A DNA stretch of 64,000 bases. Origin: Planctomycetota bacterium. GTDB lineage: Bacteria > Planctomycetota > Phycisphaerae > Phycisphaerales > SM1A02. The translations under genes and the position numbers were made by a program. Below the pieces are notes generated by a model, which was given only the letters and a program-made list of their open reading frames with translations, searched no databases and was not told where the DNA came from. Positions 1 to 64,000 of this stretch are shown here, one piece after another (the stretch's first letter is position 1; every line of letters begins with the position of its first letter). Where the stretch lies: contig JAIOPG010000008.1 of the NCBI GenBank assembly GCA_021414025.1, positions 124,001 through 188,000 of the forward strand, given 5' to 3'.

Positions 1-499
1 GCTCCTCGTACCACTTCCACAGCTCGTCGTGATCGGTGACCAGTCGCACCTCGCCGCCCGGGCGCAGCACGCGATGGAACTGCGCCAGCGCCGCATGCTG
101 CAGCACGCGGCGCTTGTGGTGGCGCGCCTTGGGCCAGGGGTCGCTGAAATACAAGTGGATGATCGCCACGCAACCGTCGGGCAGCCAGTGCGCGATGAAC
201 TCGACTGCGTCCGCATAGAGCATGCGCACATTGGGCAAGGCATGCCTCCGCACCCGGTCGGTGGCGTGGCGGAAGAATTCGCCCGCGTTCTCCACGCCCA
301 GGAAGTCGCGCTCGGGGCAGCGCGTCGCCTCCTGCACGAGGAAAGTCCCCTTGCCCGACCCGATTTCGATCTCGAAGGGGCGAGACTCGTCGCGCCCCGG
401 GAAAAAGAAATCCGCGGCGATCCGGCCTTGCTCCGGCGCCGTCAGATCCCGCTGATTCCAGCCCCACGGCCTCAGATCTGGGTGCGCTCGCTCGCTCAA
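1..499 (-). CDS. trmB: tRNA (guanine-N7-)-methyltransferase TrmB, partial (C-terminus outside window)
   Basis: SAM-dependent methyltransferase that makes m7G46 in the tRNA variable loop. About 166 residues are visible. They contain the SAM-binding EIGSGKG motif, FLGVEN and the family signature YFSDPWPKARHHKRR, followed by LRPGGEVRLVTDH. The reading frame runs off the left edge, so the C-terminus is missing. No ATG lies near the N-terminus. A TTG at 499-497, just after the rsfS stop, is the best start, but it is not certain. It is the third gene of a minus-strand run bS21 - rsfS - trmB, all concerned with translation. The family assignment is firm; the start is inferred. Confidence 0.9.
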   Translation of the reverse strand, partial: MSERAHPDLRPWGWNQRDLTAPEQGRIAADFFFPGRDESRPFEIEIGSGKGTFLVQEATRCPERDFLGVENAGEFFRHATDRVRRHALPNVRMLYADAVEFIAHWLPDGCVAIIHLYFSDPWPKARHHKRRVLQHAALAQFHRVLRPGGEVRLVTDHDELWKWYEE

Positions 500-504
500 T
501 CGAA

Positions 505-1122
505 TTATTTGCTCGAAGTCTTATTCTTCGACTTCTTGGCGCTCTTGGCCGTGGCGCGGGCCTTCGCCTTGGTGGCCTTCGCCTTCACGACTTTGGCGGC
601 CTTGGATTTCGCAGCCGCCTTCTTGACCGCCGGCGCCTTGGCGACCGGTGCTGCTTGTGCAGGCTCCGACTTCTCGATGGTCTTCTTGCGCCACTCCACG
701 CGCGGCGCATCCACCCACATCCCCTCGAGGTCATACCACGCACGCTGCCCGGGCTCAAAGAGATGCACGACGACATCGACGAAATCGGCGGCGATCCAGG
801 TGCCGTTGGTGTCGCGGTCGCGCTTCCAGCGGGGCATGCCATGCTCGGCGCCATAGGCTTTCAACTGGTCGGCGACGGCCTTCATCTGCCGGTCGCTGGT
901 TCCGCTGGCAATGACCAGATATTCGCAGAGCTGGCTGCGGCCGCGCACATCGATCAGGGTGACCTGCTCGCACTTCAGCTCCGAGGCCATGCGCGCCAGC
1001 TCGATCGCGAACTGGCGAATGTCCTTGGCGTCGCCCTGGCTCTGCGAGCGCGACACGTTCAGTGGTGCTTCGGCTTTCTTCGCGACCGGGGCCTGGCTCT
1101 TCGAAGACACTCGCACGGTCAC
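505..1122 (-). CDS. rsfS: Ribosomal silencing factor RsfS with a Lys/Ala-rich tail
   Basis: RsfS (Iojap/YbeB family) binds uL14 on the 50S subunit and blocks subunit joining when nutrients are scarce. The conserved core lies at about residues 30-145 and includes LIDVRGRSQLCEYLVIASG, SDRQMKAVAD and the region around WIAADFVDVVVHLF and WYDLEGMW. The remaining roughly 60 residues are an Ala/Lys/Thr-rich, histone H1-like tail that most family members (about 105-130 aa) lack. The start is GTG at 1122, which overlaps the upstream bS21 stop as GTGA and implies coupled translation. The core call is safe; the tail's role in RNA or ribosome binding is a guess. Confidence 0.92.
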   Translation of the reverse strand: MTVRVSSKSQAPVAKKAEAPLNVSRSQSQGDAKDIRQFAIELARMASELKCEQVTLIDVRGRSQLCEYLVIASGTSDRQMKAVADQLKAYGAEHGMPRWKRDRDTNGTWIAADFVDVVVHLFEPGQRAWYDLEGMWVDAPRVEWRKKTIEKSEPAQAAPVAKAPAVKKAAAKSKAAKVVKAKATKAKARATAKSAKKSKNKTSSK

Positions 1123-1427
1123 TCGCTGCGGCCCCGCGACATGCCGCGTCCGCCCGACTTGGACTTGCTCTTGGCGCCGGCGCGTCCGCCCGCTCCGCCG
1201 CTGCGTCCGCCGTCGCGCGATCCCGCGCCGACCGCGGTCGATCCGGGGCGTCCGAGTTCGCGTGGCGGGCCGCGCCGCACTTCGCGGCGCTTGCGCTCCG
1301 ACGGCTTCTCGTAGTACTGGCGCTTCTTGACCTCCTTGGTCAGGCCTTCCTTCTCGCAGATTTTCTTGAAGCGCCGCAGAAGTTGTTCCGCGGATTCACC
1401 GGCACGAGCCTTGATACGAATCGCCAT
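1119..1427 (-). CDS. rpsU: Small ribosomal subunit protein bS21 with a long basic tail
   Basis: A 102-residue protein. Residues 1-50 match bS21 (MAIRIKARAGESAEQLLRRF, then KKICEKEGLTKEVKKRQYYEKPS in sense), a 30S protein near the anti-Shine-Dalgarno end of 16S rRNA. The reading frame is open further upstream, but the bS21 homology begins at the ATG at 1427. Residues 55-102 form a Gly/Arg/Ser/Ala-rich low-complexity tail that typical bS21 (about 58-70 aa) lacks. It is the first gene of the minus-strand run with rsfS and trmB, and is divergent from the NYN gene at 1534. Confidence 0.9.
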   Translation of the reverse strand: MAIRIKARAGESAEQLLRRFKKICEKEGLTKEVKKRQYYEKPSERKRREVRRGPPRELGRPGSTAVGAGSRDGGRSGGAGGRAGAKSKSKSGGRGMSRGRSE

Positions 1428-1533
1428 AGTTGCAGTTGTCCTTCGGGTTTGAGGTAAAGAGCCTCGTATCATGACCGTTTTCCCCCCTCCCCGCAAGCGG
1501 TTCGATCCTTGATTTTTCAGCCATAATGGCCCG

Positions 1534-2025
1534 ATGCCCGTCCTGGTCGACGCCCTGAATGTGCTGCACGTGACGGGCGTCCTGCCGCCGGAGATGGCCG
1601 GGCCCGAGCCGGCGGATCTGGCGGGATGGATCGAGCGAAGCCGCTACCGCGGCGAGAAGGTCTCCCTGGTGTGCGACGGACAGAAGCCCTCTTCGTCGAG
1701 TTTCCTGCGCGGCAGTTTCGTCACCTTGGTCTGGACGGGCGCCCAGAAAGCCGACGACCGGATCGCCGCCACCCTGCAGGAGTCCAGTCATCCGCGCCGC
1801 CATCTGGTGGTTTCCTCCGATCGACAGGTGCAGAAGACCGCGACGCGACTCGGCGCCCGGACCCTGTCCAGCGCGACATTTCTTCAGCATCTGGCCAGTG
1901 ATCTGCGCCGCACTCCGCGCCCTCAGTCGCCCGATCGCAATGTTACGCTGGACCCGCGGAGCGTCCAGAACTGGTTGGAAACCTTCGGGCTCTCCGGTGA
2001 TTCCAAGAGCAAGGACCGACCATGA
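1534..2025 (+). CDS. NYN domain (YacP-like) RNA-binding/nuclease protein
   Basis: 163 residues with the PIN-like NYN fold. LVDALNVLH at the N-terminus gives the first acidic residue and the Asn, followed by VSLVCDG, ADDRIAATL and VVSSDRQVQ with later conserved acidic residues. YacP/Rae1-type proteins cleave mRNA or rRNA on the ribosome in Firmicutes. A nuclease role here is inferred from fold only. Its stop overlaps the pdxH start as ATGA, so the two genes are probably co-translated. It is divergent from the bS21 operon. Confidence 0.75.
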   Translation: MPVLVDALNVLHVTGVLPPEMAGPEPADLAGWIERSRYRGEKVSLVCDGQKPSSSSFLRGSFVTLVWTGAQKADDRIAATLQESSHPRRHLVVSSDRQVQKTATRLGARTLSSATFLQHLASDLRRTPRPQSPDRNVTLDPRSVQNWLETFGLSGDSKSKDRP

Positions 2026-2645
2026 CCGCGCCCACATCCGCACCGATTGACTTCGACCATCCGCCCGCCGATCCCGTCGCGGCGTGCCGCCAATGGTTTG
2101 CAGAGGCGGAGCAACTGCCGCTGCCCTTTCCCAACGCGATGACGCTGGCCACGATCGATCCCGACGGGCGGCCCTCGGCGCGCATCGTGTTGCTGCGCGG
2201 TTTCGACGAGCGCGGTGCCGTCTTCTTCACCAACCGTCAGAGCCGCAAGGGCATCGCGATCGCGGCCAACGCCGCCGCGGCGCTGCTCTTTCACTGGGAC
2301 CAGGCGCCGATCGGCCGGCAGATCCGGATCGAGGGCGCCGCGACCCATGTCAGCGATGCTGAGAGCGACGACTATTGGAAGACCCGGCCGCGCGAGAGCC
2401 AGATCAACGCCTGGGCAAGCCATCAAAGCCATCCCGTGGCGAACCTCGCGGCGCTGAAGCAGGCGCAGCAGGAGCAGGAGTCCCGGTTCAAGGGCCGCGA
2501 TGTCCCGCGCCCGCCGCATTGGGGCGGCTACCGGGTCTCCCTGGAGCGCATCGAATTGTGGCAGGGCGATCCGCAGCGACTGCACGATCGCGTGCTCTAC
2601 TCCCGCGCCGGCTCCGGTTGGACGGTGCAGCGCCTCTGCCCCTGA
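2022..2645 (+). CDS. pdxH: Pyridoxine/pyridoxamine 5'-phosphate oxidase
   Basis: FMN-dependent oxidase that converts PNP or PMP to pyridoxal 5'-phosphate. The 207 residues are close to the family's usual 210-220. Visible signatures are SARIVLLRGFDERG, FFTNRQSRKG, the basic FMN/PLP contact region IGRQIRIEG, ESQINAWASHQS, and the C-terminal WGGYRV with LHDRVLY. The start overlaps the upstream NYN stop as ATGA. It converges on dnaE with a 19-base gap and no obvious terminator. Confidence 0.95.
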   Translation: MTAPTSAPIDFDHPPADPVAACRQWFAEAEQLPLPFPNAMTLATIDPDGRPSARIVLLRGFDERGAVFFTNRQSRKGIAIAANAAAALLFHWDQAPIGRQIRIEGAATHVSDAESDDYWKTRPRESQINAWASHQSHPVANLAALKQAQQEQESRFKGRDVPRPPHWGGYRVSLERIELWQGDPQRLHDRVLYSRAGSGWTVQRLCP

Positions 2646-2664
2646 CGGTACGGGCGCAGCGCCA

Positions 2665-5600
2665 TCAAGCCATCACTTCGGCGCCGCGCCGTGAAGACCC
2701 CTGCCATCCGCGCGGCTTCTTCGCCGGCGGCGTCCAGCCCCCATGCACGGTGACTTCGCCCAGATCCGCGAGCACCGCGCGGACGCGAGAAAGCAGCTGC
2801 TGGTCGGGCACCACGCGAAGGCCGCGCGCCATCATCACCACCTCTCGCCCATCCTCCAGTTGCAGGCGCAACCAGGTGTCCACGGGGCGCCCGTCGAGCG
2901 ATTGCATGCCGCCGGCGGATTGGCGCAGCACGCCGGCCACCATGTTCCAGGCGCCGCGCAGTTGCGAATCCGTCTGCCCGTTGCCGCCCCGGAGCCGGAT
3001 CTCCAGCTTCATGGCGAGGCACTCCTGGGCGCGCTGAATCGGGATCACGCGGTCCACGATGATGCTCGGCTCCGCCCGCGAGCGGTCCAGGTGACCGATC
3101 GCGATCACCACGCGGTCGACCTGCAGATGCTCGCCATGCTTGGCGAAGGACTCGGGAAAGATCACGCCGTCGACCTGTCCGACGCGGTCGGAGAAGGTCA
3201 GCATCGCCATGCGGCGGCCCGGCTCGCGCCCTTTCTGACTCACCGTAGCGCGGACCCGGCTCACGACCCCGGCGAGCACCAGCGGCGCGTCGGCAGGCAT
3301 CTCCGCGATGGCGCGACTGTCCGCAGTGCAGAAGCTGCGGATCTCCATTGCAAAATCATCCAGCGGATGGCCGCTCACATGGAACCCGAGCGCCTCCTTT
3401 TCCATCGACAGCATCGTGGCGCGGTCCCACGGCGGAACATTCGGGAGTGGCGTTGCGGCGCCTTCCTTCTTCCCCGCGGTCGCAGACTCGTCGAAGGAAC
3501 CGAACATGCTCAGCTGGCCGCTGAGCTTGTCCTTGGCCTTTTGCTGCGCAGCGCGCACGGCCTCCGGAATGGCCGCCAGCAGCGCGGCCCGCGAGGCCAC
3601 GCCGTGCAGCGCATCGAAGACTCCGCCCTTGACCAGCGACTCGAGCGTCGCCTTGGTGACGGCCTTGGCGTCGGCCCGTTCGCAGAACTCGAAGAAGTCA
3701 CGGTAGGCGCCGCCCTTCTTGCGCTCGGCCACCGCGGCGCGGACCGCGTTGTCGCCGACTCCATTGATCGCCCGCAAGCCGAAACGCACATGCCCGTGAC
3801 AGGCGTCGGCAGTCTCGCCCTCCTCGAACACCACGGCGAAGTCATTCTCGCTGCGGTTGATGTCGGGCGGCTTCACCTCGACGCCGACGTGGGGCTTGGC
3901 CTTGGTCGAATCGGGCCAGAGGCAGCGATTGCAATCATCGAGATAGACCGCCCACTCCTCGATCTTGCGCGCCTGACTTTCCAGGCTCAGCACGGAGGCC
4001 ATGTAGAAGGCGGGGAAAAAGGTTTTCAAGTAAGCCGTCTGGTAGGCGACGATGGCGTACCCCGTGGAGTGACTCTTGTTGAAGCCATACCCGGCGAATC
4101 GAAGAATCAGTTCGAAAAGGTTGGCGGCGTCCTGCGGATCCACGCCGCGAGTCACCGAGCCCGCGACGAAATCCGCACGCGCCGACTCGATCACGTCGGT
4201 CTTCTTCTTGCTGATCGCCTTGATGACGGTGTAGGCCGCCCGCAGCGGAATGCCGCCGAGCTGGTGGAGCACCTGCATGACCTGCTCCTGATAGACCATG
4301 ATGCCGTAGGTCTCCGCGGTCAGCTTGTCCACCAGATCGTGCAGCTTGGGCACCGCCTGCCGCTTGTGCTTGCGCGCGTTGAAATCCGGAATCAGGTCCA
4401 TCGGCCCGGGCCGGAAGAGGGCGTTGGCCGCGATCAAGTCCTCCAGTCGGTCGGGCTGCATGTCCACCAGCAACTTGCGCATGCCGCCGGATTCAAACTG
4501 GAAGATGCCCATCGTGTCGCCGCGACGGAAAAGCGAAAGCACGCGCTGGTCGTCGGTCGGGATCCGGTCCAGGTCCAGCGGATGGGGCCCGCCGTCGCCC
4601 TCGCTGCGTCCCACCGCGGCCCAGATCGCGCCCTCGGAGAGTCCGCTTCGAATCATCTGCCGGCAGCGCTCGATCGTGGTCAGCGTCCGCAGCCCGAGAA
4701 AATCCATCTTCAAAAGTCCCGCCTGTTCGCAGGTGGGTCCATCCCACTGCGTGACCGTCACCACTTCGTCGCCGCCACCGGTGGCCCGGCAGAGCGGAAC
4801 GATCTCGTCGAGCGGCCGCGTGGCGATCACGACGCCGGCCGCGTGAATGCCCGCGTGCCGCGCGTGGTCCTCCAGCGCCTGAGCGTGCTCGAGGACCTTC
4901 GCGATCAGCGGATCGGCCTTCATCGCCTTCTGCAATTCCTCCTCGCGCTCGATCGCCTCGGCAAGCGTGATGTGCAGTTCCGCCGGCACCATGTTGGCGA
5001 GGCGCTGTCCCTCCGAGGGGGACAAACCCATCACGCGGGCCACGTCCTTCACCGCCGCCTTGGCCTTGAGCCTTCCGAAGGTGATGATCTGCGCCACATG
5101 GCCGTACTTGTTGCGCACGTATTCCAGGACCCGGGCGCGTCCGTCCTGGCAGATGTCCACGTCGATGTCGGGATACTCGCTGCGATCGGGATCGGTGAAG
5201 CGCTCAAAGAGCAGGCCGAAGCGCTCGGGGCAGGCGTTGGAGAGCCCCAGCACATAGCCCACCATGGTGCCCACGCCGCTGCCGCGGGCGATCGCGGGAA
5301 TGCCCTGCTGCCGCGCCCAGTTCACGAAGTCCCACACGATCAGGAAGTAGGCCGAGATGCTTTTGTCCGCCAGGATCTTCAGTTCCCGCTCCAGCCGCGT
5401 GCGGATGGCTTCGGTGATCCCGGCCTTTCCGTAGCGCCACATCAGGCCCGCCTCGGAGAGCTCGCGCAGCGCCTCGTCGCACTCCGACTTGGCCGCCGTC
5501 CGGTCCTTCGCGGAGGCTTGCGTGGCGTCAAAGGGGCGCAGCTCGTAGGCACGGCAGAACTCGGTGAACGCCTCGGTGGCGTCCATCGCCTCCGGGCCCT

Positions 5601-6543
5601 TGTCCCGCTTGACTTTCTTCACCCGCACCAGCGGCGCATGGCTCTCGTCCTGCGGCAGCTCCACGTTGCAGCGGGCCGCGATGGCGCAGGCATTGCGGAG
5701 CGAATCCGGAACATCCGCGAACAACTCGGACATCTCCTCGGGGCTCTTCACATAGAGCTGCTCCGGATAGCGCAGGCGATCCGTCGAGTCCTTGGTCCTC
5801 GCCATGCTGATGCAGCAGAGCGTGTCGTGCGTGTCGTGGTCCTCTGCTCGCAAAAAATGCGCGTCGTTGTCGCACACCAGCGGCAGGCCCAGTTCCTGCG
5901 CCAGCTTCTGAAGCAGCGGATCGATCCGCCACTGCTCCTCGATGTGACGCTGCAGCTCGACGTAGAAGCGAGGCTCGCCGCGTTCGTTGGCCCCGAAGGT
6001 CTTCGCGTGCCATAGGGCCTCGTTTCGCGCGTCCTCCCAGTGCCTGGGGTCCTGCGTCTGCGCAAAAAGAGTCAGGTGATGAGCCAGGCTCGAGCCCAGG
6101 TGGCCGTTGATGGCGATGAGGCCCGCACCCCACTGCTCAAGCGTGCTCTTGTCCATGCGCGGCTTGTAGTAGAACCCGTTGAGATAGGCATCCGAGCTCA
6201 GCTTCATCAGGTTCCGCCACCCGGCGAGGTTTTCCGCCAGCAGCACCAGATGGAAACCGCCGTCGGCGATCCCGGTCTGCACGCGCTCGCGCCGATCCCC
6301 GATCGCGACGTACGCCTCGATGCCCAGGATGGGCTTCACACCCGCGCTCCGCGCCGCGTTGTAGAACTCGACCGCGCCGTGCAGATTGCCGTGATCGGTC
6401 ACGGCCACCGAGTCCATGCCCAGCTCCTTCACGCGCTCGACGAGCCGCTCCAGCTTGTTGGCTCCGTCCAGCAGGCTGTACTCGCTGTGCAGGTGAAGAT
6501 GCGCGAACTGTGGCCTCTCCTTGGCGTGAACGTCGTCGGGCAC
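2665..6543 (-). CDS. dnaE: DNA polymerase III alpha subunit
   Basis: Replicative C-family polymerase, 1292 residues. The order is an N-terminal PHP domain (HLHLHSEYSLLDGA near residue 15, AVTDHGNLHG, CDNDAHFL), then the polymerase core with the catalytic Asp pair in PDIDVDICQDGR near residue 458 and the third Asp in KMDFLGLRTL near residue 613, then FNKSHSTGYA, the fingers/HhH region and a C-terminal OB fold with VDGVIFPES. The PHP metal-ligand motifs look intact. The start is GTG at 6543, chosen because AAGGAG sits 5 bases upstream. A long antisense reading frame across this gene is an artefact of base composition. Confidence 0.97.
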   Translation of the reverse strand: MPDDVHAKERPQFAHLHLHSEYSLLDGANKLERLVERVKELGMDSVAVTDHGNLHGAVEFYNAARSAGVKPILGIEAYVAIGDRRERVQTGIADGGFHLVLLAENLAGWRNLMKLSSDAYLNGFYYKPRMDKSTLEQWGAGLIAINGHLGSSLAHHLTLFAQTQDPRHWEDARNEALWHAKTFGANERGEPRFYVELQRHIEEQWRIDPLLQKLAQELGLPLVCDNDAHFLRAEDHDTHDTLCCISMARTKDSTDRLRYPEQLYVKSPEEMSELFADVPDSLRNACAIAARCNVELPQDESHAPLVRVKKVKRDKGPEAMDATEAFTEFCRAYELRPFDATQASAKDRTAAKSECDEALRELSEAGLMWRYGKAGITEAIRTRLERELKILADKSISAYFLIVWDFVNWARQQGIPAIARGSGVGTMVGYVLGLSNACPERFGLLFERFTDPDRSEYPDIDVDICQDGRARVLEYVRNKYGHVAQIITFGRLKAKAAVKDVARVMGLSPSEGQRLANMVPAELHITLAEAIEREEELQKAMKADPLIAKVLEHAQALEDHARHAGIHAAGVVIATRPLDEIVPLCRATGGGDEVVTVTQWDGPTCEQAGLLKMDFLGLRTLTTIERCRQMIRSGLSEGAIWAAVGRSEGDGGPHPLDLDRIPTDDQRVLSLFRRGDTMGIFQFESGGMRKLLVDMQPDRLEDLIAANALFRPGPMDLIPDFNARKHKRQAVPKLHDLVDKLTAETYGIMVYQEQVMQVLHQLGGIPLRAAYTVIKAISKKKTDVIESARADFVAGSVTRGVDPQDAANLFELILRFAGYGFNKSHSTGYAIVAYQTAYLKTFFPAFYMASVLSLESQARKIEEWAVYLDDCNRCLWPDSTKAKPHVGVEVKPPDINRSENDFAVVFEEGETADACHGHVRFGLRAINGVGDNAVRAAVAERKKGGAYRDFFEFCERADAKAVTKATLESLVKGGVFDALHGVASRAALLAAIPEAVRAAQQKAKDKLSGQLSMFGSFDESATAGKKEGAATPLPNVPPWDRATMLSMEKEALGFHVSGHPLDDFAMEIRSFCTADSRAIAEMPADAPLVLAGVVSRVRATVSQKGREPGRRMAMLTFSDRVGQVDGVIFPESFAKHGEHLQVDRVVIAIGHLDRSRAEPSIIVDRVIPIQRAQECLAMKLEIRLRGGNGQTDSQLRGAWNMVAGVLRQSAGGMQSLDGRPVDTWLRLQLEDGREVVMMARGLRVVPDQQLLSRVRAVLADLGEVTVHGGWTPPAKKPRGWQGSSRRGAEVMA

Positions 6544-6641
6544 TGAAGCTCCTTCTTCGAGTATTGGTCAGCGGACGAAGCCATGGTAATCGCCCGACCA
6601 TCCCGCCACACCATCTTCCGGGGTTGTCCACAAACGCGGGA

Positions 6642-7538
6642 CTACGCCGCGGAACTCGAGCACTCGGCCGCCACCCGCTCAAGCCATCCCTTGCGGAGCT
6701 TGCGCGTCCCTTCGCCCGGCTCGCCGCCGCCCACCTTCGATTGCTCCACCCGGACCACCGGCAGCACCCCCCACGCGGCGTTGGTCAGGAAGCATTCATC
6801 CGCCGACAGCACGTCGTCGATGACGAGTTCCCTTCGCCGAACTTCCATGCCCAGGGTTGGCGCGAGCTCGCACACCGTGCGCCGCGCGATGCCCGGCAGC
6901 ACCGGGCTCCCGTCGACCTCATCACCGGAGTTGGGCGTCTGCAATTCACCTCCCTTGATGAGAAAGACATTGCTGGTGCATCCGCTGGCCAGGCGCCCGC
7001 GGGTGTCGAACCACAGGGATTCGCTCGCTCCGAGCCGCGCCGCCTGTCGCAAGGCGAACAATCGCGGCCAATAGGCCACAGTCTTGTGCGCCGCGAATCG
7101 ATCCGAACTGGCCACACGCTGATCCGAGACCGCCACCCCCACGCCGCGTTCAAACAGCTGGGGCGGGAAGGGCGTTGCGGCGCTCGCCACGATTAGCAAA
7201 GTCGGCTCGATCACCGCCGGCGCCGCGTCCCGGGAGGCTTTGAGCATGTTGACCACGCCGCCGGTCAGGGTGACGCGAATTCGTGCGTCCTTTTCGCCCC
7301 ATTTCTTCGCCACCTCGGCCACGGCCTCCGCCAGAGGCTCCGTTCGCAGCGTGCTCATCAGCTCCAGCGATTCCGCGCTGCGGCGCAATCGCTCCAGGTG
7401 ATCCTGCAGGCGAAACACCCGTCCCCCCCGGGCTTGCAGCGTCTCGAACAAGCCGACCCCATGCTGCAGCCCCGCATCCAGCGGGGAGAGCCGCGCGTCA
7501 TCGGGAGAGAGAAAGGTTCCGTTGAGCCAGATCACCAT
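6642..7538 (-). CDS. Class IV PLP-dependent aminotransferase/lyase
   Basis: 298 residues of the IlvE/PabC/D-amino acid aminotransferase fold: WLNGTFL at the N-terminus, HGVGLFETLQ, the PLP lysine in AAHKTVAYW, then TSNVFLIKGGEL and GIARRTVCELA. The ATG at 7538 matches the family N-terminus; an upstream in-frame start adds only eight residues. One oddity is that the position normally held by Glu in the G-x-x-x-E-G motif, which contacts the PLP ring nitrogen, is Ser (GRLASG). The substrate cannot be told from sequence: branched-chain aminotransferase, ADC lyase and D-amino acid aminotransferase are all possible. Confidence 0.82.
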   Translation of the reverse strand: MVIWLNGTFLSPDDARLSPLDAGLQHGVGLFETLQARGGRVFRLQDHLERLRRSAESLELMSTLRTEPLAEAVAEVAKKWGEKDARIRVTLTGGVVNMLKASRDAAPAVIEPTLLIVASAATPFPPQLFERGVGVAVSDQRVASSDRFAAHKTVAYWPRLFALRQAARLGASESLWFDTRGRLASGCTSNVFLIKGGELQTPNSGDEVDGSPVLPGIARRTVCELAPTLGMEVRRRELVIDDVLSADECFLTNAAWGVLPVVRVEQSKVGGGEPGEGTRKLRKGWLERVAAECSSSAA

Positions 7539-7560
7539 GCGCCACAAGGTAACGCATGCC

Positions 7561-7597
7561 AAAAATTGAACCGGGCATTCCTGTTCGGAATGCCCGG
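7561..7597 (-). terminator. Rho-independent terminator after the anti-sigma gene
   Basis: A perfect 11-bp inverted repeat, ccgggcattcc / ggaatgcccgg, surrounds the loop tgttc at 7571-7597. Read on the minus strand it is followed by a T-rich tract (ttcaattttt). It lies 48 bases past the stop of the anti-sigma gene and just before the aminotransferase start, so it should separate the two units. Confidence 0.85.
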
Positions 7598-7644
7598 CCT
7601 CAATCGTTGAATGGGTCCTGAGGAGCCCGCCGTACCGACGGTGC

Positions 7645-8556
7645 TTACAGGATCGCTCGGGTCGAAAGCACGACCGTTCCCTTGGCGTCGAGCACTTCGA
7701 TCTCCTCGAATTGAAGCTTGGTCACATCAGCCGACGCGAACTTCGCGCCCGCGATCTTGCCGCCGCCGGTCAGTCTGCCCAGATCCGTCGAGGATCCGTC
7801 GATCGACTTCAAGCGCAGCGTGTAGTCGGCGTTGGCCTGAAGGCCGAAGGCCACCAGGAAGGATTCTCCGCTCTTGCGGTCGATGTAGAGAACCCCGGCC
7901 ACATTGCTTTCGGCATTGGTCGTCACCAGCGAGCGCACCTTGCACGCGCTGGAGTAGAACTGCGTGAGGCTCGATCCAAGTTGCTTCTCGATTTCCTGCT
8001 GGGTCGATGTGTTCTGGGCGAGCTGGGTGACCTTCAAGGCCTGGTTCGCGATCACGCTGACCCAGACAAAGGTGGCCAGGAGCGAAGCCGCGCAGCCCAC
8101 CGTGGCCGCGCGCCACGCCATCAGGGAGCGATTCATCGAGCGGGTCCGGATGGACTGCCGCTCCACTTGGAGTCGCCTCTCGACTTCATCCAGTTGATCC
8201 ATGGTTCGAACGTCTTCGTTCAGGAGCGCGGTGGTCGTGGAGGCCGAAGGGCGGGCCTTCTTCAGGGAGCCGATCGTCGCGATGGGCGCCAGGCCCTGGT
8301 TCTCCTGATCAACCGCCGAGAGCACGGAACCGATGACACGGCTTCGAAGTGAAGCGGGCGGCTCCTCGTCGGAAAGCAGCTGGGCATCCGAAACGACGCT
8401 CGCCTGCAATGCGCGAATTTCCTCCTGCACGACGCGGGGCGCCTCAAGGAAGCTCCGACTGAAGAACGCAGCCTCGTCCGCCTCGAGCATTCCCAAGGCA
8501 TCCAAGGAGGCCATCTCAAGCAGTTCGTCTCGTCGCATTGGTTCGGGAGCAGTCAT
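7645..8556 (-). CDS. RskA-like membrane-anchored anti-sigma factor
   Basis: 303 residues with the layout of an anti-sigma K factor. A cytoplasmic N-terminus (ELLEMASLDALGMLEADE), a linker, one transmembrane helix near residues 165-185 (ATVGCAASLLATFVWVSVIA), and an extracytoplasmic RskA-type C-terminus with FLVAFGLQANADYTLRLK. It lies downstream of an ECF sigma gene on the same strand, its presumed partner. ATG at 8556 is chosen because GGAG lies 9 bases upstream; ATG at 8571 is possible. A terminator-like hairpin stands between it and the sigma gene, so it may have its own promoter. Confidence 0.78.
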   Translation of the reverse strand: MTAPEPMRRDELLEMASLDALGMLEADEAAFFSRSFLEAPRVVQEEIRALQASVVSDAQLLSDEEPPASLRSRVIGSVLSAVDQENQGLAPIATIGSLKKARPSASTTTALLNEDVRTMDQLDEVERRLQVERQSIRTRSMNRSLMAWRAATVGCAASLLATFVWVSVIANQALKVTQLAQNTSTQQEIEKQLGSSLTQFYSSACKVRSLVTTNAESNVAGVLYIDRKSGESFLVAFGLQANADYTLRLKSIDGSSTDLGRLTGGGKIAGAKFASADVTKLQFEEIEVLDAKGTVVLSTRAIL

Positions 8557-8859
8557 GACATCAATCTCCATCGGTCCAAGCTCTCTCGCCCTTTAGACCT
8601 AAATCTTTACTGCTTCGCAAAGCAATAAATCCCTTTGATGGGTCCCCCTGCAGTCCAACTTAGACTACGAACGAGGAGTGAACCCGTAATTCGAGAGCCC
8701 TATTGGTCTCTCGCCACTCCCTCATTGTCATCGGGCTATCCGCATGGGTCGCCCCGACGGCTCCATCGAATTCATTTTTTTCAGAAGATCCCCACATATA
8801 TGCTCGAATTTGCAGGCTTTACGTTGTTGAGGATCGGTTTGCACGGCCTGGTGGCGTCT

Positions 8860-8897
8860 TTGAAAAAGAAAACCTGGGAAGGTAACCCTTCCCAGGT
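8860..8897 (-). terminator. Rho-independent terminator after the ECF sigma gene
   Basis: A perfect 11-bp inverted repeat, acctgggaagg / ccttcccaggt, with loop taac lies at 8872-8897. On the minus strand it is followed by ttttctttttca. It is about 60 bases past the sigma stop and would end or attenuate the sigma transcript before the anti-sigma gene. Confidence 0.8.
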
Positions 8898-8921
8898 GAA
8901 AATGCCCTTCGAACTGTCTGG

Positions 8922-8949
8922 CATCCAGACCCGCTTTCGGGCCTGGATG
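8922..8949. repeat. Imperfect hairpin directly after the sigma stop codon
   Basis: catccagacccg / cgggcctggatg form a 12-bp stem with one mismatch around the loop cttt. It begins 8 bases after the sigma stop on the minus strand and precedes the stronger terminator at 8872-8897. It lacks a T tract, so it is more likely an RNA-stability or processing element than a terminator. Confidence 0.5.
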
Positions 8950-8956
8950 TCCTTAA

Positions 8957-9541
8957 TTACGCCAACTCTTCGGCAGTGCCGCCGATGCGCTCCCGCAAGC
9001 GTCCCAAGCCCCGACTGAGGGCACTTTTGACGGTTCCCAGCGGGACATTCAACTGCTCGCTCACTTCGCGAAGCGTGAATCCATTCAAATAGGCCCGCTC
9101 GATCACCTCGCGCTGCAACTCGGGCAGCATGGCCACTTTGGCGCGAAGCGCCTTCTTGCTTTCACTTGCCACCATGGGCTGGGCCGCATCATTGGAACGC
9201 TCGTTCAATTGACGGAACGAGGTGTTTTCCGCGTCAAAACCCAGGGTTTCCGGACGGGAACCCTTGCGGCGGAGCTTGTCGATCAAATGCCTCCGGGTGA
9301 TCAGCATCACCCAGGTGACCAGCCGCGCCCTTCGAAAATCGAAGCGGTCGGCCGTCTTCCAGAGCTGCACAAAAATGTCCTGGACGGCGTCCTCGGCTTC
9401 GGCCCGGCGTGTCAGTACCTGACGCGCGGATTTGAAGACCAAGGCACCAAAAGCGTCATACAACTGTGCGATCGCAGCCTCATCTCCAGAGGCAACTTTC
9501 GACATAAAAACCCACTCTTCTTCACCTGATTGAAAGGTCAT
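8957..9541 (-). CDS. ECF RNA polymerase sigma factor (SigK/RpoE type)
   Basis: 194 residues with sigma region 2 (AIAQLYDAFGALVFKSARQV, AEDAVQDIFVQLWKTADRFD, WVMLITRRHLIDKLRRKGS) and sigma region 4 (LPELQREVIERAYLNGFTLREVS then LGTVKSALSRGLGRLRERI, with the helix-turn-helix). The start is fixed by a perfect AGGAGG at 9555-9550, 8 bases before the ATG. It is divergent from the pseudopilin gene at 9730. The RskA-like gene downstream is its probable anti-sigma. Its regulon is unknown. Confidence 0.92.
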   Translation of the reverse strand: MTFQSGEEEWVFMSKVASGDEAAIAQLYDAFGALVFKSARQVLTRRAEAEDAVQDIFVQLWKTADRFDFRRARLVTWVMLITRRHLIDKLRRKGSRPETLGFDAENTSFRQLNERSNDAAQPMVASESKKALRAKVAMLPELQREVIERAYLNGFTLREVSEQLNVPLGTVKSALSRGLGRLRERIGGTAEELA

Positions 9542-9729
9542 TTTCCACTCCTCCTGGTTGTAAGCGACCCCCTGAATTGGGAATCACCATGGAGTCAACC
9601 TAGTCCGGATTTGGGAAAAGTCACGAAGAATCTGAAATTAATTTTTACTTTCATAAAAACCGTGACAAGATACGATGTAGAGGTTTGGATTGGGCGTGGG
9701 TGTACTCTCACGGACTGGGTTGTTATCGG

Positions 9730-10521
9730 ATGAAAATCATCGCCGATCAATCATTGACCCATTCAGACCGACCCTTCAAATCGGCGGCTGGTTTTAGTCT
9801 CATCGAACTTCTCATCACGCTCTCGATCATCGCGATCTTGTTCGGGATGCTTGTGCCCACCTTCAAGATGGTGCGCGGCTCGGCGGAGAAGTTGATGTGC
9901 GCGAGCAACATGCGCATGATCCATTACGGGATCCACGGCTACTCGAACGACAATCGACGGAGGCTTCCCTACTGCTTCCATTCCGATCAGCGCCGCTACC
10001 AGGAAACGATGGCGCTCACCGCGATGACCGACACCTTCACCGGAGCTCAGGAATGGGACGGCCTCGGTCTGCTGTGGCGCAACTCCGGCGGCGGCTCCTA
10101 TCTTGACAGCTGCCAGTGCCTCTTCTGCCCCTCCCATCATGGACAGCATCACTTTGCGGATGCCGAGGCCGAACTGAACTCCCCGATGAATTCGCCGCAG
10201 CCCGCGCTGAGCACCCGCAAGCTGTATTGCAACTACCAGTACGCCGGGGACCGCGACACGACAATGACTGACCGTCCGCTCTTCGACGACGGCAACAACC
10301 AGACGATCCTGGTCAGCGACGGACTTCGAACCGGCAGTGACTTCAACCACATCATGGGCGGCAACGCCTTGCGCGGCGACGGCTCGATCTCCTGGTACGG
10401 CAACAAGTCCGTGGGCTACAACCTGGAAAGGCTGCCGATCGATCAAGAGGAGCTGACGGTCAAGGAGCAGATCTCCTTCACCAAGATCTGGAGCTCGATT
10501 CAAATTGAAGTCGGGCACTGA
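9730..10521 (+). CDS. Pseudopilin-like protein with prepilin N-terminal methylation motif
   Basis: 263 residues. A short leader is followed by GFSLIELLITLSIIAILFG, the classic prepilin peptidase site (Gly then Phe, with Glu at +5) and hydrophobic helix. The rest is a globular domain with cysteines (CQCLFCPSHH) and near the C-terminus FNHIMGGNALRGDGSISW, which resembles the H-x-DG region of planctomycete DUF1559-type pseudopilins. The ATG at 9730 gives a normal leader length; an earlier start would add 15 residues. No pilus assembly genes are nearby, so it presumably uses a system encoded elsewhere. It converges on the EEP gene with an 11-base gap. Confidence 0.82.
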   Translation: MKIIADQSLTHSDRPFKSAAGFSLIELLITLSIIAILFGMLVPTFKMVRGSAEKLMCASNMRMIHYGIHGYSNDNRRRLPYCFHSDQRRYQETMALTAMTDTFTGAQEWDGLGLLWRNSGGGSYLDSCQCLFCPSHHGQHHFADAEAELNSPMNSPQPALSTRKLYCNYQYAGDRDTTMTDRPLFDDGNNQTILVSDGLRTGSDFNHIMGGNALRGDGSISWYGNKSVGYNLERLPIDQEELTVKEQISFTKIWSSIQIEVGH

Positions 10522-10532
10522 GATCGACTGAG

Positions 10533-11531
10533 TCATCTCGGCCGCAGGATCAGCACATTCATCCTGTGTTTCGACGTGCCGGGGTCCCGGGTGGTGCTCT
10601 GCACGGCCTGCAGTTCCGGCGACAACAGCACATGATCGATTGACCACAGCGGAAACTTGCGCGGCCATGAGTTGCGGATTCCGCTGCCGGCCTCCTCCCA
10701 GGAGTCGTGAAAATTGGGGAAGACCTTCAGGACCGTCGAACTTCCCGGCAGGGCGTTGAAATCGCCGGCGACCAGGTCGACCTCCCCCAGTCCGCCGCGT
10801 TGAATGTCCGCGATCAGTTCACGAGTCACCTCGGCCCTGGGCAATGAGGGCTTGCTGGGAAGGTCGATCATCGCGATGCGCAGCGGCCGCGCCCCCCACG
10901 AGGGCGGGCGAAGCGTGAACTTCGCGATCCACACCAGGTCACGGCCCTGGCCTCCCACGGCGACCGTGCGCGCCTCCTCGACGGGGAAACGCGTGACGCA
11001 GGCGAACAATCCGGCGCCGGCGACCGAGTAGTCCGGGCCTGCCCAGGTGCGGGCGCGTTCCTGGGCCGTGATCGAACCGCGATTGCTGATCAGGAAAATA
11101 TCCGCCTCCAGGTTGGCCAGCGCCGCCTCGCTCAGCGAATCGTTGCCGCTTGGATAGTCCGTGTTCCATTGCACGATCCGGAGATCCTGCGGCGAGGCCG
11201 GCGGAGCGCTCGACCAGGGTCGCCACTCATTGCGAACCGCGGCGCCGATGGTGATCGCAACGCACGCCAAACCGCCCCAGCGCCGCCGGCGATCGCGGCG
11301 ACGAAATCCCGCCCTGCACGCCAGCCAAATCAACCCGGTCGCGACCACGCCAAGGGTTGGAATCCAGGAGACCCACTGCAGCACGATGGTTCGATCGCCG
11401 GCGATCCTGCCCGTCAGCCATGATGCGAAAAGAAAAAACCACAATGCGTCGAGAGTCCAGACCGCCACATTCAGAAGGATGGATGACTTCCGAAGAGGCG
11501 CCGCCGTCGATCCCGCGACCTCCTGCGTCAT
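10533..11531 (-). CDS. Membrane-anchored endonuclease/exonuclease/phosphatase-fold protein, probably inactive
   Basis: 332 residues. Two or three N-terminal transmembrane helices (about residues 18-70) precede an EEP domain beginning [13 protein letters not shown]. The domain keeps [10 protein letters not shown] (residues about 256-264) and SIDHVLLS. The terminal SDH motif is S-K-H (Lys321-His322), so the Asp that orients the catalytic His is replaced by Lys. The metal-binding Glu expected around [10 protein letters not shown] is also absent. The fold is clear, but the active site looks eroded, so the enzyme may be dead or altered. It is divergent from dnaK across 212 bases. Confidence 0.78.
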
Positions 11532-11743
11532 GCCTGGATTCCAAAGGGTGTCGAATTGGCAGAACAGCGGCCCCGTGGGCGATCCCGCAATTGGTCTGGC
11601 ATCGGCATGACCCCTTTATCGGTTCACAAACCGCGTTGCAACAGGCCTTCTCCTCGCAACGGATCGATTCTAGAGCGTTTGGCATCGCCCTTGCACTAGG
11701 AAACTGCCCGGGATCGGATCCTGGACAGAAAAGGAAAATTCAA
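11532..11743. promoter_or_regulatory. Divergent intergenic region upstream of dnaK
   Basis: 212 bases between the minus-strand EEP gene and dnaK. AAGGAA lies 8 bases before the dnaK ATG and is the probable ribosome binding site. I looked for a CIRCE inverted repeat (TTAGCACTC...GAGTGCTAA) and found none. A heat-shock sigma promoter could not be assigned with confidence, although cccttgcactagg near 11690 is a weak candidate. Confidence 0.4.
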
Positions 11744-13648
<1,905 letters not shown>

Positions 13649-13680
13649 TCCGGTCCTGAAGATCTAAATTGGAGTGACAT

Positions 13681-13715
13681 CCGCAGAGGAGCCTCTCCTC
13701 TGCGGTTGTTTTTTT
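13681..13715 (+). terminator. Rho-independent terminator of dnaK
   Basis: A perfect 11-bp stem, ccgcagaggag / ctcctctgcgg, with loop cct is followed by ttgttttttt. It starts 33 bases after the dnaK stop. Confidence 0.95.
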
Positions 13716-13747
13716 GAAGCGATGTGCGGAGTGTGCCTGGATCAAAC

Positions 13748-14713
13748 TCACGAGCGCCGCAGCAGCGCCGCGAACAGGCCCGGACCCGTGGCGACCGGAT
13801 CCGGGGCGAGGCGCCGGTAGCGCAGCAGCTCAAATCCGGCCGACTTGGCGTGGCGCCGAATGGCCTCCGCGGAAAATCCAAGGTGCACGTGGCCCATGCT
13901 GGCCGCGTAGGAGCGCCGATCATGCGGCACCATGTCCACGATGAAAAGGCGTCCCTGCGGCTTGAGGGCTCGGGCCGCCTCGCGCAGGGCCCTGTCGATG
14001 TCCGCAATGTGGTGCAGCACGAGCATGGCGACGGCCAGGTCCACTTCGCCGTTTTTCAGGGGCAGCGCCTCGAAGGATCCGCGTCGGAACTCGACGGTGC
14101 CGGCCTGGGCAAGTCGCTTCTGGGCCGCGTCGAGCATGGACTTCTCGCGATCCACCGCGATGACCTTGCGCACCAGTCCGGCCAGCGCCTCGCTCGCCTC
14201 GCCGGTGCCGCAGCCCAGGTCCGCGACCTCGGTTGCGGGGTCCAGAAGATCCAGCAGCGCCTCGTGCGTCGCGCGGGTTCCGAAAAGTTTTTGCCGAACG
14301 TCGCTCCATTCTCCCGCGACCCGTCCGAAGAAAGCTTCGCTGTCCACGCGCCGCGAGGAGAGCACGCTGGCGAGCCGCTCCCGGTCCTGCACGACTTCCG
14401 GATGGGACTGGATGCCCTGCCGGGCCACCTCCCACAGGGCCTTGGAATCGTCGGGCATGGTGGACGTGGCCATGCGGTAGAGCCCCGCGGTGCCCTCGCT
14501 GCGCCGCGCAATCCAGCCCCCGTCCAGCAGCGGCTTGAGATGGCGGCTGGCGGTGCTCTGGGGCACCTGCAGGATGCGCGCGAGCTCGCCCACGCTCAAT
14601 TCCTCCTCGGCAAGAAGCCGCAGCATGCGCAGCCGCACCACATCCCCCAGCGCCGCCAATTGGCTCAGCAGGCGATCGGAATCCCCAGCGTCGCGTGGGT
14701 TGCGCCGGCTCAT
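13748..14713 (-). CDS. ArsR-family regulator fused to a SAM-dependent methyltransferase
   Basis: 321 residues in two domains. Residues about 10-85 are a winged helix of the ArsR type (LAALGDVVRLRMLRLLAEEE, QVPQSTASRHLKPLLDGGWI). Residues about 150-300 are a class I methyltransferase with VADLGCGTGEASE (motif I), IAVDREKSMLDAA and VAMLVLHHIADIDRALREAARAL. Similar fusions in proteobacteria are linked with S-adenosylmethionine or homocysteine metabolism, so SAM/SAH sensing is a reasonable hypothesis. No methionine-cycle gene lies beside it here. Its target is unknown. Confidence 0.85.
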   Translation of the reverse strand: MSRRNPRDAGDSDRLLSQLAALGDVVRLRMLRLLAEEELSVGELARILQVPQSTASRHLKPLLDGGWIARRSEGTAGLYRMATSTMPDDSKALWEVARQGIQSHPEVVQDRERLASVLSSRRVDSEAFFGRVAGEWSDVRQKLFGTRATHEALLDLLDPATEVADLGCGTGEASEALAGLVRKVIAVDREKSMLDAAQKRLAQAGTVEFRRGSFEALPLKNGEVDLAVAMLVLHHIADIDRALREAARALKPQGRLFIVDMVPHDRRSYAASMGHVHLGFSAEAIRRHAKSAGFELLRYRRLAPDPVATGPGLFAALLRRS

Positions 14714-14725
14714 TGCATCACGGTG

Positions 14726-15400
14726 TCAAATGCCGCCCGGCAGGGCCAGCGTGGGTCCAAGCACTTGACCGCGCGCCAGCAGCAGGGATTGCACCCTGGG
14801 ATCGTCGGGGTTCACGCCGTAGGCCTGACGCAGCCGGCGCAGCGCGTCGGCTTGATCGCCAAGCTTCTCCTGAAGCGCGGCCATCTGCAGGTAGGGGCTG
14901 ATGATGCGCTTCATGCCGTAGCCCTCGTCGAGCTCGATCGCCGCCAGCAAAGCCGTCTTCTCCGAATCCATGTCGCCCACGCTGTCGGCGATCTGTGCGA
15001 GCTTGACGTAGGCCTCCGCGCTGCGGAACTCGGCGCCCGCGTTGCGCAGCAGCTGGTAGAGCTCGGGGATGTCCTTCTGCCGCTCCATGCAGTCCGCCAA
15101 AGCGAAGACGACCTCCATGTTGTCGGGCTTGCGCGCGTTGGCGGCCTCGAGCGCGTGCCGCGCCTCGGGCAGGTCGCCCAGGCAGAGCTCCGCGCGACCG
15201 TAGATCAATTGCGCCTTCCATTCGCCGGGCCACTTCTCCACGACGGGACGGATCAGGTCCGCGGCCTCGCGGCACTGATTGAAGTCAATGAAGTGCTGCG
15301 CCTCGGCGGTCGTGCTCTCGATGGGCGGCGTGGCGCTGCACCCGACCAGGAGCGGAGCGGCGAGCAGCGTGGGGACGATGATGGCGGCGAAGCGATTCAT
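14726..15400 (-). CDS. Tetratricopeptide-repeat lipoprotein
   Basis: 224 residues with a lipoprotein signal ending LLAAPLLVGC, so the mature protein would be lipid-anchored at Cys21. The rest is helical with TPR-like pairs (WKAQLIYGRAELCLGDLPEA, NMEVVFALADCMERQKD, AYVKLAQIADSVGDMDSEK, LQMAALQEKLGDQADALRRL). It probably acts as a scaffold in the periplasm. It lies 12 bases upstream of the ArsR-methyltransferase gene on the same strand, so the two may share a transcript. No specific function is recognisable. Confidence 0.72.
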   Translation of the reverse strand: MNRFAAIIVPTLLAAPLLVGCSATPPIESTTAEAQHFIDFNQCREAADLIRPVVEKWPGEWKAQLIYGRAELCLGDLPEARHALEAANARKPDNMEVVFALADCMERQKDIPELYQLLRNAGAEFRSAEAYVKLAQIADSVGDMDSEKTALLAAIELDEGYGMKRIISPYLQMAALQEKLGDQADALRRLRQAYGVNPDDPRVQSLLLARGQVLGPTLALPGGI

Positions 15401-15438
15401 GGGAGTCGGGATGATAAGGTCTTCCCTTGAACAGCGTG

Positions 15439-15837
15439 ATGCCCATGGACCCCCTTGCGACCGCCCTCCTCCGCCACACGACCGCCGACGGGCGGCACCA
15501 TTTCGACTGGCTTGTGGCCCGCGAAAAAATCGGGGCCGATGGCCCAGACGCGCATTGCTGGAGATGCCCCAGGCCGCTCACGCAACTGGAATGCGGGGAG
15601 CACATGCGGGTGGAGGAACTCCCCTCGCACCGCGGGCTCTACCTCACACTGGACGCGCCCCGAGATCTGGATCGCAACCGCGGCCGCGTCGAGCCCGTGG
15701 CCCGCGGCTTCGCCGAGGAATGCGCGGGCCCGGTGGGTTCGAAGGCGTGCCGAAGATTCGTGCTTCGATTCGATGGCGCCGAACCGATGCGCGTGATCCT
15801 CGAGGGCGACCGCCTGACCCGCGTGCTCGAATTTTGA
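15439..15837 (+). CDS. Conserved-looking hypothetical protein
   Basis: About 132 residues with no family I can name. It is divergent from the TPR lipoprotein gene and converges on the DUF456 gene. Possible starts are TTG 15427, ATG 15439 and ATG 15445; none has a clear ribosome binding site. CWRCPRPLTQLECGEHMRV contains a Cys-x-x-Cys that could bind metal. The rest is mixed alpha/beta (GLYLTLDAPRDL, RRFVLRFDGAEPMRVILEGD). Codon bias and the lack of any better frame support it as real. Confidence 0.55.
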   Translation: MPMDPLATALLRHTTADGRHHFDWLVAREKIGADGPDAHCWRCPRPLTQLECGEHMRVEELPSHRGLYLTLDAPRDLDRNRGRVEPVARGFAEECAGPVGSKACRRFVLRFDGAEPMRVILEGDRLTRVLEF

Positions 15838-15841
15838 ATCG

Positions 15842-16378
15842 CTAAGCGAACGCTTCCCAGGCAAGGAGCGCCCACACAATGAGCGCGAAGGGCGCCTTCG
15901 AGAGCGCCCCGAGGATGCGGCCGACCGCGGCGCCCGTGGCCGGCTTGAGCGAGTCCTTGATCTCGCGTCCGTGCATCCGCTCGCCGACGATCGCGCCGAC
16001 GACGGCGCCGGCGATGGCGCCGATGGCGGAGCCCGCGAGGGGAATCGGAATCACGATGGTGCCGATGACCAGGCCGACGAGGCTTCCGATGAGACTGCCC
16101 ATGGCTCCCTTGCTCGAGGCGCCCCCCGCCTTGGCGCCCAGCGCTCCGGCGACGAATTCCAGAATCTCGCCGGCGGCGCCGACGATGGAGGCGATGACCA
16201 GGGCCTGCAGCGGAAAGGGAATCGGCCGGTCCGGCATCCACCACGCGGACGCCAGGTCGGCGCTTCCCGCGACCCCAATCAGGATCCAGGTTCCGGGTAT
16301 GCCCAGCGGCGTGACCACGACGCAGACCACGCCGAAAAGGGTGAAGATCGACGCCGCGATGTACTGGACCCAGATCAA
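15842..16378 (-). CDS. DUF456 family membrane protein
   Basis: 178 residues, almost entirely hydrophobic and Gly/Ala-rich: IAASIFTLFGVVCVVVTPLG then GIPGTWILIGVAG, LEFVAGALGAKAGGASSKG, GSLIGSLVGLVIGTIVI and IGAIAGAVVGAIVGERM. The last two are glycine-zipper helices typical of DUF456. The longer upstream open frame is only antisense to the neighbouring gene; TTG at 16378 is chosen because it overlaps the upstream stop as TTGA and begins the first helix. The function of the family is unknown. Confidence 0.78.
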   Translation of the reverse strand: MIWVQYIAASIFTLFGVVCVVVTPLGIPGTWILIGVAGSADLASAWWMPDRPIPFPLQALVIASIVGAAGEILEFVAGALGAKAGGASSKGAMGSLIGSLVGLVIGTIVIPIPLAGSAIGAIAGAVVGAIVGERMHGREIKDSLKPATGAAVGRILGALSKAPFALIVWALLAWEAFA

Positions 16379-17124
16379 GAGGCGTGCCCCAACTGGCGGA
16401 GCTCGTCGCGGAGAATCGCCGCCAGCTCGAAGTTCTCCTGGCGGATGGCGACGTGCATCCGCCGCTCCAACTCCAGCCGCTGGCTCGCCGGAAGCTTCAG
16501 CGTGAGTGACTCGCGCAATCCGCGCAAATACTGGGCCTCGATCGACCGCTCGAATGCGTCCGTGTTGCCCGACCGGGCAAAAGCCCGGGCCAGAGCCTCC
16601 AAGCCGCGATCGATGGCCAGGCAGGCGTCCGCCTTGCGCCCCGACGCGAGGGCGATCGCGGTTTCGGCCCGGGCCTGCATCTTGATCTCGTTGGGGCGCC
16701 ACGATTCGAAGCGCAGACGGTCTTGGGCTCCCGCCGATCGCGTCCACAGCAGCTCAAGACACTCGATGTTGTGCAGCGCGTCGCGGCGGACCCGCGGCCA
16801 GAGTTCCAGCACGGCGCCGGCGATCGAGCGCTGGCGAAACAGCAGGATCTCCCCAGCCAGATCCGAAGCGTCATCCTCCGACAGAGGCGTCCCGCTTCCA
16901 CCCGCCTGCGACCGGACGCGGTCGAGGACCGAACCGAATCCCCCCTGCGCGATTCCGTCGGGACGGCCGTCCGCTTCCATCTGAATCACGCCGAGCTCGA
17001 GCCGGACCTGGATCAGCAGCCGTCCGTCGTGGCCGGTCAGGGTGCGGACGCCGAATTGTCCGGATTGCCACGACCACGCCTTCAAAATCGGGGTCAGATC
17101 GTCGGTGCTCGACACGCGGATCAT
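16375..17124 (-). CDS. UVR-motif protein
   Basis: 249 residues. The N-terminal part (FGVRTLTGHDGRLLIQVRLE, LGVIQMEADGRPDG) resembles a family I associate with planctomycetes. The C-terminal LERRMHVAIRQENFELAAIL then RDELRQL is a clear UvrB/UvrC (UVR) helical-hairpin motif, the element through which UvrB and UvrC dimerise, also found in McsA and Clp ATPases. A protein-protein interaction role is likely; a repair role is not shown. Its stop overlaps the DUF456 start. Confidence 0.72.
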   Translation of the reverse strand: MIRVSSTDDLTPILKAWSWQSGQFGVRTLTGHDGRLLIQVRLELGVIQMEADGRPDGIAQGGFGSVLDRVRSQAGGSGTPLSEDDASDLAGEILLFRQRSIAGAVLELWPRVRRDALHNIECLELLWTRSAGAQDRLRFESWRPNEIKMQARAETAIALASGRKADACLAIDRGLEALARAFARSGNTDAFERSIEAQYLRGLRESLTLKLPASQRLELERRMHVAIRQENFELAAILRDELRQLGHAS

Positions 17125-17166
17125 GGTAGCTCGGCGAAAAATAATTTTTTTGGGGGTGGCATTGCC

Positions 17167-17212
17167 GGGGGTCCGACAACTATGATGACCGACTCGAGTG
17201 GCTGGGACCCCC
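17167..17212 (+). promoter_or_regulatory. Possible leader hairpin before the primary-type sigma gene
   Basis: An 8-bp inverted repeat, gggggtcc at 17167-17174 and ggaccccc at 17205-17212, with a 30-base spacer, ends 16 bases before the sigma ATG. It could fold in the 5' leader and affect translation. No T tract follows, so it is not a simple terminator. Confidence 0.4.
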
Positions 17213-17228
17213 CTTTCGAAAAGAAGTT

Positions 17229-18239
17229 ATGCCGAGAGTATTTGCTTCATCCGATCTGCAAACGTACATGCGTCAAATTGGTGAGACGCCACTGTTGACT
17301 CCCGACGAGGAGAAGATCCTCGGTTGGAAGATTGTCAACAACTGCGACGACTGCGACCCGCTGCAGACCAAGGTGCGCACCGAGTCGATCGACTTGATGA
17401 TCAAGTCGAACCTGCGGCTGGTGATCAGCATCTCCAAGCACTATTCCCACCGCGGACTCTCGCTCTCCGATCTGGTGGAGGAGGGCAACGTGGGCCTGAT
17501 CCGCGCCGCGCAGGGGTTCGACCCCGCCCAGGGCGCCCGCTTCAGCACCTACGCGAGCTGGTGGATCAAGCAGTCGATCAAGCGCACCCTGATCAACGCC
17601 CAGCAGCCGATTCACATCCCCGCCTACATGGTGGAGCTGATCTCGCGCTGGAAGGTCGAGACGCGCAAGTTCGAGGCCAAGCATTCACGGCCCCCCTCGA
17701 TCGTGGAGCTCTCCAAGGAGATGGGCATTCCCGTCCGCAAGCTCAACATCGTCAAGAAAGCGATCAGCGCCTACAACTCCCCCAACCAGGCCCCCAAGTC
17801 CTTCGGCGGCGAAGAGCCGAACCTGAGCGACCTCTTCACCGACACGCGCACGCTGGGACCCGAGGAGCGCATCAGCTCGCGCGAGGATTTCATGGTCATC
17901 GTACGGCTGCTGGATTCCATCGACCACCGCGACGCCCATGTGCTGCGGCTCCGCTTTGGCCTGGAGGGCCAGGAACCCCTCACGCTGAAGGAGATCGGCG
18001 AGCAGGTGGGCCTGACCCGCGAGCGCGTCCGTCAGATCGAGGTGGATGCGCTGAAGAAGCTCTACTCGCGGATGATGGACGACAAGCCGCTGCGCTTCTC
18101 CAACGGCGACTCGGAAGATGCCGACTCGAAGCACGAGGATGGCAAGCGGCCCTGCGAGCCAGGCGGCGCCTCCAAGTCGCGGTCGCCCCGGACTTCGCCC
18201 CGGTCGCGACCGAGCAAGCTCCCCAAATCAGACCGCTGA
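17229..18239 (+). CDS. Sigma-70 factor, RpoD/SigA-like
   Basis: 336 residues with region 1.2 (DLQTYMRQIGETPLLTPDEE), region 2 (NLRLVISISKHYSHRGLSLS, DLVEEGNVGLIRAAQGFD, FSTYASWWIKQSIKRTLI), region 3 and region 4 (PLTLKEIGEQVGLTRERVRQ). It lacks the long region 1.1 of E. coli RpoD and carries a C-terminal Ser/Lys/Pro/Arg-rich tail of about 50 residues. Whether it is the housekeeping sigma or a group 2 factor cannot be decided here. Its last 12 bases overlap the convergent gcvT gene. Confidence 0.9.
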   Translation: MPRVFASSDLQTYMRQIGETPLLTPDEEKILGWKIVNNCDDCDPLQTKVRTESIDLMIKSNLRLVISISKHYSHRGLSLSDLVEEGNVGLIRAAQGFDPAQGARFSTYASWWIKQSIKRTLINAQQPIHIPAYMVELISRWKVETRKFEAKHSRPPSIVELSKEMGIPVRKLNIVKKAISAYNSPNQAPKSFGGEEPNLSDLFTDTRTLGPEERISSREDFMVIVRLLDSIDHRDAHVLRLRFGLEGQEPLTLKEIGEQVGLTRERVRQIEVDALKKLYSRMMDDKPLRFSNGDSEDADSKHEDGKRPCEPGGASKSRSPRTSPRSRPSKLPKSDR

Positions 18240-19373
18240 CGCCCCCGGCTTGGTGGGGTTGTGGAACGGCAGCTCGCACAGCACCGCGGACGCGCGCTCG
18301 CGGCCAAGATCAATCATGACCGCAGGCTTCTTCTCGGCGGCGTCGCGATCCACGATGGCCATCGCGATCGGCGCGTCGAGCGTCGGGCTCAGGCATCCGC
18401 TGGTGATCCGGCCAACCGCCTTGTCGCCGACGAGCACAGGCATGCCCTGCCGCGCGCTGCGCCGGCCCTCGAGCTTGACGCCGACCAGCTTCTGCTTCAG
18501 TCCCTGCTTCGCCAATTTTTCCAGCGCGTCCTGACCGATGAAGCGCACCTCGCGCTCGTCGCCGGCGCCTTTGTCCATCTTGACCGCGAAGCCCAGTCCG
18601 GCCGTCAGCGGATCCACCGTCTCGTCGATCTCGTGCCCGTAGAGCGGCATGCCGGCCTCCATGCGCAGCGTGTCGCGCGCGCCGAGACCGCACGGCTTGA
18701 CCACGCTCGAGGCGCCGCCCATGTCCTTGAGCAGCATGCCCAGGGCCAGCTTGGCCATGCCCGCGCCCAGGATGATCTCCACGCCGTCCTCGCCGGTGTA
18801 GCCGGTGCGGCTCACCAGCAGCTTCACGACCATCAGGCTCTTCTCGACGAAGCGGTAGCGCTTCAGCGTGGGGATCTCGCGGCTCATCGATCCCACCAGT
18901 TCCATGACCTTCGGCCCCTGGATCGCCACCATCGCGGTGGACACGGTCTGGTCCTCCAGCTTGAAGGCCAGGTCGCCCTTCTGCTGCGCGAAATGCTGCA
19001 GCAGTTTGGCCCGGTTGGAGGCGTTGCACACCACCAGGTACTCGTCCTCCTCAAGGCAGTACACCAGGATGTCGTCGCGGCAGCCGCCCTGCTCGTTTAA
19101 CACAAGTCCGTAGCGCACCGCGCCGCGGGTCATGCCCAGGATGCCGCGCGTGCAGACGCGGTCCAGGAAGCGCCGCGCGTGGCGGCCGGTGAACTTGAGC
19201 CGTCCCATGTGGCTGACGTCGAAAAACCCGGCGGAGGATCGCGTCCAGCGGTGCTCCTCGATAATGGAGCCGAAGTGCAGCGGCATGTCCCAGCCGGCGA
19301 AGTCGGTCATCTTGGCGTGGTGCTGCAGGTGCATGGCGTGGAACGGGGTTTCCAGAAGCGTGGCCGTGGTCAT
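18228..19373 (-). CDS. gcvT: Glycine cleavage system T protein (aminomethyltransferase)
   Basis: 381 residues. GcvT moves the methylene group from the H-protein aminomethyl-lipoyl arm to tetrahydrofolate, releasing ammonia. Signatures are TDFAGWDMPLHFGSIIEEH, FFDVSHMGRLKFTG, LLVSRTGYTGEDGVEI, CGLGARDTLRMEAGMPLYGH, and GRITSGCLSPTLDAPIAMA near the end. The start overlaps the lpxD stop as ATGA, so it is downstream of and probably coupled to that gene. gcvH and gcvP are not in the window. Confidence 0.94.
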   Translation of the reverse strand: MTTATLLETPFHAMHLQHHAKMTDFAGWDMPLHFGSIIEEHRWTRSSAGFFDVSHMGRLKFTGRHARRFLDRVCTRGILGMTRGAVRYGLVLNEQGGCRDDILVYCLEEDEYLVVCNASNRAKLLQHFAQQKGDLAFKLEDQTVSTAMVAIQGPKVMELVGSMSREIPTLKRYRFVEKSLMVVKLLVSRTGYTGEDGVEIILGAGMAKLALGMLLKDMGGASSVVKPCGLGARDTLRMEAGMPLYGHEIDETVDPLTAGLGFAVKMDKGAGDEREVRFIGQDALEKLAKQGLKQKLVGVKLEGRRSARQGMPVLVGDKAVGRITSGCLSPTLDAPIAMAIVDRDAAEKKPAVMIDLGRERASAVLCELPFHNPTKPGASAV

Positions 19374-20452
19374 GGGGTTTCCTCGGATGATTTTTCTGCG
19401 CCTTCCGCCAGCGCCTGGAGCTTTGCGACTTCGCGCTCAAGAGCCTTCAATTTGCGCGACATACCGAAGAGGTCGGTGAAGACGAGATAGTTGCGCTTGG
19501 CGGTGTTGTGTTCAATGGCGGGGACGCCGGCGACTTTCTGCCCCGCGGGAATGTCGGTGAGGATGGCGGCCTTGCCCGCCGCCTGCACGCCGTCGCCGAT
19601 GGCGAGGTGCCCGGTCACGCCCACTTGTCCGCCGAGCACGACGTAGTTGCCCATCTCGACGCTGCCGCTGATGCCCACCAGGCTCACCAGCAGGCAATGC
19701 TTGCCGATGCGCGTGCCGTGGCCGATCGAGATCAGATCCGCGAACTTGGTTCCCTCGCCGACGCGGGTCTCCTCCATCGCGGCGCGCTCGATGACGCAGC
19801 AGGAGCCGATCTCCACATCGTCCTCGAGCACGACGATCCCGGCCTGGGGAATCTTTTCATGGCGCCCCTGGTGCGTGGCATAGCCGAAACCGTCGCTGCC
19901 GATCACCGCGTTGGCGTGCAGTGTGACCCGGTGGCCCAGCACGCATCCGTCGTAGACGCAGACGCCCGGATAAAGGATGCAGTCGTCGCCCATGCAGACC
20001 CGCTCGCCGATGTAGGCGTTGGGATAGACGACGCAGCGGGCACCCAACTTGGCGCCGCGCTCGATGACCGCCCCCGCGTGCACCGCGCACTCGGCGCCAA
20101 GCACGGCCTCCGGGTGGATGGTCGCGCGGTCGGAGATCCGGCCCTTGGCGCTGCCGCCGGGCTGCGGATGCCTGCGGAATCCATGCAGCACCACCATGGC
20201 CTGCCGGAAGGAGAAGTAGGGATCGGCGGATTCCAGCCGGGCCACGCCGGGGCGCACCGCGGCGCCGGCGGCCACGATCACCGCCGAGGCGCTGGTGGTG
20301 GCCAGATGGGGCAGGTACTTCTGGTTGGCGACGAAGCTGACCTGCCCGGCGCTGGCGCGGTCGACCGGGGCGCAGGAATGCACCTCGATGGCGCCGTCGC
20401 CGTGCAGGGTGGCTCCGATTTTTTTGGCAAGCTCGTCGAGACGGATGGGCAT
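19370..20452 (-). CDS. lpxD: UDP-3-O-acylglucosamine N-acyltransferase LpxD, first copy
   Basis: 360 residues. An N-terminal UDP-binding domain (GQVSFVANQKYLPHL) is followed by a left-handed beta helix of hexapeptide repeats with AVIGSDGFGYATHQG and KIPQAGIVVLEDDVEIGS, and a C-terminal helix. The catalytic His is likely in ISIGHGTRIG. It diverges from the operonic copy at 24411: the usual IDR after the VEIG strand is IER here. It is transcribed away from bamA and coupled to gcvT. It may acylate a different substrate from the second copy. Confidence 0.88.
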   Translation of the reverse strand: MPIRLDELAKKIGATLHGDGAIEVHSCAPVDRASAGQVSFVANQKYLPHLATTSASAVIVAAGAAVRPGVARLESADPYFSFRQAMVVLHGFRRHPQPGGSAKGRISDRATIHPEAVLGAECAVHAGAVIERGAKLGARCVVYPNAYIGERVCMGDDCILYPGVCVYDGCVLGHRVTLHANAVIGSDGFGYATHQGRHEKIPQAGIVVLEDDVEIGSCCVIERAAMEETRVGEGTKFADLISIGHGTRIGKHCLLVSLVGISGSVEMGNYVVLGGQVGVTGHLAIGDGVQAAGKAAILTDIPAGQKVAGVPAIEHNTAKRNYLVFTDLFGMSRKLKALEREVAKLQALAEGAEKSSEETP

Positions 20453-20538
20453 CGATGCGCCAAGCCTAACAACCCGCGTTGCACGCGTGGGCTTCGCGGA
20501 TGCGATCCCGCAGCGGGATGGTTATCCTCGAACGGGAC

Positions 20539-23031
20539 ATGCAACGCCCCGTCCGTCAACGCCGTGGCTCGGGTGGTCGCCCGATCCCGTGGCGACATCC
20601 GCTGCTGTCACTCCTGCTGATCGCCGCCTTCCTGGCCGCGCCGCGGGCCCGGGCCGGGGACATCGAGGACCAGACCTTCGCCGACCGGCCGATCTCGCTG
20701 GTGACGCTCAAGGGCCTCAACCGGATCAGCGAGCAGGAGATCCGCAACAATCTGCGCATCGGCGCCGGTGAGCCCTTCGAGTCGCTGGCGGTGCGCGCCG
20801 ACGTGGCAAGCCTCTACCGCCTCGGGCACTTCGAGACGGTCTCGGCGGAGGCGATGCTGCAGGCCGACGGCAGCGTCGAGGTGATCTACACGCTGGTGGA
20901 GCAGAGCCTGGTGCTGGACATCCAGACCGTGGGCAACAAGGCGGTCAGCGACCAGGAGCTGCGCGCTGTCATCTCGCTCTATCCCGGCGGGCCGCGCGAC
21001 GACTTCCTGCTGGAGCAGAGCGTGCTGAAAATGAAGGAGCTCTACCGGGGCAAGGGCCACTACCTGGTGGAGATCACGGTGAAGGAGGACAAGCTGAAGG
21101 ATTCCGGCATCCTGATCTTCGAGATCGTGGAGGGGCCGCGGGTGCGCATCCAGGAGGTCGAGTTCGTGGGCAACCGCGCCTTCCAGGCCAAGCAGCTCTC
21201 CGCGGAAATCAAGACCAAACCCTGGGTTTTCCTCTTCCGCAAGGGCAACCTGGACGAGGAGATGCTGGTCGACGACGTGGCCACGCTGGACAAGTTCTAC
21301 AAGGATCGCGGCTTCGTCGACGTGCGCGTCGACCGCCGCGTGGAGTTGAGCTCCGACCAGAAGGAGGCCAAGGTGGTCTTCGTGATCGACGAAGGCCGCG
21401 AGTACCGGCTGCGCTCGGTGCGCGTGGAGAGCACCACCTCCGACGGGCAGCTGAAGGTCTTCTCCTCGGAGCAGCTGCGCTCGCTGATGACGCTGCGGCC
21501 CGGCGACGCCTACCAGAAGAACCGCATCGACTCCACCACCAAGAGCATCCAGACTGCGTACTTCGTCATGGGGTACATCGACGCCAAGGTGAACGTCAAC
21601 TACGTCCGCTCCGGCGAGGAGGCCGAGGTCGACATGCTGGTCAGCATCACCGAGGGCGACCGCTTCGAGACCGGACTGGTGCACATCCAGGGGAACTTCA
21701 TCACCCGCGACAAGATCATCCGCCGCCTGGTGCGCTTCCAGCCCGGCCGACCGATGGACGGCCGCGAGATCGAGCTGACCGAGGTCCGCCTGAAGTCCAC
21801 CAACCTCTTCAACGACATCCGCGTCACGCCGCAGGAGCCGGACCCCGACCATCCCGAGTCGCGCGACGTGCTGGTGGAGGTGAAGGAGAAGAACACCGGC
21901 AGCGTGAACTTCGGACTGGCCATCGGCACCGACCAGGGCTTCGGCGGCGAAATCTCGCTGAACCAGTACAACTTCGACATCGCCGACGTGCCCACGTCGC
22001 TGAGCGAATTCGCCGCGGGCCGCGCCTTCCGTGGCGCCGGGCAGACCTTCAGCATCGCCATCCAGCCCGGCATCGATGTGAGCACCTACTCGATCTCCTT
22101 CGGCGAGCCGCACCTCTTCGAAACCGATTGGTCCGGCAGCACCAGCCTCTCCTACCGCAACCGCATCTACGACCAGTGGACCGAGGAGCGGACGTCTATC
22201 TACTTTGGAACGGGTCGGCGCCTCGGCGACTTCTGGACCTTTGGCTCCAACGTGCGCCTGGAGCAGGTCGCGCTCACGGACTTCGCCGCCGGAACGCCGC
22301 TGGTGATCGTCGGCAATCCGCCAGGCTCGACCCCAAACCAGTCCGGCCCAAGCCAGTTCGGCGTCTTCTCGGTCTCGCTCTCGCGCAACACCGTCGACAG
22401 CCGGACGCGGCCCGGCTCCGGCTCGCTCACGGAGGTGACCGCCAGCATGTTTGCCGGCGACTACAGCTTCCCGATGATCCGGGCCAACTACACCACCTTC
22501 CTCACCCTCGACGAGGATTTCCTCGGCCGCAAGACCACGCTTCGGTTGAACTCGCAGGTCGGATACATCACCAGCGACAGTTCGCCGGTGTTCGAGCGCT
22601 TCTATCTGGGTGGAAGTTCATTGCGAGGTTTCGCCTTCCGAACCATCAGCCCGGTGACCTACCAGGTGCTGGGCTTCCCCGACTCCTTTCCGCCGACGAC
22701 GCAGGGCCCGGGCAACGGCGCCCCCGCCACCAACATCGGCGGCCAGTTCATGTTCTTCGCCGGCGCGCAGTACGAGACGCCGCTCTTCCAGGACGCCATC
22801 ACCGCCGTCGCGTTCCTGGATTCCGGCACGGTCACCGGCAACAGCTACCCCGGGGACATCGCCAATCCGATCGGCCTTGGCCAATACCGGCTGAGCGTCG
22901 GCGTCGGTCTGCGCCTCTACATCGGGGCGCTGGGCCCGGCGCCGATCGCCCTGGACTTCGGCTTTCCGATCTTGAAGCAAAGCACCGACCAGACGCAGCT
23001 CTTCTCCTTCAACGCGGCGCTGCCTTTCTAG
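20539..23031 (+). CDS. bamA: Outer membrane protein assembly factor BamA
   Basis: 830 residues with a signal peptide (PLLSLLLIAAFLAAPRARAG). POTRA domains follow (VTLKGLNRISEQEIRNNLRI, VEFVGNRAFQAKQLSAEIKT, a long run to about residue 450), then a 16-strand-type barrel. The protein ends in FNAALPF, with the terminal aromatic typical of outer-membrane proteins. VRSGEEAEVDML and FYLGGSSLRGF (the VRGF-like L6 loop) are visible. BamA folds and inserts beta-barrels. The ATG at 20539 gives a proper signal sequence; earlier starts do not. It is the first gene of an operon with two ompH genes and lpxD-lpxC/fabZ-lpxA. Confidence 0.95.
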   Translation: MQRPVRQRRGSGGRPIPWRHPLLSLLLIAAFLAAPRARAGDIEDQTFADRPISLVTLKGLNRISEQEIRNNLRIGAGEPFESLAVRADVASLYRLGHFETVSAEAMLQADGSVEVIYTLVEQSLVLDIQTVGNKAVSDQELRAVISLYPGGPRDDFLLEQSVLKMKELYRGKGHYLVEITVKEDKLKDSGILIFEIVEGPRVRIQEVEFVGNRAFQAKQLSAEIKTKPWVFLFRKGNLDEEMLVDDVATLDKFYKDRGFVDVRVDRRVELSSDQKEAKVVFVIDEGREYRLRSVRVESTTSDGQLKVFSSEQLRSLMTLRPGDAYQKNRIDSTTKSIQTAYFVMGYIDAKVNVNYVRSGEEAEVDMLVSITEGDRFETGLVHIQGNFITRDKIIRRLVRFQPGRPMDGREIELTEVRLKSTNLFNDIRVTPQEPDPDHPESRDVLVEVKEKNTGSVNFGLAIGTDQGFGGEISLNQYNFDIADVPTSLSEFAAGRAFRGAGQTFSIAIQPGIDVSTYSISFGEPHLFETDWSGSTSLSYRNRIYDQWTEERTSIYFGTGRRLGDFWTFGSNVRLEQVALTDFAAGTPLVIVGNPPGSTPNQSGPSQFGVFSVSLSRNTVDSRTRPGSGSLTEVTASMFAGDYSFPMIRANYTTFLTLDEDFLGRKTTLRLNSQVGYITSDSSPVFERFYLGGSSLRGFAFRTISPVTYQVLGFPDSFPPTTQGPGNGAPATNIGGQFMFFAGAQYETPLFQDAITAVAFLDSGTVTGNSYPGDIANPIGLGQYRLSVGVGLRLYIGALGPAPIALDFGFPILKQSTDQTQLFSFNAALPF

Positions 23032-23104
23032 CCCGCGGCCGCTGGGCACCGCGCGGGCAAAATTCCGTCGTGGCACTTACACTACGGGTCTCCCAGGAGA
23101 CCCC

Positions 23105-23752
23105 ATGAAAAACACGCAGATCCAGACCATCGTCATCGCCTCACTCGTCGCTTTCGGACTCGGCTCCTTCGCCTGGGGCGTCAGCCGTCCGGCGGCTCCG
23201 GCCCAGCCCACCCGCATCGGCAGCATCAACCTGGCCAAGGTGCTGGACAAGCTGCAGGAAAAGGCCGACTGGGAGGTGCAGCTCACCGCCCTGCAGAACC
23301 AGATGCGCGATGAAGCCGACAGCCGCAAGAAGAAACTGGAGGCGGAGATCAAGCAGGCCGAGGCCGCGACCTCCGACGACGAAAAGCAGCGGATCGCCGA
23401 GCAGGTGGTGCTGGAGCAGCTCCAGCTGGAGCAGTGGGCGGCGCTCAAGGGCGGCGAACTTGATCGCGAGAACAGCCTGATGTGGCAGAGCATCTACCGC
23501 AACCTCCGCGACGAGAGCGCCAAACTCGCCGAGAGCGAGGGCTACGACTACATCATCGTCAACGACGGCACCAATGACATCGTCACCAGCCGCGAGGTCA
23601 AGGCGCCGCTGGCCCAGCAGGTGCTGGAGCAGATCGGGCGCCGGCACATCGTCTTCGCCAGCCCCACCACCGACGTCAGCGACAAGCTGATCGTGCGCAT
23701 GAACAACACCCGCGCCGCCGCGCCCGCCGCGGTCGGCCCGGCCAAGAAATAG
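23105..23752 (+). CDS. OmpH/Skp family periplasmic chaperone, first copy
   Basis: 215 residues with an N-terminal signal or anchor helix (IVIASLVAFGLGSFAWGV), then RIGSINLAKVLDKLQ, the Skp N-terminal strand, and a long coiled coil (about residues 55-130, rich in Gln, Glu and Lys). The C-terminal half contains YDYIIVNDGTNDIVTSREVK. Skp-type chaperones hold unfolded outer-membrane proteins for the BAM complex. Position directly after bamA fits. Alanine/lysine-rich end. Confidence 0.88.
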   Translation: MKNTQIQTIVIASLVAFGLGSFAWGVSRPAAPAQPTRIGSINLAKVLDKLQEKADWEVQLTALQNQMRDEADSRKKKLEAEIKQAEAATSDDEKQRIAEQVVLEQLQLEQWAALKGGELDRENSLMWQSIYRNLRDESAKLAESEGYDYIIVNDGTNDIVTSREVKAPLAQQVLEQIGRRHIVFASPTTDVSDKLIVRMNNTRAAAPAAVGPAKK

Positions 23753-23806
23753 TTTCGATTCCCGTTCCACCGCCGAGACCCCGTCACCCACTTTTGGAGA
23801 AACCGC

Positions 23807-24403
23807 ATGCGTCGCTTGTCCGCACTTCCCGTCGTCCTGTTCGTCGCGCTCGCCTCCCTCTCGCTGTGGGCGTTCAACGCCTACGAGAAACCCACCGTCA
23901 TCGCCACCGTCGACCTGGAGCGCCTCTACACCGGCCTGGACGAGCACAAGGCGGGCGAGAAGCGCCTGGAGGAGACCGCCAAGGAGCTCAACGCCAAGAA
24001 CGAGAAGCTGGGCCAGGGCGTGCAATCGCTGCAGGCCGAGCTGGAGAATTTCAAGGCCGACACCCCGGGCTTCTACGAGACCACCAAGAAGATCGAGGAG
24101 GCCATCGGCAACTTCAAGGCTTTCGACGACTTCTCGCGGCGCAAGTTCGAGATGGAGAAGTCGCGACTCATCCGCGACACCTACCAGTCGATCAAGTCGT
24201 CGCTGGGGGACATCTGCAAGGCACAGCAGATCGACGCCGTCTTCCTCGACGATGCCACGCCGCCCTTCGACGCCAAGGACACCCGGCCGATCATGCAGCA
24301 GATCTCCGGACGCCGCATGCTGTGGATCAATCCCGCCATCGACATCACCGACGTCGTGATCAAGAAGATGAACGAGAATTTCTCCAAGAGACAAGGGAAG
24401 TAA
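23807..24403 (+). CDS. OmpH/Skp family periplasmic chaperone, second copy
   Basis: 198 residues: signal helix (LPVVLFVALASLSLWAFN), then TVIATVDLERLYTGLDEHKA, a long coiled coil (about residues 45-125), and LRRMLWINPAIDITDVVIKK-like beta structure near the end (RMLWINPAIDITDVVIKKMN in the sequence). It differs clearly from the first copy, so the duplication is old. A GGAG-type site lies in ttttggagaaaccgc before the ATG. Eight bases separate it from lpxD. Confidence 0.87.
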   Translation: MRRLSALPVVLFVALASLSLWAFNAYEKPTVIATVDLERLYTGLDEHKAGEKRLEETAKELNAKNEKLGQGVQSLQAELENFKADTPGFYETTKKIEEAIGNFKAFDDFSRRKFEMEKSRLIRDTYQSIKSSLGDICKAQQIDAVFLDDATPPFDAKDTRPIMQQISGRRMLWINPAIDITDVVIKKMNENFSKRQGK

Positions 24404-24410
24404 CCCACCG

Positions 24411-25460
24411 TTGGCGTTGAAACCCCGAACAAGCTCTGAACTCGCGGCGCTGGTGGGCGGCGCGCTGGAAGGCGACGGGTCGATCGCCTTCACGGGGCTC
24501 TCCTCGCTCGCCGACGCTTCGGAGCACGAAGCCACCTTCATTTCCAGCGACGCCCACGCCAAGCATTGGCCCCGGAGCCGCGCCCGCATCGCCATCGTGG
24601 GCCGTCGAGTCCAGGCCGGGCTCGACGCCGGGGAGAAGCGAGCGTTGATTCGCGTCGACAACGCCGACCTCGCTGTGGCCAAGGTGCTGGAGATTTTCTC
24701 CCCCGCACCCTCGTTGCCGGCGATGGGAGTCCATCCCTCCGCAGTCGTCGATCCCGGCGCGGTGATGGGAAAGGAAGTTCGCATCGGTCCGCTCGCCAGC
24801 GTCGCGGCACAGGCTCGCGTCGGCGACGGCTGCGTTCTGCACGCGGGTGCCCGCATCGGCGCCCAGGCGACGCTCGGCAAGCATTGCGTCATCCACTCCA
24901 ACGCATTGGTTGACGAGCGCTGCGTGCTCGGCGACCGCGTGGTCATCCACGCTTCGGCGGTGATCGGAAGCGAGGGCTTCGGCTACCGGCCCGCCGCGGA
25001 CGGCAAGAGCCTGGTCCGCATTCCACACACCGGCAACGTGGTGCTTGAGGACGATGTCGAGATCGGGGCCAACACCTGCGTCGACCGGGCCAAGTTCGGC
25101 TCGACGCGCGTCGGTCAGGGAACAAAAATCGACAATTTGTGCCAGATCGCCCATGGTTGCCGCATCGGCCGGATGACCGTCATCGCCGGTCTGACCGGAT
25201 TGGCGGGAAGCGTGACCGTGGGCGATGGAGTGCAGATTGGCGGCCATTGCGGCGTGGCCGATCACAAAACCATCGGCGACGGCGCCCGCCTGGCGGCCAA
25301 AAGCGCTGTCATGGACAACGTTCCGGCGGGGGCGGCTTGGGGCGGGATTCCGGCCCACGACCTGCGCAGCGAATTGCGTGTGATCGCCGCGATCCGTAAA
25401 TTGCCTGAATGGTCACGGAAATTTCGCAAACTCCTCGAGGATCCGGCGAAGGGATCATGA
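24411..25460 (+). CDS. lpxD: UDP-3-O-acylglucosamine N-acyltransferase LpxD, second (operonic) copy
   Basis: 349 residues. N-terminal nucleotide domain (HEATFISSDAHAKHW), hexapeptide-repeat beta helix (VGDGCVLHAGARIGAQATLG), AVIGSEGFGYRPAADGKSLV, VVLEDDVEIGANTCVDRAKF and the catalytic His in DNLCQIAHGCRIG. It matches canonical LpxD better than the first copy and lies in the lipid A operon, so it is the likely main enzyme: it adds the N-linked hydroxyacyl chain to UDP-3-acyl-glucosamine. The start is TTG at 24411. Its stop overlaps the next start as ATGA. Confidence 0.92.
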   Translation: MALKPRTSSELAALVGGALEGDGSIAFTGLSSLADASEHEATFISSDAHAKHWPRSRARIAIVGRRVQAGLDAGEKRALIRVDNADLAVAKVLEIFSPAPSLPAMGVHPSAVVDPGAVMGKEVRIGPLASVAAQARVGDGCVLHAGARIGAQATLGKHCVIHSNALVDERCVLGDRVVIHASAVIGSEGFGYRPAADGKSLVRIPHTGNVVLEDDVEIGANTCVDRAKFGSTRVGQGTKIDNLCQIAHGCRIGRMTVIAGLTGLAGSVTVGDGVQIGGHCGVADHKTIGDGARLAAKSAVMDNVPAGAAWGGIPAHDLRSELRVIAAIRKLPEWSRKFRKLLEDPAKGS

Positions 25461-26824
25461 AGCCTTCGGCCCCCACCGCCGTGCCCTCCGGTCCTTTGCG
25501 GGGAACCACGGCCGACCCGCAGCACACGCTGGCGCGCACCGCCACCGTGCGCGGCAAGGGCCTGATGCTCGGCGAGGAGGCCGTGCTTGAAATCACGCCG
25601 GCGCCGCCGGGAACCGGGATCATCTTCGAGCGCGTCGACCTCGATCCGCCCGTGACCATTCCCGCCCTGGTGACGCACGTGCTGCCGCGGCCGCGGCGCA
25701 CCACGCTGCGCGGCGGCGACGCCACCATCGACACGGTCGAGCACTGCATGAGCGCGCTGGCCGGCCTGCGCGTGGACAACGCGATCCTGCGCCTGCGCGG
25801 CCCCGAGTTGCCCTGCGGCGACGGCAGCGCACTTCCCTTCGTGCTGCCCATCGTCGAGGCCGGCCTGGTGGAGCAGGACGCCGCCCGCCGGGTCTTCCGC
25901 CTTCGCGATCCGATCGTCGTCGAGGACGCCGACTCCATGATCGCCGCGCTGCCGCGCGACAGCGAAGGCATGGAGATTTCCTACGACCTGGACTACGGCG
26001 CGGTGGAGCAGCGCATTCCTCGGCAGACCAAGGTCTTCGACCCGCTGCGCAGCGACTACGCCACCGACATCGCCCCGGCCCGCACCTTCAGCCTGCAGGA
26101 AGAGGCCGAGGCGATCTGGGCCTCGGGGCTCTGTCGCCATCTCTCGGTGCGCGACGCGCTGGTGATCGGCGACAACGGGCCGATCGAGAATACTTTTCGC
26201 TTCAGCGACGAGCCGGTGCGGCACAAGCTGCTCGATGTGCTGGGCGACCTCTATCTGGCGGGCCGGCCCGTGCAATGTCGGATCGTCGCCTACCGCAGCG
26301 GCCACGGACTCAACCGACAGATGTGCCAGCGCCTGCTGCGGACCATGAAGGCCGCAGACCTGGCCGAGAGCCTGGTCGCGGGTCAAGCGCTGGACGCCCG
26401 CGCCATCCAGAAGATCCTGCCGCACCGCTACCCCATGCTGCTGGTGGACCGCGTGGTTGAGATCGACTCGAACCGCCGCGCCGTGGGTGTGAAGAACGTC
26501 ACCATGAACGAGCCCTTCTTCCAGGGCCACTATCCCGGCACACCCATCATGCCCGGGGTGCTCATCGTGGAGGCCATGGCCCAGCTGGGCGGTTTGCTTT
26601 TGAGCCAGACTCTGGAGCATTCGGGCCGCGTCGCCATGCTTTTAAGCCTGGACCGGGTGAAACTGCGAAAACCCGTGGTTCCGGGCGACCAACTGGTGAT
26701 CGAGGTCGAAACCGTGCGGGCCAACGCCCGGACCGCCTCCCTGAAATGCAAGGCCACCGTGGGCGGGAAATCCGCTGCGGAGGCTGAAATTCGCTTTATG
26801 ATGGTCGATTCCACCGAAGCCTGA
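25457..26824 (+). CDS. lpxC-fabZ: Bifunctional LpxC deacetylase / FabZ hydroxyacyl-ACP dehydratase
   Basis: 455 residues. Residues 1-300 are LpxC, the zinc deacetylase that commits UDP-acyl-GlcNAc to lipid A: TVEHCMSALAGL with the zinc-ligand His, DFA-type TDIAPARTFSL, and VRHKLLDVLGDLYL with YRSGHGLN. Residues about 315-455 are FabZ: ILPHRYPMLLVDRVVEI, FFQGHYPGTPIMPGVLIVEA with the catalytic His and Glu, then MAQLGG. Such fusions are known from Bacteroidetes and planctomycetes. The upstream extension of the frame is discarded because ATG 25457 overlaps the lpxD stop. Confidence 0.95.
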   Translation: MKPSAPTAVPSGPLRGTTADPQHTLARTATVRGKGLMLGEEAVLEITPAPPGTGIIFERVDLDPPVTIPALVTHVLPRPRRTTLRGGDATIDTVEHCMSALAGLRVDNAILRLRGPELPCGDGSALPFVLPIVEAGLVEQDAARRVFRLRDPIVVEDADSMIAALPRDSEGMEISYDLDYGAVEQRIPRQTKVFDPLRSDYATDIAPARTFSLQEEAEAIWASGLCRHLSVRDALVIGDNGPIENTFRFSDEPVRHKLLDVLGDLYLAGRPVQCRIVAYRSGHGLNRQMCQRLLRTMKAADLAESLVAGQALDARAIQKILPHRYPMLLVDRVVEIDSNRRAVGVKNVTMNEPFFQGHYPGTPIMPGVLIVEAMAQLGGLLLSQTLEHSGRVAMLLSLDRVKLRKPVVPGDQLVIEVETVRANARTASLKCKATVGGKSAAEAEIRFMMVDSTEA

Positions 26825-26848
26825 TCTTTTTTTGACGCTCCATTCTTT

Positions 26849-27703
26849 ATGACGAAAATCCATCCCACCGCCATCATCGATCCTTCGGTCAAGCTCGCCT
26901 CCGGAGTCACGGTCGGACCCTGGTGCGTCATCGGCCCCGACTGCGAAATCGGAGAGGACAGCGAGCTGGTGAGCCACGTGCACATGGACCGCTCCACGCG
27001 CCTCGGCCGCGAGAACGTGCTCCACCCCTTCACGATCGTCGGCGGCCCGCCGCAGGACAAGAAGTTCGCCGGCGAGCGCACCACGCTCGAGATCGGCGAC
27101 CGCAACCAGATCCGCGAGTTCGCCTCCATCCACCGCGGCACCGGCAACGGCGGCGGCATCACGAAAATCGGCAGCGACAACCTGGTCATGGGCTGCGTGC
27201 ACATCGCCCACGACTGCCGGGTCGGCAACCACGTCATCTTGGCCAACAACGCCATGCTCGCGGGCCACGTCACGGTGTGCGACTACGTCAACGTGGGCGG
27301 CGGCTGCGGCCTGCACCACTTCGTGCGGCTGGGCACCTGCGCATTCCTGGGCGCCATGGCGCGGGTCAGCAAGGACGTGCCCCCCTACATGATCGCCGAG
27401 GGCAATCCCGCCGAGATGCGCGGGCACAACGCCATCGCCATGAAGCGGCGCGGATTCTCCGACGCGGAAGTCGACTCCATGAAGGAAGCCTACAAGCGGC
27501 TCTTCCGCGATCGCGGCGGCAACATCGTCGAGAAGGTGGCGAAATTGCGGGCGGAATTCCCCGATTTCACCAGCATCGCCGAGGTCTGCGACGCGGTGCT
27601 CGAGGCCGGCGAGGGAACGCATGGCCGCGCCCAGGAGGCGCTGCGCCCCGACGACAAGCGCTCGCATCCGTCGGTCGCCGCCTCCACGGTTCAGAAACAC
27701 TAA
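26849..27703 (+). CDS. lpxA: UDP-N-acetylglucosamine O-acyltransferase LpxA
   Basis: 284 residues, a little longer than the usual 262. First step of lipid A synthesis. Left-handed beta helix (IHPTAIIDPSVKLASGVTVG), GGPPQDKKFAGERTTLEIGD, RNQIREFASIHRGT, and the catalytic His in CVHIAHDCRVGNHVILANN. The C-terminal helical domain includes MKRRGFSDAEVDSMKEAYK. About 20 additional residues extend the C-terminus. It follows lpxC-fabZ by 24 bases. Confidence 0.95.
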   Translation: MTKIHPTAIIDPSVKLASGVTVGPWCVIGPDCEIGEDSELVSHVHMDRSTRLGRENVLHPFTIVGGPPQDKKFAGERTTLEIGDRNQIREFASIHRGTGNGGGITKIGSDNLVMGCVHIAHDCRVGNHVILANNAMLAGHVTVCDYVNVGGGCGLHHFVRLGTCAFLGAMARVSKDVPPYMIAEGNPAEMRGHNAIAMKRRGFSDAEVDSMKEAYKRLFRDRGGNIVEKVAKLRAEFPDFTSIAEVCDAVLEAGEGTHGRAQEALRPDDKRSHPSVAASTVQKH

Positions 27704-27719
27704 ACCCCGAAGGCCCGCC

Positions 27720-28457
27720 ATGAGTTCAGCCAAGAAAGACGAGCGCCTGCAGGAGCAGATGGAGAACGCCGAGGCCGCCCTGAAGAAGGGCAAGTGGTTC
27801 GAGGCCGAGCGGCTGGCGCAGCGGGCCATGGAGATGGCGCGGCGCACGGAGGACTTCGGTTCCATGGCGCGGATCTGCCTTCCGCTGCAGGAGGCACGCC
27901 GGCAGCGCGTGCAGGCGGCGCTGGACCTGAAGAAGATCCGAATCCTGCATTCCGGCAACATGGACGAGATCAAGATCGAATCCGGCAGCTACCTGCTCAT
28001 GCCCATGGTGCTGGTGGGCGCCGACGCGCGGCGGCTGCGGCTGGCGGCGCTGCGCGAGGAAAAGCCGGTGACCGTGCTCTGCTGCGAGCCGCCGAATCTG
28101 CGCGGCAAGTGGCCGGTGGTCGCCATCGGCGCGGCGACGGTCCGCGCCTACCTGGATCCGCCTGAGAATCCCAAGAAGCCGAGCATGAAGTGGTATGTCG
28201 GCGCCATGGAGGCGCTGGGCAACGCGGGCCTCTCGGGGAGCCACGTGGACACCGGCATGGATCTGGATCGCCAGATCGACGCGGTCCTGTCGCTGCTGGA
28301 CGCGGTTCCCGACCATGAGCGCCTGCACCAGGTGCTGGCGGAAATGTGCCGCGAGGCTGAAAAAGGCTTCGAGCGAAGCGAGACTCCGGCGCTGTCGGAA
28401 CTCGACGCGGAGCTGGCCCTGGAAGAGGAAACCGACATCGACAAGGAAGGCAAGTAA
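27720..28457 (+). CDS. Unknown protein at the end of the lipid A operon
   Basis: 245 residues, start ATG 27720, 16 bases after lpxA. An N-terminal helical segment looks like a single TPR-like pair (LQEQMENAEAALKKGKWFEA, ERLAQRAMEMARRTEDFG). A central alpha/beta part follows (YLLMPMVLVGADARRLRLAA, KPVTVLCCEPPNLRGKWPVV) and an acidic C-terminus (LDAELALEEETDIDKEGK). No signal peptide or transmembrane helix is visible, so it should be cytoplasmic. I recognise no family. Position suggests a link to lipid A or envelope regulation, but that is inference only. Confidence 0.7.
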   Translation: MSSAKKDERLQEQMENAEAALKKGKWFEAERLAQRAMEMARRTEDFGSMARICLPLQEARRQRVQAALDLKKIRILHSGNMDEIKIESGSYLLMPMVLVGADARRLRLAALREEKPVTVLCCEPPNLRGKWPVVAIGAATVRAYLDPPENPKKPSMKWYVGAMEALGNAGLSGSHVDTGMDLDRQIDAVLSLLDAVPDHERLHQVLAEMCREAEKGFERSETPALSELDAELALEEETDIDKEGK

Positions 28458-28510
28458 GCCTCGATCGTGGAGCCACCCTCCGCAGACGCGCCTGCGCCTC
28501 GGGCCAGTCC

Positions 28511-29677
28511 TCAACTCCAGTCCAGACCCTCGGGAAGCGCCCGGCCCAGTCGACGCGCTCCGGCGGCCTCAATGACATAGGCATCCTCGATGCGCACTCC
28601 GCCGATCGACTTGGAATAGAGCCCGGGCTCGATGGTGATCACATCGCCCTCCACCAGCGCCGGGCCTCCGCGGTCGACCAGCGGCGGCTCGTGCACGTCA
28701 AGGCCCAGGCCATGCCCGGTGCCATGCACCATGCCGCACCAAGAATCGGGCGCGTCCATCGGGGGCGTGCCGCTGCTGAAGCCCTGCTCGTGGATCACCC
28801 GGAGGGTTTCCGCGTTCACGTCGCCGCACAGCGCGCCGACACGGGCGGCCTTCACCGCCGCGGCCTTCGCCGCAACGACAGCCTGGTGCATCTTGGCGGC
28901 CTGCGCCGGAACCTTTCCATGCACCAGGGTCCGGGTGCAGTCGCCCCAGTAGCCGCTGGCCTTGGACCTGGGAAAAATGTCCACCATCACCAGTTCACCG
29001 CTGCGCAGCACGCCCTCGCCGTCGTGGTGGCAGTCCGCCCCCTGCTTTCCGCCGGCGACAATCGACCGGGGATTTTCATACCCGCGGGCCGCGAAAAACT
29101 GGTCGATCGCGCCGCGCACCCGCTCGCTGGTCAGCGGCGCTCCCTCGTGGAGCAGCTCGCCTTTGGCGTTGACCGCCGCCCGCGCAATCATCCGGCATGC
29201 CAGTTCAATGGCGTCCTGGGTCATGCACTGCGCCTCGTGCATGGCCTGGCGCTCGGCGGAGTCCTTGCTGCGCCGCGCCGATTGAAAGAGCCCGGGGTCG
29301 CATCGCAGGGCGATGCCCGCGGCGCCCAGCTCGTGGGCGAAGAGCGCGGGAAAAGTCCGGTCGCACACGGCGCGCTTGACCTTGGCGCGGCGCAGGCATT
29401 CGGCCAGCGCCTGCGCGGTGGCGACATCGCGCTCCGCCGACTGGCCCGCCGCCGGCACGAAGTCCCCCGGCACCGCGAAGACATCCGCCCGCGCATGCTG
29501 CTTGGCGCGACCGAGCTCGATGTCGCGCACGATCAGGGTGCGCCGACGCCCACCGCCGGAGGTGGCCACCTCGGCGCAGGCCAGCGGATCGCCCACGCGG
29601 AAGCGCAGCTGGTGAAAGAGGGTCATGTTGGTGGTCGAAATGCCGCCCATCACGATGGCTTCGTCGTTGTCGATCAT
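28511..29677 (-). CDS. M24 metallopeptidase, Xaa-Pro aminopeptidase type
   Basis: 388 residues. Cuts N-terminal residues before proline with two metal ions. The five ligands are visible: Asp in VMVDIFPR, Asp in GYWGDCTRTLVHG, His in HGTGHGLGLDVHEPP, Glu in VITIEPGLY and Glu in GGVRIEDAYVIE. The N-terminal creatinase-like domain is about residues 1-150. There is no signal peptide, so it is cytoplasmic. It converges with the lipid A operon; EttA lies upstream on the same strand with 18 bases between. Confidence 0.9.
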   Translation of the reverse strand: MIDNDEAIVMGGISTTNMTLFHQLRFRVGDPLACAEVATSGGGRRRTLIVRDIELGRAKQHARADVFAVPGDFVPAAGQSAERDVATAQALAECLRRAKVKRAVCDRTFPALFAHELGAAGIALRCDPGLFQSARRSKDSAERQAMHEAQCMTQDAIELACRMIARAAVNAKGELLHEGAPLTSERVRGAIDQFFAARGYENPRSIVAGGKQGADCHHDGEGVLRSGELVMVDIFPRSKASGYWGDCTRTLVHGKVPAQAAKMHQAVVAAKAAAVKAARVGALCGDVNAETLRVIHEQGFSSGTPPMDAPDSWCGMVHGTGHGLGLDVHEPPLVDRGGPALVEGDVITIEPGLYSKSIGGVRIEDAYVIEAAGARRLGRALPEGLDWS

Positions 29678-29695
29678 GGCCCCATCTTAATCGCG

Positions 29696-31399
29696 TTAAT
29701 CGCGCGATAGTTTGCGATGGCGGATGCGCTTGGGGATGGTGTCGACGGTGGCCCCGGTGCGCTTGCGGTGGTCCGCTTCGTATTCGCTCCAGCCGCCGGG
29801 ATAGAAAAAGACCTTGCTGTCGCCTTCGAAGGCCAGGATGTGGGTGGCCACGCGGTCCAGGAACCAGCGGTCGTGGCTGATGCAGAGCACGGTGCCCGCG
29901 AAATTCTGCACGGCCTCCTCCAGCGCCCGCATGGTGTTCACGTCGATGTCATTGGTCGGTTCATCCAGCAGAATCACGTTTGCGCCGCTGGTCAGCATCC
30001 GCGCCAGATGAACGCGGTTCCGCTCACCGCCCGAAAGCACGCCGACCAGTTTCTGCTGTTCCGTGCCGCTGAATCCGTAGCGGCTGACGTAGGCGCGGCT
30101 GTTCACCGTGGCGGTGCCCAGCTTGATCTCCTCGACGCCGCCGGAAATCGCCTGCCAGACGCTCTCCTTGTCGCTCAAGGTGTCGCGGGTCTGCTCCAGG
30201 TAGGCCAGCTTCACCGTCTCGCCGATCTTCAGGGTTCCGCCATCCGGCTTGTCCTGCCCGGTGATCATGCGGAAGAGCGTCGTCTTGCCGGCGCCGTTGG
30301 GGCCAACGATGCCGACCACTGCGCCGGGCGGAATCAGGAAGTTGGCGTCCTCCAGCAGCAGGTTGTCGCCGAAACTTTTGCTCAGGCCGATGGCCTCCAC
30401 CACAACGGTGCCCAGCCGCGGCCCCGGCGGAATGTAGATCTCGATCTCCTTGATCTTGGCCTTGGCGTCCTCGTTGAGCATCTGCTCGTAACTCTGCACG
30501 CGGGCCTTGCTCTTGGATTGCCGGCCCTTGGGATTCTTGCGGATCCAATCCAACTCGCGTGCCAGCGCCCGTTGCCGCTGACCTTCCTGCTTCGATTCCA
30601 GAGCCAGCCGCTTTTCCTTCTGCTCCAGCCAGCCCGTGTAGTTGCCGCGGTAGGGAATGCCCTCGCCCCGGTCGAGCTCCAGGATCCAGGTGGCGACGTT
30701 GTCCAGGAAGTAACGGTCGTGCGTCACCGCGATCACGGTGCCCTTGTAGTTCTGCAGATGGTGCTCCAGCCAGTCCACGCTTTCCGCGTCAAGATGGTTG
30801 GTCGGCTCGTCCAGCAGCAGGATGTCGGGCTTTTTCAGCAGCAAGCGGCAAAGGGCCACGCGGCGCTTCTCGCCGCCGGAGCAGGTGTTCATGGGCTGGT
30901 CCGGAGGCGGGCAGCGCAAGGCCTCCATCGCCATCTCCAGTTGGTGGTCGATGGTCCAGGCGTCAAACTTCTCGAGCTGCTCCTGCACGACCGCGAGCCG
31001 GTCCAAGGTGCGCTGCATCGCCGCGTCGTCCAGCGACTCGGCCAGCTTCTCATTGAGGCGGTCATATTCGGCAAGCAGGTCGAAGGTCGCCTGGGCGCCT
31101 TCGCGGACAATCTCAATCGCGGTTCGCGTCTCGCCCAGAAGCGGCTCCTGCTCGAGGTAGCCCACCTCGTAGCCGTTGGCGCTCCAGACCTTGCCGTCGA
31201 AGACCTTGTCCACTCCGGCCATGATCTTGAGCAGCGTGCTCTTGCCCGACCCGTTCAAGCCCAGCACGCCGATCTTGGCGCCGAAGTAATAGGAGAGCGA
31301 GACATCCTTCAGGATGACCCGGCGGTCGATTTCCTTGGTGACTCCCGTCATCGAAAAGATGATCTGGGTGGTTTCGCTGCTGGTGGATGGAGCTGCCAT
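29696..31399 (-). CDS. ettA: Energy-dependent translational throttle protein EttA
   Basis: 567 residues, an ABC-F protein with two ATPase domains. Walker A motifs are GLNGSGKSTLLKIMAG and GPNGAGKTTLFRMITG; signature motifs CSGGEKRRVALCRLLL and LSGGERNRVHLARML; Walker B LLLDEPTNHLDAESV and ILLDEPTNDIDVNTM. The arm between them (LYIPPGPRLG-type segment: IEIYIPPGPRLGTVVVEA) is typical of EttA. It binds the ribosomal E site and gates elongation by ATP level. The longer frame to 31480 adds an AT-rich stretch; ATG 31399 matches the family. Confidence 0.93.
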   Translation of the reverse strand: MAAPSTSSETTQIIFSMTGVTKEIDRRVILKDVSLSYYFGAKIGVLGLNGSGKSTLLKIMAGVDKVFDGKVWSANGYEVGYLEQEPLLGETRTAIEIVREGAQATFDLLAEYDRLNEKLAESLDDAAMQRTLDRLAVVQEQLEKFDAWTIDHQLEMAMEALRCPPPDQPMNTCSGGEKRRVALCRLLLKKPDILLLDEPTNHLDAESVDWLEHHLQNYKGTVIAVTHDRYFLDNVATWILELDRGEGIPYRGNYTGWLEQKEKRLALESKQEGQRQRALARELDWIRKNPKGRQSKSKARVQSYEQMLNEDAKAKIKEIEIYIPPGPRLGTVVVEAIGLSKSFGDNLLLEDANFLIPPGAVVGIVGPNGAGKTTLFRMITGQDKPDGGTLKIGETVKLAYLEQTRDTLSDKESVWQAISGGVEEIKLGTATVNSRAYVSRYGFSGTEQQKLVGVLSGGERNRVHLARMLTSGANVILLDEPTNDIDVNTMRALEEAVQNFAGTVLCISHDRWFLDRVATHILAFEGDSKVFFYPGGWSEYEADHRKRTGATVDTIPKRIRHRKLSRD

Positions 31400-31547
31400 G
31401 AATCGAGGCTTTGATCCTAGCGAATTCAATTTTTCAAAAATACCCCGGTGAAATGGCTTGTTTTTGACATTGATGTCCAATAACTTTTACGCCGCTTTGG
31501 TCAAATCAAGACTTTTGCCCTCCGCCGGAACAAACGGAAAAAAGGTT

Positions 31548-31576
31548 TTAACAATTTTCAAAATTCATTAACAATT
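31548..31576 (+). repeat. Direct repeat ttaacaatt, two copies
   Basis: ttaacaatt occurs at 31548-31556 and 31568-31576, exactly 20 bases start to start (about two helical turns). A related tgaacaatt lies at 31669-31677 and again at 33092-33100 before the paralog. The spacing suits a dimeric or cooperative DNA-binding protein, but composition alone could explain the AT-rich pair. Confidence 0.4.
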
Positions 31577-31719
31577 ATTTGCATCGCATAAAAGCCGGAG
31601 TAGGTTTCCTTCAACTCGGGATAAGGGCAGAACTGCGTGAGCAGTTTTGGTCGGTTCCCTGAAGTTTCTGAACAATTCCCTTTCACTCGTTCAGAGCCTC
31701 AATTTAACGCGTCCCCTTT

Positions 31720-31743
31720 TTCTAACTGTTGTATCAGTTAGAA
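31720..31743 (+). promoter_or_regulatory. Leader hairpin before the first PEP-CTERM-like gene
   Basis: ttctaactg and cagttagaa form a perfect 9-bp stem around a six-base loop, ending 33 bases before the ATG. It could be an operator dyad or an mRNA-stabilising leader hairpin. The second paralog has no equivalent. Confidence 0.45.
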
Positions 31744-31776
31744 GTGTTCTGAGTTCCCTTTTCGGAGTTTGTTCCC

Positions 31777-32706
31777 ATGAAGATTTCCCTTTCACTTCTT
31801 TCTGTCGGCATGATTGCCGCAGCCGCTGGTGCCGGTAGCACAGATTTCTTTGATCACAGCGGCTCGGGTCTGCAGATGTCTGCAAGCCGCGCTTCCCGCA
31901 GTGAAGCCGTCACCACCCTCTTCTCCACAGACTTCAACAGTTACACAACTGGCGCTGTCTGCACGGACCTGACCGGTGGCACGATGGGTCAGGACAGCTG
32001 GTGGCAGGCCTCCTCCGGCACCTACAACGCCTTCGCCATCTCTGCTGCCACCTCCGGCAACAAGAAGATGCGGTCGAACTTCGGTTCAGCCGCTGCTGCT
32101 GCCACCAACTTCCTCTGGCAGGACAATGCCGGCGGCGGTTACACCCCCTTCACCACAGGCAAGGGTTTCGAGGCAGACTTCAATCTGACTCGCTTCTCCA
32201 ACACCCTGACCGCGAAGAAGGGCCAGACCCAGCTCCGCACCTACGACGTGACCGGCACGCAGACCGCCACTGGTTTCATCTTTGACAATTACGCGACTGG
32301 AACTCAACCCTCCATCCGTGGACTTGCCTACCTGAACACCGGCACCGCTGCGACCACCGGCACCTACGCCTTCACACTCGCAACGGGTAGCGCGACGACC
32401 AGCATGGGCGTCGGCCATGACTACTACTGCGCGTATGACAGCTGCACCGGTTTCGTGTACTGGGGCTGGGACGTTGGTCTCGCCACCGAAACGAACTGGT
32501 TCTTTGATCCGCTCGGAGCGGGCTACATCTTGGCCACCGGCCAGGTCGTGAATGAGGCGGACTTCCTGTCCGTCCGCAACACGGCTACCACCGCTGGCTT
32601 CATGGATCTGGACAACGTTGCGTTCTACGCATACGACTGCCCGGCTCCAGGCGCCGCTGCACTGCTCGGCCTCGCTGGCCTCGCTGGCCGTCGTCGTCGC
32701 GCCTGA
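31777..32706 (+). CDS. Secreted protein with PEP-CTERM-like tail, paralog 1
   Basis: 309 residues. Signal peptide MKISLSLLSVGMIAAAAGAG, a Gly/Thr/Ser/Ala-rich beta domain (TDFNSYTTGAVCTD, GQDSWWQASSGTYNAFAIS, WQDNAGGGY, RFSNTL) and a sorting-type tail: PAPGAAALLGLAGLAG then RRRRA at the C-terminus. Such tails (proline motif, hydrophobic helix, Arg cluster) are processed by exosortase-like enzymes in PEP-CTERM systems. None is encoded nearby. Codon use is less GC-rich than its neighbours. The next gene is a close paralog. It is probably an extracellular or surface protein; its role is unknown. Confidence 0.82.
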   Translation: MKISLSLLSVGMIAAAAGAGSTDFFDHSGSGLQMSASRASRSEAVTTLFSTDFNSYTTGAVCTDLTGGTMGQDSWWQASSGTYNAFAISAATSGNKKMRSNFGSAAAAATNFLWQDNAGGGYTPFTTGKGFEADFNLTRFSNTLTAKKGQTQLRTYDVTGTQTATGFIFDNYATGTQPSIRGLAYLNTGTAATTGTYAFTLATGSATTSMGVGHDYYCAYDSCTGFVYWGWDVGLATETNWFFDPLGAGYILATGQVVNEADFLSVRNTATTAGFMDLDNVAFYAYDCPAPGAAALLGLAGLAGRRRRA

Positions 32707-32746
32707 GTTACTTAGGACTCAGACACTCACTGATACTGTCACCTCA

Positions 32747-32786
32747 GAGAGCCCTCCGATTCGTCGGGGGGCTCTCTTCTTTTTTG
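32747..32786 (+). terminator. Rho-independent terminator of paralog 1
   Basis: gagagccctccga and tcggggggctctc pair over 13 positions with one G-T wobble around loop ttcg, followed by ttctttttt. It starts 40 bases after the stop. Confidence 0.9.
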
Positions 32787-32840
32787 CCATGGGTGCGAGC
32801 TTCGTGAACGAGGTGCTATCAGTCGCAGAGAAAACGCTCT

Positions 32841-32933
32841 GCGGAAAAGGTGGCACCAGTCGCTCAGACAACGCTCCGGGGCTCGCAGACTCGCCCCTGC
32901 GCTAAACTCGCTTTGTGGTGCCACCTTTTCCGC
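32841..32933. repeat. 18-bp perfect inverted repeat with 57-base spacer
   Basis: gcggaaaaggtggcacca at 32841-32858 is the exact reverse complement of the sequence at 32916-32933. The spacer holds further partial dyads (ctccggggctcgc / gcccctgcgc). The perfect arms and structured centre suggest a MITE-like or other interspersed repeat. No transposase or flanking target duplication was identified. Confidence 0.75.
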
Positions 32934-33076
32934 GACGCGGGATAGCGAACCCGCTTGGTGATAGCGCCTTGCCCGCTGCGTTCGATCCAGCCAAAACAGA
33001 AGAATCGCTTGGCTGCATCGCAATATGCTTCATTCTGCAGGGAGTAAGGGTTAAACTGGCAAAGCAAACTTGTTCC

Positions 33077-33103
33077 GTTCCCCTAAGTACCTGAACAATT
33101 CGC
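33077..33103 (+). promoter_or_regulatory. Conserved upstream element shared by both paralogs
   Basis: gttcccctaagtacctgaac (continuing aattcgc) matches ttccctgaagtttctgaac (continuing aattccc) at 31655-31680. Before paralog 2 it ends about 20 bases from the ATG; before paralog 1 about 100 bases. It could be a promoter or operator copied with the gene. Confidence 0.45.
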
Positions 33104-33121
33104 TACTCCGGAGCGTGCCGC

Positions 33122-34057
33122 ATGAAGATTTCCCTTTCGCTTTTTTCGGTCGGCATGATTGCTGCTGCTGCCTCTGCCGGCAGCACAGATTTCTTTGATC
33201 ACTCCGGTGTCGGTCTGCAGATGGGCACCCGCAGCGCTCGTAGCGAGGCCGTCACCTCCCTCTTCTCAGCGGACTTCAACAGCTACACCACTGGCGTTGT
33301 CTGCACCGATCGGACCGGTGGCACCATGGGCCAGGACAACTGGTGGCAGTTTAGTTCCGGCACCTACAACGCGTTCGCCATCTCGGCTGCCACTTCTGGC
33401 AACAAGAATTTGCGAGCCAGCTGGGGGACGTCCGGCACGAGTTCTGCATCTACAAACTGGCTTTGGCAGGACAATGCCGGCGGCGGTTACGCTCCGATCA
33501 CGGGTTTCAACGGGGGCTTCGAGGCAGATTTCAACCTGACCCGCTTCTCCAACACCTTGTCGACCAAGAAGGGTCAGACCCAGTTTCGCACCTACGATGT
33601 GACTGTTACTCAGACCGCCACTGGTTTCATCTTTGACAACTACGCGACTGGAACTCAACCCTCCATCCGCGGACTTGCCTACCTGAACACCGGCACTGCT
33701 GCGACCACCGGCACTTACGCTTTCACACTCGCAACGGGTAGCGCCACGACCAGCATGGGCGTCGGCCATGACTACTACTGCGCGTATGAACGCTGGACCG
33801 GCTTCATCTACTGGGGCTGGGACGTTGGTCTGAGTACCGAGCAGGGCTTCTTTTTTGATCCTCAATCGAACGGATACATCCTCACCGACCAGATCATCAA
33901 TGAGGCTGACTTCCTGTCCGTCCGCAACACGGCCACCTCCGCTGGCTTCATGGACATCGACAATGTTGGGTTCTTCGCATACGACGACATCCCCGCTCCA
34001 GGCGCCGCTGCTCTCCTCGGCTTGGCCGGTCTTGCCGGTCGCCGTCGACGCGCCTGA
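33122..34057 (+). CDS. Secreted protein with PEP-CTERM-like tail, paralog 2
   Basis: 311 residues, the same architecture as paralog 1: signal peptide MKISLSLFSVGMIAAAASAG, Gly/Ser/Thr-rich beta domain, tail PAPGAAALLGLAGLAG then RRRRA. Residues 163-222 are identical to residues 161-220 of paralog 1, while the flanking parts differ at many sites. The two are thus a tandem duplication, perhaps kept similar by gene conversion. CGGAG about 11 bases upstream of the ATG. Function unknown; secreted or surface location inferred. Confidence 0.82.
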   Translation: MKISLSLFSVGMIAAAASAGSTDFFDHSGVGLQMGTRSARSEAVTSLFSADFNSYTTGVVCTDRTGGTMGQDNWWQFSSGTYNAFAISAATSGNKNLRASWGTSGTSSASTNWLWQDNAGGGYAPITGFNGGFEADFNLTRFSNTLSTKKGQTQFRTYDVTVTQTATGFIFDNYATGTQPSIRGLAYLNTGTAATTGTYAFTLATGSATTSMGVGHDYYCAYERWTGFIYWGWDVGLSTEQGFFFDPQSNGYILTDQIINEADFLSVRNTATSAGFMDIDNVGFFAYDDIPAPGAAALLGLAGLAGRRRRA

Positions 34058-34064
34058 TTCGTCG

Positions 34065-34093
34065 TTGACGGATGGGTCGTGGCGGACTACCCT
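34065..34093 (+). promoter_or_regulatory. Possible sigma-70 promoter of the initiator tRNA
   Basis: ttgacg (34065-34070) and taccct (34088-34093) are spaced by 17 bases and lie 15 bases before the mature tRNA 5' end. The -35 is a good match to TTGACA; the -10 is weak. Confidence 0.4.
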
Positions 34094-34107
34094 GCGGAAC
34101 TCAAGAC

Positions 34108-34181
<74 letters not shown>

Positions 34182-34226
34182 TTCGGATCTGGTCCAGGAA
34201 ACTGGCCGATCCCAAGTTGAATGCGA

Positions 34227-34260
34227 ATGCCTCGGCAAGAGCCGGGGCGTTTGTGTTTTT
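34227..34260 (+). terminator. Terminator after the initiator tRNA
   Basis: atgcctcggc and gccggggcgt form a 10-bp stem with two G-T pairs around loop aaga, followed by ttgtgttttt. It lies 45 bases after the tRNA end and separates it from the CorC-like gene. Confidence 0.8.
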
Positions 34261-34343
34261 ACAGCACTTTGCCGCGTGCCTCAACTCAAGGCTGGAGTTG
34301 GGACATCACAGGCGGGGATGGTCTGATTCGCGATAATCAGGCC

Positions 34344-35639
34344 ATGCTCCTCCCCCTTGCCATCCTCGCGGTGCTGCTGATCCTTAATGGATTCTTTGCC
34401 ATGGCCGAGCTGGCCATGATGACCTCGCGCCAGAGCCGCCTGCAACTGGCCGCCGCCAAGGGCAGCAGCGGCGCGGCCACCGCCCTGTCGCTTTCCCGGG
34501 AACCCACCCGCTTCCTTTCGACGGTGCAAGTCGGCATCACGCTCATCGGCATTCTCTCAGGCGCCTTTGGCGAAAGGGCGTTGTCGGGCGAACTTCAAAT
34601 GCAGGTTGCGCGGGTTTCATGGCTCGCCGGCTACAGCGAGCCGATCTCGCTGGTGATCGTCGTCCTGGTCATCACCTATTTCTCGCTGGTGGTGGGCGAG
34701 CTGGTTCCCAAGCGCCTGGCCCTGGCCCATCCCGAGGCGATCGCTTCCTTCATCGCCAAGCCGCTCAATCTGCTCTCCAAGGTCGCGGCGTGGCCTGTCA
34801 GGGTGCTGACGCTCTCCACCGACGCGCTGCTCAAGGTTCTGCGGGTCAAGCAACGGGGTGACGACGATGTGTCGGAGGACGATGTGAAGGCGCTGGTGGC
34901 GCGGGCGGCGAGCACCGGCATCTTTGATCCCCTGGAGCACAAGCTCTTCCAGCGCGTTTTCCGCGTCGGCGACCTCACCGTCGAGTCGCTGATGGTCCCC
35001 CGCTCGGACATTGTCTGGATCGATGAGGACGAGCCGATCGCCGATGTCCGCGTGCTGGTGGGCACCAGCCCGCATTCTCACTTTCCGGTGTGCCGCCGCA
35101 AAATCGACCAGTTGATCGGGGTGATTCACATCAAGGACTTGATCACCTACGGCCTCCTGGCGGGGACGGACTTCAAGGTCGGCGTGGTGGCGCAGCAGCC
35201 CATGTTCATTCCCGGGACCATGCCCGCGCTCAATCTGCTGGACCAGTTCCAGCGCACCAAGACCCATGTGGCGTTCGTCGTCGATGAGTACGGCGGAACG
35301 CAGGGGCTCATCACGCTCAATGACGTCGTGCGCGCTGTGGTCGGCGACATTCCCCATCGAACCGAGGAGCCCGGGCCTGCGGGACAGCGCCGCGGCGATG
35401 GGTCATGGCTGCTCGACGGGTCGCTCCCATTGCATGAGATGGCGATCCTCTTGAATATCGCCCCCGAAGCCATGGCTGAATTCCCGGGCGTGAACACCGT
35501 CGCGGGCCTGGCCCTTGCTCAGCTGGGGCACATCCCCGTGCCCGGCGAGAAGGCGGTGTGGCGCGGATTCATGCTGGAAGTCGTGGACATGGACGGCACG
35601 CGCATCGACAAGGTGCTGGCGATGCCGCTCAAAGCGTAA
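34344..35639 (+). CDS. HlyC/CorC family membrane protein with CBS domains
   Basis: 431 residues. An N-terminal DUF21/CNNM membrane domain (LAILAVLLILNGFFAMAELA, VGITLIGILSGAFGERAL, IVVLVITYFSLVVGELVPKR) is followed by a CBS pair (VESLMVPRSDIVWIDEDEPI, FPVCRRKIDQLIGVIHIKDL) and a C-terminal CorC_HlyC domain (GDGSWLLDGSLPLHEMAIL). Related proteins transport or sense Mg or Co, and some are called hemolysins only for historical reasons. ATG 34344 begins the first helix; the upstream frame overlaps the tRNA terminator and is discarded. Confidence 0.9.
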   Translation: MLLPLAILAVLLILNGFFAMAELAMMTSRQSRLQLAAAKGSSGAATALSLSREPTRFLSTVQVGITLIGILSGAFGERALSGELQMQVARVSWLAGYSEPISLVIVVLVITYFSLVVGELVPKRLALAHPEAIASFIAKPLNLLSKVAAWPVRVLTLSTDALLKVLRVKQRGDDDVSEDDVKALVARAASTGIFDPLEHKLFQRVFRVGDLTVESLMVPRSDIVWIDEDEPIADVRVLVGTSPHSHFPVCRRKIDQLIGVIHIKDLITYGLLAGTDFKVGVVAQQPMFIPGTMPALNLLDQFQRTKTHVAFVVDEYGGTQGLITLNDVVRAVVGDIPHRTEEPGPAGQRRGDGSWLLDGSLPLHEMAILLNIAPEAMAEFPGVNTVAGLALAQLGHIPVPGEKAVWRGFMLEVVDMDGTRIDKVLAMPLKA

Positions 35640-35682
35640 GGCGCAGGTCGAAGGTCATGATTGGAACGAGTGTAACGAACGG

Positions 35683-38328
35683 TCAATTCAGCTTTGCGGC
35701 CTTGGCCTGCTCCTCGGTGAGCGCCGCGCGAAGGCGTCGCAAGGCGCTGGCGTTGAGCTCCTCGCGGTCGTAGCTGGCGTCGCCGCGCATGCGCTCGGTC
35801 ACCTGCATCGCGCGGGCCTCCTTGACGCCGTCTTCCGCTTTCTTGCTGGAGGACGGTCCTTGCATCATGCGGGCAATCCCCGCATCGCTCTTGTCCGTGT
35901 GCTCGATGGATCGCTCGATGAGCGTGTCGCAGCGGAGACGGTAATCGTCCATGAGTGCGTTCACTGCCTTCAGTTGCGCTGGTGAAATCGACGGCAGCGC
36001 CGTTACGCGTTCGACGGCCTGATTCACCTTCTCCTGCGTCTTGAACACCTCGGGATGCGTCTGCTGGCGCACGGCGCGGCGGAACAACTTCGCGTCGGGC
36101 TCGCCGAGCGCGGCAGCCACCGTATCCACGCCATTCATTTGCGTCTGCTCGACGTGCTTCCAGGCCTCGGTGATCGGCTTGCGAAGCTTCTCGATTTCCG
36201 CGGCCCCCGTGGAATCGACGTTCATCGACATGGACACCTTTCCGGCGCCATCGTCGCTTGAAATGATGTTCATGTGGGACCGCTGAGCGAGGTTGAAATC
36301 CGCGATTCGATCGGGGAATGGAGCCAGTTCCTGCTGCATCTGCTGGCACCAGGCGTCGATCGAGGGCATGGCTCTCGCGCGCGCTTCGGGCGAAAGCGCG
36401 TCAGCCGCCTTGTAGAGGTCCACGCGGCCCCAGCGCGACATCATCATGTCGGGCATCGGCATGGCGGAGCTCCGCGTCGAGGCGAACACTCGCTCCAGCG
36501 CGCGGCGGCCGCGCTCGCGGTCCACGAGCACGGGATCGATCCCCTGCACGCCGGTCTTCATGTCGTCGAACCACGCGTCCTCCAACGCGGACAGCGCCGC
36601 CACGCGCTCACCCTGCTGCTTCTGGTACGTGGCGAGATCCTCGCCGACCATGATGGGAAAGCCGCCCGCCGGTGCACCCTTGAGCCACTCGGAGTTGTTC
36701 TGCAGCAGGTCGGTGGCCAGCGCATCCCAGACGGCGCGCTTCGCGTCGGGCACGGCCAGTCGCACCCGCAGGCCCTCGATCTCCTGGCGGTTCAAGGGCC
36801 GCATCTGAATCATGCCGCCATGAAAACTTCCGGCCATCGTGTCGGGTCCGTTGTTCTCCTCGATGGATTGGGCGACGGCGGACGCGATCGCATCGCCGAT
36901 TTTTTCGCTCATTTGCGGGGGGATTTTCACTTCGGGATTCCCTTCGACCTGGAGCTCGGGCGGCGTCGAATCCCTCCGGATCGCGACGGAGCCGGGCTGG
37001 CTGCTTTCGTCGACCACCATCTGCACATTCATCGTGCGGATCGAGGTTCCTTCCATCATTTCGCCGCCCCCACCGTCGCCGCGCATGACGAACATGCTGT
37101 GCGAGGCCTGGACGCCGGCGCCGGCTTCGGCGCCGCCGACGACGTCAACGCTCGAGAACATCATCGCGCCGCCCTCGCCTCCGGACAATTCGCCCAGGTC
37201 GCCAAGGTCGCCAAGGTCGATCGGCCCGTCGTCGAGGCTGTTGAAACTGATCATCATTCCCGACGAGGGCTCCGCAAGATCCGGCATGTTGGCGGCCTGA
37301 GCGATGTCGGCAAGGCTGGATTCATTCAGCTGCGCGTACTTGGACTCGAGTTCCGCCATCGCCTCCGGCGCGACCTTGTCTCCCGTGAGGGTGTCCAGCG
37401 CCGCCTCCTCGAGGGCCTCCCGCTGCTTCTGCCACTGACTGATCTTGTCGAAAGCTTCCTTGTACTTCTCCGGAGCCTGCTCATCGCCGAGGCGGTTGCG
37501 CAACGACTCCGGTGTCTTCATGGCGAACGTTCCCCACGACGAACCCGAGGAGAGCGCTTGGCGGCGGAAGGAGCCGGCGTATTTTTGTCCGGCCTCTGCG
37601 GGCAGCAAGGCGGCGATGTCCAGCACCGCGGCCCGCTCGCCGGCGAGCACTTTGCGACGAAGATCCTTCTCGCGGTCGGCGCCCTTGTCGTCCAGGCTCG
37701 CCACAGCCAGGCGCTCGATGAGCGGCGTGGCGGATCGCTCCCACTCCGACAGGCGCTGGTCGATCGCAGCGGCCTTCTCGGCGGGCAGATCCTTCAGCGC
37801 GGGAGTCTTGGGCAGATTCACGGGCACGCCGCGCACCGCGGAGCCGGCACGCTTGCGGGCGCGGGTCGACGCGATGCGGTCCAGTTTCGCCTTCTGATCC
37901 TCGTCCAGCTTCGCCGTGCGCATGGCGTCGAACATCGAGCCCTCGATCCGGCTGACCGCGTCGTAGGTCCGGGCCGCGGAGGCTCGCCACGCAGCGTCCG
38001 CCGTCGCGTCGCCCTCCGCCGCGTCGCGCTTCGACTGCGCGGGGCGCACCGACTGGTCGCGCAGCTGCTCCCACTGGTCGACGTAGGCATCGAAGGCCTG
38101 CTCGAATTTCACCCGCTCCGCGTCCGCGGGCGCGATCTCCTTCATCCAATTGCCCAGATCACGGCTGCGCAGCGGCCGGGGAATCTCCGGCGCGCGCCGG
38201 GTCGGCGGCGCGTCCCCCGCATCGGGCGCGGAGGAGATCGCACTCCGGCAAAGCAATACCGTCAGAAGGCAGGCCACGGCGATCGCGAAGCGACGGTCGC
38301 CACCGATGAAGAATGGTCGTCTGTGCAT
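35683..38328 (-). CDS. Large exported protein of unknown function
   Basis: 881 residues with a signal peptide (RFAIAVACLLTVLLCRSAIS). The rest is mostly charged alpha helix with coiled-coil-like runs. A central low-complexity Gly/Asp/Met part sits around residues 355-440 (DLGDLGDLGELSGGEGG, MRGDGGGGEMMEG). Repeated segments mention KLDEDQKAKLDRI and LTEEQAKAAKL, resembling the LT-x-EQ pattern of LTXXQ/Spy-like proteins. No enzymatic motif was recognised. It converges with the CorC-like gene, and an AT-rich 150-base region lies upstream. A periplasmic structural or chaperone-like role is only a guess. Confidence 0.75.
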   Translation of the reverse strand: MHRRPFFIGGDRRFAIAVACLLTVLLCRSAISSAPDAGDAPPTRRAPEIPRPLRSRDLGNWMKEIAPADAERVKFEQAFDAYVDQWEQLRDQSVRPAQSKRDAAEGDATADAAWRASAARTYDAVSRIEGSMFDAMRTAKLDEDQKAKLDRIASTRARKRAGSAVRGVPVNLPKTPALKDLPAEKAAAIDQRLSEWERSATPLIERLAVASLDDKGADREKDLRRKVLAGERAAVLDIAALLPAEAGQKYAGSFRRQALSSGSSWGTFAMKTPESLRNRLGDEQAPEKYKEAFDKISQWQKQREALEEAALDTLTGDKVAPEAMAELESKYAQLNESSLADIAQAANMPDLAEPSSGMMISFNSLDDGPIDLGDLGDLGELSGGEGGAMMFSSVDVVGGAEAGAGVQASHSMFVMRGDGGGGEMMEGTSIRTMNVQMVVDESSQPGSVAIRRDSTPPELQVEGNPEVKIPPQMSEKIGDAIASAVAQSIEENNGPDTMAGSFHGGMIQMRPLNRQEIEGLRVRLAVPDAKRAVWDALATDLLQNNSEWLKGAPAGGFPIMVGEDLATYQKQQGERVAALSALEDAWFDDMKTGVQGIDPVLVDRERGRRALERVFASTRSSAMPMPDMMMSRWGRVDLYKAADALSPEARARAMPSIDAWCQQMQQELAPFPDRIADFNLAQRSHMNIISSDDGAGKVSMSMNVDSTGAAEIEKLRKPITEAWKHVEQTQMNGVDTVAAALGEPDAKLFRRAVRQQTHPEVFKTQEKVNQAVERVTALPSISPAQLKAVNALMDDYRLRCDTLIERSIEHTDKSDAGIARMMQGPSSSKKAEDGVKEARAMQVTERMRGDASYDREELNASALRRLRAALTEEQAKAAKLN

Positions 38329-38476
38329 GGCAAAAGTCTAACCCTATGCGCGACGAAATTGAATGCTCGCTCGGTGAAGCGGCCATTTTCTCGATTGATG
38401 ATTTATGCAAAAAAATTTCCAGATTTCGAAAATTTGCAAAATTGTCCTGCCGTCTGCGTCGATCGAATCCGCCAAC
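38329..38476. promoter_or_regulatory. AT-rich upstream region of the large exported protein
   Basis: 148 bases, with an AT-rich core at 38400-38450 holding gcaaaaaaattt and aaatttgc as an imperfect dyad. It probably contains the promoter of the minus-strand gene starting at 38328 and the end of the efflux adaptor transcript. No clear -35/-10 pair was assigned. Confidence 0.35.
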
Positions 38477-39712
38477 TCACGGCTTGGCGGCGGCCCGCGC
38501 GACCGGTGCGACCTTGGTCCCCTCGGGAAGCTGCCGTGACATGTTGGTCGCCACCCGGGTTCCCACCGGCGCCCCAGAGCGCACCTCGACCATGGTGCCG
38601 TTGTCGCGCCCAAGGGTCACGGGCAGATAGTGCAGCGTGTCCTGCGCGTCGATGACCGGCAGGGTTTGCTTGCCTTCGCGGATGACGATGACCTCGCCGG
38701 GCACCAGCGACGCATCGACGGTCGAAGGCACGACCACGGCGGCCTCGGCGAACATTCCCGGCATGAGCGCGTGGTCCGCGTTGGGGATCCTCGCCTCCAC
38801 CTGCAGCGTGCGCGTAGTGCGGTCGAGTTCCGGCGCCATGCGGGTGATCTTGGTCGTGAAGCGACGGTCGGGTATCTCCTTGACCGTGACCTCCACCGGC
38901 TGGCCGACATGCATGTTCACCGAGACGGACTGCGGAACATTGATCATGGCGCGGATCTCCTCGCGGTTGGTCACCCGGAAGATCGGCACGGCGTTGTCGG
39001 TCTTGTCGGCCACGATGAGCGCACCCGCGTCGAACCCCCGCGCCGTCACTTCGCCGTCGAAGGGCGCCACGATCCGGGCCAGCGACTTCAGCGCCGCCAG
39101 CCGGTGCCCGTCCGCCTCGACGGCGGCCAGGTCCGCGCGCGCCGCCGCCAGATTCGCCTTGTCGGTGCGCGAATTCGCGGAGGCCTCGTCCAGCGACTGC
39201 TTGCTCACGGCGCGCTCGTCGCCAACGCTGCGCAGCCGCTCCAGACTCGCGTGCGAGAGGTCCACCCGCGCCTGCGCTAGGTCGATCTTCGCCTGGGCCA
39301 CGTCGCGCGCCGAGATGTTCTGCTCGATCTGCCGATCGAGCAGCGGCGTCTGGATCTCGACCAGGAGCTGGTCCTTCTTCACCACATCACCCATGTCCAC
39401 CAGCATCGGACCCAGATAGCCGCCGACCTGCGCATAGAGCGAAGTCGCCTGCAGGGCGTCCAGTCGGGCCGGCACGACCACGCGAGCGGACGCGGGCAAT
39501 GCGGCGGCCTCCACGAAGACCACCCGCGGAAGTTCATCGTTGCGCGCCGCGGCCGATTCGGCGAGTGCCCGGGTGCGGCTCAGCGCGGGCAGGACACCGA
39601 ACACAATCACAGCGGCCACGACCGCGAGCAGGGCCAATCCAAGCACGATCGGCACGGAGCGACTGCGACGGCGGGCGGCGGCGTCCTTGTGATGTGCGGG
39701 CTCGGAATTCAT
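38477..39712 (-). CDS. RND efflux periplasmic adaptor (HlyD/MFP family)
   Basis: 411 residues. An N-terminal anchor helix (VPIVLGLALLAVVAAVIVFG), a lipoyl/biotinyl half (YAQVGGYLGPMLVDMGDVVK), an alpha-helical hairpin (residues about 115-185), the second lipoyl half (IVAPFDGEVTARGFDAGALI), and beta-barrel and membrane-proximal domains (VTVKEIPDRRFTTKITRMAP). It links the inner-membrane pump to the outer-membrane channel. The start overlaps the stop of the pump gene as ATGA. Confidence 0.92.
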   Translation of the reverse strand: MNSEPAHHKDAAARRRSRSVPIVLGLALLAVVAAVIVFGVLPALSRTRALAESAAARNDELPRVVFVEAAALPASARVVVPARLDALQATSLYAQVGGYLGPMLVDMGDVVKKDQLLVEIQTPLLDRQIEQNISARDVAQAKIDLAQARVDLSHASLERLRSVGDERAVSKQSLDEASANSRTDKANLAAARADLAAVEADGHRLAALKSLARIVAPFDGEVTARGFDAGALIVADKTDNAVPIFRVTNREEIRAMINVPQSVSVNMHVGQPVEVTVKEIPDRRFTTKITRMAPELDRTTRTLQVEARIPNADHALMPGMFAEAAVVVPSTVDASLVPGEVIVIREGKQTLPVIDAQDTLHYLPVTLGRDNGTMVEVRSGAPVGTRVATNMSRQLPEGTKVAPVARAAAKP

Positions 39713-42700
39713 GCGGGGACCTCCTCAAGGGTGTTCGGACGCGGCGGCGTGCGCCGCAGCATGGAATAGATGACGGGCACGACCAGCAGGGTGACCACGG
39801 TGGCGACCAGGAGCCCGCCAATCACGGCCCGGCCCAGCGGCGCGTTCTGCTCGCCGCCCTCGCCCAGGCCCAGTGACATCGGGACCATTCCGATCATCAT
39901 CGCCGCGGCGGTCATGAGCACCGGGCGCAGGCGCGTGGTCGCGGCGTTGAAGGCGGCGGTGCGCGCGTCGTCGCCCTCGCCACGCCGGTCGTTGGCGAAG
40001 GTGACAACCAGGATCGAGTTGGAGGTGGCGACGCCGACGCACATGATCGCACCCATGAGCGACGGAACGCTGAAGGAGGTCTGCGTGCAGAGCAGCATGA
40101 AGACCACCCCCGCCAGCGCTCCGGGCACCGCGAAGATGATGATGAACGGGTCGAGCCAGCTCTGGAAGTTGACCACCATCAGGAAATAGACCAGCAGGAT
40201 GGCCGCAGCGAGTCCCAGGGCGAGGCCGGTAAAGCTGGTGCGCATCGAGTCGTACTGGCCGCGCATCACCACGGTGGTGCCGCGCGGCGCGTCCTTCTGG
40301 ACCTCGTTCACAATGGCCTGCACCTTGCGGCCGACCGAGCCGAGATCCGCGCCTGCGGCGGAGACCAGGACATCGAAGACCGGCTGCACGTTGTAGTGGC
40401 TGATCGCCACCGGCGCCTGGGTGCGCTCGACCGTGGCCACATTCTGGAGTTGGTGGCTCTCGCCCGCGCCGGCGGTCAGCAGCGGCGTGGAGGCGAGCTC
40501 GTCGAGGTCGGCGATCATCGCCATCGGCGTCTGCACGGTGATGGAGTAGTTCACCCCGTTCCTGGGATTGAGCCAGTAGTTGGGAGCGACCTGCGCGGTG
40601 CCGCTGAGCGAAGTCAGCATGTTGCCGGCGACGTCGCGCTGCGTCATGCCCAGCTGGAGGGCGCGGGTGCGGTCGACGACCACCTTCAGCTCCGGTGCGA
40701 AGGGAACCTGCTGAAGATGCACGTCGGCCGCGCCGGGAACGCGCGCCAACCGCTGCATCAGGTCCCGCGCCAGGCGCAGATTGTCCGGCCGCGAGGGCCC
40801 GGTCACCTGCACGTCGATCGGCGCCGCCATGCCGAAGTTCAGGATCTGGCTCACGATGTCGGCCGGCTGGAAGAAGAACTCGATGTCGGGAAATCGCTGC
40901 GGAAGCATCTCGCGCAGCAGGGCCGCGTACTCGTCGGCGCTGCGCGTGCGCGCGTCGGTCAGGCTGATCAGGATCTCGCCGTCGGCGGGCCCGGCGGTGG
41001 AGGAGTCGCTGAACGCAAGGTTGACGCCGCCCGAAGGCTGTCCGATCGAATCGATGATGAGGCGAAGCTCGTTCGCGGGAATGATCCTGCGAATTTCCTG
41101 GGCCACCTCCTGGAAACGCTGCTCGGTCTTCTCGATGCGCATGCCGGGCATGCACCGGGCATGCAGGCGCAACTGCCCCGTGTCGACGCTCGGGAAGAAA
41201 TCCTGCCCCACCAGAAGCGCCCCGCCGACCGCGATCGCCAGCAGAAAGGCGAAGCCCGCGAGCGCGCTGCGGCGGTGATCCAGGGTCCAGTCGATGGCCT
41301 GGCGGTGCCACGAGGCCAGCGCCTCGAAGCGGCGGTTAAACGCGCGGTGCACCGCCCACACCGCGCCGCTTCCGCCTTCGTGCCCGCCCGCCGCGTAGAT
41401 CGCCTGCTCCGGCCCAAGCAGGTAACGGGCCAGCGTGGGCACCAGCGTGCGGCTGAGCACATAGCTGGCGAGCATCGCGAAGACCACGGCCATCGCCAGC
41501 GGCACAAAGAGGAACTTGGCCGCTCCGCTGATCAGGAAGACCGGCACGAAGACGATGCAGATGCACAGCGTGGCCACGAACGCCGGCACGGCAATCTGCT
41601 GCGCGCCATCCAGGATCGCCCGCACCAGCGGCTTGCGCATGCCCAAATTGCGGTGGATGTTCTCGATCTCGACCGTCGCGTCGTCGACCAGGATGCCCAC
41701 CGCGAGGCCGAGGCCGCCGAGGGTCATGGTGTTGAGCGTCTGCCCCAGGGCCCACAGGCAGATGATGGAGACGAGCATGGACAGCGGGATGCTGATGGCA
41801 ATCACCACCGTCGAGCGCCACGAACCGAGGAAGAGGAGGATCATCAGTCCGGTCAGCACCGCGGCGAGGACCGCCTCGTACATCACCGCGTCGATCGCGG
41901 CGCGCACGAAGAGCGACTGGTCGACCAGCGGCGTCACATCCAGCCCCGGAGGCAGCGTGGCCAGGATGGCCGGCAGCGCGTCCTTCACGCGCTGCACGAT
42001 CTCCAGCGTCGAGTACCCGGTGGACTTCAGGATCGTCAGCAGGGCGCTGCGCGCCCCGTCCACATGCACGATGCTGGTCTGCGTCGTGAAGCCGTCGCGC
42101 ACCTGGGCGACATCGCGCATGTAGATCGTCTTGTCGCCGACCTGCTTGATGGGCAGGTCGTTGAGCTCCTCGAGGATGTCGGGGCTGCTGTTGGGACGGA
42201 CCGTGTACTCGGTGTTGCCGAAGCGCACGTTTCCCGCGGGCAGGATCACGTTCTGGGCATTCATCGCCAGGCTGACCTCGCCGGGGGAGATGCCGCGGGC
42301 CAGCAGCAGCTCGGGGTCGAGGTCGACCATGATCTGGCGCGGCTTGCCGCCGATGGGCAGCGGCACCTGCGCCCCCTGCACGGTGGCCAGGCGGGTGCGG
42401 ATGAAATTCAGCCCGATGTCGTAGACCGCCTGCTCGCCGAGCGTGTCGCTGCGCATGGCCATCTGCAAAATGGGCACGTTGCTGGCGGAGTAGCGGATCA
42501 CCAGCGGCGGCGTGGTGCCCGGTGGCATGATCCGCAGCAGCGTCTGGTTGATCGCGGTGATCTGGGCCACGGCGGCCTCGATCTTGGTGCCGGGCTGGAA
42601 GTAGACGCGAATGACCGCGGCCCCGGAGAGCGAGGTGCTCTCGATGTGCTCGATGCCGTTGACGGTGGTGGTCATGGCGCGCTCACTGATGGTGACCATG

Positions 42701-42885
42701 CGGCGCTCCATCTCCTCCGGGCTGATCCCGCCGTAGGACCAGATCACGCTGACCACCGGGATGTCGACCTCGGGGAAGATGTCGGTGGGCATGCGCAGGA
42801 TCGCGACCAGCCCCAGCAGCAGCACCACCAGCGCGGCGACCACGAAGGTGTAGGGGCGTCGAAGGGCGAGTCGGACAATCCACAT
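39709..42885 (-). CDS. RND efflux transporter permease (AcrB/MexB-like)
   Basis: 1058 residues. Proton-driven drug or solute exporter of the inner membrane. Twelve helices in two halves with large periplasmic loops; the proton-relay Asp pair is in GILVDDATVEIENIHR within helix 4. Other motifs: IFPEVDIPVVSVIWSYGGIS (porter start), FFPSVDTGQLRLHARCMPG, and LMGAIMCVGVATSNSILVV in the second half. ATG 42885 (MWIVRLALRRPY) is the typical N-terminus; a TTG at 42927 is less likely. It is the first gene of the pump-adaptor operon and divergent from tetR. Confidence 0.95.
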   Translation of the reverse strand: MWIVRLALRRPYTFVVAALVVLLLGLVAILRMPTDIFPEVDIPVVSVIWSYGGISPEEMERRMVTISERAMTTTVNGIEHIESTSLSGAAVIRVYFQPGTKIEAAVAQITAINQTLLRIMPPGTTPPLVIRYSASNVPILQMAMRSDTLGEQAVYDIGLNFIRTRLATVQGAQVPLPIGGKPRQIMVDLDPELLLARGISPGEVSLAMNAQNVILPAGNVRFGNTEYTVRPNSSPDILEELNDLPIKQVGDKTIYMRDVAQVRDGFTTQTSIVHVDGARSALLTILKSTGYSTLEIVQRVKDALPAILATLPPGLDVTPLVDQSLFVRAAIDAVMYEAVLAAVLTGLMILLFLGSWRSTVVIAISIPLSMLVSIICLWALGQTLNTMTLGGLGLAVGILVDDATVEIENIHRNLGMRKPLVRAILDGAQQIAVPAFVATLCICIVFVPVFLISGAAKFLFVPLAMAVVFAMLASYVLSRTLVPTLARYLLGPEQAIYAAGGHEGGSGAVWAVHRAFNRRFEALASWHRQAIDWTLDHRRSALAGFAFLLAIAVGGALLVGQDFFPSVDTGQLRLHARCMPGMRIEKTEQRFQEVAQEIRRIIPANELRLIIDSIGQPSGGVNLAFSDSSTAGPADGEILISLTDARTRSADEYAALLREMLPQRFPDIEFFFQPADIVSQILNFGMAAPIDVQVTGPSRPDNLRLARDLMQRLARVPGAADVHLQQVPFAPELKVVVDRTRALQLGMTQRDVAGNMLTSLSGTAQVAPNYWLNPRNGVNYSITVQTPMAMIADLDELASTPLLTAGAGESHQLQNVATVERTQAPVAISHYNVQPVFDVLVSAAGADLGSVGRKVQAIVNEVQKDAPRGTTVVMRGQYDSMRTSFTGLALGLAAAILLVYFLMVVNFQSWLDPFIIIFAVPGALAGVVFMLLCTQTSFSVPSLMGAIMCVGVATSNSILVVTFANDRRGEGDDARTAAFNAATTRLRPVLMTAAAMMIGMVPMSLGLGEGGEQNAPLGRAVIGGLLVATVVTLLVVPVIYSMLRRTPPRPNTLEEVPA

Positions 42886-42946
42886 GGGCGAGGGGTCTCG
42901 GAGCGTGTTGATGGTGCGCCGACCCAACGGCCGGCGCGGTTGCTTT

Positions 42947-42974
42947 GCTTACATCGTAAGGTTACACTGTAAGC
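42947..42974. promoter_or_regulatory. Likely TetR operator (nested palindrome)
   Basis: gcttacatcgtaag followed by gttacactgtaagc. It contains cttac-atc-gtaag, ttaca-c-tgtaa and the outer gcttac...gtaagc, all dyads. It lies in the 90-base gap between the divergent RND pump and tetR genes and abuts the tetR start codon. TetR-family repressors usually bind such palindromes and repress both directions, so it is the probable operator of this efflux system. Confidence 0.7.
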
Positions 42975-42975
42975 C

Positions 42976-43734
42976 ATGCCCCTCCACGGATCAACCCGAT
43001 CGATTCGAAAATCCCGATCCCCCTCCCGTCCTCCCGCGCGGACCCGCGGGGGCGGCGGGAAGCCGCCGAAGCGCCCGACGCTGAGCCCCCAGCGGGTCGT
43101 GGCAGCCGCGGTTCACATCGCCGACGAGCACGGCGTGGAGCGCGTGTCGATGCGGACCCTCGCCGCCGAGCTGGGCATCGAGGCGATGTCGCTCTACTCG
43201 CATGTTCCAAGCAAGGACGTGCTGCTGGGGTTGATGGCGGCGCAGGTCGTCGAAACCGTCCCCTTCCCCTCGCGCCGGCTGGCCCCGCGTCAGCGCCTGA
43301 GGCTCCTGGCCATCCATCTGCGCGCCGCGGCCCGAGAGCATCCCAACGTCTTCCCCCTGTTCGTGCTCAAGCCCCTGCAGATGAAGGCCTCGGCGCGGCT
43401 GACCGAGATCGCCCTGCAGGCTTTCCTCGACGCGGGCACGACCGATCTCTGCGCCATCCGCAAGCAGCGCGTCTTCCTGAGCTTTGTGCGCGGCTATCTG
43501 CTGTGGGAGATCGGCGGCTTCACCGCCGGGCGATGGCGGGCCAGTGACTCCACGCTTCTGCCGGCATCCATCGCCGAGTTCGAAGCCCTGGATCCGGCGC
43601 TCTTTCCGGAATGCAAGCGTCTCGCTGGCACCTTCTACAAGATCTCGCCCAACCAGGCGTTCGAGGAGGGATTGGAATCGATCCTCTCGTCGCTGCTTCC
43701 CCCCGCCCCGAAATTGGGACGCCCCCGCCGATGA
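42976..43734 (+). CDS. TetR family transcriptional repressor of the efflux system
   Basis: 252 residues. After a basic, Pro/Arg-rich N-terminal extension of about 37 residues comes the TetR DNA-binding domain (VVAAAVHIADEHGVERVSMR, LAAELGIEAMSLYSHVPSKD). The C-terminal ligand domain is of the TetR_C type (LRLLAIHLRAAAREHPNVFP, AFLDAGTTDLCAI). It should sense a substrate of the pump. Its stop overlaps the start of the outer-membrane channel gene as ATGA. Confidence 0.9.
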   Translation: MPLHGSTRSIRKSRSPSRPPARTRGGGGKPPKRPTLSPQRVVAAAVHIADEHGVERVSMRTLAAELGIEAMSLYSHVPSKDVLLGLMAAQVVETVPFPSRRLAPRQRLRLLAIHLRAAAREHPNVFPLFVLKPLQMKASARLTEIALQAFLDAGTTDLCAIRKQRVFLSFVRGYLLWEIGGFTAGRWRASDSTLLPASIAEFEALDPALFPECKRLAGTFYKISPNQAFEEGLESILSSLLPPAPKLGRPRR

Positions 43735-45260
43735 AAAGTGAAGGCGCACCAGCTCCGCGACCGGCACCCGCGCGATGCTTCGCGCGCATGATCGCCGGCA
43801 CCGCGATTTTCCTCGCCGCAGGATGCATGGTCGGTCCGGACTTCGAGGCGCCGAAGACCACGGAAGAGAAGACATGGGCGGGTCTGAGTCCGGCGGTGAC
43901 CGATGCAGCACTCACGAACAAGCCCGTGGCGGGCGAGGCCGACATCTCCCAGTGGTGGACGAACTTCAACGATCCGATCCTGACGTCGCTCATCGAGCGG
44001 GCCGACGCCGACAACCAGACGCTCGCCTCGGCCGAGGCCCGCATCCGCGCAGCGCGGGCGCGGCGCGCGATCGCCATCGGCGGCCTCTTCCCCGTGGTCG
44101 ACGCCTTTGGCACCGCGGCCCATTCGCCGAACTTCACCAGCACGACGCAGCCCTATTCGCCCGGCACCGACCTCTTCGCCGCCGGCTTCGACGCCTCGTG
44201 GGAGCTGGACATCTTTGGCCGCATCCGCCGCCGCATCGAGTCGACCGAGGCCGAGCTCAACGCGGCGATTTACGAGATGCGCGACGTGCGCGTCACGCTG
44301 GCCGCGGAGGTGGCCACCAGCTACTCGCTGCTCCGCACCGCGCAGGAGCAACTGCGCATTCTCCGCAGCAATCTGGCCACCCAGGATGACGCGCTGAAGC
44401 TGACGACCAAGCTGTACGAGGCGGGCATCACCGGCCTGCTCGACGTCTCCAACGCGCGGGCGCAGGTCGAGCAGACGCGCAGCCGCATTCCCATTTTCGA
44501 GAGCCTGGTGCGCGAGTCGATCTACACGCTGGATGTGCTGATCGGGAAGGATCCGCGAACGCTGCTGGCGGAACTCGAGCCCAGCGGGCCGATGCTGACC
44601 GTGCCGAAGGAAATTCCCGTCGGCCTTCCATCCGACCTGCTGAAGCGTCGGCCGGACATCCGCCGCGCCGAGTCCCAGCTGCACGCGGCCACGGCCCGCA
44701 TCGGCATCGCGGTCGCGGACCAGTTCCCCACCGTCTCGCTCACCGGCGCGCTGGGCACGCAGAGCACCAATGGATACAACATGGTCAGCCTCGCCACGAC
44801 CTATTGGAGCGTCGGCGCCAACGCGACCTGGACGATTTTCGACGGCGGTCGCCTGCAGGCGAACGTCCTGCTGCAGAAGGCGCTGACCGACGCCGCGATC
44901 GCCGACTACCGGCAGCAGGTGCTGGTGGCCTTCCGCGATGTCGAGGTCGCCCTGGTAAATTTCTCGCAGGAACAGTCGCGGCGCGACTCGCTGAGGCATT
45001 CCACCGAGGCCTTCACCGAGGCGGTCAGCCTGGCCACCGAGCTCTACAAGGCAGGACGAACGGACTTCCTGAATGTGCTGGCGGCGCAGCGATCCATGCT
45101 GGACACGCAGGAGGCCCTGGCCCAGAGCGAGCGGGCGATCGCCGACGACCTGATCGCGCTGTACAAGGCCCTGGGCGGCGGATGGGGCAAGGATTCGTCG
45201 AACGATTCCGCGACGGAAGAGGCTCCCCTGCAAATTACTGCAAATTCCCCGAAGAATTAA
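43731..45260 (+). CDS. NodT-family outer-membrane efflux lipoprotein
   Basis: 509 residues of the TolC/OprM type. Signal and lipobox (IAGTAIFLAAGC, with Cys about residue 32) are followed by MVGPDFEAPKT, the usual OprM-like start, and two repeats of the coiled-coil/barrel unit (SLIERADADNQTLASAEARI, LAAEVATSYSLLRTAQEQLR, GLPSDLLKRRPDIRRAESQL). It would form the exit duct for the RND pump. ATG 43731, overlapping the tetR stop, is preferred to the longer frame. Confidence 0.93.
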   Translation: MKSEGAPAPRPAPARCFARMIAGTAIFLAAGCMVGPDFEAPKTTEEKTWAGLSPAVTDAALTNKPVAGEADISQWWTNFNDPILTSLIERADADNQTLASAEARIRAARARRAIAIGGLFPVVDAFGTAAHSPNFTSTTQPYSPGTDLFAAGFDASWELDIFGRIRRRIESTEAELNAAIYEMRDVRVTLAAEVATSYSLLRTAQEQLRILRSNLATQDDALKLTTKLYEAGITGLLDVSNARAQVEQTRSRIPIFESLVRESIYTLDVLIGKDPRTLLAELEPSGPMLTVPKEIPVGLPSDLLKRRPDIRRAESQLHAATARIGIAVADQFPTVSLTGALGTQSTNGYNMVSLATTYWSVGANATWTIFDGGRLQANVLLQKALTDAAIADYRQQVLVAFRDVEVALVNFSQEQSRRDSLRHSTEAFTEAVSLATELYKAGRTDFLNVLAAQRSMLDTQEALAQSERAIADDLIALYKALGGGWGKDSSNDSATEEAPLQITANSPKN

Positions 45261-45291
45261 TGGTCGCGGGCGATACACGGATTAGACTGGG

Positions 45292-47835
45292 ATGATGAAA
45301 CTTGCTGCCGCCCTGCTCCCCTTTCTGCTCGCGGTCGCAATCGCCTCCGCGCAGCTGCAGCGGCCCCCGCAGGACGAAGTCATCTACCAAATCATGCCGA
45401 TCGCCTGGTGCGACTCCAACAATGACTTCACCGGCGGAGTGAACACCCGCTTCGGAGACTTCGGCGGGCTGGCCTCAAACACATCGCTCGACTACCTGCA
45501 GTACCTCGGCGTGACCATGGTCTATCTGCAGCCGATCTTTCCCTCGGCGGCCTACCACGGCTACCAGCACGGCCCCGCCGACACCCTGAACTCGCGCTTC
45601 GGCACTGAGGCACAGTTCCTGGATTTCGTGCAGAAGGCGCACGCCCGAGGAATCAAGGTGATCCTGGATTTCGTCGCCTACGGCATCAGCCAGAACTCCA
45701 CGTACTTCCAGTCGGCCTACTTGAATCCGCTCAGTCAATGGTCCAGCTGGCTCGCCTTCACGAACTCCGGAAATTCAAGCTACGTCGGCTCCTACTACAA
45801 CACCTGGAACGGCGCCGGCGTCGGCTTCATCCATTGGAACCTGAACAACGCCTCGGCGGTGACCACGGTGACCAACTACGCGAAGCATTGGCTCGACCCC
45901 AACGGCGACGGCAACACCAGCGACGGCGTGGATGGATTCCGCCTGGATCACGCATGGGCCAGCGGCGGCGAGGGTTGGGGAGCGAACATTTCCTTCTGGG
46001 AAACCTGGTGCAGCTCTCTGCGGACCATCCGGCCGGACGTTTTCATCTTCTGCGAGCCCTCCGACTGGGGCAACTACGGCACGGATTTGCTGACGCCCGG
46101 CGCATTCGACGCGGTGATCACCAAGCCCTTCGAGTTCGCGGCGCGCTCGGCGGTGATGAACAAGAGCGCCTCGGGGCTCTACTCCAGCGTGGCAACCACG
46201 GTCGCGGCGATACCCGCCGGCAAGTTCGCCGTGCCCCAGACCAGCGACCATGACTCCAACCGGCTCGCGTCGGACTTTGGCGGCAGCACCAGCAGCAACA
46301 ACGCCCGGATGAAGGTGGCCGCCGCCCTCCTGCTGACCCAGCCCGGGGTTCCCAACATCTACTACGGGGACGAGCTCGGCATGAAGGGCGCGAAGGCGAA
46401 TGTGGGCAGCGACGCCAACGACATCCCAATGCGCGAGCCCTTCAAGTGGAAGGCGGTGGCCGGGGCGCCCATGACCAATTACGCCGCAGTGAGCCTGTCG
46501 CCGCAACCGCCAACCTACGCGGCCAACAACGACGGCCGCAGCGTGGATGAGCAGAAGGGCGTCGCCGGATCGCTGCTGGAGACCTACCGCTCGCTCATTG
46601 CGGCGCGCAAGGGTTCGATCGCGCTGCGGCGCGGCGGATACACGCCCGTCGCCTGCTCGCTGGACGGCGTCTATGCCTTCGTGCGCAGCGACGCCGCCGA
46701 GACGGTGCTGGTCGCCATCAACCTGGATTCCGCAACCGCCAACGGGACGCTCAACATGTCGAGCTTCACCGTCCCGACGGCGGGCACCATTCCCGTGGAC
46801 ATCCAGACCAGCGGCACGCTGACCGCAATCACCACCGCGAATAAGGGCGCCTACCCGATCCAGCTTGCCGCTCGTTCGTGGTTCATCGCCCGGGCCGCAC
46901 TGACGCCGCCGCAGGACATCGCCCACGCGGACATCGACGGGCGAAATCTGCCCTCGGACGCCGGCGATGAAAATCTGATCGCAACCCAGTCGTGCCTCTC
47001 TTCGCTGGGCGACAATGCGGGCGAGCTCGATCAGCTCTTCGCCCGGCGCGATGGCGACGCCCTGCGGGTCTCGATCAGCGGAAACCTGCCTTCCGATGGC
47101 ACGCCGCTGGCGCTTTTCATCGATGTCGATCCGGGTTCCGGCCTCGGCCAGTCAACACTGGCGACCGGCGCTCTTGGCGCACCGCCACAAGGTCTGGCGC
47201 TGCTTGACGGGCTCGACTTCGACACGGGATTCGCACCCGACACGATGTACTTCATCAACACGGTTGGCTCGACCCTGTGGGTCGACCATGTCGATTTGCC
47301 GGACGGCGCCCTCGCGATCAAGGACTATCGCGGATCCGTCGGAGTCAACACCGGCCACGGCGTGCTCGCGGGCGGCGTCAATCCCAACAACATTGAGGTC
47401 GCCCTGGACAACAGCAACACGGCAGGCATCACGGCGGGCTCGGTCACGTCGGCGGCGTCCGCGACCAAGGGCATGGAGCTGCGCATTCCACTTGCGGAGC
47501 TCGGCCTCGCGTCTGATTTCAACGGATTCATCGCGCTCTCGGCGTGCCTGGAGCGGGCGGACGGCACGATCACCAACCAATGGCTGCCCGGTCTCGCGGG
47601 AGGCTCGGGCGAATTGGGCGTGGCACCGGACCTGCGCAATGTGTCCGGTCTTCAGCATGCGCTCGTGTCGATGGGCCGGTTCGGCGACCTCGACGGCAAC
47701 GGCAATGTCGATGGCGGCGATCTGGGCTTGATCTTGCTGGACTTCGGCCCATGCCCGGGCTGCGTGACCGATCTCGACCGGAGCGGTTCGGTCGACGGCG
47801 GAGATGTCGGGCTGGTGCTGCTGAACTTCGACTGA
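45292..47835 (+). CDS. Secreted GH13 alpha-amylase family enzyme with C-terminal dockerin-like module
   Basis: 847 residues: signal peptide (LAAALLPFLLAVAIASAQ), a GH13 catalytic barrel (residues about 25-520), a beta-rich domain, and a tandem DLDGNGNVDGG / DLDRSGSVDGG module. Catalytic residues are nucleophile Asp219 (GFRLDHAW), acid/base Glu255 (FCEPSDWG) and Asp321 (SDHDSNRL). Conserved region I is unusual: D126-FVAYG instead of D-xxx-N-H, so the subsite -1 His is lost. It probably cleaves or rearranges alpha-glucans or related sugars; specificity unknown. Confidence 0.88.
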   Translation: MMKLAAALLPFLLAVAIASAQLQRPPQDEVIYQIMPIAWCDSNNDFTGGVNTRFGDFGGLASNTSLDYLQYLGVTMVYLQPIFPSAAYHGYQHGPADTLNSRFGTEAQFLDFVQKAHARGIKVILDFVAYGISQNSTYFQSAYLNPLSQWSSWLAFTNSGNSSYVGSYYNTWNGAGVGFIHWNLNNASAVTTVTNYAKHWLDPNGDGNTSDGVDGFRLDHAWASGGEGWGANISFWETWCSSLRTIRPDVFIFCEPSDWGNYGTDLLTPGAFDAVITKPFEFAARSAVMNKSASGLYSSVATTVAAIPAGKFAVPQTSDHDSNRLASDFGGSTSSNNARMKVAAALLLTQPGVPNIYYGDELGMKGAKANVGSDANDIPMREPFKWKAVAGAPMTNYAAVSLSPQPPTYAANNDGRSVDEQKGVAGSLLETYRSLIAARKGSIALRRGGYTPVACSLDGVYAFVRSDAAETVLVAINLDSATANGTLNMSSFTVPTAGTIPVDIQTSGTLTAITTANKGAYPIQLAARSWFIARAALTPPQDIAHADIDGRNLPSDAGDENLIATQSCLSSLGDNAGELDQLFARRDGDALRVSISGNLPSDGTPLALFIDVDPGSGLGQSTLATGALGAPPQGLALLDGLDFDTGFAPDTMYFINTVGSTLWVDHVDLPDGALAIKDYRGSVGVNTGHGVLAGGVNPNNIEVALDNSNTAGITAGSVTSAASATKGMELRIPLAELGLASDFNGFIALSACLERADGTITNQWLPGLAGGSGELGVAPDLRNVSGLQHALVSMGRFGDLDGNGNVDGGDLGLILLDFGPCPGCVTDLDRSGSVDGGDVGLVLLNFD
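47686..47832 (+). other. Dockerin-like DLDGxGxVDGGDLGL module, copy in the GH13 protein
   Basis: Two tandem EF-hand-like units (DLDGNGNVDGGDLGLILLDF and DLDRSGSVDGGDVGLVLLNF) separated by GPCPGCVT. The Asp/Asn spacing is that of a calcium loop. The same module ends two other secreted proteins in this window (near 50818 and 53195). Confidence 0.8.
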
Positions 47836-47908
47836 CGCGCCGAATTTCATCGACTTCCGTAAACTGTCCCTCATCGATCCGCCATCACGCGGATGAAGAA
47901 AGGTCCGA

Positions 47909-48970
47909 ATGAAGCTTCTCATTCTCGGCGGCACCTCGTTCCTCGGCCCCGCACTGGTCGAAAGCGCCACGGCGCGCGGCTGGACCGTGACGCTCTTCAA
48001 CCGCGGCAAGACCAACCCCGGCCTCTTCAAGGACAAGGACATCGAGCAGATCCACGGCGACCGCGACCCGAACAAGGCGCCGGGCCTGGAGCCGCTGGCC
48101 GCCGCGATCAAGGGCGGCCGCACCTGGGACGCAGTGATCGACACCAGCGCCTATGTGCCGCGCATCACGACAGCCAGCGCCGAGCTGCTAAAGCCCGCCG
48201 CGCGGCAATATGTGCTGGTAACCACGGTGAATGTCTACGCCGAACCGCTGCCGGTGCACGCGGATGAGTCTGCTCCGCTTGCTCCGGAGCCCGCGGTGAT
48301 CGACGAGAAGGTTTCGAACGAATCCTACGGACCCCTCAAGGCGGCCTGCGAGCGGGCGCTGACGAAGGTCTACGGCGACCGCGCCACCCTGCTTCGCCCC
48401 GGCCTCATCGTGGGCCCCGGCGATCCCACCGACCGCTTCACCTACTGGCCGGCGCGGCTGCAGCGCGGCGGCGAGGTGCTGATCCCCAAGTCGAGCAATC
48501 CCTGGGCGAGCGAGGCATCGTTCATCGATGTGCGCGACCTGGCGGACTTTGCCTGCGTCTGCGCCGAGAAGGGCCACGGCGGCGCCTACAACTGCATGGG
48601 ACCGGACGGGCCGCTCACCTTTGACGGGTTGATCTTCGGGTGTCGCGCCGCCTTCGGGAACAATGTTTCGTATGTGCCCGCCGATGAGGAGTGGCTGCTC
48701 GAGCAGAAAGTGCAGCCGTGGATGGGTTTCCCTCTGTGGATCCCAGCGTCGATGGCCGAAGAGGCGAGGATGGGCGGCATGAATCGGCGCAAGGCGATCG
48801 AGCATGGGATGAAGTTCCGGCCGCTGGCGCAGACCTCGCGAGACACCGCGGAGTGGTTTGCCAAGACCAAGCCGGATTTTGATTTCGGCGCCAAGCCGGG
48901 CGCGGCGGGCATCAGCCGTGCCCGCGAGAGTGAGCTGATCGCGGCGTGGAAGGCCCGCCCGAAGACCTGA
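47909..48970 (+). CDS. NAD-dependent epimerase/dehydratase-like SDR protein
   Basis: 353 residues with a Rossmann start LLILGGTSFLGPALVESATA (GGTSFLG in place of GxxGxxG), VTLFNRGK, DAVIDTSAYVPR, and YGPLKAACERALTKVYGDRA, which holds a Tyr-x-x-x-Lys pair. Then LLRPGLIVGPGDPTDRFTYW and FIDVRDLADF. It belongs to the atypical SDRs related to nucleoside-sugar epimerases; a substrate cannot be named. No signal peptide. It lies 73 bases after the GH13 gene with AAAGG upstream of the ATG. Confidence 0.82.
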   Translation: MKLLILGGTSFLGPALVESATARGWTVTLFNRGKTNPGLFKDKDIEQIHGDRDPNKAPGLEPLAAAIKGGRTWDAVIDTSAYVPRITTASAELLKPAARQYVLVTTVNVYAEPLPVHADESAPLAPEPAVIDEKVSNESYGPLKAACERALTKVYGDRATLLRPGLIVGPGDPTDRFTYWPARLQRGGEVLIPKSSNPWASEASFIDVRDLADFACVCAEKGHGGAYNCMGPDGPLTFDGLIFGCRAAFGNNVSYVPADEEWLLEQKVQPWMGFPLWIPASMAEEARMGGMNRRKAIEHGMKFRPLAQTSRDTAEWFAKTKPDFDFGAKPGAAGISRARESELIAAWKARPKT

Positions 48971-49080
48971 TCTAGGGCGATTTCGTGTTTTTTCGCGTGT
49001 TGTCAGCGCTATGAAGTTGAATAGCAGTCATTTTGAAGATCTATATGGATCGTTTTGAGATTCATGTCGAATAACCTCTC
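48971..49080. promoter_or_regulatory. AT-richer upstream region of the RCC1-like gene
   Basis: 110 bases before the ATG at 49081, less GC-rich than the neighbours, with gcgatttcgtgttttttcgc as a loose dyad. It probably contains the promoter. No confident -35/-10 pair could be chosen. Confidence 0.3.
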
Positions 49081-50976
49081 ATGATGAGCTTCCTTAGGCC
49101 CCCCCTCTTCGCTCGCCTTCTGACCAAATTGATCATGGTTGCGTTCATTGCGTTCTCGCCCGTAGCGGTCGGACAGTCGGTGTCTGCATGGGGCTACACG
49201 GGGTACTCCAACATTGACAATCTCTCGTCGCTCACGTGGGTGGCTGGTGGGTATACCCACACCATCGCGCTCAGATCGAACGGCACCGTTGGATGCTGGG
49301 GGGACAACACCTACGGCCAATGCAATGTGCCCGCAAACTTGAGCACCGTCACGCAGGTGGCCGGAGGCTTTGCCCATACGGTCGCGCTCAAAGCAGACGG
49401 CACGGTGGCGTGCTGGGGGGACAACGCACAGGGCCAGTGCAATGTGCCCGCTGACTTGGGCACCGTCACGCAAGTGGCCTGTGGCAAGTACCACACCATT
49501 GCGATCAAGTTGGACGGCACGGTCGTGGCATGGGGGCGCAACCTTTACTTGCAGTGCAACGCCCCCGCGGGCTTGGGGACGGTCGTTCAGATCGCCGGAG
49601 GAAGCAACCACACAATCTCAGTCAGTTCAAACGGAACGGTCGCGTGCTGGGGGTTCAACTTTTATGGCCAGTGCAACATACCAGCCGATTTGGGCACAGC
49701 CACTCAAGTTGCCGCAGGGGAAGCGCACAGCATCGCGCTCAAATCGGACGGAACCGTTGCGTGCTGGGGGGACAACTCAAAGGGTCAATGCAATGTGCCT
49801 GCAGACCTGGGCACCGTCACGCAAGTGGCCGCAGGCGACTATCACAACGTCGCTCTCAAATCGAACGGTTCCGTCGTATGTTGGGGTCGCAACACTTCCG
49901 GCCAATGCAATGTGCCCGCTGGCTTGGGGAGTGTCATTCAAGTCGTTGGAGGTGGTTCCCACACCACGGCGCTCAAATCGAATGGAGTCTCCCAAAGTTG
50001 GGGGGCAAACAGCGTCGGTCAGTCCGATGTCCCCGCAGACTTGGGCACAGTCGCTCAAGTGGACGGGGGCTCGACCCACACCGTCGCGATCAAAGCAAAC
50101 GGCGCTGTCACGTGCTGGGGATACAACAACTATGGCCAGTGCAATGTGCCGGCAAACCTGGGCACCGTCACGCAGGTGGCTGCAGGTGATAATCACAACA
50201 TCGCTCTCAAATCCGATGGGACTGTGGCATGCTGGGGGCGCAACGATTATGGCCAGTGCAATGTGCCGGCAAACCTGGGCACCGTCACGCAGGTGGACGG
50301 AGGTTCGTTACACACAATCGCGCTGACATCGGACGGCACGGTGGCGTGCTGGGGGGACAACTCGCAGGGCCAGTGCAATGTGCCCGCAAACCTGGGCGGC
50401 GTCACGCAAGTGGCCGGGGGTTCTTCCCACACCATTGCACTCAAATCAAACGGCTCCGTGGTGTGCTGGGGTCGCAATGTCGACGGCCAGTGCAATGTGC
50501 CCGCAAATCTGGGCACGGCCGCGCAGGTGGCCGCAGGCGGTTCACACACCATGGTTCTCCAAACCGATGGCACCGTCGTGTGCTGGGGATACCAAGGCTC
50601 GGGACAGTGCATTGTGCCGGCAAACATAGGCACCGTCACGCAGGTGGCCGCGGGAAATAGCTACACGATGGCGCTTCGAGACAATGGAACTGTCGTTGTC
50701 TGGGGAAGCAACCTGTATAGCCAATGCGATATCCCCGCAGACTTGGGATCTGTCTCTCACATCGTTGGTGGGGTGAATCACGTCATCACACTCAAATTTA
50801 CAGCTCAATGCCCTACCGATCTGGATGGCTCGGGCGAAGTGGATGGCGGCGATCTCGGGCTCGTGCTGCTTGACTTCGGTCCCTGCGACGGATGCCCGAC
50901 CGACCTCGATGGCTCAGGCGAAGTGGACGGCGGCGATCTTGGACTCGTGCTGCTTGACTTCGGTCCGTGCCCGTAA
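49081..50976 (+). CDS. Secreted RCC1-like propeller protein with dockerin-like tail
   Basis: 631 residues. Signal peptide (LLTKLIMVAFIAFSPVAVGQ), one leading partial unit, then 13 consecutive 39-residue units of the form WGxNxxGQCNVPAxLGTVTQ followed by VAAGxxHTxALKSDGTVxC, and at the end a tandem DLDGSGEVDGGDLGL module. The HTxALxxDG motif is the RCC1 blade hallmark, but canonical blades are about 50 residues. With the leading unit there are 14 blades, enough for two seven-bladed propellers. Such proteins bind other proteins or polymers; the target is unknown. Codon use keeps the DNA repeats very similar. Confidence 0.85.
   Translation: MMSFLRPPLFARLLTKLIMVAFIAFSPVAVGQSVSAWGYTGYSNIDNLSSLTWVAGGYTHTIALRSNGTVGCWGDNTYGQCNVPANLSTVTQVAGGFAHTVALKADGTVACWGDNAQGQCNVPADLGTVTQVACGKYHTIAIKLDGTVVAWGRNLYLQCNAPAGLGTVVQIAGGSNHTISVSSNGTVACWGFNFYGQCNIPADLGTATQVAAGEAHSIALKSDGTVACWGDNSKGQCNVPADLGTVTQVAAGDYHNVALKSNGSVVCWGRNTSGQCNVPAGLGSVIQVVGGGSHTTALKSNGVSQSWGANSVGQSDVPADLGTVAQVDGGSTHTVAIKANGAVTCWGYNNYGQCNVPANLGTVTQVAAGDNHNIALKSDGTVACWGRNDYGQCNVPANLGTVTQVDGGSLHTIALTSDGTVACWGDNSQGQCNVPANLGGVTQVAGGSSHTIALKSNGSVVCWGRNVDGQCNVPANLGTAAQVAAGGSHTMVLQTDGTVVCWGYQGSGQCIVPANIGTVTQVAAGNSYTMALRDNGTVVVWGSNLYSQCDIPADLGSVSHIVGGVNHVITLKFTAQCPTDLDGSGEVDGGDLGLVLLDFGPCDGCPTDLDGSGEVDGGDLGLVLLDFGPCP
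49297..50817 (+). repeat. 13 tandem 117-bp coding repeats
   Basis: Each unit starts at a tgg Trp codon. The Trp codons at 49297, 49999 and 50701 fall exactly on a 117-base grid, as do all the units between them, so there are no insertions or deletions. Copies share long stretches such as gccagtgcaatgtgcccgc, which implies recent expansion or homogenisation. Confidence 0.9.
50818..50973 (+). other. Dockerin-like module, copy in the RCC1-like protein
   Basis: Two near-identical units, DLDGSGEVDGGDLGLVLLDF twice, separated by GPCDGCPT and ending GPCP. The two DNA copies are almost the same, so this duplication is recent. It matches the ends of the proteins at 45292 and 53192. Confidence 0.85.
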
Positions 50977-50997
50977 ATTGAATACCCTCCGTCTTCA

Positions 50998-51756
50998 GTG
51001 AATCAACCTGCTTCGGGCAACAAGCTGCCGGCGCTGACGCTTTCCTTCTGGATCATGAAGATCTGCGCCACCACGCTGGGCGAGACGGCGGGTGATCTGC
51101 TGTCGATGACGCTGAATGTCGGCTACGCGGTGAGCACCGTGATCCTGCTCTCGGTGTTTCTGGCCACACTCTTTGGCCAGCTCCGCGCCCGCTCCTATCT
51201 TCCGTTCCTCTACTGGTCGGTGATTCTTTCGACCAGCACCGCTGGCACGACGATGTCGGACTTCATGGACCGCACGCTGGGCCTGGGCTACGCCACCGGC
51301 AGCGCAATCCTGTTGGGCTTGCTCCTCGCGATCCTCGGTTGCTGGCGTCTGACGGAGAAGTCCCTCTCGGTGACCAACATCCGGTCCTTCCGCGTCGAAG
51401 TTCTCTACTGGATCACGATTCTCTTCTCGAACACGCTGGGCACCGCGCTGGGTGACTATCTCTCCGACGACTCGGGGCTGGGATTCGCAGGCGGGGCCAC
51501 GCTGGTCGGCGGACTGATCGCGCTGGTGGTGCTGGCCTATTTCTTCACAAAGATTTCGCGGACGGCGCTGTTCTGGATTGCGTTCGTGCTGACGCGACCC
51601 TTCGGCGCCGAGATGGGCGATGTGCTCACCAAGGACACCGACAAAGGCGGCCTGGGATTCGGCACGATCGGATCGTCGGTAGTGCTCGCCGCGGTCCTGA
51701 TCGCGGTGATTCTCTACACCATGCCAAAACAGAAGCGGCCGTCCGCTGCAAGTTGA
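50998..51756 (+). CDS. COG4705-like membrane protein
   Basis: 252 residues with about eight transmembrane helices in internal repeats: KICATTLGETAGDLLSMTLN, LYWSVILSTSTAGTTMSDFM, VLYWITILFSNTLGTALGDY and LFWIAFVLTRPFGAEMGDVL. Each repeat has a Thr/Asn-xx-Gly-xx-Gly/Ala-D core in or near a helix, which is typical of this uncharacterised family. The start is GTG at 50998, 21 bases after the RCC1-like gene. Function unknown; possibly a transporter. Confidence 0.8.
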   Translation: MNQPASGNKLPALTLSFWIMKICATTLGETAGDLLSMTLNVGYAVSTVILLSVFLATLFGQLRARSYLPFLYWSVILSTSTAGTTMSDFMDRTLGLGYATGSAILLGLLLAILGCWRLTEKSLSVTNIRSFRVEVLYWITILFSNTLGTALGDYLSDDSGLGFAGGATLVGGLIALVVLAYFFTKISRTALFWIAFVLTRPFGAEMGDVLTKDTDKGGLGFGTIGSSVVLAAVLIAVILYTMPKQKRPSAAS

Positions 51757-51804
51757 CGGCGGCACTGCCGCTGCATCACTCGGACGATGGCGAAGACGGA
51801 CGAA

Positions 51805-52290
51805 TCAGCCCGCGCGAGGTGGAACGCCCAGCGCCTTGCGCTTGCCGTCCACGAACTCCATGTGGTGATCCACGTGGTGCGAATAGATCTCCACCAGTTG
51901 CTGCAGCGAGACCCGGCCCCGCTGCGTGTGGATGCCGGTGCGGGCGAAGGCCTCGGCCGGCAGCGATTTCAGCCATCGCGCGGTGAAGTTGCGCAGCGCC
52001 TCGAAGAGGTTCAGCACCTCGGCGATGTCCTGCTTGTCGCTGGGCAGCTTGGCGATGAAAAGGTTCTCGTCGTAGGCGATGAGCAGCGGATCGTTCTCCG
52101 CGACCATTCGCCGCATTCGATGCGTGGAGGCGAGATCGCTGTCCAGAATGTGCACGACGACCTCCTGGATGCTCCAGGTGCCGGGGCCGATGCGCTTGTT
52201 CAGCTGCTCCTTGGTCAGCCCGGCGCAGGCGGCGCGCATCTTGGCGGAACCCGATTCATATTCGGCGATGGCTGCAAGTGGTGTCGACAT
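51805..52290 (-). CDS. DinB family protein
   Basis: 161 residues, a four-helix bundle of the DinB/YfiT type. The usual metal-binding His residues are visible in EVVVHILDSDLA and YSHHVDHHMEF. Some members are thiol-dependent S-transferases (for example with mycothiol or bacillithiol); others are of unknown role. No partner enzyme is adjacent. It converges on the COG4705-like gene. Confidence 0.85.
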   Translation of the reverse strand: MSTPLAAIAEYESGSAKMRAACAGLTKEQLNKRIGPGTWSIQEVVVHILDSDLASTHRMRRMVAENDPLLIAYDENLFIAKLPSDKQDIAEVLNLFEALRNFTARWLKSLPAEAFARTGIHTQRGRVSLQQLVEIYSHHVDHHMEFVDGKRKALGVPPRAG

Positions 52291-52307
52291 GGAGATGCTC
52301 CCGGGGA

Positions 52308-53168
52308 TTACTTCTTGCCGCCCGGAGCGGGCGCAGAAGGCGGAGCATTGGCGGGCGAAGTCGGAGGCTTGCGGTCCTCCTCTTCCTTCTTGAAGAGCTC
52401 GTGGCCCTCATCCTGTTCCTTTGAGAGTTTTTCGTAGAGAGACTTGGCGGTCTTGGAATCGTTGGCCAATACCGCCTGCTCCAGCGCGATCGCGACGTTC
52501 AGGGTCTCGATGAGCTCGGTGCGCATGGCCAACTGGTACTTTTCGGTGTCGTCGCCGAACTTCGCCTTGGCCTGCGGTGCCATGGGAGCAGTCCCGATCA
52601 GGCCCTTGGCCGCGACGAGCCCGGCTTGGATCAGCTGGATGCTTTCAAGATCCTGCTTCTTGCTCGAGGCGTCGAACTCGGATTCCTCCAGCCCCTTGAA
52701 GCCCCGGTTGGACTGCTTCATGGCGCCCTCCATGTCCTGGGGTCCCCCGCCGGCACCCCGCACGCGCGGCGCGGCGCGATTGCCCCGCATCTTCGCGAAC
52801 TCGGCCTCCTGGGCCTTGGCGAAGGCCTCGACCTCGGGCTTGTCGATGAAGCCATCCTTGTTGGTGTCCATGATGGCGGCTTCCTCGCGCAACTGGGCCG
52901 GGAACTCCTCGGGGCTCAGCTTGCCGTCGCCGTTCTTGTCGTTCTGCATGATGCGCTTCACCATCTCCTCGGCGCTGGGCAATCCCGGGGGACGCCCGGT
53001 GGCGGGATCGATCGTCGGCACAACCGGGCGCTGCGTCGCGGGATCGAGCTCGGGCGTCATCGGCGGCTTCGGCGGCGGATTCGATGGCGGGCTCTTTGGC
53101 GGGGTCTGCGCCCAAGCGAAAGAGCAGAACAACAGTGCCGCGGACGATAGAAGGGCGATGTTTCTCAT
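52308..53168 (-). CDS. Secreted EF-hand protein
   Basis: 286 residues. Signal peptide (NIALLSSAALLFCSFAWAQ) and a Pro-rich spacer (PPKSPPSNPPPKPP), then two EF-hand loops DKNGDGKLSPEE and DTNKDGFIDKPE (residues about 80-120). The rest is helical, with Ala/Lys-rich runs and a Pro-rich end. The loops have the Asp/Asn/Glu pattern for calcium. ATG 53168 starts the signal peptide; the longer frame is rejected. The function is unknown, perhaps extracellular calcium binding. Confidence 0.82.
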   Translation of the reverse strand: MRNIALLSSAALLFCSFAWAQTPPKSPPSNPPPKPPMTPELDPATQRPVVPTIDPATGRPPGLPSAEEMVKRIMQNDKNGDGKLSPEEFPAQLREEAAIMDTNKDGFIDKPEVEAFAKAQEAEFAKMRGNRAAPRVRGAGGGPQDMEGAMKQSNRGFKGLEESEFDASSKKQDLESIQLIQAGLVAAKGLIGTAPMAPQAKAKFGDDTEKYQLAMRTELIETLNVAIALEQAVLANDSKTAKSLYEKLSKEQDEGHELFKKEEEDRKPPTSPANAPPSAPAPGGKK

Positions 53169-53191
53169 AAGGATTGAAATGTTAGCAACTG

Positions 53192-53953
53192 CTATTGCGG
53201 GCACGGACCCCATTCAAGCAGCATCAACCCCATATCTCCGCCGTCCACCATGCCGTCCTGGTTCAGATCCGCCGCTTCATTCGCGGGGTCGGAACCGTAT
53301 TCCAGCAGCAGCAATCCGGCATCCGCGCCGTCGACGTCGTCATCCCCGTTCAGATCGGCGGAGCAAACATTCTCCCCTTCGATCTTGACATCCATGCTCC
53401 CTTGCAACACCAGCGCCGGTCCGGTGAAGGGATTCAGAATTTCTCCATTCACAAAGTCCGGGATCGTGCCGATGAACCAGCCCGGCAGCTGGGTGCTATG
53501 CCCGTTGACCACATTGAAGATCTGGCCGGGCGGAGGCGGCGGCGCGATGAAGCCTGCGCCCAGCTCGACGGAACAGTGAAGGGCGCTCGGTGCCACCAGG
53601 TTTTGAAGCATGGAAGTGGAGCCAATGATGTTCATGTCTCCCCCCGCCCGCCACTCGAATTCGTTGACCACCGTCCCGATGGAGCTCTTGCAGGAGAGGA
53701 AGTATTTCTTGACCGTGATCGTCGTCACAAAGACCCGGTGCGATCCTGGCGCCATCATGTCGTCGTCGGCCGAGGCGTCCACGCTCGTCCCCGGCTTCAG
53801 GATGACTTCCTGGGTGCCGTCCTCTGCCCACACAATCAGGTCGGAAAGTTTCACCTCGAAATCAAGGGAGTTGTGCAGTGTGATGACATCGGCCTGGACG
53901 GTTGAAGTCCCAATCAAGAAAAACACCAAACCCCATGCGGTTGAATTTTTCAT
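53192..53953 (-). CDS. Secreted protein with dockerin-like tail
   Basis: 253 residues: signal peptide (AWGLVFFLIGTSTVQA), an unrecognised beta-rich domain (VITLHNSLDFEVKLSDLIVW, HRVFVTTITVKKYFLSCKS) with two Cys, a Pro-rich turn (IAPPPPPGQ), and a tandem DLNGDDDVDGADAGL / DLNQDGMVDGGDMGL module ending GPCPQ. ATG 53953 is used because it starts the signal peptide. It lies 97 bases downstream of the FGE gene. Confidence 0.75.
   Translation of the reverse strand: MKNSTAWGLVFFLIGTSTVQADVITLHNSLDFEVKLSDLIVWAEDGTQEVILKPGTSVDASADDDMMAPGSHRVFVTTITVKKYFLSCKSSIGTVVNEFEWRAGGDMNIIGSTSMLQNLVAPSALHCSVELGAGFIAPPPPPGQIFNVVNGHSTQLPGWFIGTIPDFVNGEILNPFTGPALVLQGSMDVKIEGENVCSADLNGDDDVDGADAGLLLLEYGSDPANEAADLNQDGMVDGGDMGLMLLEWGPCPQ
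53195..53356 (-). other. Dockerin-like module, copy in the secreted protein
   Basis: Two EF-hand-like units, DLNGDDDVDGADAGLLLLEY and DLNQDGMVDGGDMGLMLLEW, separated by GSDPANEAA and ending GPCPQ. More diverged than the other two copies in the window. Confidence 0.75.
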
Positions 53954-54050
53954 GCCGAACCTCGTTGTTGCAGGAAAGGTCCTTGCGGATGCGCGGGCGC
54001 GAGCCCGACAAGCCCATCCGAAAACGGCAATTCCAAAACGCAATCCTAGC

Positions 54051-55160
54051 CTATTGTTGCGGGGCGACCAAATCCGCGGCCTTCACGCAGCGGAATCCGA
54101 CATGGTTGCTGGCGGTGCGCACCTCGCCCTTGCCGCGCGTTCCGACCATGTAACGGGTGCAATACTGGTCAGTGCAGAGGAAGGAGCCGCCGCGATGCAC
54201 ACGCTTCTTCTCGCCGGGCTCCGCCGGGTCGTATGGCGTCTCGGGTCCCCTCGGATTGCGTGGCACTCCGCCGGCCAGCTTCAACCGGGCATAGGTGTCC
54301 GCGCGGTACCAGTCGCTGCACCACTCCCACACATTGCCCGCGACATCGAAGAGGCCATAGGCGTTGGGTGGATATTGACCGACCGGCGCGATGCCCTTGA
54401 AGCCATCCTCGCCGGTGTCGCCATCCTTCACGGGGAAAGTGCCCTGGTAAATGTTGGCGACGAACTTGCCGCCGGGCTTGAGCTCGTCGCCCCACGCATA
54501 GAGCTTGCCCGCCGCGCCGCCGCGGGCCGCGAACTCCCACTCCGCCTCCGTGGGCAGCCGCTTGCCCGCCCACTTCGCGTAGGCCTCCGCGTCTTCGTAG
54601 GCCACCTGCACCACGGGATATTTTTCGCGCCCCTTGATGTCGCTGTTCGCCCCCGTGGGATGGCGCCAGTCCGCGCCGGGGACATAGCTCCACCACTGGA
54701 AATAATCGTTCAGAGGTACGGGCTTCGGCGTGGGCGTAAAGACCGTGGAACCCGCGACGAGATTCTCGGGCGGCGCCGTGGGAAACTCCTCCTTGGTCGG
54801 CTTCTGCTCGGCCACGGTGACGTAGCCGGTGGCCTTGACGAATTGCTCGAACTGCTCGTTGGTCACCTCAGTCGCGTCCATCCAGAAGGCGTCGGCGTAG
54901 ACGCGGTGCACGGGCAGCGAGTCGAGCGTGGTGCCCGGAAGGCAGCAGACCGATTCGCTTTTTGCGTCGCTGCCCATGGAGAATTCGCCGCCCGGAATCC
55001 ACACCATGCCCTTGGGAGCCGGTGATGGCGCAGCGATCTTGCTTGGAATAGTTGCCTCGAAAGGCGAAGCCGGCGCGGGCACGGATTGATCGGCAGAGCC
55101 CGCGAGCCCGAGCACGCCGGCACATGCGGCGGCGAGTACAACCAAACTTCGAATCCTCAT
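54051..55160 (-). CDS. Formylglycine-generating enzyme (sulfatase maturase)
   Basis: 369 residues with a signal peptide (LVVLAAACAGVLGLAGSA). The domain is the SUMF1/FGE type: GMVWIPGGEFSMGSDAKSES, DATEVTNEQFEQFVKATGY, YPVVQVAYEDAEAYAKWAGK, RLPTEAEWEFAARGG, NVWEWCSDWY. The active-site cysteines are Cys329 and Cys334 in GGSFLCTDQYCTRY, with the spacing of true copper FGE; many paralogs lack them. It should oxidise the Cys of sulfatases. It lies in the same run as the sulfatase at 57700, with DUF4105 and hydrolase genes between. Confidence 0.92.
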   Translation of the reverse strand: MRIRSLVVLAAACAGVLGLAGSADQSVPAPASPFEATIPSKIAAPSPAPKGMVWIPGGEFSMGSDAKSESVCCLPGTTLDSLPVHRVYADAFWMDATEVTNEQFEQFVKATGYVTVAEQKPTKEEFPTAPPENLVAGSTVFTPTPKPVPLNDYFQWWSYVPGADWRHPTGANSDIKGREKYPVVQVAYEDAEAYAKWAGKRLPTEAEWEFAARGGAAGKLYAWGDELKPGGKFVANIYQGTFPVKDGDTGEDGFKGIAPVGQYPPNAYGLFDVAGNVWEWCSDWYRADTYARLKLAGGVPRNPRGPETPYDPAEPGEKKRVHRGGSFLCTDQYCTRYMVGTRGKGEVRTASNHVGFRCVKAADLVAPQQ

Positions 55161-55169
55161 GCGAGCATC

Positions 55170-56252
55170 CTAGTTGGGTTGAACGGCGGTGGGCATTGGC
55201 AGGCCCTCGCGGATGCGCAGCGAAAAATTCGGATCCTGATCGGCCTTGTTCGCCGCATCGTTGACATGGCTCCTCGCCACGAGTTCCTCGTACGGCAGGC
55301 TGGTGTCGATCCGGTGATTGGCGTACATCTGCTCGGCCGCGTAGCCGCTGAACAATATCTTCCAGCTCATGTGCGCGGGTAGATTGACCGACTTCGCGTT
55401 CTCAAGGACGTTGGTGGCGCAATTGCTCGTCGCGGCATTGTAGAACTGCGGTTCCCGCGCCAGCTGGTTGGCGTGCTCCAAGTATCCGAGCAGAAGCTCC
55501 CTCGCCTGTTCCGGTGTGAAGGTCGAGCGGTACAGATAGACATCCTCATGGCGATAATTGGTGCGGAGCCGGATGACGTCGCGCTCGTCGGAGAAGATGT
55601 AGACCAGCTCGAACTGCCGGAAGAAGCCCTGGACGGTGGAATAGGACTCGGATTGCTGCATGCGGGCCTCGATGGAGACGGCCAGATACTGGTCCCCGTC
55701 AAATCCGAAGCTGACCATGGCGTGCGCGATTGCCGGCGAGCCCCAGTACACCAGCATGGCATCGACCGTGCGCAGCTTGGAGAGGTCGTAGGTGCGGGTT
55801 TCCCAGCGCGGCGCGAAATCCGTCTCCGTCTTGTAGTCGAAGTTGCGGACATTGTGGATGGTCACCCGATCGCCGACGATTTCCGCGGAAGGAAGGGAGG
55901 CGGTCTCCGGCCTCCAATCCCGGTTGTTGGAGGGCGTCCGCGAGAAGAACCAGAGCACCGCCATGGCGAACATGGCGAAGCAGGCGAGGGCGCCGTAGCG
56001 GCGCGGCCGGATGAAAATCACGCAGGCGAGGGCCGCCGCGGCATAGACCCCCGCCGGAATCGCCCGGGGACTTCCACCGGCCAGATCGGTGTAGTAGACG
56101 GCGAGCACAGCCCATCCCGTGGTGCCCAGAAGGAGCATCGCCAGAAAAAAATATCCGACCGCCCTTGCAAGGGACCTCGTGCGGCGGATTTTCGGGGGCT
56201 GGGACGCGCCAGGCGAGTCGTTGACGGAATGAAGCGGTGAGGTTGAAGTCAT
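55170..56252 (-). CDS. DUF4105 membrane protein
   Basis: 360 residues. Two to four transmembrane helices at the N-terminus (AVGYFFLAMLLLGTTGWAVL, VYAAAALACVIFI, ALACFAMFAMAVLWFF), then a large outer domain with VTIHNVRNFDYKTETDFAPR, HAMVSFGFDGDQYLAVSIEA and YNAATSNCATNVLENAKSVN. The conserved Asn-Cys in SNCATNV, with His residues, resembles an NlpC/P60-type active site that DUF4105 is thought to share. It is 9 bases upstream of FGE and 37 bases after the hydrolase. Function unknown. Confidence 0.85.
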   Translation of the reverse strand: MTSTSPLHSVNDSPGASQPPKIRRTRSLARAVGYFFLAMLLLGTTGWAVLAVYYTDLAGGSPRAIPAGVYAAAALACVIFIRPRRYGALACFAMFAMAVLWFFSRTPSNNRDWRPETASLPSAEIVGDRVTIHNVRNFDYKTETDFAPRWETRTYDLSKLRTVDAMLVYWGSPAIAHAMVSFGFDGDQYLAVSIEARMQQSESYSTVQGFFRQFELVYIFSDERDVIRLRTNYRHEDVYLYRSTFTPEQARELLLGYLEHANQLAREPQFYNAATSNCATNVLENAKSVNLPAHMSWKILFSGYAAEQMYANHRIDTSLPYEELVARSHVNDAANKADQDPNFSLRIREGLPMPTAVQPN

Positions 56253-56289
56253 CGCGTTGAGATATAAACCCGGGATTCAGGCATCGCCA

Positions 56290-57690
56290 TCATTCGGAAT
56301 CCAGCTTCTTGATGATCTCCGGCGGCAGCTGGCCCGGATAGCCGTCCTCGACCATCCAGAACCCGTTCTTGTGCACTTGGAGAGGGCGGCCATATTCCGC
56401 ACCCGGAGGCAGCTGGTAGCGCAAGAAAAGGATCAGGTCGGAGCTGACGGCGGGATTGGAGTGAAAGTAGTCGTGGCCGAAGGCGCCGGTGTTGGAGACG
56501 TGGGCGTCGATGATTTGCGTCGACTTGGAAGTGCGCAACAACTCGAGTTCCTGGGGCGTGAACATGTCAGCCTTGACCTCGCCAAGCCGGCTCAGTCCGC
56601 CGAAGAGCCAGCTCGACAGCCCCAAGGCCCCGTCCTTGGAATTGATGTACATGGCGAAGCGCTCGGGCACCTGTCCCAACCGCACCGTGATGAGTTTTTG
56701 CATGACGATGTCCAGATCAATGTCGGGGGCCGCCAGCACCAGCGTGCCGAGCTTCAGCAGCTCACGGGTGTTCCGTCCGCTGGCGCGGATCTCCATGTAA
56801 AGCTCCCTCAATGCGTTGATGGTCGTGTCCGTTCCACGGCTGTGGCAGATGATGTTGATCTTCTTCACATCCGGGTTCTTGGCGATCTTTAGCAGCATCT
56901 GCTTGAGGTGGAACACCGTGAATTCGCTGGACGCGCTGTCGTAGTTGTAGCCGCGCAGAATGCCCGAGCTGCCGGCGGGCCATGTGTAGGCGATGGGCAC
57001 GCCCTGCCGCCCGAAGAAATGCCAGAGCTGGGCGATAGTCTCCACCCCGTCGTCGAAGGTGTTGTTGTAGCCGTGGATGAAGAGATACACCTCCTTGTGC
57101 GTCGTCTTGGCCAGCTGGGCCGAAAGCTCGGCCTCCATGAAGCCTTCGGCGAGCAGCTCCTCTGCATCAACTTCGTCGCCGAGCATGTTGAAGGCCGCGG
57201 GATCGGCCGTCTGGTTAGGTATTGCGTTCACATCCACGATCTTGACCAGCGATCGCGGCGTGAGCGGGAATCGCACGATCTCGTTTGTATTAACAACCTC
57301 GACCTCCAGATTGACCGATCGATCCCTGGCTCGGCTGGCCTTGTCCAGTTCCTCCCAGGAGATGTTGTGGCCGAACTCGACCTGGCTGACTCCAAAGGCC
57401 ACCGAACGGGAACGTACATATCCGTACTTTCTTCCATTCACTGAATCCGGATCGATTTCCGGAGCGCGGTCGGTGAAATAGAGCACGTCGACCTTGTTGT
57501 TCTGGAACTCCGGCGGCACATTTGGAAAAGGATCGACATCACCGGCCAGATACAGATTGGGCGTGGGCATCAGCTGGATCTTGTTCGAGCATCCAGCCAA
57601 AGCCACCAGCACGAGGACCGCGGCCGTCGCCGGAGCGACGAACCTTGCCGATGAACGGACCTTCAGGGTTTGAAGCGGGGACTCAATCAT
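56290..57690 (-). CDS. Alpha/beta hydrolase lipoprotein (DUF900)
   Basis: 466 residues. Lipoprotein signal with lipobox LVALAGC (Cys34). The hydrolase part has VYLFIHGYNNTFDDGVETIA, GVPIAYTWPAGSS, and the nucleophile elbow IICHSRGTDTTINAL (Cys-His-Ser-Arg-Gly instead of the usual G-x-S-x-G). A late His in SNTGAFGHDYF may complete the triad. Outer- or inner-membrane-anchored esterase/lipase-like enzyme; substrate unknown. Nine bases after the sulfatase, so probably co-transcribed. Confidence 0.82.
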   Translation of the reverse strand: MIESPLQTLKVRSSARFVAPATAAVLVLVALAGCSNKIQLMPTPNLYLAGDVDPFPNVPPEFQNNKVDVLYFTDRAPEIDPDSVNGRKYGYVRSRSVAFGVSQVEFGHNISWEELDKASRARDRSVNLEVEVVNTNEIVRFPLTPRSLVKIVDVNAIPNQTADPAAFNMLGDEVDAEELLAEGFMEAELSAQLAKTTHKEVYLFIHGYNNTFDDGVETIAQLWHFFGRQGVPIAYTWPAGSSGILRGYNYDSASSEFTVFHLKQMLLKIAKNPDVKKINIICHSRGTDTTINALRELYMEIRASGRNTRELLKLGTLVLAAPDIDLDIVMQKLITVRLGQVPERFAMYINSKDGALGLSSWLFGGLSRLGEVKADMFTPQELELLRTSKSTQIIDAHVSNTGAFGHDYFHSNPAVSSDLILFLRYQLPPGAEYGRPLQVHKNGFWMVEDGYPGQLPPEIIKKLDSE

Positions 57691-57699
57691 GCGCCCGCA

Positions 57700-59259
57700 T
57701 CACTTGTCGCCTGAGCCGCGCTGCAAGCTCTCCAGCACGTTGTCGAGGGAGAAGCTGCCGGGCTTCTGGCTCGGTGGGTACTCCTTGAAGGTGGAGAGGA
57801 ACTCGGCGACATACTCCTGCGCCGGCACAAGCACGAAGAGGTGATCCACGCGCCAATGCCAGTAGTCGATGGAGTGGTCGGCCGCCTCGAAGGGGTCGGA
57901 GCGGAGGTTGTAGATCTTGGGAAGCCGCAACGTGGCGTACGCCTCCTGCCAACCCGCCGCGCCTTCGGCGCGCTGCTCCTGGAAGACGATCTTGTATTGG
58001 TTCACGCGCAGGGCCGTCAGGTTGCCCTCGTCGCCGAAGTAGAAGAACTCGTGGCGCGGGCTGGGCGCCTTGCCGGCCAGCGCGTCGGTGAGGTTGTAGC
58101 CGTCGAGATGCACCTTGAAGGTCGCGTCGCCGATCTTCACGCCCTTGAGCAGCCGCTCCTTGACATCGGGCGCCCCGGCCGCGGCCAGCAGCGTGGGCAG
58201 CATGTCCTCGTGGGAGAAGATGTCGTTGAGGACGGTGCCGGGCTTGATGACTCCGGGCCAGCGGATCATGCAGGGCACTCGGTAGCCGCCTTCCCACTGG
58301 GTCCCCTTCTCGCCGTGAAACGGCGACTGGCCGCCGTCGGGCCAGGTCATCTTCTCGGCGCCGTTGTCGGTGGAGTACATGACGATGGTGTTGTCCTCCA
58401 GGCCGAGCTGCTTGAGCTTGTCCAGCAGCTGGCCGACCATCGAGTCATGCTCGACCATGCCGTCGGGATAGACGCCCAGACCGGTCTTCCCCTTCCATTC
58501 CGGGCCGAGGTGCGTCCAGATGTGCATGCGCGTCGAGTTCCACCAGACGAAGAAGGGCTTGTCGGATTTTGCCGCCTTCTCCAGATAGTCCAGCGTCGCC
58601 TTGGTGATCTCGGCGTCGATCGTCTCCATGCGCTTCTTGCCCAGCGGGCCGGTGCTCTCGATGCGCTGCGTGCCGTCGGGATTGGCCCAGCAGTGGAGCA
58701 CGCCGCGGGTCGCGTACTTCGTGATCAGAGCCGGATCCTTGAAGTAGTCGGGGTTCTCGAACTCCTCCTCGGCGTTCAGGTGGTAGAGCGAGCCGAAAAA
58801 CTCGTCGAATCCGTGGGCGGTGGGAAGAGTCGAGTCGGCGTCGCCGACATGGTTCTTGCCGAACTGCGCCGTCTGGTAGCCCTGCGCCTTGAGCAGCTGG
58901 GCGATGGTCACGTCGCGGGCCTGCAGTCCCTCCTTCGCGCCGGGCAGGCCGACCTTGAGCAGGCCGGTGCGGAAGCCGCACTGGCCGGTGATGAAGGCGG
59001 CGCGGCCCGCGGTGCAGCTCTGCTGGCCATACCAGTCGGTGAAGAGCGCGCCCTCCTTGGCGATGCGGTCGATGTTGGGGGTCTTGTAGCCCATCATGCC
59101 CTGGTTGTAGGCGCTGACATTCCAGTAGCCGATGTCGTCGCCCCAGATGATGAGGATGTTGGGCTTCTTGTCCGCGGCATGGGCCGGCGCGGTGAAGCCG
59201 ATGATGGCGGCGCATGCGGTCAGAAGCGCAAATCCGAACGAGAGCAGATTGGTTTTCAT
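57700..59259 (-). CDS. Secreted arylsulfatase-type sulfatase
   Basis: 519 residues with signal peptide (LLSFGFALLTACAAIIGFTA). Family S1 sulfatase motifs: NILIIWGDDIGYWN (metal Asp pair), QQSCTAGRAAFITGQ with Cys82-x-Ala-x-Arg86, the formylglycine site, then GKNHVGD, FVWWNSTRMHIWTH, MYSTDNGAEK and EGGYRVPCMIRW. It hydrolyses a sulfate ester; specificity unknown. It needs FGE-type maturation, and a secreted FGE with both active cysteines is encoded in the same strand run at 54051. ATG 59259 starts the signal peptide. Confidence 0.93.
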   Translation of the reverse strand: MKTNLLSFGFALLTACAAIIGFTAPAHAADKKPNILIIWGDDIGYWNVSAYNQGMMGYKTPNIDRIAKEGALFTDWYGQQSCTAGRAAFITGQCGFRTGLLKVGLPGAKEGLQARDVTIAQLLKAQGYQTAQFGKNHVGDADSTLPTAHGFDEFFGSLYHLNAEEEFENPDYFKDPALITKYATRGVLHCWANPDGTQRIESTGPLGKKRMETIDAEITKATLDYLEKAAKSDKPFFVWWNSTRMHIWTHLGPEWKGKTGLGVYPDGMVEHDSMVGQLLDKLKQLGLEDNTIVMYSTDNGAEKMTWPDGGQSPFHGEKGTQWEGGYRVPCMIRWPGVIKPGTVLNDIFSHEDMLPTLLAAAGAPDVKERLLKGVKIGDATFKVHLDGYNLTDALAGKAPSPRHEFFYFGDEGNLTALRVNQYKIVFQEQRAEGAAGWQEAYATLRLPKIYNLRSDPFEAADHSIDYWHWRVDHLFVLVPAQEYVAEFLSTFKEYPPSQKPGSFSLDNVLESLQRGSGDK

Positions 59260-59319
59260 AGGTCGGGCAAGTGTACGTTGAAAGCGAAGGAGCGACCGAG
59301 TCGTCGCCGGCATTCCTCG

Positions 59320-59850
59320 CTAGCGCCCGCCCGATCCGGCTGCCGACTCCTCCGCCAGAGGCATCTCCGAGGCGATCACGAGATCAATGACGGTATTGGT
59401 CCGGTGCTCGATTTGCAGGAACTGCGCCGCGTGGATCGGAGACACCTCTGCGGCGAGGCGCGTGTAGGTGCTCTGCATCAGGTCGACCTCGTCGCGCTGC
59501 AGCTTGAGCCAGTCTTTGGCAATCGCGTCAGCGGTGGCGTTGTCCACCTTTCCAGTGTCGATGGCGGTCAGGTAGCGCTTGATCAGCGCGATGCGTCGAT
59601 CGCCCAGCACGAAGAGATCCGCCTCGTATTCGGCGTAGATCGGCCAGAACTTGGCGGCCTCCTCCGGGGTGAGGCGCATCACCTGGTTGATGATGTGGGC
59701 CTTGCCGGTGCTGAGCTCCGAGCGGACGCGGGCGACGTAGGCCGCCACTGCGGGATCTTGCTGGGCGGGATCCTTCGCAGGCGTTGAGGCGCAGCCGCAC
59801 AGGAGGATCATGGCGAGAGGACCCGCGAAACGCGTAATTCGATGAGACAT
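59320..59850 (-). CDS. Small helical lipoprotein, Spy/CpxP-like
   Basis: 176 residues. Lipobox AMILLCGC, then a Pro/Ala spacer and a helical domain: LTPEEAAKFWPIYAEYEADL (the LTxEQ-like pattern), GDRRIALIKRYLTAIDTGKV and AKDWLKLQRDEVDLMQSTYT. The arrangement resembles periplasmic Spy/CpxP proteins, but the family is not certain. A good AAAGGAAA lies before the ATG. Sixty bases separate it from the downstream sulfatase gene. Confidence 0.7.
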   Translation of the reverse strand: MSHRITRFAGPLAMILLCGCASTPAKDPAQQDPAVAAYVARVRSELSTGKAHIINQVMRLTPEEAAKFWPIYAEYEADLFVLGDRRIALIKRYLTAIDTGKVDNATADAIAKDWLKLQRDEVDLMQSTYTRLAAEVSPIHAAQFLQIEHRTNTVIDLVIASEMPLAEESAAGSGGR

Positions 59851-59872
59851 GGAAGTTTCCTTTCGTGGAAGT

Positions 59873-60496
59873 TCAGGGAGCGACGGAGATGGTGGCCGGT
59901 TGGGTGAGGCGGAACTCCAGGACGGCGCCGACCGGAATGGTCACCGACTCCCCCTTGCGAATCAACGATACCGCCCCGCCGATCGCGGCGCCCGCCGCTG
60001 CGCCCTGCCCGCCGTCAAAAGCGGCGCCAATGCCGGCGCCGATGCCCGAATTGCGCGCGGTCTTGCGGAAAGAGGTGGTGCCCGCCTCGGAGAAGTTGCT
60101 GGTCGAAAGCGGAACCAGCTGGCCGTTGACGATGAGCTGCGAGAGGCTGATCTCAAGTTCGGACTTGCCGAAGAGTCGTCCCGCCCTTTTCGATTCGTTA
60201 ACCTTGCCGATGACGGAGGTGCCCGCCTTGGCAGCGACCACGCCGTCGACCATCAGGTCGTTCATCAGGAGCGCTTGGAATCCCATTCCTGCCTTGGAGT
60301 CGGAGCTCACCTGGCTCTTCATCTGCACCACCAGCAGCGTGCCCCCGGGCACGGTGACCTGCCGGGTCGCGACCGGCGTCGGCGCTGCGGCGGGAGCGGC
60401 CTGCGGAGGCGGAGCGGAAGGAGCGGTCTGTGCGAACGACGCCGTCGAAAATGCGCCCAGGATGATCGCTGAGACGAGAGAGTTGCGTGGAGCCAT
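59873..60496 (-). CDS. Exported glycine-zipper protein
   Basis: 207 residues: signal peptide (LVSAIILGAFSTASFAQ), Ala/Pro/Gln-rich linker, then VTVPGGTLLVVQMKSQVSSD, LSQLIVNGQLVPLST and a glycine-zipper segment (NSGIGAGIGAAFDGGQGAAA, GAAIGGAVSL). The last part is VTIPVGAVLEFRLTQP. ATG 60496 begins the signal; the longer frame runs antisense through the neighbour. Glycine zippers of this kind occur in outer-membrane and envelope lipoproteins. Function unknown. Confidence 0.75.
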   Translation of the reverse strand: MAPRNSLVSAIILGAFSTASFAQTAPSAPPPQAAPAAAPTPVATRQVTVPGGTLLVVQMKSQVSSDSKAGMGFQALLMNDLMVDGVVAAKAGTSVIGKVNESKRAGRLFGKSELEISLSQLIVNGQLVPLSTSNFSEAGTTSFRKTARNSGIGAGIGAAFDGGQGAAAGAAIGGAVSLIRKGESVTIPVGAVLEFRLTQPATISVAP

Positions 60497-60518
60497 GATG
60501 CGGGCAGTGTATCCCGCA

Positions 60519-60560
60519 AACAACAATCCCCGGCGCAAGGCTCGAAGCCCGGCGCCGGGG
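60519..60560 (-). terminator. Terminator after the bactofilin-like/RDD gene
   Basis: ccccggcgc and gcgccgggg (60528-60560) form a 9-bp GC stem with an inner ggct-cga-agcc stem. On the minus strand it is followed by attgttgtttg. It is about 22 bases past the gene's stop. Confidence 0.7.
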
Positions 60561-60582
60561 GAGGAGAAGTGTTCCAGTGTTC

Positions 60583-62361
60583 CTAGAGCAGCGGAGTTCC
60601 CTTGGGCACCTTCACGACTGTGGTGCCGGCGATCTTGTCGTGCCACGACTGCCTCTGATCGTCGAAGGCGACCCAGATGAATCCCAGGCCGGCGACCGCC
60701 AGCGACAGGAATGAGCTCAACCCGCGCACCACGGCGATGCCGCCGTCCACGGGCCGGTCGTCCAGGCGCACAACCCTGAGGCCGCAGATGACGCCGCCGA
60801 TGGTCGTGCCCTTGGTCGCCCACATCACCATGTTGTAGATGACGAACAACAGCAAGATGCCGCCGCCATCCATGTCCCAGTGGAAGACGTAGGAGACAAT
60901 GGCGAACACGATGGAGACCATGAAGATGTCGAGGATCGACGCGATCAGGCGGATCCAGAAGCCCGCCCGCTCCATGGTGCTCGCGGAGAAATGCAATGCC
61001 TGCGGCGCTGCGCCAACGGCGCCGCCGGCGACCGGACTGACAAGCGGCGGCACGAACGCCGGAGCGGCTGGGGCCGTCGCGGTGACCTCGTCGGCCAGCG
61101 AACGCCGGTGATTCTTGTACATGAGCAGCAGCGTGTAGAGGACGATGCCGGTGCCGAACACACCCAGCACCTTGAAGAGCACGAAGCCCAGAATCGGCAC
61201 GGTGTAGAGCAGCAGCACGATCGCCCCGCCAAGGATCACGGCGATGGCCGGATGCCCCGCGCCCTCGTCGAAGAGCTTGGTGATGCGGCGGCCGATCCAT
61301 GCCAGCAGGACCACCTTGCCGAAGATTTCCGCGCAGCACATGGCGAGGGTGAACAGAGGGAGCAGCACGAATCCAATGCCAAGGGTCAGCGTCAGCAGCA
61401 GCAGAAGGGTGACCACCGGCGTCAGCACCATGATCAGCAGACTGGCCAGAATGGACATGCCGGGCCGCTGCTCAAGCGTCTGCACGCAGCGGTTCACGCC
61501 GGAGGGCGCCACCAGCGCCAGGAAGGCGTAGAAACCCAGGACCCCCAGCGCGATGTACCACGCCCACATCAGCTCCGCGTTGAAGGCCAGCGGCCGCGCG
61601 TAGAGCAGGCACTCCTTGACCCAGACCTGAATCCCCTCGAAATTGAATGGCCCGCCGATGGCGACGTGGTTGATTTCGCCCTTGATCACGGCCTTGGGAT
61701 CGCGCTTGATCTCGCCACCGACGCAGACCGCTTCGCCATCGACCACAGCGTCGGGCCCGAGCTCGAGGTTGCCCATGATCGCGACGACATCGCCCTTGAT
61801 GTGTCCGTTGACGTAGGTGCTGCCCATCACCGCCACCGCGGCGCCGCCCACGGTGCCGCTGTTGACCCGCGTGTTGCCGAGAATCGAAACGACCGCGTCG
61901 CCCACATTGCCCGAGGAGGTGGAGGAACCCATCACGGAAACCACGGCGTCGCCCACCTCGCCATTGGCGGTCGATGAACCGAAGATGGAGACCACCCCGT
62001 CCGCCTTCACCTCGGCCGGCTGAATGCTGTCCTTGCCGAAGCTGACGATCTCGTTGCCGGTGTGACTCCGGTGCACAATGGTGCCCCGCGAACGCCGGGT
62101 GCTCTTGACCGTTGTGGCAGGAGCGCTGCCGTCGTCCGCCTGGTCGTCCATCGCGGCGAGCTCGGCTGGTGCCTCGGGAGTCTCGGGCGCGGCAATCTCC
62201 GCGGATGAATCCACGGCATCGTCGCCGGCCTGCTCCGTCTGGGAGGGAGCCGCGGCGTGGGAAGCCTTGCAGGCCGGAACCACGGCCAGCGCCAACGCGA
62301 GCGCAAAGAGCATGGAGGCGAACTTGGAGATCAGGGGAAGTTGTGGCGAATTAGATTTCAT
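60583..62361 (-). CDS. Membrane protein with bactofilin-like repeats and C-terminal RDD domain
   Basis: 592 residues. Signal-type N-terminus (LISKFASMLFALALALAVVP), acidic Ala/Glu linker, then bactofilin-like beta repeats (residues about 95-235: VVSIFGSSTANGEVGDAVVS, VMGSSTSSGNVGDAVVSILG). About four to five transmembrane helices follow, then an RDD domain with two or three more (AGFWIRLIASILDIFMVSIV, TIGGVICGLRVVRLDDRPVD, WHDKIAGTTVVKVP). ATG 62361 is preferred; 62379 is an alternative. It overlaps the upstream putative anti-sigma gene by 11 bases. Function unknown; combination unusual. Confidence 0.8.
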   Translation of the reverse strand: MKSNSPQLPLISKFASMLFALALALAVVPACKASHAAAPSQTEQAGDDAVDSSAEIAAPETPEAPAELAAMDDQADDGSAPATTVKSTRRSRGTIVHRSHTGNEIVSFGKDSIQPAEVKADGVVSIFGSSTANGEVGDAVVSVMGSSTSSGNVGDAVVSILGNTRVNSGTVGGAAVAVMGSTYVNGHIKGDVVAIMGNLELGPDAVVDGEAVCVGGEIKRDPKAVIKGEINHVAIGGPFNFEGIQVWVKECLLYARPLAFNAELMWAWYIALGVLGFYAFLALVAPSGVNRCVQTLEQRPGMSILASLLIMVLTPVVTLLLLLTLTLGIGFVLLPLFTLAMCCAEIFGKVVLLAWIGRRITKLFDEGAGHPAIAVILGGAIVLLLYTVPILGFVLFKVLGVFGTGIVLYTLLLMYKNHRRSLADEVTATAPAAPAFVPPLVSPVAGGAVGAAPQALHFSASTMERAGFWIRLIASILDIFMVSIVFAIVSYVFHWDMDGGGILLLFVIYNMVMWATKGTTIGGVICGLRVVRLDDRPVDGGIAVVRGLSSFLSLAVAGLGFIWVAFDDQRQSWHDKIAGTTVVKVPKGTPLL

Positions 62362-62839
62362 TGAAGAGGGGTGTCCCATGGTTGCGGATGAAGGTGCGAT
62401 AGGTGAAGGCGCAGAGGCCGAAGAAAGATGCGTAGAGCGCCGCGATCAGCGCGATGCTTCCGTAGTGCCAGAGCGGCGGAATGGTGGCCAGCATGTCGTT
62501 GGTGAAATCGAAGACCCAGGTGCAGGCGTTGAAGGCCTTGGCGAAAAGGCCCAGCCGGTCTTCACTCTGCTCCAGGAAGTCGCTGGTGCGGATGCCGTTG
62601 CTGAGGATATAGAAGGCGGTGACCACCACGACGCCGACCGTGGCGGCGAAGGCGAGGAAGGTCATGCGGATCCCCTCAGGCCATTCACTGAAGGACTTGC
62701 GGTGCCAGGGCAGCGCCGCCCGCTGCTCAATGGCGGCCATCACGCGCGACTCGAGGGTCCGCGGGGCGCGTCGTGATGGCAGCTCGCTCAGATGGCGGTG
62801 GATCAAGTGCTCGAGCTCGCGGGGCGACCGGTCACTCAT
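62351..62839 (-). CDS. Putative membrane anti-sigma factor
   Basis: 162 residues. A cytoplasmic N-terminus (ELEHLIHRHLSELPSRRAPR, TLESRVMAAIEQRAALPW) resembles anti-sigma N-terminal regions but lacks the HxxxCxxC zinc motif. Two transmembrane helices follow (MTFLAFAATVGVVVVTAFYI, IALIAALYASFFGLCAFTYR). Its start overlaps the upstream ECF sigma stop by 8 bases, as typical sigma/anti-sigma pairs do. The role is inferred mainly from position. Confidence 0.65.
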   Translation of the reverse strand: MSDRSPRELEHLIHRHLSELPSRRAPRTLESRVMAAIEQRAALPWHRKSFSEWPEGIRMTFLAFAATVGVVVVTAFYILSNGIRTSDFLEQSEDRLGLFAKAFNACTWVFDFTNDMLATIPPLWHYGSIALIAALYASFFGLCAFTYRTFIRNHGTPLFNEI

Positions 62840-63449
62840 GGGCGATTCTCGCGGACTCCAATGGCCCCGGCGTGCCGGCGCTGCGGGCCAGGATCTGCGC
62901 CAGTGCCTCGCGGCCGCGCAGGATGTCCGTCTTGATCTTGCTCAGCGACACGCCGAGCTTGCGGGCGATCTCCAGATAGGAAAGCTCGCCGAAGTGGAAG
63001 AGCACCAGCGGCACGCGCTGGTGCTCGGGAAGATTCTGCAGGGCCCGCTCGACCCAGAGGCGCCGCTCCGCGGAGTCATCCGCGGAGACCAGGGATTCGG
63101 GGGCGGCAAAATCGATCTGCTTCTCCCCTTCTCCGTCGCCGCCGCTGCGCTGCGCCATGTCGGTGAAGAAGCGCCAGCGCTTCTTGTAGCGCTGGAGGTA
63201 GTTGATGGAGAGGTTGGTGGCGACGGTCTTGAGCCAGCCGCCGGCGGTCTCGCTGTGTCGCAACGTGTCGAAGCGCTCGTAGGCCTTGACGAAGACATCC
63301 TGGGCGATGTCCTCCGCCTGCGCCTCGTTGCCAACGAGCCGCACTGCCGTTGAATAGACCATGTCCTGGTATTTGCGCATAAAGGTTGTAAAGTCGGCCG
63401 GAGCCGGCGTCCTCGGGGTTGGTTCGTTCACTCTGGAAACTTCATCCAT
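62832..63449 (-). CDS. ECF RNA polymerase sigma factor (RpoE-like)
   Basis: 205 residues. Sigma region 2 (FTTFMRKYQDMVYSTAVRLV, AEDIAQDVFVKAYERFDTLR, GGWLKTVATNLSINYLQRYK) and region 4 (LPEHQRVPLVLFHFGELSYL, EIARKLGVSLSKIKTDILRG, then REALAQIL). It is the first gene of a run with the putative anti-sigma and the bactofilin-like/RDD protein, which it probably controls. Confidence 0.92.
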   Translation of the reverse strand: MDEVSRVNEPTPRTPAPADFTTFMRKYQDMVYSTAVRLVGNEAQAEDIAQDVFVKAYERFDTLRHSETAGGWLKTVATNLSINYLQRYKKRWRFFTDMAQRSGGDGEGEKQIDFAAPESLVSADDSAERRLWVERALQNLPEHQRVPLVLFHFGELSYLEIARKLGVSLSKIKTDILRGREALAQILARSAGTPGPLESARIAHE

Positions 63450-63540
63450 GCTCAGGACACGGCGGGATGGGGTGAAGTTGCAGAATCTTCAGGACAGGCA
63501 TTTTTGAGCCTCCAACCCCCGTGGAACGCGTCCGAAGGGG

Positions 63541-64000
63541 CTATTTGGTGTCCGCGACCTGCATCACCAGCAGGGTCCGATCGTCGTTGGCCGGGGCGCC
63601 CCGGGTAAATTCGTCCACAGCCTTCAGCGTCGCCTCCAGGAATTGTCCGGGCCCGCTCACACAGGGACGGATCGCCTTGTCCAGCCGCTCGGTGCCGAAG
63701 AGTTCGATGACGCCGGAGCCGTGGGCCTCGGTGATGCCGTCGGTGTAGAAGACCACCACGTCGCCGTTCTTGAAGGTGGCCGTGGTCTCGTCGTAGCGCT
63801 CATCGGGATTGATGCCCAGCGGCAGGCCGCTGACGCTGTTGAGCGGATCGATCGAGCCGTCGGCGTGGCGCACCCGCGGCGTGGGGTGGCCGGCGCTGGC
63901 GTAGGTGATCGAGCGCTTCGCCGGATCGTAGATGCCGTAGAACGCGGTGACGAAGGTGCCGGAGCCGGTGGTGTAGCGCGCGGTCAGATGATGGTTGATG
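63541..64000 (-). CDS. PP2C/SpoIIE-type serine phosphatase (RsbU-like), partial
   Basis: About 152 C-terminal residues; the N-terminus is outside the window. Visible motifs are GTFVTAFYGIYDPAKRSITY, ASAGHPTPRVRHADGS, SGLPLGINPDERYDE, FKNGDVVVFYTDGITEA and NDDRTLLVMQV, the manganese-binding and catalytic part of PP2C-like SpoIIE phosphatases. They usually dephosphorylate anti-sigma antagonists and control sigma activity. It lies 91 bases upstream of the ECF sigma on the same strand. Confidence 0.9.
   Translation of the reverse strand, partial: INHHLTARYTTGSGTFVTAFYGIYDPAKRSITYASAGHPTPRVRHADGSIDPLNSVSGLPLGINPDERYDETTATFKNGDVVVFYTDGITEAHGSGVIELFGTERLDKAIRPCVSGPGQFLEATLKAVDEFTRGAPANDDRTLLVMQVADTK

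What the first reader, a model, noticed from the sequence alone, without database searches (positions are those of the whole stretch)
54051..59259. Sulfatase and its maturase in one four-gene unit with a hydrolase and DUF4105
Gaps are 9, 37 and 9 bases. The sulfatase has the Cys82-x-Ala-x-Arg motif and the FGE has both active cysteines. Both have signal peptides, so maturation may happen outside the cytoplasm, which would be unusual because bacterial FGEs usually act in the cytoplasm. The hydrolase and DUF4105 proteins may belong to the same sulfated-polymer pathway.
Basis: partly seen in the sequence, partly recalled or inferred. Interest (0 to 1): 0.6.

Follow-up and report, generated by a model that had tools for sequence, protein, structure and literature searches.

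The report
Exported activator enzyme beside its sulfatase
A bacterium appears to switch on its secreted sulfatases outside the cytoplasm with an exported copper enzyme, much as animal cells do in the endoplasmic reticulum, and relatives of this exported enzyme turn up in several bacterial phyla.

Summary
[quoted passage not shown] Sulfatase and FGE have export signals by hydropathy and reading; no signal-peptide program was available.

Comparison favours maturation outside the cytoplasm. The genome (97.5% complete) has two sulfatases, both Cys-type and exported; one FGE with the catalytic pair, exported; and no anSME match. On a tree of 101 two-Cys FGEs the export label needs 3 changes (shuffled mean 26). 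Exported FGEs occur in named Planctomycetota, Verrucomicrobiota, Bacteroidota, cyanobacteria and Burkholderiales. In 24 hand-curated loci with an exported FGE the linked sulfatase is exported; one mixed locus was left out. Two related genomes fuse sulfatase and FGE. Only two independent contrasts exist, so the pairing is not statistically independent evidence.

The four-gene unit is not conserved: hydrolase and Lnb_N gene recur as their own pair. Nine paper searches found no exported catalytic bacterial FGE; one paper states that prokaryotic FGE is cytosolic. New variant of a known enzyme; localization and activity untested.

The parts
57700..59259 (-). S1 sulfatase, 519 aa, Sec-type signal peptide, Cys-type signature CTAGR at Cys82
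   Evidence: Pfam Sulfatase 173.5 bits (cut-off 25); best solved-structure match 7aj0 arylsulfatase, E 1.7e-60
59176..59259 (-). predicted signal peptide of the sulfatase (residues 1-28, ending AHA-AD)
   Evidence: reading of the sequence; hydropathy classifier 2.64
59014..59016 (-). codon of Cys82, the residue to become formylglycine
   Evidence: sequence
56290..57690 (-). DUF900 alpha/beta hydrolase with lipoprotein signal (LAGC), 466 aa; partner of the Lnb_N gene in other genomes
55170..56252 (-). membrane protein with Lnb_N (DUF4105) domain, 360 aa
   Evidence: single-sequence structure model unusable (pLDDT 45)
54051..55160 (-). exported formylglycine-generating enzyme, 369 aa
   Evidence: model matches T. 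curvata FGE at Z 38.9 and human FGE at Z 38.5
55095..55160 (-). predicted export signal of the FGE (residues 1-22; type I or lipoprotein not resolved)
   Evidence: reading of the sequence; classifier 2.86; export label conserved on the FGE tree
54174..54176 (-). FGE catalytic Cys329 codon
   Evidence: invariant in alignments A1 and A2
54159..54161 (-). FGE catalytic Cys334 codon
   Evidence: invariant in alignments A1 and A2
59320..59850 (-). small lipoprotein 60 bases upstream on the same strand; possible fifth member of the unit
   Evidence: lipobox LLCGC by reading; no Pfam family

Best explanation
The FGE is exported and works outside the cytoplasm. Sulfatase and FGE each cross the inner membrane by the Sec route; the FGE folds there, binds copper through Cys329 and Cys334, and with oxygen oxidises Cys82 of the still unfolded sulfatase to formylglycine. 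This puts the reaction on the same side of the membrane as the animal enzyme in the ER lumen. Shown: gene content, catalytic cysteines, FGE fold of the model, no match to the other known maturase in the genome, conservation of the export label on the FGE tree, linkage and fusion in relatives. Inferred: actual export, copper loading outside the cytoplasm, activity on Cys82 and also on the genome's second sulfatase. The DUF900 lipoprotein and the Lnb_N membrane protein are probably a separate envelope module lying inside the unit.
For: Own genome (97.5% complete): 2 sulfatases, both Cys-type with exported N-termini; 5 FGE-domain proteins, of which only the window's has the canonical Cys pair, and the other four also read as exported (by reading); anSME 0 matches. 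Classifier on 95 two-Cys FGE loci: 60 exported or lipoprotein, 32 cytoplasmic, 3 open. Tree of 101: 3 changes of the label, shuffled mean 26.2, 0 of 500 as low. Hand-curated linked pairs in 34 rows: 24 exported/exported, 7 cytoplasmic/cytoplasmic, 3 cytoplasmic FGE with exported sulfatase, 0 exported FGE with cytoplasmic sulfatase (L041 left out). CTAGR type: exported with exported in window, L051, L053, L073, L081, L084, L181, L185, L187, L202, L206, L217; cytoplasmic with cytoplasmic in L086 and L103. Fusions in L052 (917 aa frame, clear signal) and L054 (814 aa, weak signal), no internal stop. In 13 genomes whose only strong FGE is exported or fused and which have no anSME match, the 37 Cys-type sulfatase ORFs parsed all read as carrying a signal; Tat-like or no signal in 1 of 37 there against 10 of 30 in nine genomes with a cytoplasmic route (Fisher p 0.0016). 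anSME over cut-off in 0 of 21 named genomes with FGE.
Against: No localization or activity data. Export calls come from a home-made hydropathy rule plus reading. L041 has a cytoplasmic sulfatase 42 bases from an exported FGE, beside two exported ones; that genome has an anSME. Only 2 phylogenetically independent contrasts, sign test not significant. The 10 of 30 come from three genomes only (G038, G041, G045); the other six of the nine show none, and nothing is corrected for kinship. Cytoplasmic FGEs also sit beside exported sulfatases (3 rows), so export of the substrate does not need an exported FGE. In the window's phylum only 7 of 50 stretches around the sulfatase type held a two-Cys FGE. 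One of the 13 genomes (G017) has an in-frame TGA in its FGE.
Confidence: 0.77

Rival explanations
1. The sulfatase is matured in the cytoplasm during translation by an FGE that has not yet been exported, or by an unknown maturase, and the exported FGE has a minor or different role.
For: Prokaryotic FGE is described as cytosolic (PMC4505483, passages); cytoplasmic FGEs do occur beside exported sulfatases (L063, L093, L121), one of them with a twin-arginine signal (L093).
Against: No cytoplasmic two-Cys FGE and no anSME match in the genome; export label conserved across phyla; fusions place both domains behind one signal.
Confidence: 0.12
2. The exported protein keeps the FGE fold and cysteines but modifies other envelope proteins or small molecules, as other exported FGE-fold proteins do.
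For: FGE-fold proteins with other roles exist (PorK Z 28.7, PvdO Z 27.5; periplasmic OCTIN, PMC5915273 passages); GldK and PvdO models are hit below cut-off.
Against: Closest solved structures are true FGEs (Z 38-39); both Cys invariant in the alignments; recurrent linkage and fusion to Cys-type sulfatases.
Confidence: 0.08
3. All four genes form one dedicated pathway for a sulfated polymer.
For: Tight spacing; G011 also has DUF900 and Lnb_N genes next to an FGE and a sulfatase (L059).
Against: In G004, G021, G009 and G035 DUF900 and Lnb_N lie together without FGE or sulfatase in the short flanks held; sulfatase-FGE loci elsewhere lack the pair. No carbohydrate-active gene was sought.
Confidence: 0.1

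Closest known systems
Copper-dependent FGE of Streptomyces coelicolor and Thermomonospora curvata
   Same: fold, both catalytic cysteines, about 50% identity over the aligned core
   Different: described as cytosolic (for prokaryotic FGE in general, PMC4505483 passages; for T. curvata recalled); this one has an export signal and lies in another part of the tree than the cytoplasmic CC-motif group
Human FGE (SUMF1)
   Same: fold (Z 38.5, 267 residues, rmsd 1.5), signal peptide, predicted action on newly translocated sulfatase
   Different: ER of eukaryotes with an ER-retention extension (PMC4505483 passages); bacterial envelope here; evolutionary link not tested
anSME (radical SAM sulfatase maturase, TIGR03942)
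   Same: same product, formylglycine
   Different: unrelated enzyme, cytoplasmic by recall; no match in this genome
PvdO, PorK/GldK, OCTIN
   Same: bacterial FGE-fold proteins, exported (OCTIN by passages read, the others by recall and entry titles)
   Different: other roles; OCTIN lacks the catalytic cysteines (PMC5915273 passages)
Arylsulfatase 7aj0 and other S1 sulfatases
   Same: domain and Cys signature in the alignment
   Different: Ala in place of Pro in C-x-P-x-R; substrate unknown

Membership tests
Formylglycine-generating enzyme | PF03781 domain over cut-off | tested here: met
   266.5 bits, cut-off 23.3
Formylglycine-generating enzyme | catalytic cysteine pair in GGS[FY]LCxxxYC | tested here: met
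   C329, C334; invariant in A1 (19 rows) and A2 (25 rows)
Formylglycine-generating enzyme | fold closer to true FGEs than to other FGE-fold proteins | tested here: met
   Z 38-39 for FGEs, 33.5 for the human paralogue, under 32 for the others listed; model pLDDT 81
Formylglycine-generating enzyme | a Cys-type sulfatase substrate in the genome | tested here: met
   two: CTAGR and CSPTR
Formylglycine-generating enzyme | copper binding and Cys to formylglycine activity | not testable with these tools
   needs biochemistry
Cytosolic bacterial FGE | no export signal | tested here: not met
   N-terminal hydrophobic signal; among exported enzymes on the tree
S1 formylglycine sulfatase | PF00884 and Cys signature C-x-[PA]-x-R | tested here: met
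   173.5 bits; CTAGR. That Ala is accepted at the Pro position is recalled
PvdO, GldK, EgtB equivalogs | NCBIfam equivalog cut-off | tested here: not met
   GldK 144.9 of 350, EgtB 88.6 of 360, PvdO 72.5 of 500
anSME | TIGR03942 gene in the genome | tested here: not met
   0 matches at E 0.001
Lnb_N (DUF4105) protein | PF13387 over cut-off | tested here: met
   149.9 bits, cut-off 22.2
DUF900 hydrolase | PF05990 over cut-off | tested here: met
   165.3 bits, cut-off 20.5

The most novel reading that the evidence does not exclude
Many bacteria mature Sec-exported sulfatases outside the cytoplasm with an exported, often lipid- or membrane-anchored copper FGE, a bacterial counterpart of the ER system. 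[quoted passage not shown]
Probability: 0.5. Interest if true: 0.75.

Novelty: new variant of a known kind. Interest (0 to 1): 0.58.

Why it matters
Where bacterial secreted sulfatases are activated decides how they can be exported (unfolded by Sec or folded by Tat), how copper reaches the maturase, and how to make them in hosts such as E. coli. The paper seen on this point states that prokaryotic FGE is cytosolic; if exported FGEs are common in sulfatase-rich bacteria, that statement needs revision, and the ER would no longer be the only known place where FGE works beyond a membrane. It is directly testable by localization and mass spectrometry.

Tried and rejected
Chance hydrophobic N-terminus: shuffles were only moderately rare, so the argument was moved to conservation. 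In-frame stops in relatives' FGEs looked like recoding; the TAGs of G005, G015, G012, G002 and G008 are the terminal stop; the TGA of G017 and the broken copy in G014 remain. L075 looked like a C-terminal fusion, but a stop lies in its match. L078 and other long frames are open frames without evidence of fusion. Other FGE-domain proteins of the genome as maturases: none has the canonical pair; one (L004) has shifted cysteines and reads as exported too. Promoter and terminator scan: chance level. Rfam at gathering thresholds: only a tRNA at 34108-34181. Structure of the Lnb_N protein: model unusable, not searched. Residues fixed over 85% in both exported and cytoplasmic FGEs but different: none. 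AU test does not reject all exported FGEs as one clade (p 0.355). First script counts of sulfatase signals misparsed or doubled some ORFs and were replaced; the ratio's own last line used placeholder numbers and is not used. Papers on sulfatase maturation: searches showed no exported catalytic bacterial FGE in listings and passages seen; search 90 on DUF4105 gave nothing useful. Most subscription papers are not held.
Full report
Observation. The four ORFs, strands and gaps are as reported, and Pfam assigns them to Sulfatase, DUF900, Lnb_N (former DUF4105 by recall) and FGE-sulfatase, each over its cut-off. Cys82 lies in QQSCTAGRAAFITG; the FGE cysteines are C329 and C334. All four proteins read as envelope proteins: Sec signals on sulfatase and FGE, a lipobox LAGC on the DUF900 protein, a hydrophobic N-terminal part on the Lnb_N protein. 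A further lipoprotein gene lies 60 bases upstream.

The maturase. The FGE matches solved FGEs (S. coelicolor E 1.2e-77, T. curvata, human) and is far below the cut-offs of GldK, PvdO and EgtB. Its AlphaFold model (pLDDT 81) aligns with T. curvata FGE at Z 38.9 (279 residues, rmsd 2.0) and human FGE at Z 38.5, against 28.7 for PorK and 27.5 for PvdO.

Closed genome. The genome has 5 FGE-domain proteins, of which only the window's has the canonical Cys pair (by reading), 2 sulfatases, both Cys-type with exported N-termini, and no anSME match. On known chemistry the exported FGE is the only candidate maturase for both; about 2.5% of the genome may be missing.

Export is conserved. A start-independent hydropathy rule was applied to 110 FGE loci: 29 stretches from relatives, the window's own copy, and the 80 best of at least 583 relatives met in a capped scan of named genomes. 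Of 95 with both cysteines, 33 were classed lipoprotein, 27 exported, 32 cytoplasmic and 3 open at the N-terminus. The set leans towards the query. L127, just over the threshold, I read as cytoplasmic, and the two fusions count as cytoplasmic there because their signal sits before the sulfatase. On a tree of 101 (quick method) the export label needs 3 changes against a shuffled mean of 26.2, 0 of 500 shuffles as low. Apart from one long-branch row (L142), the cytoplasmic enzymes fall in two groups: one with Actinomycetota, Bacillota and others, many with a CC motif, and one with Pseudomonadota, Chloroflexota, Mycobacterium and others. The AU test does not exclude that all exported ones form one clade (p 0.355).

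Linked sulfatases. I curated 34 rows by hand: 24 exported/exported, 7 cytoplasmic/cytoplasmic, 3 cytoplasmic FGE with exported sulfatase, 0 of the reverse. Hand decisions: L088 and one of two L103 sulfatases were classed exported by the rule and read as cytoplasmic; L137 was classed cytoplasmic through a parsing error and read as exported; L094 is cut at the contig end and was judged by likeness to L086. Left out: L041 (one cytoplasmic and two exported sulfatases near an exported FGE, in a genome with an anSME of 356 bits), the two fusions, L090 (open), L102 (sulfatase cut), L118 and L136 (no Cys pair in the FGE match), and the exported/exported loci L040, L045, L046, L080 and L091. The window's own sulfatase type shows both states: exported beside exported FGEs in the window's phylum (not named by the tool; probably Planctomycetota), a cyanobacterium, Cupriavidus and Pandoraea; without a signal beside cytoplasmic FGEs in a Chloroflexi genome and a Mycobacterium. 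Only two independent contrasts exist and the sign test is not significant. Around this sulfatase type in the phylum, 50 of 52 hits are classed exported, and 7 of 50 stretches hold a two-Cys FGE, exported in all 7.

Genome sets. Thirteen genomes (own included) have one strong FGE, exported or, in G022 and G019, fused behind the sulfatase, with no second match over 100 bits and no anSME match. G017's FGE has an in-frame TGA. A clean script parsed 37 Cys-type sulfatase ORFs in them; three were misparsed as cytoplasmic and carry signals, so all 37 read as exported, one with a weak Tat-like motif and one (the L054 fusion) with a weak signal. L289 and L296 were not parsed there but also read as exported (L296 at 1.72 is below the threshold); L238 has an odd signature; L239, L290, L293, L294, L297 and L299 have no readable Cys signature and were not counted. 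As a control, 30 Cys-type ORFs from nine genomes with an anSME-like gene or a cytoplasmic FGE hold 6 Tat-like and 4 without signal (1 of 37 against 10 of 30, Fisher p 0.0016). All 10 come from G038, G041 and G045; the other six genomes show none; only the best-scoring sulfatases of each genome were fetched. Of 20 named genomes, 15 had only exported two-Cys FGEs among the matches fetched, 2 only cytoplasmic, and 3 were mixed or incompletely fetched; an anSME over cut-off was found in 0 of 21, with weaker matches in 13.

Fusions. In G022 and G019 (same family as the window's genome) one frame of 917 and 814 aa holds a sulfatase followed by a two-Cys FGE without internal stop. The L052 protein has a clear signal; that of L054 is weak. 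If such a protein crosses by Sec, its FGE domain can only fold outside.

The unit. The four-gene order was not found in any other locus held. Of 8 other relatives with the Lnb_N protein, DUF900 lies just upstream on the same strand in G011, G004, G021 and G009 and divergently in G035; only G011 also has an FGE and a sulfatase next to them, in another order. The closest FGE homologs examined (L070, L071, L073) have other neighbours, apart from the sulfatase in L073. The window FGE is nearer to genes of Verrucomicrobiales (75%), Pirellula (70%), Flavobacterium (70%) and a cyanobacterium (64%) than to the full-length ones of its own genus (at most 57%), which points to horizontal transfer.

Literature. 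PMC4505483 (passages) says that in prokaryotes FGE resides in the cytosol. PMC5915273 (passages) describes periplasmic OCTIN, an FGE-fold protein without the catalytic cysteines. PMC6388578 (passages) notes multiple FGEs of unclear role in two anaerobic PVC strains. PMC9723792, PMC10154612 and PMC11500405 (passages) do not address the place of FGE in the passages seen. Searches (listings) showed no report of an exported catalytic bacterial FGE; most subscription papers are not held, so this is not proof of absence.

Verdict. The FGE is a genuine family member in an unusual place; the most likely mechanism is maturation of Sec-exported sulfatases outside the cytoplasm. Localization and activity remain to be shown.

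Noticed in passing
L006:1261-3987 (G000 contig 4): The genome's second sulfatase (908 aa, CSPTR) carries what look like two transmembrane helices inside its C-terminal part.
   Followed up: no
L056 (G017), FGE frame codon 31: An in-frame TGA stands where the conserved GMVWIPGG motif has Trp; sequencing error or recoding not resolved.
   Followed up: no
window 59320-59850: Lipoprotein with a stretch LTPEEAAKFWPIYAEYE that recalls Spy/CpxP-like proteins (recalled; no Pfam match), just upstream of the sulfatase.
   Followed up: partly
L004 (G000 contig 5): An FGE-domain protein that reads as exported, with cysteines shifted to GGSWFNCATCC; function unknown.
   Followed up: no
L181 (G259): Homologs of both sulfatase types of the window's genome (74% and 45%) and of its FGE (71%) lie together within about 7 kb.
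   Followed up: partly
L310, L317, L323, L332 (G038, G041): Sulfatases of anSME-bearing relatives carry Tat-like signals (RRxFL type), which would fit cytoplasmic maturation before folded export.
   Followed up: partly
window 49081-50976: Large secreted protein of RCC1-like repeats ending in two dockerin-like repeats (recalled names).
   Followed up: no
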